A DNA stretch of 36,453 nucleotides from an uncultured Alphaproteobacteria bacterium (GTDB lineage: Bacteria; Pseudomonadota; Alphaproteobacteria; Puniceispirillales; Puniceispirillaceae). The stretch spans positions 1-36,453 of the forward strand of contig CAJWVJ010000005.1 of NCBI GenBank assembly GCA_913048595.1, in the 5' to 3' direction. The notes beneath the pieces are model-generated. The model was not told the DNA's origin, made no database searches, and was given only the letters and a program-made list of their open reading frames with translations. The position numbers were made by a program, and so were the translations under genes. This document shows positions 1 to 36,453 of the stretch, piece after piece (within the stretch, counting starts at the first letter, position 1; each line of letters opens with the position of its first letter).

Positions 1-439
1 CGAGCGCCCCCGCCCGCCAGGCATGGTAATAGGGATTGGCGATCAGCGCCGCCGCGTCCGGCTTGGCTCCCTTGACCAGACCGCCGAGAAAGGCCAGCGG
101 CTCTCGTGTGCCGGGAACCGGCAGCATCTGCCGGTCGAGATCGACAAGCCCGGCCGCCGCCGGCCAGCGGCGCGCAATGTAATGTTCAATAGCGGCGGTA
201 AAGCGCGGATGTCCGGCCGCCTTGGGATAGAACTGCCAACCATCATTATGCGCCGCCAGGCTGTCGATCAGCAGGCTGCCGCCGGCGATCTGCGGCTCGC
301 CAATCGACAGGTCCAGCAGGGCCCGGCCGGATGGCGGTGTCTGGTCAGCCAGAAGCGCGCGCATCTGCGCGAACATATTGCCGTCGAAAAGACTGTATTC
401 CGGGTTCAGCTTCATGATCCGCCATTTCACATCTGTCAT
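1..439 (-). CDS. Class I/II PLP-dependent aminotransferase (DapC-like), 3'-truncated by the window edge
   Basis: Absent from the ORF track because it runs off the edge. Reverse-strand translation from ATG at 439: MTDVKWRIMKLNPEYSLFDGNMFAQMRALLADQTPPSGRALLDLSIGEPQIAGG...WQFYPKAAGHPRFTAAIEHYIARRW...PVPGTREPLAFLGGLVKGAKPDAAALIANPYYHAWRAGAL. SIGEP and NPYY are typical aminotransferase motifs. Alternative start is ATG at about 415. Confidence 0.8.
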   Translation of the reverse strand, partial: MTDVKWRIMKLNPEYSLFDGNMFAQMRALLADQTPPSGRALLDLSIGEPQIAGGSLLIDSLAAHNDGWQFYPKAAGHPRFTAAIEHYIARRWPAAAGLVDLDRQMLPVPGTREPLAFLGGLVKGAKPDAAALIANPYYHAWRAGAL

Positions 440-609
440 GCCCGTCAAGGTGCCTCACAGAACTAACGCATCGGCCTGTGAGGGGCAATCACCCAGCAGC
501 AATTCCGCACCGCTGGCAACGGCAGCCACTTGCGACCCGATTGCCGATGGACAAGGCCACGGGGCCATCCTACATCTGATAAGATCGTAGCGCGAGGACG
601 GAGCATGTC

Positions 610-1152
610 ATGACGGCACCGGCTGGCAGGATTCCGGCGGTCTTCCTGGACCGCGACAACACGCTGAATGTCGACCATGGCTATACCCACCGGGTCGAGG
701 ATTTCGCCTGGATCGCCGGCGCGCCGCAGGCACTGGCGATGTTCCATAAATGTGGGCTTGCCTGTTTCCTTGTGACCAACCAGGGCGGCATCGGCAAAGG
801 GCTGTACGGCGTCGCCGAGATGACCGCCTTCAACGACCATCTGTGCCGCGAGGCCGAAAGTGCCGGCGGAAAGATTACCGACATCGCCTATTGCGCCCAT
901 CATCCGCAGGCGGTTCATCCGGAATGGCGCGCGCCAAGCCCGCGCCGCAAGCCGGCGCCAGGCATGATCCTGGAACTTGCCGAGAAGTGGAACATCGAGC
1001 TTGGCGCCTCGGTGATGATCGGCGACCGTGACAGTGATGTCGCCGCGGGGGAGGCTGCCGGATGCCACACCTATAAATTCGACGGTGGTGATCTCGCGGC
1101 TCTGGCGCGCCATGTTCTGGGGCGGCATTTCGGGCATCTGGACAATGGCTGA
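610..1152 (+). CDS. gmhB: D-glycero-D-manno-heptose 1,7-bisphosphate phosphatase (HAD family)
   Basis: HAD motifs FLDRDNTLN, VTNQGGIGKGLY, KPAPGM and MIGDRDSDVAAG; 180 aa. Confidence 0.88.
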   Translation: MTAPAGRIPAVFLDRDNTLNVDHGYTHRVEDFAWIAGAPQALAMFHKCGLACFLVTNQGGIGKGLYGVAEMTAFNDHLCREAESAGGKITDIAYCAHHPQAVHPEWRAPSPRRKPAPGMILELAEKWNIELGASVMIGDRDSDVAAGEAAGCHTYKFDGGDLAALARHVLGRHFGHLDNG

Positions 1153-2395
1153 CGTAACCGTCATCGGGGGCGGACTGACCGGGCTGATGACCGCCATCGC
1201 GCTGTCGCATGCCGGACCGCGAATTCATCTAGTCGACCGCGCCGGCCAGGATGCCGCGCCGCCGGACGAGCGTACCACCACCATCAACGCCGCAGGTGCC
1301 CGCATGATGCAGGCGCTTGGCGTCTGGGACCGGATGGCAAGCGCGCCGGCTAAGGTGATGCGGGTGGCGGTTGCCGAAGGCCCGGCACCGACCGGTCTGG
1401 CCGCGCGGCGACGGCGCGACAGCGATTTGTCATGGCAGGGCGGTGACCGGCCGATGGGATATGTCGTCGGCAACGCTGCACTTCAGGACGCGCTTCGCAC
1501 GACCCTTGGCACCCGCGAGGTGAGCGAGCATCGCGGCCGTGCGGTCACCGGCTGGCATGCCGATGCCGATGGCGCGGTCCTGACACTGGCCGATGCCGGC
1601 GGAACCGGAGTCAGCCTTCACACATCGCTTGCTGTCGCCTGCGACGGGGCGCGAAGCGTGATGGCCGATCTTGCCGGCCTTGCCAGACGCGAGGAGCGAC
1701 AGACACAGACCGCCATCGTCACCACGCTTCGCACCGAACGGCGTCACGAGGACACCGCCTATCAGCGGTTTCTGCCGGGAGGACCTTTCGCCCTGATGCC
1801 CGGGCCGGGCGAGACCGGCGGCCATGAAATGTCGCTTGTCTGGACCCTGCCGAACACGACGGCGCAGGAACTGATTGCCGCCGAGCCGGCAGCCTTCGAG
1901 GCCGCCTGTTTCGAGGCGTTCGGGTCACGGCTTGGCTATATGAGCCTTGCCGGCACCCGGCTGGCCTGGCCTCTGCAGCCCTCATGGCGGCGGCGGATCA
2001 CGGCCACGGGCCTTGTTCTGGCCGGCGATGCGGCGCATGCCATCCACCCGCTTGCCGGGCAAGGATACAACCTTGCCCTTGCCGACGCCGCGGTGCTGGC
2101 CGACCTTCTGGCTGCCTGCGCCCGCCGCGGGCTGAGCCCGTCGCATCCATCACTTCGCAAGGGGTATGAGATGGCGCGGTTCAACGAGAGGCTGACGTTG
2201 AGCATGGCGACGTCCGGCCTCAACAGGCTGTTCGCGGGCGCGCCGCCCTTCATGCGGCGGGCTGCCGGGATCGGCTTTTCGGTTCTCGACAGGCTTCCGG
2301 CGAAATCGCTGTTCTCAAAGATTGCCGAGGGCGGCCGGCTGGCCGACGCGGCCCTGCTGCAAGGACAGCTTCCCGGCACAAGGCGTCCTGGCTAG
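1145..2395 (+). CDS. UbiH/UbiF/Coq6-family FAD-dependent monooxygenase (ubiquinone biosynthesis)
   Basis: MADVTVIGGGLTGLMTAIALSHAG Rossmann motif, LVLAGDAAHAIHPLAGQGYNLALADAAVLADLL. Start moved from the ORF's 1028 to 1145, where the protein begins; it overlaps the end of gmhB. Confidence 0.85.
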   Translation: MADVTVIGGGLTGLMTAIALSHAGPRIHLVDRAGQDAAPPDERTTTINAAGARMMQALGVWDRMASAPAKVMRVAVAEGPAPTGLAARRRRDSDLSWQGGDRPMGYVVGNAALQDALRTTLGTREVSEHRGRAVTGWHADADGAVLTLADAGGTGVSLHTSLAVACDGARSVMADLAGLARREERQTQTAIVTTLRTERRHEDTAYQRFLPGGPFALMPGPGETGGHEMSLVWTLPNTTAQELIAAEPAAFEAACFEAFGSRLGYMSLAGTRLAWPLQPSWRRRITATGLVLAGDAAHAIHPLAGQGYNLALADAAVLADLLAACARRGLSPSHPSLRKGYEMARFNERLTLSMATSGLNRLFAGAPPFMRRAAGIGFSVLDRLPAKSLFSKIAEGGRLADAALLQGQLPGTRRPG

Positions 2396-2405
2396 CCGAG
2401 AAAGA

Positions 2406-2762
2406 CTAGCCGCGGGACTGGCCGGCGGCGGCCAGCCGGTCTGCATACTCCGCCAGCAAGCTGTCCTGCCGCATGCCGTAATCATGGAGGATGTCCCAGC
2501 TGAACAGCCCGGTGTCATGGCCGTCGTCAAACACCAGGCGGACAGCGTAATTGCCGACGGGCTCGATGCCGGTGATGGCGACATGGCGTTTGCCGGCAGG
2601 CGTGGTTTTCTGGCCGGCACCATGGCCCTGAACCTCGGCCGACGGCGATTCCACGCGCAGCAATTCGGCGCTCAGCGCAAAGCTGTCGCCATTTTCGAAA
2701 CTGACATGAAGGGTGCGCTTGTCGGATGCGAGCCGGATTTCGGACGGCGAGGCGGTTGTCAT
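2406..2762 (-). CDS. DUF971 domain protein
   Basis: 118 aa; pattern ...GIEPVGNYAVRLVFDDGHDTGLFSWDILHDYG... Confidence 0.8.
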   Translation of the reverse strand: MTTASPSEIRLASDKRTLHVSFENGDSFALSAELLRVESPSAEVQGHGAGQKTTPAGKRHVAITGIEPVGNYAVRLVFDDGHDTGLFSWDILHDYGMRQDSLLAEYADRLAAAGQSRG

Positions 2763-3010
2763 CAGCGGCGCGCCTCGCGCTCCGCCTCGCTCAGCTCGCG
2801 CGATTCATCGAGAAGCATGATCGGCACGCCGGCGCGCACCGGAAAGGCCCTGCCAAGCTGATGGCTGACAAGCTCGCCCCGCGCGCGGTCATAATCCAGC
2901 GGTCCATGCGTGACCGGGCAGACCAGCACCTCGAGAAGCACCGGATCAATCCCTGACGGGGCAGCGTCATTGCCATTCTGGTCAGTGTCGTGCGTCATTC
3001 TGGCCGTCAT
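2762..3010 (-). CDS. Trm112-family protein
   Basis: [51 protein letters not shown]; stop overlaps the DUF971 start (TGATG). Start may be the internal Met at about 2998. Confidence 0.83.
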
Positions 3011-3629
3011 CCTCGTGAAGCGCCATTTCCATCATCGCGACAAGAAGGTCGGCGCGGCGGCTAATCCCCTCTGCCTCGAGAAGCGCCTGCTTCTCGGCGA
3101 CGTCGAACGGACAGACCATGGCAAGCGTGTTGAGAATGGCATTGTCGTCAGACCGTTCGATCTGGTCCCAGTCTGCCTCAAACCCGCGCTGATCGAAATA
3201 GCGACGCATCACATCGAACATATGGCCGCGATCACCAATGCCGGCGTCACTGTCATCGAGATCGGCGGCGAATTCATGCCAGCTGACATCCGCCAGCCGG
3301 TATCCGCCCGCGCTCAGCCGGTGGTCATGAAGCCGGAAACGGCAGACGCCGTTCAGCGCGATCATGTAGCGGCCATCGCCTGTTTCCTGAAAATAGCTGA
3401 TGCGGCCGGCACAGCCGATGCCGAACAGCTCGCCGGATTCCTCCATCGGCTGGACCATGCCGATCAGCCTGCCGCTGCTGCCAAGCGCATCCTCGACCAT
3501 GGCGAGGTAGCGCGGCTCGAAAATATTCAATGGCAGCTGGCCGCCGGGAAGAAGAAGCGCGTTCGGCAGCGGGAAGATAGGCATCTGGGCCGGCAGGGCC
3601 GCGGCGGCGTCATAATCCATGTTCATCAT
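2982..3629 (-). CDS. LON peptidase substrate-binding-domain protein
   Basis: [33 protein letters not shown]...[29 protein letters not shown]. Confidence 0.85.
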
Positions 3630-3694
3630 CAGAATCCCGTTTGGCTTGGGACATCATCCATGCCGGCCAGACAGCGGCCGGCACCGGTCATGCC

Positions 3695-4594
3695 TTATGA
3701 AAACAGAAGTGTCGAAAGCTTGCGCCTGGCGGCAATCACATCCGGGTTCGCCGCGCCGAGCGTGGCAAAGAATTCCAGAAGCTGAAGCCGCGCCGCATCA
3801 TCATTCCACCCACGCTCGATGCGGATGGATTCGAGAAGTTGCGTCATCGCCTCGGCATTTTCACCGACAGCATAGAGCGCCAGCGCACATTCCTGCCTGG
3901 CGGCCAGATCGGTTGGGTCTGCCTCGACGGCGGCGCGCGCCGCCCCCAGCTCACCGGCTGATTCCGACGCCTTTTCCGCCAGCTCGACCGCGGCAATGGC
4001 AGACGCCATCGCCGGATCGTCTCGGTACTCGTCATTCAGCTGGTCGATGACCTCGCGCGCACCGGCGATGTCGCCGCTGGCGCTGAGGCAGCGCACCACG
4101 CCCGCCAGCGCGGCGACGGATTCCGGCGCTGCCCCCATCACCTCCTGGAACTGCATCATCGCGGTCCCGTGATCACCGGCGGCGAGCGACGCCTCGGCAG
4201 CCTCGAGCATGGCCTCGATATCGGCCCCGGCGCCGCCCATCGACACCAGCTTTTCAATGAATTGCTTGACGTTTGATTCAGGCTGCGCGCCGGCGAAACC
4301 GTCAACCGGCTGGCCATCGACAAAACCATAGACCGTGGGGACCGACTGGACACGCATCTGCTGCGCGATCTGCTGATTGTCGTCAATATTGACCCGCACC
4401 ATGCGGACCTTGCCGGCATTCGCCCCGACGACCTTTTCCAGCACCGGGCCAAGCTGCTTGCACGGCCCGCACCATGGCGCCCAGAACTGCACCACTGTCG
4501 GCGTTGCCTTCGACCCCTCGATGACCTCGGCCATGAAATTGTCGATCGTGACGTCAACCGGCGCCGTCTGCTGTGCTGAAATCATCTGGTCCAT
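3695..4594 (-). CDS. Thioredoxin-domain protein with C-terminal TPR-like region (YbbN/CnoX-like)
   Basis: VVQFWAPWCGPCKQLGPVLEKV active site followed by an alpha-helical TPR-like C-terminus; 299 aa. Confidence 0.87.
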   Translation of the reverse strand: MDQMISAQQTAPVDVTIDNFMAEVIEGSKATPTVVQFWAPWCGPCKQLGPVLEKVVGANAGKVRMVRVNIDDNQQIAQQMRVQSVPTVYGFVDGQPVDGFAGAQPESNVKQFIEKLVSMGGAGADIEAMLEAAEASLAAGDHGTAMMQFQEVMGAAPESVAALAGVVRCLSASGDIAGAREVIDQLNDEYRDDPAMASAIAAVELAEKASESAGELGAARAAVEADPTDLAARQECALALYAVGENAEAMTQLLESIRIERGWNDDAARLQLLEFFATLGAANPDVIAARRKLSTLLFS

Positions 4595-4734
4595 GATGGC
4601 GCAGGTTCCATTTGCTGAAAGATGGGGCCACCCGCGGTCCGGACGGCAAAGGTGATGAACGGGTCTCTGTTGAATTTAGGCATCACATCCCTCAAAACAA
4701 GGTGCAGTGTCGACGCCGGCGGATGGGCGCGGCG

Positions 4735-5253
4735 TTACAGCGTGACCATCACAGGGTCATGGCCGGTGATGGCCAGGAACCGGCGCAGCCCGTCCGGCGT
4801 CACGCCGAGCGTCAGGTCATTCACCAGCGGGTGGAAATACAGCATCTTGGCTTCCATCAGCCCGCTGTCCAGCGCCAGCCGCACCCGGTGATCGGAATCA
4901 TTGATCAGGGTGAAGGGGCTGACCGCGCCCGGGCGCACGCCAAGGAACTCGAACAGCCGGTCGGCGCTGCCGAAGGACAGCCGGTCGGCGCCGATCTTGT
5001 CCTGAAGGGCCTTCAGATCAATGTCACGGTCTTCCTGGGCGACCACCAGAAAATTCCGCTTCTTGCGATCGCGAAGATAGAGGTTCTTCACATGCGTTCC
5101 GTCCATCTGGCCGCGGAGGGCCTTGGAATCCTCGACCGTGCGGAGCGGCGGATGTTCGTGACGCGTCATCTCGATGCTGGCCCCGGAAAGCGTTTCGATC
5201 AGGCTTTCCGGCGTAGTGGGAAGGCTGTCCTTGAAGGCGGAAGAGGCGTCCAT
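4735..5253 (-). CDS. Prolyl-tRNA deacylase / YbaK-ProX family protein
   Basis: GTHVKNLYLRDRKKRNFLVVAQEDRDIDLKALQDKIGADRLSFGSADRLFEFLGVRPGAVSPFTLIND. Likely start MDASSAFKDSLPTTPE at 5253 rather than the ORF's 5370. Confidence 0.85.
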   Translation of the reverse strand: MDASSAFKDSLPTTPESLIETLSGASIEMTRHEHPPLRTVEDSKALRGQMDGTHVKNLYLRDRKKRNFLVVAQEDRDIDLKALQDKIGADRLSFGSADRLFEFLGVRPGAVSPFTLINDSDHRVRLALDSGLMEAKMLYFHPLVNDLTLGVTPDGLRRFLAITGHDPVMVTL

Positions 5254-5470
5254 GGTTTCGTCTCCGGCAATGATCTGTAACCCGCTGACAGATAAATCCC
5301 CGCCGCGTTTTGTCAAGCCGTCGCCACCCTCCATGCCATCCTCGATGCCATGATGCATAAGGGCGGACACAATGGCTTATTCATCACCGCGCCATCATGT
5401 AACAGAATGCAACGATTGACCGCCCTTTATATGTGGCCTAGGACGGCGGACAGGCGACGGATTCACAAAC

Positions 5471-5530
5471 GTCTTCAAAGACGTCTCCATGGGCGTCTCC
5501 ATGGGCGTCTTGATTGGCGTCCGGGAACAG
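5471..5530 (+). repeat. Short tandem repeat, 12-bp period, about 5 degenerate units
   Basis: GTCTTCAAAGAC|GTCTCCATGGGC|GTCTCCATGGGC|GTCTTGATTGGC|GTCCGGGAACAG; units 2 and 3 are identical. Confidence 0.8.
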
Positions 5531-5536
5531 GTGGCG

Positions 5537-6538
5537 ATGACACGCATCGGATTGATTGGCTGCGGCATGTGGGGCCGGAATCTGGCTCGTAATCTTGCCT
5601 CGCTCGGCGCGCTGGCGGCGGTTGCCGACCAGAACGACGACCGCGCCACCGGGTTTGCCGAGGAATTCGGCACCAGCGCGATGCCCGTCGGCAGGCTGCT
5701 AGGTGAGGCCGATCTCGATGGTGTGGTGATCGCCACCGCGGCCCCGACACATGCCGGTCTCGCCCTGACGGCGCTTGCCGCCGGTCTTCATGTCTATGTT
5801 GAAAAACCCTTTGCCATCACGCTTGCCGAGGCCGAACGGATGGCCACCGCGGCCGCCACGGCCGGCCGCCAGATGATGGTGGGGCATCTGATCCGCTATC
5901 ATGACGCCTTTCTGGAACTGCAAGCTCAGGTCGGGTCCGGGGTGATCGGGAGCGTCCGGCATGTGACGGCAAACCGGCTGGCGATGGGCCGGATCCGCGC
6001 CACCGAGTCGGTTATCCACGATCTCTGTCCGCATGATATCTCGCTGATCCTGGCCATCATGGGCGGCATGCCGACAGCGGTCAGCTGCGCCGGTGCCAGC
6101 CATGTGACAGCCGGCATTCCCGATATGCTGTCGACCTTGTTCGCCTTCGAGGGCGGGCGCAGCGCGACGATGACGACAAGCTGGATGTCGCCCTACAAGG
6201 AACATCGCCTGGTCGTCACCGGAAGCAAGGGGTCCATTGTCTTTGACGACACCCGTCCCTGGGCTGAAAAGCTGACCCTCTACCGTGACAGCATCACGCC
6301 AGACGGGGACAATTTCGCCGTGGCGCGCGCCAGGCCGCTGCATCTGCCGCTTGAAGAGGCCGAACCACTGAAACAGGAGATGCAGGCCTTCATCACAAGC
6401 TGCGAGACAGGTCTTCCGGCCCCCACAGCTGTCGATGACGCACTGGCTGTCCAGCGCGTTCTTCATAGCATGATGCAGAATTTCGCCGAGTTCGGAACCG
6501 CGGAAGACGCCCCTTCCGCCGCACGAGAAAGAGGCTGA
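5537..6538 (+). CDS. Gfo/Idh/MocA-family oxidoreductase (possible nucleotide-sugar dehydrogenase, WlbA-like)
   Basis: MTRIGLIGCGMWGRNLARNLASLG Rossmann motif, VYVEKPFAIT. Start at 5537 has an upstream AGGTGG; the ORF's start at 5489 lies in the tandem repeat. Confidence 0.82.
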   Translation: MTRIGLIGCGMWGRNLARNLASLGALAAVADQNDDRATGFAEEFGTSAMPVGRLLGEADLDGVVIATAAPTHAGLALTALAAGLHVYVEKPFAITLAEAERMATAAATAGRQMMVGHLIRYHDAFLELQAQVGSGVIGSVRHVTANRLAMGRIRATESVIHDLCPHDISLILAIMGGMPTAVSCAGASHVTAGIPDMLSTLFAFEGGRSATMTTSWMSPYKEHRLVVTGSKGSIVFDDTRPWAEKLTLYRDSITPDGDNFAVARARPLHLPLEEAEPLKQEMQAFITSCETGLPAPTAVDDALAVQRVLHSMMQNFAEFGTAEDAPSAARERG

Positions 6539-6540
6539 CC

Positions 6541-7701
6541 ATGATTCCCTTTATCGACCTTGCCGCGCAGCAGGCCCGAATTCGCGACAGGATCGAGGCC
6601 GGATTCGGCACGGTTCTCGACCATGGCGCCTATGTCATGGGGCCCGAGGTTGCTGCAATCGAGGCGCGGCTGGCAGAGGCCGCCGGCAGCAGACACTGCG
6701 TCAGCTGTTCGTCGGGAACCGACGCGCTCATCCTTGCTCTGCTGGCACAGGGGCTTCGCCCGGGCCAGGGGGTGATTGTTCCCTCCTTCACCTTCGCCGC
6801 CAGTGCCGAGGTGATGCCGGTCCTTGGCGCGGTGCCTGTCTTCGCCGAGGTTGATCCTGTTACCTTCAATCTCGATCCCGCAAGCCTGCCGGCCGCAATG
6901 GCCGCGGCACGCGAGTCCGGCATCGAGCCTGTGGGCATCATCGGTGTCGGGCTGTTCGGCCAGCCGGCGGACTATGCCGCGATCGGCGCCTTCGCCGAGG
7001 CGGAAGGGCTCTGGGTGGTGGACGACGCGGCCCAGAGTTTCGGTGCCAGCCTCAACAACATGCCTGTCGGCCAGCTTGCCGACATCACCTGCACCAGCTT
7101 CTTTCCGGCAAAGCCGCTTGGGTGCTATGGCGATGGCGGGGCTGTATTTGTGGATGATGACGCGAAGGCCGAGCTCATGCGGTCCTGCCGCGTTCATGGC
7201 ATGGGCAAGAACAAATACGAGAATATTCGCATTGGCATGACGGCCCGGCTCGACACGCTGCAGGCGGCCGTTCTGGATGCCAAGCTTGATATTTTCGAGG
7301 ATGAGCTGGACCGCCGCCAGACGGTGGCCGACCATTACGAGGCCCTTCTCGACGGGATTGCCGTGCCACCGCGCCTTGCGGCGGGCGCTACCTCCAGCTG
7401 GGCGCAGTATACGGTGAAGCTTCCCGCCGGCACCGACCGCGACGCTGTGATGGCGGCGCTCAAGGAACGGGGGGTGCCAAGCGCCATCTATTACCCGGTG
7501 CCGATGCACCGGCAGCCGCCCTATCAGTCATATCCGGTCAGCGGCTGCGGGATGGAAGTGACGGCCGACCTGTGCAGCCGGGTGCTGGCCCTGCCGATGC
7601 ATCCCTATCTGGACTACGCGCAGCAACAGCAGGTCGCCGCCGCGCTGGCCACGGCGCTTGGCAACAGCGGCGCATCCGGCGGCATGCAGGAAATCGCCTG
7701 A
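6541..7701 (+). CDS. DegT/DnrJ/EryC1/StrS-family sugar aminotransferase
   Basis: MIPFIDLAAQQARIRDRIEAGF...CSSGTDALILALLA...VPSFTFAASAEV...DDAAQSFGA...SFFPAKPLGCYGDGGAVF (PLP-lysine motif). Confidence 0.92.
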   Translation: MIPFIDLAAQQARIRDRIEAGFGTVLDHGAYVMGPEVAAIEARLAEAAGSRHCVSCSSGTDALILALLAQGLRPGQGVIVPSFTFAASAEVMPVLGAVPVFAEVDPVTFNLDPASLPAAMAAARESGIEPVGIIGVGLFGQPADYAAIGAFAEAEGLWVVDDAAQSFGASLNNMPVGQLADITCTSFFPAKPLGCYGDGGAVFVDDDAKAELMRSCRVHGMGKNKYENIRIGMTARLDTLQAAVLDAKLDIFEDELDRRQTVADHYEALLDGIAVPPRLAAGATSSWAQYTVKLPAGTDRDAVMAALKERGVPSAIYYPVPMHRQPPYQSYPVSGCGMEVTADLCSRVLALPMHPYLDYAQQQQVAAALATALGNSGASGGMQEIA

Positions 7702-7717
7702 CGGTGACATTCCCCGC

Positions 7718-7746
7718 TTGCAAGGCTGAACAGCTTGCATTATACC
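7718..7746 (+). promoter_or_regulatory. Candidate sigma70-type promoter for tRNA-Gly
   Basis: TTGCAA (7718-7723) - 17 nt - TATACC (7741-7746), about 45 nt upstream of the tRNA. Confidence 0.5.
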
Positions 7747-7789
7747 GTCGCAACGCGGACCACGCCGGCTGACCTGCCGGCATCGCGAC

Positions 7790-7864
7790 GCGGGTGTAGC
7801 TCAGGGGTAGAGCACAACCTTGCCAAGGTTGGGGTCGAGGGTTCGAATCCCTTCACCCGCTCCA
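7790..7864 (+). tRNA. tRNA-Gly (anticodon GCC), CCA encoded
   Basis: GCGGGTG...CACCCGC acceptor stem, AACCT-TGCCA-AGGTT anticodon arm, GGGTTCGAATCCC T arm, TCCA end. Confidence 0.95.
7816..7863 (+). repeat. att-like direct repeat copy 1 (3' portion of tRNA-Gly)
   Basis: aaccttgccaaggttggggtcgagggttcgaatcccttcacccgctcc, identical to 10216-10263. Confidence 0.95.
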
Positions 7865-10215
7865 TTTTCCAAGATGTGAAAAAAAGCGGATAACTGGCTG
7901 GAAAGCCTGATCTTTTTCCAGTTTGTTACCCACCCTTCCCCAATATTGTTGCTGAGGGCAGTGAAGACATATTTCTATTCAGGTCAGGGTGTTCAGTGGC
8001 ATTTTGACACAATCCTGACACACAGGCTCTAATCTGCCTCAAAATTTCTTTGAGTCTTAAATCTAAACCAGTATTTCAAAGCGTACGCCGAGTACGATCA
8101 GCTTGCGTCTTGAAGGCAGATACATTCATTCCACAGAATTAAACGTTGTTTAGAGTTGTATCTGGCGTCTAAATGGGGGCTGGTTCACCAAACAATTGAT
8201 GGGTTATGGTTGGGCTAAAGTCCTGTTTTGGATCAAAAACCCGTGCTTGGCGCTTGCATAATATGACCAATTTGCAGAGATACATTAGTGTTTTGGCAGT
8301 TCACCCGTTTAAACGGGCGGCAAGGTTAATTAAGCGCCGCAGTATCATGATTCTTCAAAAGGCCTACCTTGCAGTGGCTCTCATAATGCTGGTTTCCTTT
8401 GTGGCATCTCTTGCATCATCGCTCACTCCAAACACGACTATATCAGCTCTGCTGTCCAACCAGTCCTGGGATCTTGAAGCTATGGTACAAAAGGCTTCTG
8501 ACACTCGCCCTTGGAACGACAATGGAGCCCGCTCATACGGGCCTTTGACATATCGCCTCACCAATCTGGGCGCTAGTTTTGCGCCGTATGTTGGCATGCC
8601 CGACGTAGCTTTCTTCGAACATAACGCCACAGAACCAGCGCACCATTTTTTCCTAACCATGGTCGCTGGACTCAGCGCATTGGTTGTCGGATGGGTTATT
8701 GGGTGCGCCCTAACCAGCAACCCCGCTAGTCGCTTGGTATCGGCAGTTGTTTTTGGCTCTGCCCTCCTGCAAACAAAGCCTTGGCGACACGAGCTATTCG
8801 TTGGTCACCCTGACGTAGTTATGGCGCCACTAGCTGCTGGGCTCGCGTATTTCCTGCTGAAAGGGGCTATTGAGGGACAAAGGGTGGCCAACATATCTCC
8901 TGTAAGCGTAATGCTTGGCTTGGGAATGGCAACAAAAGTCAGCTTTATTTACTTCTTGCCACCTATCATAGGCGCTTACCTATCACCAAACAGCCTGAGG
9001 ACGATCCTGCGATTAGGCTTTATCGCAGCGCTAGCTTTTCTTGTTTATATTGCAGTCGGGTTTCCGCAATCACTGTTCATTCATGAGGTTATTGGGGCGA
9101 TGCTCGATCAAAAACAGGTTCTTGCACCGGTTAACGCCGAAAGCATCTTGCGCTGGATATGGATGTTTTTTGATGTTTTTGCCCATCTAGCTGGGGTCAT
9201 GCTTTTGCTGTCAGTAACCATAGCCGACAGACCGCTGATAGCCTCAATCAGTCAGGCGTCTCGCAGAAAAATCATCGGATTTGGGATCTTGGCTTCTTTG
9301 CCAGCCTTGACAGTGATCTGCACCATGAATTTCATTCCATCATTTGTGAATTCCACGGAACATTATTCCATAAGTTTTTCTGCATATACCGTGGTTGGGA
9401 TGGCGCTTGGAATGGCTTGCCTTGTTTACAAGGTCCTCGGCCTTCTGCCTCATAAAATAGAACGCACACGGAAATTGTTGGGTCCCTTTGCTTTGGTAAT
9501 TGCCGTATATACCTCAGGCTTGGCTTCACCAGCCTACATCAACGAAACCGCCAAGGAAAATTTGAAGGGTCGCTCAGAACAAATTCAACTCATCGAAAAA
9601 ATCAATTTCTTATCAAACACTGGAGCTGTTCCTCTGATAACTCCTTATTTCCCAAATTTTCAGCTTCCTCAGCAAGAGGGACTTGGCAAAGAAAGGCTCG
9701 AGAAAGAAGCCGCATCAACTCTTGGCATTAAAAATGGGATTTTTTTGATGATTGACTGGGGCTGGTACTCACGCTTTCTTGAGGATGAGCCAAACCAGTA
9801 CGACCTCATAGATGGCTACGAAAACTGGCTTGAAAACCGCCAACTGTATACTGAACTTTTTGAAACCGGAACCATGTCTGGCATTTCATTTGAATTAATC
9901 TATCACCAAGGGAGCAGCCAAATTTGGGCTACTGACCACCTCGCAAAAGCTTATCGTCAAAAGTCATGGCGCTAGAGGTGTAAGTGATCATACGGTGCTG
10001 AAAAACAGGAAACGGGCGATTTGGGGAAGTTGTATTTGTTTGATATTTATTTCTACATGCCCAGCGTATGCATTTGAGCAAGTATGTAAAAACAGTGCAT
10101 AGGGGCAGCAACTCGGCACGTCACACAAGCACCAAGCCATGACACACTCCTGACCCACAGGGCTAATGTGGAAATATTTTCTGAGGGTATGCTTGGGTTT
10201 GAGGCCGTAGCCTAT
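7864..10215. mobile_element. Small att-bounded genomic cassette inserted at tRNA-Gly; no integrase inside
   Basis: Bounded by exact 48-bp copies of the tRNA 3' end; visibly AT-richer than the flanks; one large ORF; non-homologous inner flanks. Confidence 0.75.
8206..9975 (+). CDS. Polytopic membrane protein, GT-C glycosyltransferase-like (putative)
   Basis: 589-aa ORF with many hydrophobic segments and a hydrophilic C-terminus. Acidic/aromatic first loop (NQSWDLEAMVQKASDTRPWNDNGARSYGPLTYRL), WRHELFVGHPDVVMAPLAAGLAYFLLKG and GLGMATKVSFIYFLPPIIGAYL resemble GT39-type layouts. Start uncertain (8206, 8263 or later); no strong SD seen. Confidence 0.6.
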   Translation: MVGLKSCFGSKTRAWRLHNMTNLQRYISVLAVHPFKRAARLIKRRSIMILQKAYLAVALIMLVSFVASLASSLTPNTTISALLSNQSWDLEAMVQKASDTRPWNDNGARSYGPLTYRLTNLGASFAPYVGMPDVAFFEHNATEPAHHFFLTMVAGLSALVVGWVIGCALTSNPASRLVSAVVFGSALLQTKPWRHELFVGHPDVVMAPLAAGLAYFLLKGAIEGQRVANISPVSVMLGLGMATKVSFIYFLPPIIGAYLSPNSLRTILRLGFIAALAFLVYIAVGFPQSLFIHEVIGAMLDQKQVLAPVNAESILRWIWMFFDVFAHLAGVMLLLSVTIADRPLIASISQASRRKIIGFGILASLPALTVICTMNFIPSFVNSTEHYSISFSAYTVVGMALGMACLVYKVLGLLPHKIERTRKLLGPFALVIAVYTSGLASPAYINETAKENLKGRSEQIQLIEKINFLSNTGAVPLITPYFPNFQLPQQEGLGKERLEKEAASTLGIKNGIFLMIDWGWYSRFLEDEPNQYDLIDGYENWLENRQLYTELFETGTMSGISFELIYHQGSSQIWATDHLAKAYRQKSWR

Positions 10216-10263
10216 AACCTTGCCAAGGTTGGGGTCGAGGGTTCGAATCCCTTCACCCGCTCC
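10216..10263 (+). repeat. att-like direct repeat copy 2 (tRNA-Gly 3' fragment; no tRNA 5' half present)
   Basis: 48/48 identity to 7816-7863; preceding sequence gaggccgtagcctat is not tRNA-like. Confidence 0.95.
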
Positions 10264-10352
10264 GGTCTCCGGACTGGAACGTGAATTTTCCACGCTCTTT
10301 TCAATGATTTGCAAGCGGATCACGCGCTTGCGCACCGAAAAGAGTAGGTCAC

Positions 10353-10800
10353 ATGGTAGGTCACAATCCGCAGTTCACATACCGCAAGGACGGTGTGTTT
10401 TACTTCTCCCGACGCATTCCCAAAGACATCAGACACAAGTACGAGCATGACAGATTCGTCATGTGTCTTAGGACGAAGAGCCGTGTTGTTGCTGATAAAT
10501 CGTCCAGAGCCATTGCAGCACGTCTTGATGAATACTGGATGTCTCTGCGCATAGCGGATCTCAATATTCCATCCATGCTTCCTGTGAACGGTCAGGTCAC
10601 GACGGAAACAGTGATCACCCTGCAACAGGCTTTGCAGAATTATCATTCCCTCAAAGGTACCGGAAAGGATGATCTGTCTTGCGACAGTGCTTTCGCACAG
10701 ACATTCATTCCCGACAGGAATAATGTCACCAAGCGTCTGCCCATACCGGTCGAACATCTACGTCTGATACAGGACACATGCCGCAAGACAGACGATGATC
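10353..10800 (+). pseudogene. Decayed tyrosine recombinase / phage-type integrase
   Basis: N-terminus HNPQFTYRKDGVFYFSRRIPKDIRHKYEHDRFVMCLRTKSRVVADKSSRAIAARLDEYW is typical of integrases with a DUF6538-like N-terminal domain. SLKGTGKD joins directly to DLSCDSAFAQTFIPDRNNVTKRLPIPVEHLRLIQDTCRKTDDDLR, suggesting loss of most of the core-binding domain. The frame then becomes low-complexity RSRSRRQPTGRA, with no catalytic R..HxxR..Y domain. ORF runs to 10907. Confidence 0.78.
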
Positions 10801-10945
10801 TGCGATCGCGGTCGCGCCGGCAACCGACAGGCCGGGCCACGGCCTGTGACCCGGGATCACGCTTCAAGGACACACCGCAATCATGCTACGATTGCCAGAT
10901 GGCATGATGCCGGCGTGACGTTCACGGCAAAGAGGATGTGGTGCG

Positions 10946-11923
10946 GTGGGTGAAGATGATCTGCGCGAAGAGGTGGCAACCCTGAAGAAAGAGGTCTCGA
11001 AGCTGCGGCTGGAGACGAATCTTCGCAAATCGCTTGCCAATGAGCTGGAAAAGCAGAAAAAGGTGGCGAACACCGCCAAGGCGGAGCTTGAGGAAAAGCA
11101 CCGCAACCTGATTTCCAGCCTGAATTACGCGGCACGAATCCAGACATCCATTCTGCCGTCGCGGGCGGCACTCGACAGGCTTTTCCCTGGACATTTCATT
11201 TTCTGGGAACCGCAGAACATCGTGGGCGGCGACGCCTACTTCCTGCATCTTGCGGATATGGCAGGCAGCGGAACCCCGGCCAGTGAACCGGCGGCGGCCA
11301 AACCGAAAGCCGGGGTCTTCAGCGTCTATGACTGCACCGGGCACGGGGTGCCGGGGGCCTTCATGACGCTTCTTGGCGAACGCGCGCTGGAAACCGGATG
11401 CGGTCTTGCCGCCGCGGATGACGCCCGGGCCGGCGGCATCCTGTCCCACGTCGATGATTTTATCCGCCGTGAAGTGAATGCCGAAGACGGCACTGAGGCC
11501 AATGACGGCATGGATTGTCTTGTCCTTGATGTCGGCGCCGACGGCAGCTGCCGCTATGCCTCGGCCAATTTCACATTGTTCGGGCAGACAGCGGACGGCT
11601 TTGTCGAGCTCGAAACAGACGAGGCCAGTGTTGGCTACCGGCTCGAGGCGGGCGAGACCGCGCCGGAATTCACCACCCACCGCCTCGATCTTTCGCGGTT
11701 CAGGTCAATTGTCATCGCCTCGGACGGGATCCTCGACCAGGTCGGGGGGCCAAAGGGCCTTTCGCTTGGCAGGCGCCGGCTGACCGCCATGCTCGCCGCC
11801 GCCACACAGGCGCCCGGGTCGGCCATCCCGATCGACGGCGATGCTGTGGTCACCGCCATCCGCGACTATCAGGGGGCCCGCGAGCAGCGGGATGACATGA
11901 CGCTGATCATCCTCCCCTGCTAG
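10946..11923 (+). CDS. SpoIIE/PP2C-type serine phosphatase with N-terminal coiled coil
   Basis: Heptad-rich N-terminus; SSLNYAARIQTSILPS...FIFWEPQNIVGGDAYFL...VYDCTGHGVPGAFMTLLG...IVIASDGILDQVGG...QRDDMTLIIL. Confidence 0.85.
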   Translation: MGEDDLREEVATLKKEVSKLRLETNLRKSLANELEKQKKVANTAKAELEEKHRNLISSLNYAARIQTSILPSRAALDRLFPGHFIFWEPQNIVGGDAYFLHLADMAGSGTPASEPAAAKPKAGVFSVYDCTGHGVPGAFMTLLGERALETGCGLAAADDARAGGILSHVDDFIRREVNAEDGTEANDGMDCLVLDVGADGSCRYASANFTLFGQTADGFVELETDEASVGYRLEAGETAPEFTTHRLDLSRFRSIVIASDGILDQVGGPKGLSLGRRRLTAMLAAATQAPGSAIPIDGDAVVTAIRDYQGAREQRDDMTLIILPC

Positions 11924-11948
11924 TCCGAAAGCCGGGCCGCGGGACCGC

Positions 11949-13256
11949 CTAGTCGCGGCCAATCGAATGATAGTTCAGCCCGGCGCGCCGCATGTCGCTC
12001 GGGCGGTAGATGTTGCGAAGATCGACAAGGGTCGTGCCGCGCATGGCATCCAGATACTGCACCGGGGTCAGCGCCCGGAACTCGTTCCATTCTGTGATGA
12101 CAACCGCGATATCCGCGCCGGTCAGACACTCCACCGCGCTGCTGGTGAATGTTGTTTCGCCAGGAAGCATTGATTGCGCCTCTGCCATCGCCTTGGGATC
12201 ATAGGCGCGGATCGCCGCCCCGCCCTCGGACAGCGCGCTGATGATATCAAGTGACGGGCTGTCGCGCATATCGTCGGTTTCAGGCTTGAAGGACAAGCCG
12301 AGAATGGCCACCACCTTGCCGCTGACATCCCCGTCGGCGGCAGCGGTGACGCGCTTCGCCATCGACCGTTTGCGGCTGTTATTATAGGCGACGACCTCGT
12401 TTACGATGCCGAGACCGGCATCGTGATCCTCGGCTGTGCGCACCAGAGCCAGCGTATCCTTCGGGAAACAGGACCCGCCATAGCCTGGCCCCGGATGAAG
12501 AAACTTGTTGCCGATCCGCTTGTCCAGCCCCATGCCCCTGGCGACGTCATGGACATCCGCCCCGACCTTCTCGCAGAGGTCAGCCATCTGGTTGATGTAG
12601 GAAATTTTCACCGCAAGAAAGGCGTTGCTGGCATATTTGATCAGCTCCGAGGTTTCCAGGCTTGTCACCAGTATCGGCGTCTCGATCAGATAGAGCGGGC
12701 GGTAGAGGGCGCGAAGCACATCCTGGGCGCGTTCGCTCTCGGCGCCCACCACCACACGGTCGGGACGCATGAAATCACTGATCGCGGCGCCCTCGCGAAG
12801 AAATTCCGGGTTGGACGCGACGTCGAAATCGGCGTTCGGGCTTGTCGTCCTGATGATGGACTCGACCTCGCGGCCGGTGCCGACGGGGACTGTCGATTTG
12901 GTGACGATCACCGTGTAGCCAGTCAGGTGCCCGGCCAGTTCACGCGCCGCATCGAAGACATAGGTCAGGTCGGCATGACCGTCACCGCGACGCGTCGGAG
13001 TCCCGACGGCGATGAAAACCGCATCCGCTTCCGCGACCAAAGGACCAAGCTCGGTGGTGAAATGAAGCCGGTTTGCCGCCACGTTGCGCGCGACAAGGTC
13101 CTCAAGCCCGGGCTCATAGATCGGCATGATGCCGGCCTTGATGCTGTCAATCTTGCCGGCATCCTTGTCGATGCAGGTGACGTCGAACCCGAATTCGGAA
13201 AAGCAGGCCCCCGATACAAGACCGACATACCCCGTTCCGATGACCGCCAGCTTCAT
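11949..13256 (-). CDS. ugd: UDP-glucose 6-dehydrogenase
   Basis: MKLAVIGTGYVGLVSGACFSEFGFDVTCIDKD...NPEFLREGAAISDFMRPDRVVVG...GPGYGGSCFPKDTLAL; 435 aa. Confidence 0.95.
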   Translation of the reverse strand: MKLAVIGTGYVGLVSGACFSEFGFDVTCIDKDAGKIDSIKAGIMPIYEPGLEDLVARNVAANRLHFTTELGPLVAEADAVFIAVGTPTRRGDGHADLTYVFDAARELAGHLTGYTVIVTKSTVPVGTGREVESIIRTTSPNADFDVASNPEFLREGAAISDFMRPDRVVVGAESERAQDVLRALYRPLYLIETPILVTSLETSELIKYASNAFLAVKISYINQMADLCEKVGADVHDVARGMGLDKRIGNKFLHPGPGYGGSCFPKDTLALVRTAEDHDAGLGIVNEVVAYNNSRKRSMAKRVTAAADGDVSGKVVAILGLSFKPETDDMRDSPSLDIISALSEGGAAIRAYDPKAMAEAQSMLPGETTFTSSAVECLTGADIAVVITEWNEFRALTPVQYLDAMRGTTLVDLRNIYRPSDMRRAGLNYHSIGRD

Positions 13257-13368
13257 TTGGTTCTCCCTCGATCAGTGAAAAGGCCAGCATACCGACCCTG
13301 ACTCCTCTTGAATCATCATTCTGTTACAAAAGGTTTACGATGAATTCCAGTTTGTCAGAATCCGCGCC

Positions 13369-13956
13369 CTACAGATCCATCATGCGTTCAACGGCAAGCG
13401 TCATGACATGGCCGAGCGCAATGTGTGATTCCTGAATATGCATGGTCACCCGGCTTGGGACCGCCAGCAGCACATCGGCGTGGTCCGCAAGGCGGCCACC
13501 GCCCTCGCCGGTCATGGCGCAGACCCGGATATCACGGCTTCTTGCCGCTTCGCAGGCCGCCACAACATTGGCCGAATTGCCGCTTGTGGAAATGGCAACC
13601 AGGACATCACCCGCACGACCAAGAGTTTCGACCTGGCGGGCGAACACCCCTTCAAACCCGAAATCATTGGCATAGGCTGTCAGAAGGGAGGTGTCGGTTG
13701 TCAGGGCCAGCGCCGCCAGCCCGTGCCGCGGACGGCGATGATCAAGGGTGGCGACGAATTCGGCAGAAAGATGCTGGGAATCCCCGGCAGACCCGCCATT
13801 CCCACAGAACATCAGCTTGCCGCCATCCTTCAGGCTGGCCACGATCATCTCGGCCGCCCTGATCACGGCCTCGCTGCAGGCGGAGGCCGTCCGAAACTTG
13901 ACTTCGGCGGAGTTGGCGAGGCATGCGTGAACGTCGGTGGGTGTGAAATCTGCCAT
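13369..13956 (-). CDS. gmhA: Sedoheptulose 7-phosphate isomerase (SIS domain)
   Basis: LMFCGNGGSAGDSQHLSAEFV...LVAISTSGNSANVV...HIQESHIALGHVMTLAVE; 195 aa. Confidence 0.92.
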   Translation of the reverse strand: MADFTPTDVHACLANSAEVKFRTASACSEAVIRAAEMIVASLKDGGKLMFCGNGGSAGDSQHLSAEFVATLDHRRPRHGLAALALTTDTSLLTAYANDFGFEGVFARQVETLGRAGDVLVAISTSGNSANVVAACEAARSRDIRVCAMTGEGGGRLADHADVLLAVPSRVTMHIQESHIALGHVMTLAVERMMDL

Positions 13957-14059
13957 GCAAATTCGCTCTCGGCGTGGAACGTTCTGTCGCCTTGACCCGC
14001 CATGGAGGCAAAGCTATCCATGGGTACCAGCCGCCATTGAATATCGCAAGGACGCTTCC

Positions 14060-14914
14060 ATGATCAAGACAGCCATTTTTCCTGTCGGCGGACTTGGCAC
14101 CCGCTTCCTTCCGGCCACCAAGGCCATGCCGAAGGAAATGCTGCCGGTCGTCGACAAACCGCTTATCCAATATGCGGTGGAGGAAGCTGCCGAGGCTGGC
14201 GTCGAGGAATTCATCTTCGTCACCGGCCGCAACAAGACCGCCATTGAGGATCATTTCGACCATTCCTTCGAACTTGAGGCGACGCTGTCCGCGAAAGGCA
14301 AGGACGAGGCGCTGGATGTTGTCAAATCCATGCTGCACAATCCGGGATCGGTGATGTATGTCCGCCAGCAACAACCCGCAGGCCTTGGCCATGCCGTGTG
14401 GTGTGCGCGCCACCTGATCGGCTCGAAACCTGTCGCCGTGCTGCTGGCGGACGATTTGATCCTTGGTGCCAGCTGCGTACGAGAAATGGTGGAGTCCTAC
14501 AGCGGCGGCAACATGGTCGCGGTGATGGATGTGCCGCAGGACCAGACCGTCGCCTATGGCATTGTCACGCCGGGCGCCGATGACGGGCGGGTCGTCCAGA
14601 TTGAGGGGCTTGTCGAAAAGCCCGATCCGGACGAGGCGCCATCCAACATCGCGGTTGTCGGACGCTATATCATCACCCCCGAAGTCTTTGAAACACTTGC
14701 CGCGCAGGAGCGTGGCGCCGGCGGCGAAATCCAGCTCACCGACGCCCTAGCCAAGCAGATCGGCAGCGCCCCCTTCACCGGTGTCCGGTTTTCCGGCGAG
14801 CGGTTTGACTGCGGCTCCAAGCTTGGCTTCCTTCAGGCGAATGTGGCCTTCGGGCTGAACAATGGCACGCTGGAAGGCGACCTGCGATCCTGGCTCGAGG
14901 AGCGCTTGACGTGA
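14060..14914 (+). CDS. galU: UTP--glucose-1-phosphate uridylyltransferase
   Basis: MIKTAIFPVGGLGTRFLPATKAMPKEMLPVVDKPLIQYAVEEA. Start corrected from the ORF's 13937. Confidence 0.95.
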   Translation: MIKTAIFPVGGLGTRFLPATKAMPKEMLPVVDKPLIQYAVEEAAEAGVEEFIFVTGRNKTAIEDHFDHSFELEATLSAKGKDEALDVVKSMLHNPGSVMYVRQQQPAGLGHAVWCARHLIGSKPVAVLLADDLILGASCVREMVESYSGGNMVAVMDVPQDQTVAYGIVTPGADDGRVVQIEGLVEKPDPDEAPSNIAVVGRYIITPEVFETLAAQERGAGGEIQLTDALAKQIGSAPFTGVRFSGERFDCGSKLGFLQANVAFGLNNGTLEGDLRSWLEERLT

Positions 14915-16296
14915 GTAGCCACAGGTTCCATCCGACCATTCTGCGGGCCTATGACATTCGCGGGGTCTTCGAAGATACGCTGACCGTCGATGACGCCTTT
15001 GCCATAGGCCTGTCCTTCATCACCATCCAGCGCGCCCGCGGGCTTGGCACCGAGGTGGCCGTCGGCCGTGATGGCAGGCTGTCATCCCCGGCTCTGTCCG
15101 CCGCGCTTGTCGACGGGCTGGTCGCCGGCGGCGCCACGGTGACGGATATCGGCTGCGGGCCGACCCCGATGCTGTATTTCGCCGCGCATGAGCTTGCCTG
15201 TGGCGGGGCCATTCAGGTCACGGGAAGCCACAACCCCCCGACCCATAACGGCTTCAAGATGGTGATGGGCGGGCTGTCCTTCTTCGGAGACGACATCCAG
15301 GAGCTTGGCGGTGTCAGCGCCGATGGACCGGCCCTTGTCGATGGCGGCACCGTCACGCCATATGCCATCGAAGACGCCTATGTGGACCGGCTTGCCGCAG
15401 GCGCCAGGGCGACCGGGCTGTCCGTTGTCTGGGATTGCGGCAATGGCGCCAGCGGCCCGGTCACGGAAAAGCTGGTCGCTAGGCTGGATGGCACCCACAA
15501 GGTACTGTTCCCTGAAATCGACGGCACCTTCCCGAACCACCATCCCAACCCGGTCGATCCTGAAACACTCGACATTCTTCGTGCCGAGGTGAAGGCAGCG
15601 GGTGCCGATCTCGGCATCGGCTTTGACGGGGACGGGGACCGGATCGGCATTGTCGATTCCAGCGGCAGACAGGTGCCGGGTGACCTGCTGACCGCCTTCC
15701 TGGCAAAAGATGTCGCCACCCGCCACCCGGGCGCCCCGATCCTGCTTGACGTCAAATCGTCAGAGGCAGCCCTGCAGCTGATCGAGGATGCGGGCGCCGC
15801 CAGCGGAATCTGGAAAACCGGTCACAGCCACATGAAAAAGCGGATGAAGGAACTTCAGTCCCCACTTGCCGGCGAGATGTCCGGCCATATCTTCATCGCC
15901 GACCGGTATCTCGGTTTCGACGATGCCATTTACGCGGCGGCGCGCGTGATCACCCAGATGGTCACAGGCGGGAAGTCCATCGCCGCCTTCATGGATTCGC
16001 TTCCCGAACAGCACGCCACGCCGGAACTTCGCATCGATTGCCCGGACGAGGTGAAGTTCGGCGCGATGGCGAAGATTTCGGACCATGTTCTGGCCAACCA
16101 TGACGCCGCGGATGTGAACACCATCGACGGGGTGCGGGTGCGGAGCGGCAGCGGCTGGTGGCTGATCCGCGCCTCGAACACCGAAGCGGCCCTTGTGGCG
16201 CGTGCGGAAGCTGGCAACAGGGCCGCGCTCGACACCCTTCTCGGGGACATCGAGACAACGCTTGCGGCGGCCGGTCTGGACTGGCGGCGCCCCTGA
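14911..16296 (+). CDS. Phosphomannomutase/phosphoglucomutase
   Basis: GTG start overlapping the galU stop; [46 protein letters not shown]. Confidence 0.92.
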
Positions 16297-16417
16297 ACAT
16301 CATCGCGCGCGGCCCGTCCGTGGCAAGCTGCCGCTGGGTGGTTGGCAAGGGCGGACGCAGGGCTTATATTGGCGCTCACGCCCGGCACCCGGGCCTGAAG
16401 AATTCTTGGAGACATTC

Positions 16418-18577
16418 ATGACTGACTATGTGGCGCGCGGCGGGCTGAAGGTCGCTGCGGAACTTGCTGATTTTGTCGAAACTGAGCTTCTTGCCAGTTC
16501 GGACATTGCACCCGATGCCTTCTGGGCATGCTTCGACGCGGCAGTGCACAGGCTGGCGCCGCGCAACCGCGAGCTTCTGGAGATCCGCGCCAGCATGCAG
16601 TCGCAGATCGACAGCTGGCTTGGCGACAATGCCGCCTCGGGAAGCGACAGCGCCGCCTACACGGCCTTCCTTCGCGAGATCGGCTATCTGGTCGAGGAAG
16701 GCGATGATTTCAGCGTCGAGACCGCGCATGTCGATCCGGAAATCGCCAGCATCGCCGGCCCGCAGCTGGTCGTGCCGATCACCAATGCACGCTATGCGCT
16801 TAACGCCGCCAATGCGCGGTTCGGCAGCCTCTATGACGCCTTTTACGGCACCGACGCCATTCCGGCCGAAGAATCACCTGTGGCCGGCTATGACCCGGCG
16901 CGCGGCGCCAAGGTGATTGCCCGCGTCCGCACCTTTCTTCAGGACACCTGGCCGCTTGACGGTGGCAGCTGGGCCGATCTGACCGGCCTGTCCGTATCTG
17001 ATTGCGCCCTTGTCGCGCGGTTCGGCGCGGCAAGAGGCGGGCTGTCCGCCGCGCAAGGGTTCGCCGGCCATATCGGCGATGCCGCCGATCCTGCAGCGGT
17101 GGTGCTTCGCAATCACGGGCTTCATGTTCTGGTGAAGATCGACCGCGACGGCGTCATCGGGTGCGATGATGCCGCCGGAATCAATGATGTGGTGGCGGAA
17201 TCGGCCATGTCGAGCATCATGGACTGCGAGGATTCGGTGGCCTGTGTCGACGCCGAGGACAAGGTTCTGGCCTATCGCAACTGGCGCGGGCTGATGGATG
17301 GCACCTTGCAGGACAGGTTCGAGAAGGGCGGGCGCACCATCACCCGCAAGCTTGCCGAGGACATCGCCTTCACCGCGGCAGACGGCAGCCAGGCCAGCCT
17401 GAAGGCGCGGGCGCTGATGCTGGTCCGCAATGTCGGCCATCTGATGACCAACCCAGCCATCCGGCTGGCTGACGGCAGCGAGGTTCCGGAGGGCATCATG
17501 GATGCCTTCATGACCGTGGCGGGCGCCCTGCCCGATCTTCGTGACGGCCGGAATTCGGCCGCCGGATCGGTCTATATCGTCAAGCCGAAGATGCATGGCC
17601 CGGACGAGGTCGGCTTTGCCGATGACATCTTCACCACGGTCGAGGCAAGCCTTGGCCTGGCGGCGAACACCATCAAGATCGGCATCATGGACGAAGAGCG
17701 GCGGACCACCGTCAATCTGAAGGAATGTATCCGAGCGGCGAAATCACGGGTTGTCTTCATCAATACCGGATTTCTCGATCGCACCGGCGACGAGATTCAT
17801 ACCTCGATGGAAGCCGGCCCGATGATCCGCAAGGCCGACATGAAGGGTGCCACATGGATCGGTGCCTATGAGGACTGGAACGTCGATATCGGACTTGCCT
17901 GCGGGCTGGCCGGAAAGGCCCAGATCGGCAAGGGCATGTGGGCCATGCCGGACAGGATGGCAGACATGCTGGAGCAGAAGATCGGGCATCCGATGGCCGG
18001 CGCGAACTGCGCCTGGGTGCCGTCGCCGACCGCTGCGACGCTTCACGCGCTTCATTACCACAAGGTTGATGTGGCCGCGCGCCAGGCTGAAATCGCCGGC
18101 CGGACGCGTGCCAGCCGCGACGACATCCTGTCGGTTCCGGTGGCGGTTCGTCCGAACTGGTCAGAAGATGATATCCGCGCCGAGCTTCGCAACAACGCGC
18201 AGGGCATCCTTGGCTATGTGGTGCGCTGGGTCGACCAGGGCGTCGGTTGTTCGAAAGTGCCGGACATCCACGATGTCGGGCTGATGGAAGACCGCGCCAC
18301 GCTGCGAATCTCGTCGCAGCATATCGCCAACTGGCTTCACCACGGGGTTTGTTCCGAGGCGCTTGTCCGCGAGGTGATGGAGGAAATGGCGGCCGTCGTC
18401 GACAGGCAGAATGACGGCGACGACGCCTACAGCCCGATGGCGCCCGATTTCGACGCCTCGGTGGCGTTTCAGGCGGCCTGCGATCTAGTCTTCCGCGGCC
18501 GGCAGCAGCCGTCCGGATATACCGAGCCCGTGCTTCACGCGCGGCGGATCGAGAAGAAGGCGCAGCATGCCGTTTAA
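16418..18577 (+). CDS. glcB: Malate synthase G
   Basis: [21 protein letters not shown]...; [103 protein letters not shown]. Start corrected from the ORF's 16193. Confidence 0.96.
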
Positions 18578-19088
18578 CGCCGATCCCTATATCTCGAAGA
18601 CACCGGGCTTTCCCAAGGAAGGCATCACCTTCTACGACATAAGCCCGATCCTCGAGGATAGTGTGGTTGTGCGGCAGGCGATGGACGCGCTTGCCGATCT
18701 GGCGCGTCCCATGCAGCCCGACATCATCGCCGGCGTCGATGCCAGGGGCTTTCTGTTCGCCCTGCCGCTGGCGCTGTCGCTTGATTGCGGCATGGTGATG
18801 GTGCGCAAGGCTGGCAAGCTGCCGGGCGAGCTGTTCGAACAGTCCTACGCGCTGGAATATGGCGAGGCGAGGCTGTCTATCCAGGCAAGCCGCCAGCTTC
18901 GGGGCAGGCGTGTGGTCCTGTGCGACGACCTTCTGGCGACCGGCGGCACGCTCGAGGCGGCAGCAGGGCTGGTCGGGCAATGCGGCGGCATCCTTGCCGG
19001 CGCGGTCTGCGTCATCGAGCTCACCGGCCTGAAAGGGCGGGCACGGCTTGACTGTCCTGTGGCGGCCCTGCAAACCTACGAATTCTGA
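18567..19088 (+). CDS. apt: Adenine phosphoribosyltransferase
   Basis: [18 protein letters not shown]...[17 protein letters not shown]...RKAGKLPGE...[17 protein letters not shown]; overlaps glcB by 11 bp. Confidence 0.9.
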
Positions 19089-19150
19089 TCGCCGCGGCGG
19101 CCCTTCGCCGGCGGCGCAGCCTGCCGCCTGACTGACGCGGAGCGAAGCCG

Positions 19151-20368
19151 ATGCGAATAACCCGCCAGCTGCTGTCCTGGTCGTTCTATGACTGGGCAAG
19201 CTCGCCCGTGCCGACACTTCACACCACCTTCATCTTCTCGGTGTTCTTCACCACCGCGGTGATGCCCGAGGGCGGCAGCGTCGCCTGGGCCTGGATGACC
19301 GCGGCCAGCGCCTTTGTTATCGCCATTGCGGCGCCTGTTCTGGGGCGGATGGCCGACGGGCGCGGGGCGGTCAAGCGATGTCTCTTCTACGCCACAATGA
19401 TCGGTGCGGCGGCAACCGCCGGCCTGTGGTTCGTCGAACCGGATCCGGGCTTCGCGATGCTGGCGCTCGGGCTGTCGGCGCTGTCGATCCTGGCAATGGA
19501 GTTGAGCTTCGTTTTCTATAACGCGATGCTGCCGTCGGTGGCCGGACCGGCGGAATATGGCCGCGCCTCGGGCCTTGCCTGGGGGGTGGGCTATGTCGGG
19601 GCGATCTTCGCGCTTGTCGTCGTGCTACTTCTGTTCGTGATGCCCGAGGAGCCGGCCTTTGGGATCAGCCGCGAGGGCGCCGGCCATATCCGGATCACGA
19701 TGATCTTCGCAGCGCTGTGGCTGTGCCTGTTCGCCGCGCCGCTGTTCCTGTTTGTGCACCAGCCGGAACCAGCGCCCGATCCGGACCCGCTTGGCACGCA
19801 GTTCCGCGCCAGCCTGAAAACGGCGATGGCCATTCCCGGCATGCCGCGTTTTCTTCTGGCGCGGATGCTGTTCGCCGACGCGCTGGTGACCCTGTTCGCC
19901 TTTGGCGGAATCTACGCCGCCACCGTTTTCGGCTTTTCCCAGACCAAAGTTCTTGTCTTCGGCATCATCCTCAACATCACCGCCGGACTTGGGGCCGGGT
20001 TCGGCGGGTTTGCGGATGACCGCATGGGGTCCATCAGGGTGATGCGCCTGTGCCTGGTGGCGCTGGCCGGGCTGGGGGTTGTCGCCATTCTGGCCCCGAG
20101 CGAGCCTGTCTTCTGGGCGGCGGGAGCCTGTCTCGGGATGTTCATCGGGCCGCTTCAATCCTCGGCGCGGGCCTGGGTGGCACGCGCCGCACCGCCATCG
20201 CAGCGCGCCAGCCTGTTCGGGCTGATGATGTTCTCGGGCAAGGCGACAAGCTTCGTCGGGCCGCTTCTCTATGGTGTTCTGGTCGCCGCGACGGGCACCG
20301 AACGGGCCGGCATGACGGTTGTCATCGCCCTGCTGATGGCAAGTCTTCTGGCGATGCCACAACGATAG
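19151..20368 (+). CDS. MFS transporter, UMF1/Atg22-like
   Basis: 405 aa polytopic; LLSWSFYDWASSPVPTLHTTFIFSVFF, LGRMADGRGAVKRCL, GPLQSSARAWVARAAP. Confidence 0.85.
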   Translation: MRITRQLLSWSFYDWASSPVPTLHTTFIFSVFFTTAVMPEGGSVAWAWMTAASAFVIAIAAPVLGRMADGRGAVKRCLFYATMIGAAATAGLWFVEPDPGFAMLALGLSALSILAMELSFVFYNAMLPSVAGPAEYGRASGLAWGVGYVGAIFALVVVLLLFVMPEEPAFGISREGAGHIRITMIFAALWLCLFAAPLFLFVHQPEPAPDPDPLGTQFRASLKTAMAIPGMPRFLLARMLFADALVTLFAFGGIYAATVFGFSQTKVLVFGIILNITAGLGAGFGGFADDRMGSIRVMRLCLVALAGLGVVAILAPSEPVFWAAGACLGMFIGPLQSSARAWVARAAPPSQRASLFGLMMFSGKATSFVGPLLYGVLVAATGTERAGMTVVIALLMASLLAMPQR

Positions 20369-20374
20369 GGGCTG

Positions 20375-21532
<1,158 letters not shown>

Positions 21533-21651
21533 CTATGCGGGTGTCCTGAAGACACTCACAACATCTGGTAGTCCGTCGCATGACAGGCTGGTTATCTTGT
21601 GGGTGGTGCGGTGCAAGTTCCGTGCCTTTTCTGGCACTTGAGCTGAATTTG

Positions 21652-22332
21652 TTAACCTTTGGTGTAAGCTGTGTCGGCACCTTCGTCCCGGTCGGTGAGA
21701 GAAGGGTCAGTGAGAAGGGCGCGCACCGGGGCAAAGCTTCGGCGGTGATGCGCGGTGACGCCAAGCCGGTTCAGCGCCTCGCGATGGGCGGCGGTGCCAT
21801 ACCCCATATTGGTCTGCCATCCGTAGCCGGGATGCGCGGCGGACAGGTCTGTCATGATCCTGTCGCGTTCATGCTTGGCGATGACCGAGGCAGCGGCGAT
21901 GCTGAGGCTGCGCGAGTCCCCCTTGACCAGCGTCTGCGCGGGCAGCGCCAGCGGCGGCATCTGGTTGCCATCGACAAGAACCTGCGCCGGCAGGCCGATG
22001 CCGGCCGATATCAGACGATCCGCCAGCATCTCGGCGACGCGCGCCATGCCGGAAAGCGTCGCCCGCAGGATGCCGTCCCGGTCGATCTGCGCCACCGGCA
22101 CCGACAGCACCGCGTGATGATGCGGCGGCTTTGTCAGGATGGCGTGGAAGGCGGCCCGGTACGCCGCGGTCATTTTCTTGGAATCATCAAGACCCGACGG
22201 CAACGCGGCGACAGCGGCAGGGTCAAGCCAGGCCGCCGCCACGGTCACAGGTCCGGCCCAGGGGCCGCGGCCCGCCTCGTCAATGCCGATCACCGGGCCG
22301 TCAAATCCGGATTCAACCGCCAGGTCGGGCAT
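21652..22332 (-). CDS. rnhB: Ribonuclease HII
   Basis: VIGIDEAGRGPWAGPVTVAA...LDDSKKMT...SLSIAAASVIAKHERDRIM; start overlaps the moaB stop (TGATG). Confidence 0.94.
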   Translation of the reverse strand: MPDLAVESGFDGPVIGIDEAGRGPWAGPVTVAAAWLDPAAVAALPSGLDDSKKMTAAYRAAFHAILTKPPHHHAVLSVPVAQIDRDGILRATLSGMARVAEMLADRLISAGIGLPAQVLVDGNQMPPLALPAQTLVKGDSRSLSIAAASVIAKHERDRIMTDLSAAHPGYGWQTNMGYGTAAHREALNRLGVTAHHRRSFAPVRALLTDPSLTDRDEGADTAYTKG

Positions 22333-22895
22333 CAGCCGGAACGGCGGGTGGACGCGGATTCCGTCAGGCGCGGCATGATCTCGACAAAATTGCAGGGCCG
22401 GTGCCGGATATCCAGCTGATAGCGAAGGATGTCATCCCAGCCGTCCTTGCAGGCCGAGGTCGATCCCGGCAGCGCGAAGAGATAGGTGCCGCGTGCCACC
22501 CCGGCAAGAGCGCGCGACTGCACGGTCGAGGTGCCGATCTTCTGATAGGACAGCATGCGGAACAGTTCGCCGAACCCGGCGATTTCCTTCTCGACGATGG
22601 CGGCGAAGGCCTCAGGCGTACTGTCACGGCCGGTCAGCCCGGTGCCGCCGGTCGTCACCACCACATCAATCTGCGGGTCATCGATCCATGCGTGAAGCCT
22701 GGCGGTGATGCGGTCCACATCATCGGTGATAATGGCGCGGTCGGCCAGCACATGGCCGTCCCCGGCGATGCGCGAGGCCAGAAAATCACCGGATTTGTCA
22801 TCGGCCGCGCTGCGGGTATCGGACACCGTCATCACAGCAATGTTCACCGGCTGGAAGGCGATGCTCATATCAAGGCGGTCTGTGTTGTGCGCCAT
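22332..22895 (-). CDS. moaB: Molybdenum cofactor biosynthesis protein B
   Basis: FQPVNIAVMTVSDTRSAADDKSGDFLASRI...VVTTGGTGLTGRDSTPEAF...FALPGSTSACKDGWDDIL. Confidence 0.92.
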   Translation of the reverse strand: MAHNTDRLDMSIAFQPVNIAVMTVSDTRSAADDKSGDFLASRIAGDGHVLADRAIITDDVDRITARLHAWIDDPQIDVVVTTGGTGLTGRDSTPEAFAAIVEKEIAGFGELFRMLSYQKIGTSTVQSRALAGVARGTYLFALPGSTSACKDGWDDILRYQLDIRHRPCNFVEIMPRLTESASTRRSG

Positions 22896-22909
22896 GTCTC
22901 TCCCCGGGG

Positions 22910-24706
22910 TCAGGATCCGGTGCCGGACTCTACCACCGGCGCGTCGATCATTGAAACAAATCGGCCCGACCCGCCGGACGCCAGCTCACGAAGCGACAGG
23001 GCCGGCTCGCCAAGCTGCGCACGGTAGATGGCAAGGTTGCTGACAACATTCTTGATATAGTGCCTTGTCTCGCGTGCCGGAATGGATTCGATCAGGAGGA
23101 ACGGATCATCCTGATGATCCACCTTGGCAAGCCATTTGCGAAGATTGCCGGGGCCGCCGTTATAAGCCGCCAGAAGGCGGATCACCGACCCGTCGATCAG
23201 CGGTTCCTCCAGAAGCGAATTGATATAGGCCTGCCCGATCTGCAGATTGCGATGCGGGTTCAGCAGAAGATGCTTGTCACGGCCGCGAAGCGCCCGGTTC
23301 CGCGTCACGAACGAGGCCGTAGAGGGCATGATCTGCATCAGCCCAGCGGCGCGCGCGCGGCTCCTGGCGCGCGGGTTGAACCCTGATTCCTGCCGCGAGA
23401 TGGCCCAGACAAGCGCCTGATCGACGGAGAATTCGACATCATAGCGCGGGATCGGATAGATGGCGCCAAGCCATGTCCGCCCTTCATTGCGGCGCAGCAG
23501 CTCGCCGGCACGATAGGCCAGCCCGGCCATGCCATGGTCGATTGCAAAGCGAAGCGCCGCCTCCTGCATTTCGGTCGGCATATCTCCCCAGAGATAGCGA
23601 AGCTCGCGCTCGGCGTCGGTCAGCCGTCCGATCTGCAACAACGCGAACAGGCGCGTGCCGCCGGGCCTGGCCGACAGCCATTCCACAAACCCGTCATCAT
23701 AGGCGGGAAGGTCAAAGGAAATGTCCAGCTCCTGCCCAAGAACATGCCGCGACATCACACCGTAAAAACTGTGAAGCTCCTGCGCGGCGATGTCCAGATA
23801 GCGCACGGCCTCGTCAGGACGGCCGGCGCGCATTTCGGCGCGGTGCGCCCAGAAGGCGGCGGCGGCGCGAAGATCGGCAAAGGCCGATTCCTCGTCGGCA
23901 AGGGTGCGGAAGAAGGATCCGGCAAGTTCGATCTTGCCGCTTCGCCAGGCTGCAAGCCCGCCCGACCAGTAGGCCATATGCGCGTCCGACCGACCGACGC
24001 CGATGCCGTGGCGGGCCTGCCTTATGGCCTTGTCATCGACGCCGAAGATAAAATAGGCATGCGCGATCTCGCCGCGAAGCTGTGCCTCTTCCTGCTTTGT
24101 CAGATAACGCCGGTTGCGCTCGTTCTCGACCACCTCCAGCGCACCGGACGGCCAGCCACGGCGGATGGAGCGGCGCACCTCGCGGGCCACGCGCCTTGTC
24201 GTCCGCGGCGAGGCCCGCCCGCCCGTATAGAGCGGGATCGGCGGCCGGTAGCTGCTTGCCGTCGCCAGACCGAAGCCGTTCAGATAGCCGGGCTTCGGCG
24301 CTCTCGGCGCGGCCGCGTTCTTCGGGCGGCGTTTCTTGGCAAGCCAGAAGATACGGCTTGCGTCCGGGTGGTCGTTGTAGCGCTTCAGCCATCCCGACAG
24401 CTCGCCATAGCTTGACCGCCAGGCGGTGGGGTGAAGATAGCGCTGCGACAGCAGATGGCCCATCAGGATCGGGTCGCTCAACCGGCCCATCTCGCGGGTG
24501 GCTTGCTTCATCCGTCCGACTTCCTGAAGATCGAAAAGTCGCTGATACTGCGCCACGTCGAAATCGCCAAGCGGCCTGGGAAGGCCGTCTTGCGGGCTGT
24601 CCAGGGCGGCGTCCGGACCAGCAAGGCCGTCCTTGGAGCCGCCCTTGTCACCGGCATGGGCCGCAACGGGAAGCAACGCCACAAGAAGGGCAGCGATCAT
24701 CCGCAT
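22910..24706 (-). CDS. Soluble lytic murein transglycosylase (SLT domain)
   Basis: Signal peptide MRMIAALLVALLPVAAHA; WAISRQESGFNPRARSRARAAGLMQIMPSTA and LLAAYNGGPGNLRKWL. Start corrected from 24760. Confidence 0.9.
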   Translation of the reverse strand: MRMIAALLVALLPVAAHAGDKGGSKDGLAGPDAALDSPQDGLPRPLGDFDVAQYQRLFDLQEVGRMKQATREMGRLSDPILMGHLLSQRYLHPTAWRSSYGELSGWLKRYNDHPDASRIFWLAKKRRPKNAAAPRAPKPGYLNGFGLATASSYRPPIPLYTGGRASPRTTRRVAREVRRSIRRGWPSGALEVVENERNRRYLTKQEEAQLRGEIAHAYFIFGVDDKAIRQARHGIGVGRSDAHMAYWSGGLAAWRSGKIELAGSFFRTLADEESAFADLRAAAAFWAHRAEMRAGRPDEAVRYLDIAAQELHSFYGVMSRHVLGQELDISFDLPAYDDGFVEWLSARPGGTRLFALLQIGRLTDAERELRYLWGDMPTEMQEAALRFAIDHGMAGLAYRAGELLRRNEGRTWLGAIYPIPRYDVEFSVDQALVWAISRQESGFNPRARSRARAAGLMQIMPSTASFVTRNRALRGRDKHLLLNPHRNLQIGQAYINSLLEEPLIDGSVIRLLAAYNGGPGNLRKWLAKVDHQDDPFLLIESIPARETRHYIKNVVSNLAIYRAQLGEPALSLRELASGGSGRFVSMIDAPVVESGTGS

Positions 24707-24773
24707 CACGCGGTGTGGAAAGACAGAAACGGACACCGGACCGACCTGATCTGGTTGCAATCAACGGCGCACT

Positions 24774-25628
24774 CTATCCGAGTTTGCCGGCAAGCGCCAA
24801 CAGATCCGCATAGGCCAGCCGCTTCTGCGCCGGAGAGCGAAGCAGATAGGACGGATGGAGCGTCGCCATCGCCTGGCAGGCGACGCCATCACCAAGATCA
24901 AGATCATGCCAGCGGCCGCGCAGCTTGAGAATGCCACCCTGCTGCGGCAGCATCGCCTTGGCCGGCGTGCCGCCAAGAAGCATCAGGAATTCCGGCTTCG
25001 CCAGCTGAATGTGGCGATGCAGCCAGGGAAGGAGAAGGTCCATCTCCTCGGATGTTGGGGTGCGGTTGCCGGGAGGCCGCCAAGGGATCAGCGTCGTCAC
25101 ATAGGCGTCGGCGCGGCTGAGCCCGATCGAGGCCAGCATCCGGTCGAAAAGCTGGCCGGCCCCGCCGACAAGCGGCAGGCCGACACGGTCCTCGTCGCGG
25201 CCCGGCACCTCGCCGACCACCATCAGCCGTGCCGCCGGATTGCCATCGGCGAAGATCATGTTGCTTGCGGTATGTTTCAGCGCGCACCCGTCGAACGCTT
25301 CAAGGGCGCTGCGGAGCGCCGCAAGCGAGGTGATGCCGGCCAGATCGGCGGAGGCGACCATCGCCGGTGCTGCCAGTGGCAACTGGGCTGGCAGCTCTGA
25401 AGGGGAGGGCGCTGATGGCGCAGGGGTGGTAGATGACATCACGGCTGCGGACGCCGGCGGAGCCGGGGCGGAACTGCCGGATGCGCCAGTCAGGGCCGAC
25501 AGCGGCACCGCCATATCGCCAGCCACACCCCCGGCCATATCGTCGAGAAGCACCTCGTCAATGCCCATCGCCTCCTGCCAGGCAAGCTGGTCAATCAGGC
25601 GTCTGCGTTCTGAGGGGTTCGCTGCCAT
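24774..25628 (-). CDS. Type-4 (Fe-S) uracil-DNA glycosylase
   Basis: [59 protein letters not shown]...[17 protein letters not shown]...[16 protein letters not shown]. Confidence 0.88.
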
Positions 25629-25752
25629 GCAAGTTTCCGTCGATTTCCTGACCGTTACCCTGTGCGAAAAAGACAACTATCGTTACGGTGGTAGGTACCA
25701 TATAACCAATGCCGCCGAAACAAAGAAGGTCGCTTCAGACGACTTGCAGACA

Positions 25753-27399
25753 ATGGGTGCGATAATGGAACGTGAAGCAATGGAATTCGATGTCGTGATC
25801 GTTGGCGGCGGCCCGTCAGGCCTGTCTGCGGCGATCCGGCTGAAGCAGCTTGCCGCCGAGTCCGGCCGCGAGATCGAGGTCTGCCTGATCGAGAAGGGCA
25901 GCGAGGTCGGGGCGCATATCCTGTCCGGCGCGGTGCTGGAGCCGCGCAGCCTGAACGAGCTGATTCCGGACTGGAAGGAACGTGGCGCGCCGCTTGACAC
26001 ACCGGTCACCGCCGACAAATTCATGTTCCTGACGGAAACCGGGTCCTTCCGCCTTCCAACACCGCCGCAGATGAACAATCACGGCAATTACATCATCTCG
26101 CTTGGCAATTTCAGCCGCTGGCTTGGCGAGCAGGCGGAGGCGCTTGGCGTCGAGATCTATCCGGGCTTTGCCGCCGCCGAGGTTCTGTACGACGATTCCG
26201 GTGCCGTCTGCGGGATCGCCACCGGCGATATGGGGATCGGAAAGGATGGTGAGCAGACCGATATGTATATGCGCGGCATGGAGCTTCGCGCCAAACAGAC
26301 CATCTTCGCCGAGGGATGCCGCGGGCATCTGACCAAGACCCTGTTCGACAGGTTCGATCTTCGCGAGGGCAAGGACCCGCAGACCTATGCCATCGGCATC
26401 AAGGAGTTGTGGGACATTGATCCGGAGAAATCCAAGCCCGGCACCGCCTGGCATTCGGTTGGCTGGCCGCTGTCGACAGACACCTATGGCGGCTCGTTCC
26501 TGTATCACCTGAACGGAAACCAGGTGGCGGTCGGCTATGTGGTCGGGCTTGATTACAGCAACCCGCACCTGTCGCCCTTCGAGGAATTCCAGCGCTTCAA
26601 GACCCACCCCGCCGTGCGCGGCGTCTTCGAGGGCGGTCGCCGCGTGGCCTATGGCGCGCGCGCGCTGAACGAAGGCGGCTTCCAGTCGATCCCGAAGCTG
26701 ACCTTTCCGGGCGGCTGCCTTGTCGGCTGTACCGCCGGATTCCTGAATGTGCCGAAGATCAAGGGCACCCACACCGCCATGAAGTCGGGCATGACCGCCG
26801 CGGAAGCCATCTTCGAGTCCCTTGAGGCGATGCAGCCAGGCCACGAGCCTGCAAGCTATGCCGAACGGCTTCAGGACAGCTGGCTCTGGAGCGAACTGTA
26901 CAAGGTCCGCAACATCCGTCCCGGATTTGCCAAAGGCCTGTGGCGCGGCATGATCAACGCCGCCATCGACACCTACCTGTTCATGGGCCGCGCGCCCTGG
27001 ACGATGCGCCATCACGCCGACCACATCACGCTGAAGACGGCGTCGGAAGCGCCGAAGATCGACTATCCGAAGCCGGACGGGGTGATCAGCTTCGACCGAA
27101 ATTCGTCTGTCTATCTGTCGGGAACGAACCATGAGGAAAACCAGCCGGCGCATCTGACGCTAAAGGATTCCTCGGTGCCGATCGAGCATAATCTGGCTCT
27201 CTATGACGCGCCGGAGCAGCGCTATTGCCCGGCAGGCGTCTATGAAATCGTCCGCGAAGAGGATGGCAGCAACCCGCGCCTGCAGATCAACGCGCAGAAC
27301 TGTGTTCACTGCAAGACTTGCGATATCAAGGATCCGAGCCAAAATATCGTATGGGTAACGCCGGAAGGCGGCGGTGGGCCGAACTACCCCAATATGTAG
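25753..27399 (+). CDS. Electron transfer flavoprotein-ubiquinone oxidoreductase
   Basis: [25 protein letters not shown]...[29 protein letters not shown]...C-terminal 4Fe-4[38 protein letters not shown]. Start 25753 or 25765. Confidence 0.95.
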
Positions 27400-27434
27400 G
27401 GTTCGCCACATCGGCTTAAGCGCAGGGAGGGGTC

Positions 27435-29246
27435 ATGTTTGCCCCGCTTCATGGACAGCGACGTCACTGGCCGGCCATTCTGATGGTCGGTGGCGGCATC
27501 GGCCTGTTCGCACTTGGCGGCTGTGGCGGTAGCGGCGGCCCCCTCGTCACCGTGTCCGGACAGCTGCTCGTCTCCGGGTCCGGCGTGACACTGCAGACAA
27601 CCGATGGCGGCGCGGCCGGCACAGCTGCCGGGTCCGGCAAGGCGATTGGCGCCGACCACGACACCAGCACAACGGCAGGACATTATCTGGCCGCCAGGCA
27701 GGCGCTGTATTTCAATGATGTCGGGCAATCTGCCGATTTTTTCCTGCGCACGCTGGAAAGCGATGCCAGCAATGTCGCGCTGCTGCGACAGGCCTTCCTG
27801 ACACAATATTATTACGGTGATGTCGAGCGGGCTGCCGCGCTTGGCAGACAACTTGAAGGCCTCGATATCATCGTGCCCCTTGGTGGCGAGCCGGCCACCG
27901 CGCTGGCGCTTCGCAATGGTGACTGGGCGGCCAGTGTCGTGCTGGCGGATCGTATCGCCGAGGACAGCACGGCACTTGTCATGGCGGGCCTGATCCGCGG
28001 CTGGAGCCTTGTGGCCGACGGCCAGGGCGATGCCGGCATCTCCGCGCTTCTCGAGGCCGGACGGATGGCCATTGACGCCGACACCGGCATGCCGCCCTTT
28101 TTCCGCCTTCACGCCGCGCTGATGGCCGAACGGCTCGGCCTGCTGGACGAGGCGGCACAGCGCGTCACCGGGCTGGAGACGGAAAGGCTGTCATCGCATG
28201 TGGCCATTGACCTTGCCGGGCTCCATGCGCGGCTTGGCAACTGGCAGATTGTCGATCAGCTGATCGACACGCAGCTGTCGCGCCAGTTCAACAAATCCGA
28301 GGTGCGCGCCGCACTGCAGGCCGCCTCAAACCGGCAGCCGGGAGTTCAGGACCATGTGTCCGGCGCGGTAGTGGCAATGGCGCTGTCGGAAGGCGCCGAT
28401 AGCGGCCAGTCGCTGTCGGCGCGGCTTCGCTTTGCATTGTTCATCAGCCCGGACCATGATTTCGCCCGCCTTATGCTGGCCCAGCAGCTTGCCGAATTCG
28501 GGCAGGTGGAGGCAGCGCTTCTTCATATCCGGAGGATTCCCGATGGTGGGCTCTATGGGCAGCTTGCCAGGCTTGCCGAAAGCGCGGTGATCGAGGATGC
28601 GGGCCGCGGCGAGGACGCCATCACCCTGATGAAGGCGGTGGCGGAGAGCGATCCTGACAATGATTATCTGTTCCACCGGCTTGGCGACAGCTATCGCCGG
28701 AACAGCCAGTTCGGACCGAGCCGCGACGCCTACATGACAGCCATGTCGCTTGGCCGCGATACCGGCGGCCTGCATCGAAGCCTTGGCGTGGCACTGGAAC
28801 GGCTTGGCGAGTCCGAGGCGGCGGAAACCCACCTTCTGCGGGCCATCGAAATCGATCCGGGCGACGCCTATGCGCTGAATTACCTTGGCTATTGGTGGGC
28901 CGATGAAGGCCGCAATCTGGACCAGGCCATCGCCATGATCGAACGCGCTGTCAGCCACCGGCCGTCGAGCGGGTTCTTCGTCGACTCGCTTGGCTGGGTT
29001 CATTACAAGCTTGGCGACCCGCAGCGCGCTGTTGGCTATCTGGAGCGCGCCACCGAGCTCGAACCATCCGATCCCGAGATTACCGGCCATCTTGGTGACG
29101 TTTACTGGGCGCTTGGCCGCGAGGAAGAAGCCAGATTCAAATGGCGGCTTGCCAGATCGCTGAGTGATGATGCCGAGGAACAGGCCATGTTCGAACGCCG
29201 GCTGGAGTCTGGCCTTCCGGCCGACGAACAGCCGGGCGCCAACTAG
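27435..29246 (+). CDS. TPR-repeat lipoprotein
   Basis: Lipobox-like FALGGC; repeated TPR units (YLFHRLGDSYRRNSQFGPSRDAYMTAMSLG, AETHLLRAIEIDPGDAYALNYLGYWWADEG). Confidence 0.87.
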   Translation: MFAPLHGQRRHWPAILMVGGGIGLFALGGCGGSGGPLVTVSGQLLVSGSGVTLQTTDGGAAGTAAGSGKAIGADHDTSTTAGHYLAARQALYFNDVGQSADFFLRTLESDASNVALLRQAFLTQYYYGDVERAAALGRQLEGLDIIVPLGGEPATALALRNGDWAASVVLADRIAEDSTALVMAGLIRGWSLVADGQGDAGISALLEAGRMAIDADTGMPPFFRLHAALMAERLGLLDEAAQRVTGLETERLSSHVAIDLAGLHARLGNWQIVDQLIDTQLSRQFNKSEVRAALQAASNRQPGVQDHVSGAVVAMALSEGADSGQSLSARLRFALFISPDHDFARLMLAQQLAEFGQVEAALLHIRRIPDGGLYGQLARLAESAVIEDAGRGEDAITLMKAVAESDPDNDYLFHRLGDSYRRNSQFGPSRDAYMTAMSLGRDTGGLHRSLGVALERLGESEAAETHLLRAIEIDPGDAYALNYLGYWWADEGRNLDQAIAMIERAVSHRPSSGFFVDSLGWVHYKLGDPQRAVGYLERATELEPSDPEITGHLGDVYWALGREEEARFKWRLARSLSDDAEEQAMFERRLESGLPADEQPGAN

Positions 29247-29249
29247 GCG

Positions 29250-30092
29250 ATGACACATGGCGACACCATCCGGCTGACAGCGCCAGCGAAAGTCAATCTC
29301 AGCCTGAATATCACCGGACGCCGCGATGATGGCTACCACCTTCTTGATTCCATCGTCGTGTTCACCGCCTTTGGCGACCAGATTGACCTGTCGCCAGCTT
29401 CCGGGGATTCGGTCAGGGTCAGCGGCCCGTTCGCCGCAAGCCTGACGGCGGCGGGTGACAACATCTGCCTTCGCGCCCTTTCGGCCTTCCGCGAGGCCGG
29501 CGGCGAGGCCGGTCCGCTCGCCATCCATATCGACAAGCAGATCCCGGTTGGCGCCGGCCTCGGGGGCGGGTCAAGCAATGCCGCCGCCATGCTGCGCCAT
29601 CTGAATGGCGCGTCGGCACATCCACTATCCGAAGAACAGCTTGCCGCGGTGGCGCTGTCACTTGGCGCCGATGTGCCGGTCTGTCTTGCCAGCACCGCCC
29701 AGCGCATGCAGGGCATCGGCGAGATACTGACACCGCTGGAACCGCCACCGCGCGGCCATCTGGTGCTGGCGCGACCAGACGCCATGCTGGCGACGGGCGA
29801 GGTGTTCCGCCTCTGGCAGCAGGCCGTACCCGCGGGCGCGGCATCCGACAGCGGGTCGCGGCCCGACCGGATCATCGCTGCCGGAAACGACCTCGAGGCC
29901 GCCGCCACCACGCTGGTGCCTGCGATCGGCACGGTTCTGGTGTCTCTTCGGGACTGTGAAGGCATAATCGCCGCGCAGATGTCGGGAAGCGGCACAGCCT
30001 GTTTCGGATTGTTCGAAGATGCCGGTGTTGCGGCGACGGCGGCACAGAGGCTTGCGGACAGCGGGTTATGGGCTGTGGCGACAGGCTTCTAG
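29250..30092 (+). CDS. ispE: 4-diphosphocytidyl-2-C-methyl-D-erythritol kinase
   Basis: APAKVNLSLNITGRRDDGYHLLDSIVVF...KQIPVGAGLGGGSSNAAAMLRHLN...MSGSGTACFGLF. Confidence 0.94.
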   Translation: MTHGDTIRLTAPAKVNLSLNITGRRDDGYHLLDSIVVFTAFGDQIDLSPASGDSVRVSGPFAASLTAAGDNICLRALSAFREAGGEAGPLAIHIDKQIPVGAGLGGGSSNAAAMLRHLNGASAHPLSEEQLAAVALSLGADVPVCLASTAQRMQGIGEILTPLEPPPRGHLVLARPDAMLATGEVFRLWQQAVPAGAASDSGSRPDRIIAAGNDLEAAATTLVPAIGTVLVSLRDCEGIIAAQMSGSGTACFGLFEDAGVAATAAQRLADSGLWAVATGF

Positions 30093-30166
30093 AGGCGTCG
30101 GAACACTAGTCAGCAGGTCGGGGACGCCCATGCGGGAACAAATTGAAGCTGGCGGGGCGAACGGAC

Positions 30167-30195
30167 TTGATCACCCCATCTTTGGCCGCTACATT
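30167..30195 (+). promoter_or_regulatory. Candidate sigma70-type promoter for tRNA-Gln
   Basis: TTGATC (30167-30172) - 17 nt - TACATT (30190-30195). Confidence 0.45.
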
Positions 30196-30211
30196 GCGCC
30201 AACTTTGTGAC

Positions 30212-30286
30212 TGGGGCGTAGCCAAGTGGTAAGGCATCGGTTTTTGGTACCGTGTATCGTAGGTTCGAATCCTACCGCCCCAGCCA
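30212..30286 (+). tRNA. tRNA-Gln (anticodon TTG), CCA encoded
   Basis: TGGGGCG...CGCCCCA acceptor stem, anticodon loop TTTTGGT, AGGTTCGAATCCT T arm, GCCA end. Confidence 0.94.
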
Positions 30287-30337
30287 GTCATTCCCGCAGA
30301 TGATGATCATGCCGCCAGCGGCACGGCACCACCCGTA

Positions 30338-31096
30338 TCAGGGAACGGATGACAGCGAATAACCAAGCGCATTCGTCAGGATCAAATTCTTGTTGGTCAG
30401 CCGTTTCACCTTCTGGCGAAGCCGGTAGATATGCGTCTCGACCGTATGGGTGCTCAGCCCGTTCTGGAATCCCCAGACCTCGGCAAGCAGCTCTTCCTTC
30501 GGAACGCAGTTCGGATGCGCCCGATAGAGATATTTCAGGATGGTGGCTTCCTTCTCGGTCAGGATGACCTTGCGGGTCTCGTCGGCCGACCGCAGCAATT
30601 TGTTCGCCGGAATAAAGCTCAGCCCGCCGATGGAGAACCGCGCGGTGTCCGACGCTTTGTGCTGCCAGAGCTGGGATTTTACCCGCGCCAGCAATTCACC
30701 CATGCGCATCGGCTTGGTGACATAGTCGTTGGCACCCGCCTCGAGGCTGGCGATGATGTCCTGTTCGGCATCCTGGCCGGTCAGCATGATGATCGGGCGC
30801 GTGAATCCACGGTCGCGAAGCTTGCGACAGATCTCGATGCCGTTGCCATCGGGAAGGCGGATATCAAGGATCACCAGGTCGGGATTCTTGTCATCCACCT
30901 CGCGGAAGGCTTCGAACAGGTTTTCGGCCTCGGATACATCCTCGAACCCCTCGGCCGCGAACTGTTCCTTCAGCGTGGCGCGAAGAAACGGGTCGTCGTC
31001 GATCACGAGAAGCCGGCCGCGCGGTTCCGCGTCCCATATGGCGGGGTTGTCCAGTCCTTGCATTTTCATCTGCGACTCCATACAAGGGGGCGTCAT
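30338..31096 (-). CDS. OmpR/PhoB-family response regulator (orphan)
   Basis: RLLVIDDDPFLRATLKEQFAAEGF...DLVILDIRLPDGNGIEICR...IIMLTG...GANDYVTKPMRMGELLARV plus wHTH HTVETHIYRLRQKV. ORF start 31516 is unlikely; starts at 31096, 31081 or 31069 are plausible. Confidence 0.88.
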   Translation of the reverse strand: MTPPCMESQMKMQGLDNPAIWDAEPRGRLLVIDDDPFLRATLKEQFAAEGFEDVSEAENLFEAFREVDDKNPDLVILDIRLPDGNGIEICRKLRDRGFTRPIIMLTGQDAEQDIIASLEAGANDYVTKPMRMGELLARVKSQLWQHKASDTARFSIGGLSFIPANKLLRSADETRKVILTEKEATILKYLYRAHPNCVPKEELLAEVWGFQNGLSTHTVETHIYRLRQKVKRLTNKNLILTNALGYSLSSVP

Positions 31097-31179
31097 ACGG
31101 TAATTGCCCTTAAGGTAACCTGAAACAATTTCTTGGACAAAGCCCGAAGCCCGATGCCAGGAATACAGCGACATCCACG

Positions 31180-32307
31180 ATGACCCCTTTGACCACAGAC
31201 CGCACCTATCTGAAGACAGACCGCGCCTGTCAGGAGTTGCGCCGCGGCGGTATCGTGGCATTGCGCCTTGGCAATGGCGCGGCCTGCCTTTTGCAGGCGG
31301 CGGAAATATCCGCCGATGATGACCGCGACAGGCTGCAGCGCCTTTCCGGATCCGGCGCACTGCTGGTGCTGACAAGCTCGCGTCTCGAGGCGCTTGGCCG
31401 GACATTGTCATCGGAATTCTGCGGGGCCAGTCTTCCGGCCCACAATCTTGACCAGACCGGCATCGGGCGTCTTGCCATCGATCCACCGTCGGCGAAATCG
31501 CTTGGCGATTCATCATCCCTCATTGGCGAGCGGCGCGGCTCACTTGCCGACTATGCGACAAGGCTTCTGCGCATTGCCAAGCTTCTGCCGGCTGTGTTGC
31601 TGGCGCGGTTTCCGTCACGGGATGCCGGAAAGCTGCGGCGGCTGTGTGAAGACAACAGCATCATGCTGATTGAGGGCCGTGACATTGACAGCTATATGGC
31701 GGCGGCGGCCCACAGTCTTCGCATCGCCGCCCGCGCCCGCGTGCCCTTGCGGGTCGCGCCCGACGCCGAGGTCGCGGTGTTCCGCGCCGAGCTTGGCGGG
31801 GACGAGCATTTCGCCGTGATTGTCGGCGATCTGGACAAGCTTGACGCGCCGCTTGTGAGGCTACATTCGCAATGTGTGACGGGTGATGTTCTGGGCAGCC
31901 TGAAATGCGATTGCGGCGAGCAGTTGCAAGGGGCGCTTGAAATGATGGCCGAGGCCGGTGGCGGCGTTCTGGTCTATCTGGCGCAGGAAGGCCGCGACAT
32001 CGGGCTGTTGAACAAGATGCGCGCCTATACGCTTCAGGATGGCGGGCTGGATACGATTGACGCCAACCACGCGCTTGGCTTCGAAATGGATGAGCGCTAT
32101 TTCCTGCCGGCCTGCCGTATTCTGGAAGAGCTTGGCGTTACCAGGGTCAGGCTGATTACCAACAACCCTGACAAGATCGCCCAGCTTGAGGCCGGCGGTC
32201 TGATGGTCGCCGAACGGGTGCCGATGGCACCGCCAAGCAACCCGCATAATCAGCATTATATAGAGACCAAGCGGGTCCGCGCCGGCCATATGACCAGCGA
32301 AAGCTAG
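31180..32307 (+). CDS. ribA: GTP cyclohydrolase II with divergent N-terminal extension
   Basis: VRLHSQCVTGDVLGSLKCDCGEQLQGALEMM...YLAQEGRDIGLLNKMRAYTLQDGGLDTIDANHALGF...LITNNPDKIAQLE. Confidence 0.92.
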   Translation: MTPLTTDRTYLKTDRACQELRRGGIVALRLGNGAACLLQAAEISADDDRDRLQRLSGSGALLVLTSSRLEALGRTLSSEFCGASLPAHNLDQTGIGRLAIDPPSAKSLGDSSSLIGERRGSLADYATRLLRIAKLLPAVLLARFPSRDAGKLRRLCEDNSIMLIEGRDIDSYMAAAAHSLRIAARARVPLRVAPDAEVAVFRAELGGDEHFAVIVGDLDKLDAPLVRLHSQCVTGDVLGSLKCDCGEQLQGALEMMAEAGGGVLVYLAQEGRDIGLLNKMRAYTLQDGGLDTIDANHALGFEMDERYFLPACRILEELGVTRVRLITNNPDKIAQLEAGGLMVAERVPMAPPSNPHNQHYIETKRVRAGHMTSES

Positions 32308-32981
32308 GCGTCGCGCGCGCCGAAAATGGCAGAACCCACGCGCACCGACGTCGCGCCAAAGCCGACCGCTTCCTCGTAATCACCGCTCATCCCCATCGAC
32401 AGCCCGGCAAGTGCGTTGCGCCCGGCAATGGTCCTGAGAAGGGCGAAATGCATCGCCGGCTCCTCATCCGCCGGCGGAATACACATCAGCCCGGCGATAT
32501 CCAGCCCACAGTCTTCGCGGCAAAAGGTGATGAAATCATCTGCCTCCCCCGGCATGACGCCTGATTTCTGGGGCTCCTCGCCGGTATTGACCTGCACATA
32601 ACATGGCAGATGGCGGTCCTGACGGATCATTTCCTGCGCCAGGATGCGCGCCAGCCTGGGCCTGTCGACCACCTCGATCACATCGAACAGCGCCACCGCG
32701 TCGGCCGCCTTGTTGGTCTGCAGTGGGCCGATGAGGTGAAGCCTGAGATCATAATGTGACGCGCGGCGTTCGGTCCAGCGTGCCTGCGCTTCCTGCACGC
32801 GGTTTTCCCCGAACAAGCGGTGGCCCGCGGCGAGGGCAGCCTCGATCCGGTCATCCGGCTGGCGCTTGCTGACAGCGACCAGGGCCGGCATCTGCCAGCC
32901 GTCCGAGGGACGCGCCGCGGCGATGCGACTGGCCACGGTCCGGATGTTGTCGGCGATTGTTGCTGAAAGCTCTGTATCCAT
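32304..32981 (-). CDS. YggS/PLPBP-family PLP homeostasis protein
   Basis: LVAVSKRQPDDRIEAALAAGHRLFGENRVQEAQARW...HLIGPLQTNKAADAVALFDVIEVVDRPRLA...VNTGEEPQKSGV...LSMGMSGDYEEAVGFGATSVRVGSAIFG. Stop codons of ribA and this gene overlap tail-to-tail (CTAG). Confidence 0.92.
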   Translation of the reverse strand: MDTELSATIADNIRTVASRIAAARPSDGWQMPALVAVSKRQPDDRIEAALAAGHRLFGENRVQEAQARWTERRASHYDLRLHLIGPLQTNKAADAVALFDVIEVVDRPRLARILAQEMIRQDRHLPCYVQVNTGEEPQKSGVMPGEADDFITFCREDCGLDIAGLMCIPPADEEPAMHFALLRTIAGRNALAGLSMGMSGDYEEAVGFGATSVRVGSAIFGARDA

Positions 32982-33121
32982 TGTCTTTTCTGGGTTGTTT
33001 CCGGCGATGACACCGGTCCTGCCGAGGCTTTGTCCATGTGGCCAAGAGATAGCCACCGGACAGTTCCGGCGCAAGGCCGGCATTCCGCCCCGTTTCATCT
33101 GTTGCAAAATTACAACAGACA

Positions 33122-33150
33122 TTGATAAAGATGCACTAATCACTTCTAAA
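33122..33150 (+). promoter_or_regulatory. Candidate porin promoter
   Basis: TTGATA (33122-33127) - 17 nt - TCTAAA (33145-33150), in an AT-rich leader. Confidence 0.4.
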
Positions 33151-33230
33151 GAAATTGTTAATGAAGAGAATCCTAATAAAGTAACCGCTCGGTCAATGGT
33201 GACCGAGTTTCTCTATAGGGAGAATATAAC

Positions 33231-34214
33231 ATGCGTAAGGTTCTCTTCGCGACTACCGCCCTGGTTGCCCTCGGCGGTGTATCGGCTGCTACCGCTGACA
33301 TCTCGGTCAGCGCCGGCAACGAAATGCAGTACAAGTCCTGGTCGGACAGCACTGCTTCCACCACTGCAAACAACAACAGCGTCACAAACAAGACCAGTTA
33401 CAAGATCTCGGCTTCGACCGTGACTGACAACGGTCTGACCCTGTCATCCTACACCTCGCAGGACGGCACAACCAACGGTTCGTGGAACGACATGGGCTTC
33501 TCGATCGCCGGCGACTTCGGTACGCTTGGTTTCGCGGGCTCGGAAGCTGGTGACAAGTTCGCCACCGCCACCGACGTAACCCCGGACGAGAGCAACACCA
33601 CCAGTACTGGTAACGTTGCTACAACTCTTGGCAGCTTCTTGCCTGCGGACGAAAATGTTGCTGCTGCTGACGTGTCCTACCTGTCGCCTGACATCAACGG
33701 CTTCCAGTTCTCCCTTGGTATGGACCAGGGCGGTACTTCTGATGCCACTATCTATGGCGCACAGTACTCGATGACTTCGGGCGATGCCTCGATCACCGTC
33801 AAGTACGCTGCTTCCAGCGGCTCCAAAACATCCTCTGCCGCCACTGACGTGGAAGCCACTTCGCTTGGTCTGGTTGTGGGTTATGGCGACATGACCGTCA
33901 CCGTTGCTGACAACACCAAGAAGCGTGGCTCGGGAACTGGCTCGAACGGTTCGGTATACGACTACAGCGCACAGTCTGTTGGCGTGACCTATGCCGCATC
34001 TGACGTTCTGACCCTGTCGGCCTACACCGGCTCGACCGAAGACGGCAAAGATGCTGCTCACGAGATCACAGACACTGGTATCGGCCTTGCCTACACCATT
34101 ACGCCTGGCCTGTCCCTCAGCATCACCCATAACGATTGGGACGTGAAGGACGGCACAACGACTGCTAACGAAGACGGCAGCATCACAACAGTTGCTCTGG
34201 ACCTCTCTTTCTAA
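33231..34214 (+). CDS. Outer-membrane porin (alphaproteobacterial type)
   Basis: Signal peptide MRKVLFATTALVALGGVSAATA; amphipathic beta-strand pattern, C-terminal aromatic (LDLSF); AT-rich leader and GGGAGA SD. Confidence 0.85.
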   Translation: MRKVLFATTALVALGGVSAATADISVSAGNEMQYKSWSDSTASTTANNNSVTNKTSYKISASTVTDNGLTLSSYTSQDGTTNGSWNDMGFSIAGDFGTLGFAGSEAGDKFATATDVTPDESNTTSTGNVATTLGSFLPADENVAAADVSYLSPDINGFQFSLGMDQGGTSDATIYGAQYSMTSGDASITVKYAASSGSKTSSAATDVEATSLGLVVGYGDMTVTVADNTKKRGSGTGSNGSVYDYSAQSVGVTYAASDVLTLSAYTGSTEDGKDAAHEITDTGIGLAYTITPGLSLSITHNDWDVKDGTTTANEDGSITTVALDLSF

Positions 34215-34237
34215 TTCAGGTTAGTTAGAGTAATGTT

Positions 34238-34265
34238 GGAGGGCCGGGAGACCGGCCCTCCTTTT
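34238..34265 (+). terminator. Rho-independent terminator after the porin
   Basis: GGAGGGCCGG-GAGA-CCGGCCCTCC followed by TTTT; 10-bp perfect stem. Confidence 0.88.
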
Positions 34266-34280
34266 CATTGGGGCACAAAC

Positions 34281-34784
34281 ATGCGACTCACAGCTCTTGT
34301 CCTGGCCGGCCTTCTCCTTGCCGGCTGTTCCAACTGGCAACCCGCGGCACCGCAGGAAGACGAAGAACCGGTATCCTTCCTCACCGGCAAGCCGGGCGGG
34401 ATCAAGCTCAGCGACCTTGGCGATCTGAACAAGAGCGACAGCGGCGCCCTGCCGGTCAACGCCATCCTGTGGCGCGCGTCTCTCGAGATTACGGGGCTGT
34501 TGCCGATCGCCGATGTCGATACATTTGGCGGCACCATCATCACCGACTGGTATTCGCTTCCCGACAAGCCTGACGAGCGGATCAAGCTGACCGTATTCGT
34601 CGTTGATCGTGAACTGCGCTCGGACGCCATCCGCGTGACCGTCCATGTGCAGACACGCGACGGCACCGACGGCAGTTGGGGCAGCAGCTTCCGGGACGAA
34701 GCTTTCGCCCGCCGGCTTGAGGATCTGATCCTGAACCGCGCCCGCGAAATCCGCGCCGAATCGCTGACCGACATCGCTGAATAG
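34281..34784 (+). CDS. DUF3576 lipoprotein
   Basis: MRLTALVLAGLLLAGCSNW lipobox; ALPVNAILWRASLEITGLLPIADVDTFGGTIITDWYS. Start corrected from 34233. Confidence 0.87.
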   Translation: MRLTALVLAGLLLAGCSNWQPAAPQEDEEPVSFLTGKPGGIKLSDLGDLNKSDSGALPVNAILWRASLEITGLLPIADVDTFGGTIITDWYSLPDKPDERIKLTVFVVDRELRSDAIRVTVHVQTRDGTDGSWGSSFRDEAFARRLEDLILNRAREIRAESLTDIAE

Positions 34785-34833
34785 TTTCTTTTGACACAGG
34801 CGCCGTCCGATCGCGTCGGCCAGGGTGACCGCC

Positions 34834-36453
34834 ATGGATCAGTACAACGCATCCGCCATCGAGGCCAAATGGCAGGATCGGTGGGAAGCTGGCAATTGTT
34901 TCACGGCCAAAAACGGGTCGGACAAGCCGAAATACTATGTGCTGGAGATGTTCCCCTACCCGTCCGGGCGCATCCATATGGGCCATGTCCGCAACTATAC
35001 GCTTGGCGATCTTGTGGCGCGCTATCGGCGTGCCTGCGGTTACAATGTGCTTCATCCGATGGGGTGGGACGCCTTCGGCCTGCCGGCGGAAAACGCGGCC
35101 ATGGAACGCGGTGTTCACCCGGGAAAATGGACCACCGAGAATATTTCCGCGATGCGCGACCAGCTGCGCGGGATGGGCCTGTCCTATGACTGGGACCGCG
35201 AGCTGGCGACCTGCACCCCGGACTATTACCAGCACGAACAGCGGATGTTTCTGAAATTCCTCGAGAAGGGCCTTGCCTATCGCAAGGAGAGCTGGGTCAA
35301 CTGGGACCCTGTCGAAAACACCGTTCTGGCCAATGAGCAGGTTGTCGACGGCCGCGGATGGCGGTCCGGCGCGCCGGTGGAACGCCGCCTGCTATCACAA
35401 TGGTTCCTGAAAATCACCGAATATGCCGATGATCTACTCGAGGCCATCGGGGGGCTGGAGCGCTGGCCCGACCGGGTGCGGCTGATGCAGCAGAACTGGA
35501 TCGGCAAATCGGAAGGCGCCCGTGTCCGCTTCGAACTGAGCGGTGGCGGCATTGGCGGCATTTCCGATTTCGAGGTGTTCACGACGCGTCCTGATACGCT
35601 GTACGGCGCTTCCTTTGTCGCCGTTGCGGCGAACCATCCACTGGCCATCGCAAGCGCCGAGGGGAATGAGGCCGCCACGGTCTTCCTCGCCGAATGTGCC
35701 AAGCTTGGCACCTCCGAAGCCGCTGTCGAGACAGCCGAGAAAAAAGGATTCGACACCGGCCTGACAGCGCAGCATCCGCTGATTGCCGATTGCAAGCTGC
35801 CCGTCTACATCGCCAATTTTGTTCTAATGGAATATGGCACCGGCGCCATTTTCGGATGTCCCGCGCATGACCAGCGCGACCTTGATTTCGCCAACGCCTA
35901 CGGGCTCGGCGTGATCCCGGTGGTGCTTCCCGAGAATGCGGACGCAGCGGAATTTGCAGTCACCGATACCGCCTATACTGGCCCCGGCCGGCTGGTCAAT
36001 TCCGGTCCCTGGAACGGGATGAGCGTCGAGGACGGCAAGCGCGCGGCGATCGATGCGCTGGAGGCCGCGCGGGCTGGCACCGGACAGACAACATATCGTC
36101 TTCGTGACTGGGGTGTCTCGCGGCAACGCTATTGGGGATGCCCGATCCCCGTTATCCATTGCGAGTCCTGCGGGCTTGTGCCGGTTCCGGAAGCCGATCT
36201 GCCTGTCGAGCTTCCCGAAGATATCGATTTCGAAGCCGCCGGCAATCCATTGTCCAACCATCCGACCTGGAAACATGTGGCCTGCCCGAAATGCGGCGGC
36301 GAGGCGACGCGGGAACAGGACACCTTCGACACCTTCTTCGAAAGCTCCTGGTATTTCCTGCGCTTTGCCGACCCGCACCACCCGCAGGGATTCTCCCGCG
36401 AGGCGGCCGCCTACTGGATGCCGGTCGACCAGTATATCGGCGGTGTCGAGCAT
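34834..36453 (+). CDS. leuS: Leucyl-tRNA synthetase, 3'-truncated by the window edge
   Basis: Absent from the ORF track because it is open at the edge. ATG at 34834: [89 protein letters not shown]...; in frame to ...[12 protein letters not shown]. Confidence 0.96.

Follow-up and report, generated by a model that had tools for sequence, protein, structure and literature searches.

Genomic islands that target tRNA genes integrate at the 3′ end of the tRNA, are bounded by direct repeats of the tRNA end and carry their integrase gene next to the tRNA-proximal junction; further elements can accrete in tandem at the same gene while the older element decays. Integrative elements are usually drawn with a single attP. 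On the yeast 2-micron plasmid, the sites of the FLP recombinase (FRT) are present as inverted repeats. This plasmid is outlined as replicating by a double rolling circle (PMC3147054), and SGI1 is introduced as an example of tandem integration (PMC2297512). Tycheposons are summarized as elements with a bordering tRNA, a tyrosine recombinase and cargo (PMC10872708), and the abstracts on strand-biased circularizing integrative elements present these as elements of marine Gammaproteobacteria with tyrosine recombinases (PMC9345347, PMC10214605).

The locus described here lies in the window, that is, the whole stretch of 36,453 nt that was analysed, from a marine alphaproteobacterium of the SAR116 type, going by the named relative L031, with a draft assembly of 135 contigs that is 69% complete. 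Behind one tRNA-Gly(GCC) gene the window harbors a 2.4-kb insert, cassette A, followed by the remains of an integrase gene from what we call element B (Table 1). Like the tRNA-targeting islands, this locus shows 3′-end integration, direct repeats, a tRNA-proximal integrase gene, successive additions and decay of the older element; unlike them, cassette A is integrase-less, element B is represented by half an integrase gene, and the intact family to which the relic belongs has an extra, inverted attachment site. With tycheposons, as these are summarized, it appears to share a streamlined marine host, the tRNA border, a tyrosine recombinase and, in the relatives, metabolic and defence cargo, but the window holds the relic and the 2.4-kb cassette only, and its recombinase is broken. 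The likeness to the 2-micron/FLP system concerns the relatives and not the window copy: two identical inverted repeats with recombinase sites would split their excised circle, one part carrying the recombinase gene, although the relatives' site, in contrast to FRT, also integrates into a tRNA gene. The strand-biased circularizing elements have the marine bacterial setting and the tyrosine recombinases in common with the relatives; their hosts differ (Gammaproteobacteria), and their abstracts mention no tRNA-derived inverted att copy. We conclude that the relic is very probably the dead 5′ half of the integrase gene of element B, in front of which cassette A was later stacked, and that B itself decayed. 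The window object alone is an ordinary relic; the striking part is the family behind it.

Table 1. Features of the tRNA-Gly hotspot in the window (positions counted from the first nucleotide of the window).
Feature	Position	Strand	Evidence or remark
DegT/DnrJ/EryC1 aminotransferase gene	6541..7701	+	Conserved left flank of the hotspot; Pfam E 1.3e-95; synteny in nearly all relatives inspected
tRNA-Gly(GCC), intact target gene	7790..7864	+	ARAGORN
att copy 1, 48 bp	7816..7863	+	Exact repeat; covers the tRNA from its anticodon stem through its 3′ end
Cassette A, integrase-less, 46.5% G+C	7865..10215	.	In G001 and G004 no cassette separates the tRNA from the relic
22-bp motif TGACACANTCCTGACNCACAGG, left copy	8005..8026	+	Two copies only in 151 genomes, both within cassette A
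589-aa membrane protein gene, the only sizeable gene of cassette A	8206..9975	+	Weak match to PMT_2 (glycosyltransferase-like), E 6.1e-5, below cut-off
22-bp motif TGACACANTCCTGACNCACAGG, right copy	10140..10161	+	Direct orientation relative to left copy
att copy 2, shared by cassette A (its right junction) and element B (its former tRNA-proximal junction)	10216..10263	+	Exact repeat; continuity in G001
Element B tail, att to integrase gene	10264..10352	+	Homologous to tRNA–integrase spacer (G001 ~95%, G004 ~76-81%)
Integrase relic	10353..10806	+	Alignment with 12 intact relatives; tblastn edges; Pfam PF20172
ORF read-through tail, non-integrase	10807..10907	+	Homology ends at 10805; G+C rises to 64.7%
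SpoIIE-type phosphatase gene	10946..11923	+	Pfam E 2.9e-12; outside the conserved backbone
ugd (UDP-glucose/GDP-mannose dehydrogenase family)	11949..13256	-	Conserved right flank of the hotspot; Pfam; adjoins tRNA-Gly in G012, G022, G033 and G009

Comparison across relatives reveals that the gene order DegT, tRNA-Gly, variable insert, ugd is kept, and that the tRNA-Gly site is an insertion hotspot. Across the order the distance from tRNA-Gly to ugd ranges from 66 bp to 75 kb (the largest in G016), and in four relatives (G012, G022, G033 and G009) the site is nearly empty, with 66–128 bp between the two. The native tRNA–ugd spacer has left no trace in the window. The SpoIIE-type gene was considered as the conserved right flank and ruled out because it is missing at the empty sites; its closest homolog is located elsewhere in G004. 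In this same genome (L033 8241-14811) the gap between DegT and tRNA-Gly measures ~6.5 kb, which indicates an insertion upstream of the tRNA as well. G027 (L135) contains two whole tRNA-Gly(GCC) genes, at 993-1067 and 14205-14279, 13.2 kb apart, rather than a partial att copy.

The preliminary description had recognized a decayed integrase beyond the second 48-bp repeat, reading away from it, and had placed the end of its protein after TDDDLR, ahead of the catalytic core; our analyses bear out both points. The ORF (10353-10907) starts 89 bp beyond the repeat, and its 184 residues give a single Pfam match, to the N-terminal DUF6538 (PF20172; E 3.5e-16; score 59 bits, cut-off 27). Intact members of the family, as in G013 (377-378 aa), combine DUF6538 with a phage-integrase catalytic domain (PF00589), which is absent from this ORF and from the whole window. 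In an alignment with 12 intact relatives, residues 1–107 of the relic align, 78 residues are then missing and residues 108–150 align again. The missing stretch is in frame, belongs to the core-binding region and puts the join at ~10671-10676, exactly where an in-frame internal join had been suspected; the tblastn edges of the homology are 10353-10676 and 10674-10805. Homology runs to residue 150 (nt 10805), just short of the ...DDMR-WLIALISDSGMRLAEA core, and all catalytic residues (R, HxxR and Y) are gone. The final ~34 residues of the ORF are unrelated to integrases and represent read-through. The end of the integrase homology coincides with a shift in G+C, from 49.5% in the relic to 64.7% immediately downstream (window mean, 61.8%). 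A compact recombinase subfamily, in which the internal join would be normal, is ruled out since 12/12 of the aligned intact relatives hold the missing segment, as is a catalytic domain in another frame nearby, there being none elsewhere in the window. Judged by these alignments, what the ORF retains are the ~150 initial codons of a tyrosine integrase of the DUF6538 type; its product is a fragment and not a working enzyme. The search for an intact homolog in the same genome, which the preliminary description had proposed, returned a sole PF00589 match that was judged XerC-like, in an assembly that is 69% complete, and the relic itself had no match in IMG/VR.

The spacer in front of the relic has homologous counterparts in G001, G004 and G013. 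Positions 10311-10331 of it form a dyad (GCAAGCG-GATCACG-CGCTTGC), and the integrase start is overlapped by two adjacent copies of GTAGGTCAC (10344-10352 and 10356-10364). Three places share the word GATGATCTG: the internal join (~10668-10676), the end of the integrase homology (~10796-10806) and the beginning of the SpoIIE-type ORF (~10953-10966). It may be the mark of short-repeat deletions or a coincidence.

Because the frame stays open across the internal deletion, and because N-terminal integrase stubs recur at tRNA genes (G001, G004, L154, L156 and L177), the 184-residue ORF might be read as a working small DNA-binding protein, its arm-binding domain having been kept as a regulator or inhibitor. 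We regard this as very unlikely. The stubs end after 13, 80 and 150 codons within one genus, with no conserved short form, and the window ORF terminates in unrelated read-through. Moreover, since deletions cannot cross the tRNA, a stub beside it should outlive the remainder of an element.

The order in which the two elements reached the site can be read from the relatives. In the congener G001, tRNA-Gly(GCC) is joined directly to relic-like sequence that is identical to window 10216-10389 at 163/174 positions, and there is no cassette. The identity spans the anticodon stem, the tail and the start of the integrase gene, which in G001 is cut after ~13 codons. G004 carries the same integrase gene behind tRNA-Gly, cut after residue 80, and the intact integrase gene of G013 has the same layout, directly behind the same tRNA. 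Since att copy 2 and the relic are thus the usual neighbour of the tRNA in G001 and G004, the 2.4-kb cassette must have been inserted later and have displaced the relic. These comparisons show stacked elements at tRNA-Gly; they agree with the preliminary description in that the element of the relic was at the site before the cassette, G001 keeping the cassette-free state, and in that its left end lies at 10216, where the window is continuous with the tail behind the tRNA in G001. "Older" here is relative to the cassette at the tRNA-Gly site only. Indeed, the relic and its G001 counterpart are ~95% identical over 118 bp and the flanking core DNA ~73%, a difference that points to separate arrivals: after their split, the two lineages were probably each invaded by closely related elements. 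Stacked integrase elements are frequent in the order.

The two copies of the 48-bp repeat are identical at 48/48 bp and have a spacing of 2400 bp. As the window comes from a draft in 135 contigs, the second repeat and its junction might have arisen through misassembly, or tRNA sequence might have been duplicated by chance. This explanation is barely credible: the repeat begins exactly at the anticodon stem and stops exactly at the 3′ end of the tRNA, and what follows copy 2 naturally adjoins the tRNA itself in G001 and G004, an arrangement not predicted for an artefact. On another contig of G001 (L248 311-359), one that leads into backbone genes, the same integrase start recurs as a second stub, 48 bp long. 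The ugd gene was not found in G001, which indicates that the hotspot has been rearranged further in this genome.

Cassette A contains no recombinase between its repeats. Its 589-aa protein has no homolog in 100 relatives, and searches with the protein, the cassette ends and the 22-bp motif yielded no helper or family among 100–150 relatives. The motif TGACACANTCCTGACNCACAGG is located near each end of the cassette and nowhere else among the 151 genomes, and its two copies are possibly arm-type sites of whatever integrase moved the cassette. The core used by the relic's family is the last 13–17 nt of the tRNA, as against a repeat of 48 nt from the anticodon stem for cassette A. Integrases of the anticodon-loop class would be expected to leave a repeat that, like this one, starts at the anticodon stem, and we infer that cassette A was inserted by another integrase that used the anticodon-loop region.

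These features also bear on a possible link between cassette A and the integrase, in which the two would form one element with an outside integrase or A would be a satellite that the integrase of B mobilised in trans. The two share a tRNA target and are adjacent, and A has no recombinase of its own. Yet in G001, G004 and G013 the integrase gene lies behind the tRNA without cassette A, the core shared within the family is 13–17 nt of the tRNA against the 48 nt of the cassette, and the cassette has no inverted repeats and ends unlike any arm of the family, nothing in common being detectable between the two. We therefore consider such a partnership improbable, and the suggestion in the preliminary description that the relic once served the cassette in trans is disfavoured by the sequence of core and ends.

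We thus favour successive arrivals, with cassette A the later. Element B would have used the 3′ end of tRNA-Gly(GCC) as its target, its att site and integrase gene coming to lie directly behind the tRNA. After B's arrival the integrase-less 2.4-kb cassette A would have entered the same tRNA via the 48-bp site, restoring the tRNA and displacing the relic 2.4 kb downstream; entry between the tRNA and B would make the second repeat both the right junction of A and the left junction of B. The decay of B would have comprised an in-frame deletion of 78 codons within the integrase gene and the loss of its catalytic half together with the remainder of B, the right att and the native tRNA–ugd spacer. 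As the preliminary description had it, the right end of B and a third att copy are lost: neither the window nor the rest of the assembly contains a third copy above the tRNA's own palindrome, and deletion would account for the missing right-end att. The foreign G+C of cassette A and its lack of a recombinase and of homologs in relatives favour stacking. Weighing against it are the at least three deletions that it requires, a right end of B that cannot be located, a host assembly of just 69% completeness, and a cassette without known relatives or a matching integrase of the anticodon-loop class, whose entry by site-specific recombination we infer. The window shows in good resolution how elements accrete at a tRNA hotspot of a streamlined marine lineage, one relative keeping the pre-insertion state, and how an integrase is recurrently lost while its tRNA-proximal stub persists.

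Just past the integrase stop codon, the intact relatives of the relic repeat the tRNA 3′ end and the tail in inverted orientation, over 57–113 bp and mostly with 97–100% identity. By a hand tally in which intactness was judged from ORF length, the inverted copy is present with ~31/37 intact SAR116 integrases (18/20 in a stricter automatic count) and ~2/8 decayed ones; the sampling was not random but followed similarity to the protein of the window, and many of the genomes are fragmented. Loci that had not been picked for an integrase served as a control, and their 330 kb contained no inverted pair of at least 45 bp within 4 kb. The window has no inverted repeat, the region for the inverted copy having been deleted, and the relic is thus a family member by integrase and spacer homology only. 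Beyond the inverted core, f′, follows a stretch, X, which recurs in inverted orientation, as X′, immediately before the next direct core. Twelve complete elements, 11 from SAR116 and one from Ruegeria sp. TM1040, have the resulting layout, f-tail-int-tail′-f′-X-cargo-X′-f. Among the SAR116 elements (L147, L148, L151, L152, L169, L173, L174, L175, L178, L180 and L185), those with a callable tRNA occupy tRNA-Asn, tRNA-Thr, tRNA-Leu and tRNA-Arg genes. In the complete elements the inverted repeats are nested and have the ~15-nt tRNA core as their overlap. The outer repeats are 93–100% identical within elements, and the repeats of each element match its own tRNA, which indicates that the copies evolve together and speaks for a function or frequent exchange.

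The same layout is found at tRNA-Phe on the closed megaplasmid of Ruegeria sp. TM1040, a cultured marine strain (NC_008043.1; L241 14908-27677), with direct cores at 14908 and 27661 and the inverted core at 16234 of L241. Here the inner repeats measure 85 bp, the outer ones are identical at 1148/1148 positions and hold two copies of a BRO-family gene, and the cargo is a type I restriction-modification system. The inner inverted pair is also present at a tRNA in two other alphaproteobacterial families (L218 and L219), and in a third (L195) an inverted pair lies next to an integrase fragment. Longer DUF6538 proteins in other members of the class had no inverted pair at the few loci covered class-wide. 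Searches for the intact family returned one close contig in IMG/VR, also with an 84-bp inverted copy around the integrase gene, distant partial matches only among phage records, and a single full-length match among plasmid records, that of TM1040. We found no description of this inverted att layout in the open-access papers searched.

The layout itself is established by the sequences of the relatives, and it suggests how the second site might act. The excised circle would hold two opposed attachment sites that separate an integrase part from a cargo part, and some cargo parts appear to include a primase/polymerase-like gene (L178 and L185). Inversion by the element's own integrase, which we take from the established behaviour of tyrosine recombinases, would flip the two parts relative to each other. 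We propose tentatively, and with somewhat less than even confidence, that the relic descends from a widespread alphaproteobacterial family of elements with this double, inverted attachment site, that the integrase flips the parts of a circle split in this way and that flipping linked to replication may amplify it via a double rolling circle. The inverted site may serve amplification, as on the yeast 2-micron plasmid, or the exchange of integrase modules. If a large family keeps a near-identical inverted second att copy, that copy probably has a role, and inversion or replication-linked amplification would then be directly testable in the cultured TM1040. In G040 (L034 8756-14457) a broken integrase gene of this family points back toward tRNA-Gly between 113-bp inverted repeats of 94.7% identity, and this locus, the one hint of inversion between the repeats, is possibly a flipped isomer; L182 (G029), where the shared repeat is only 20 bp, may be another.
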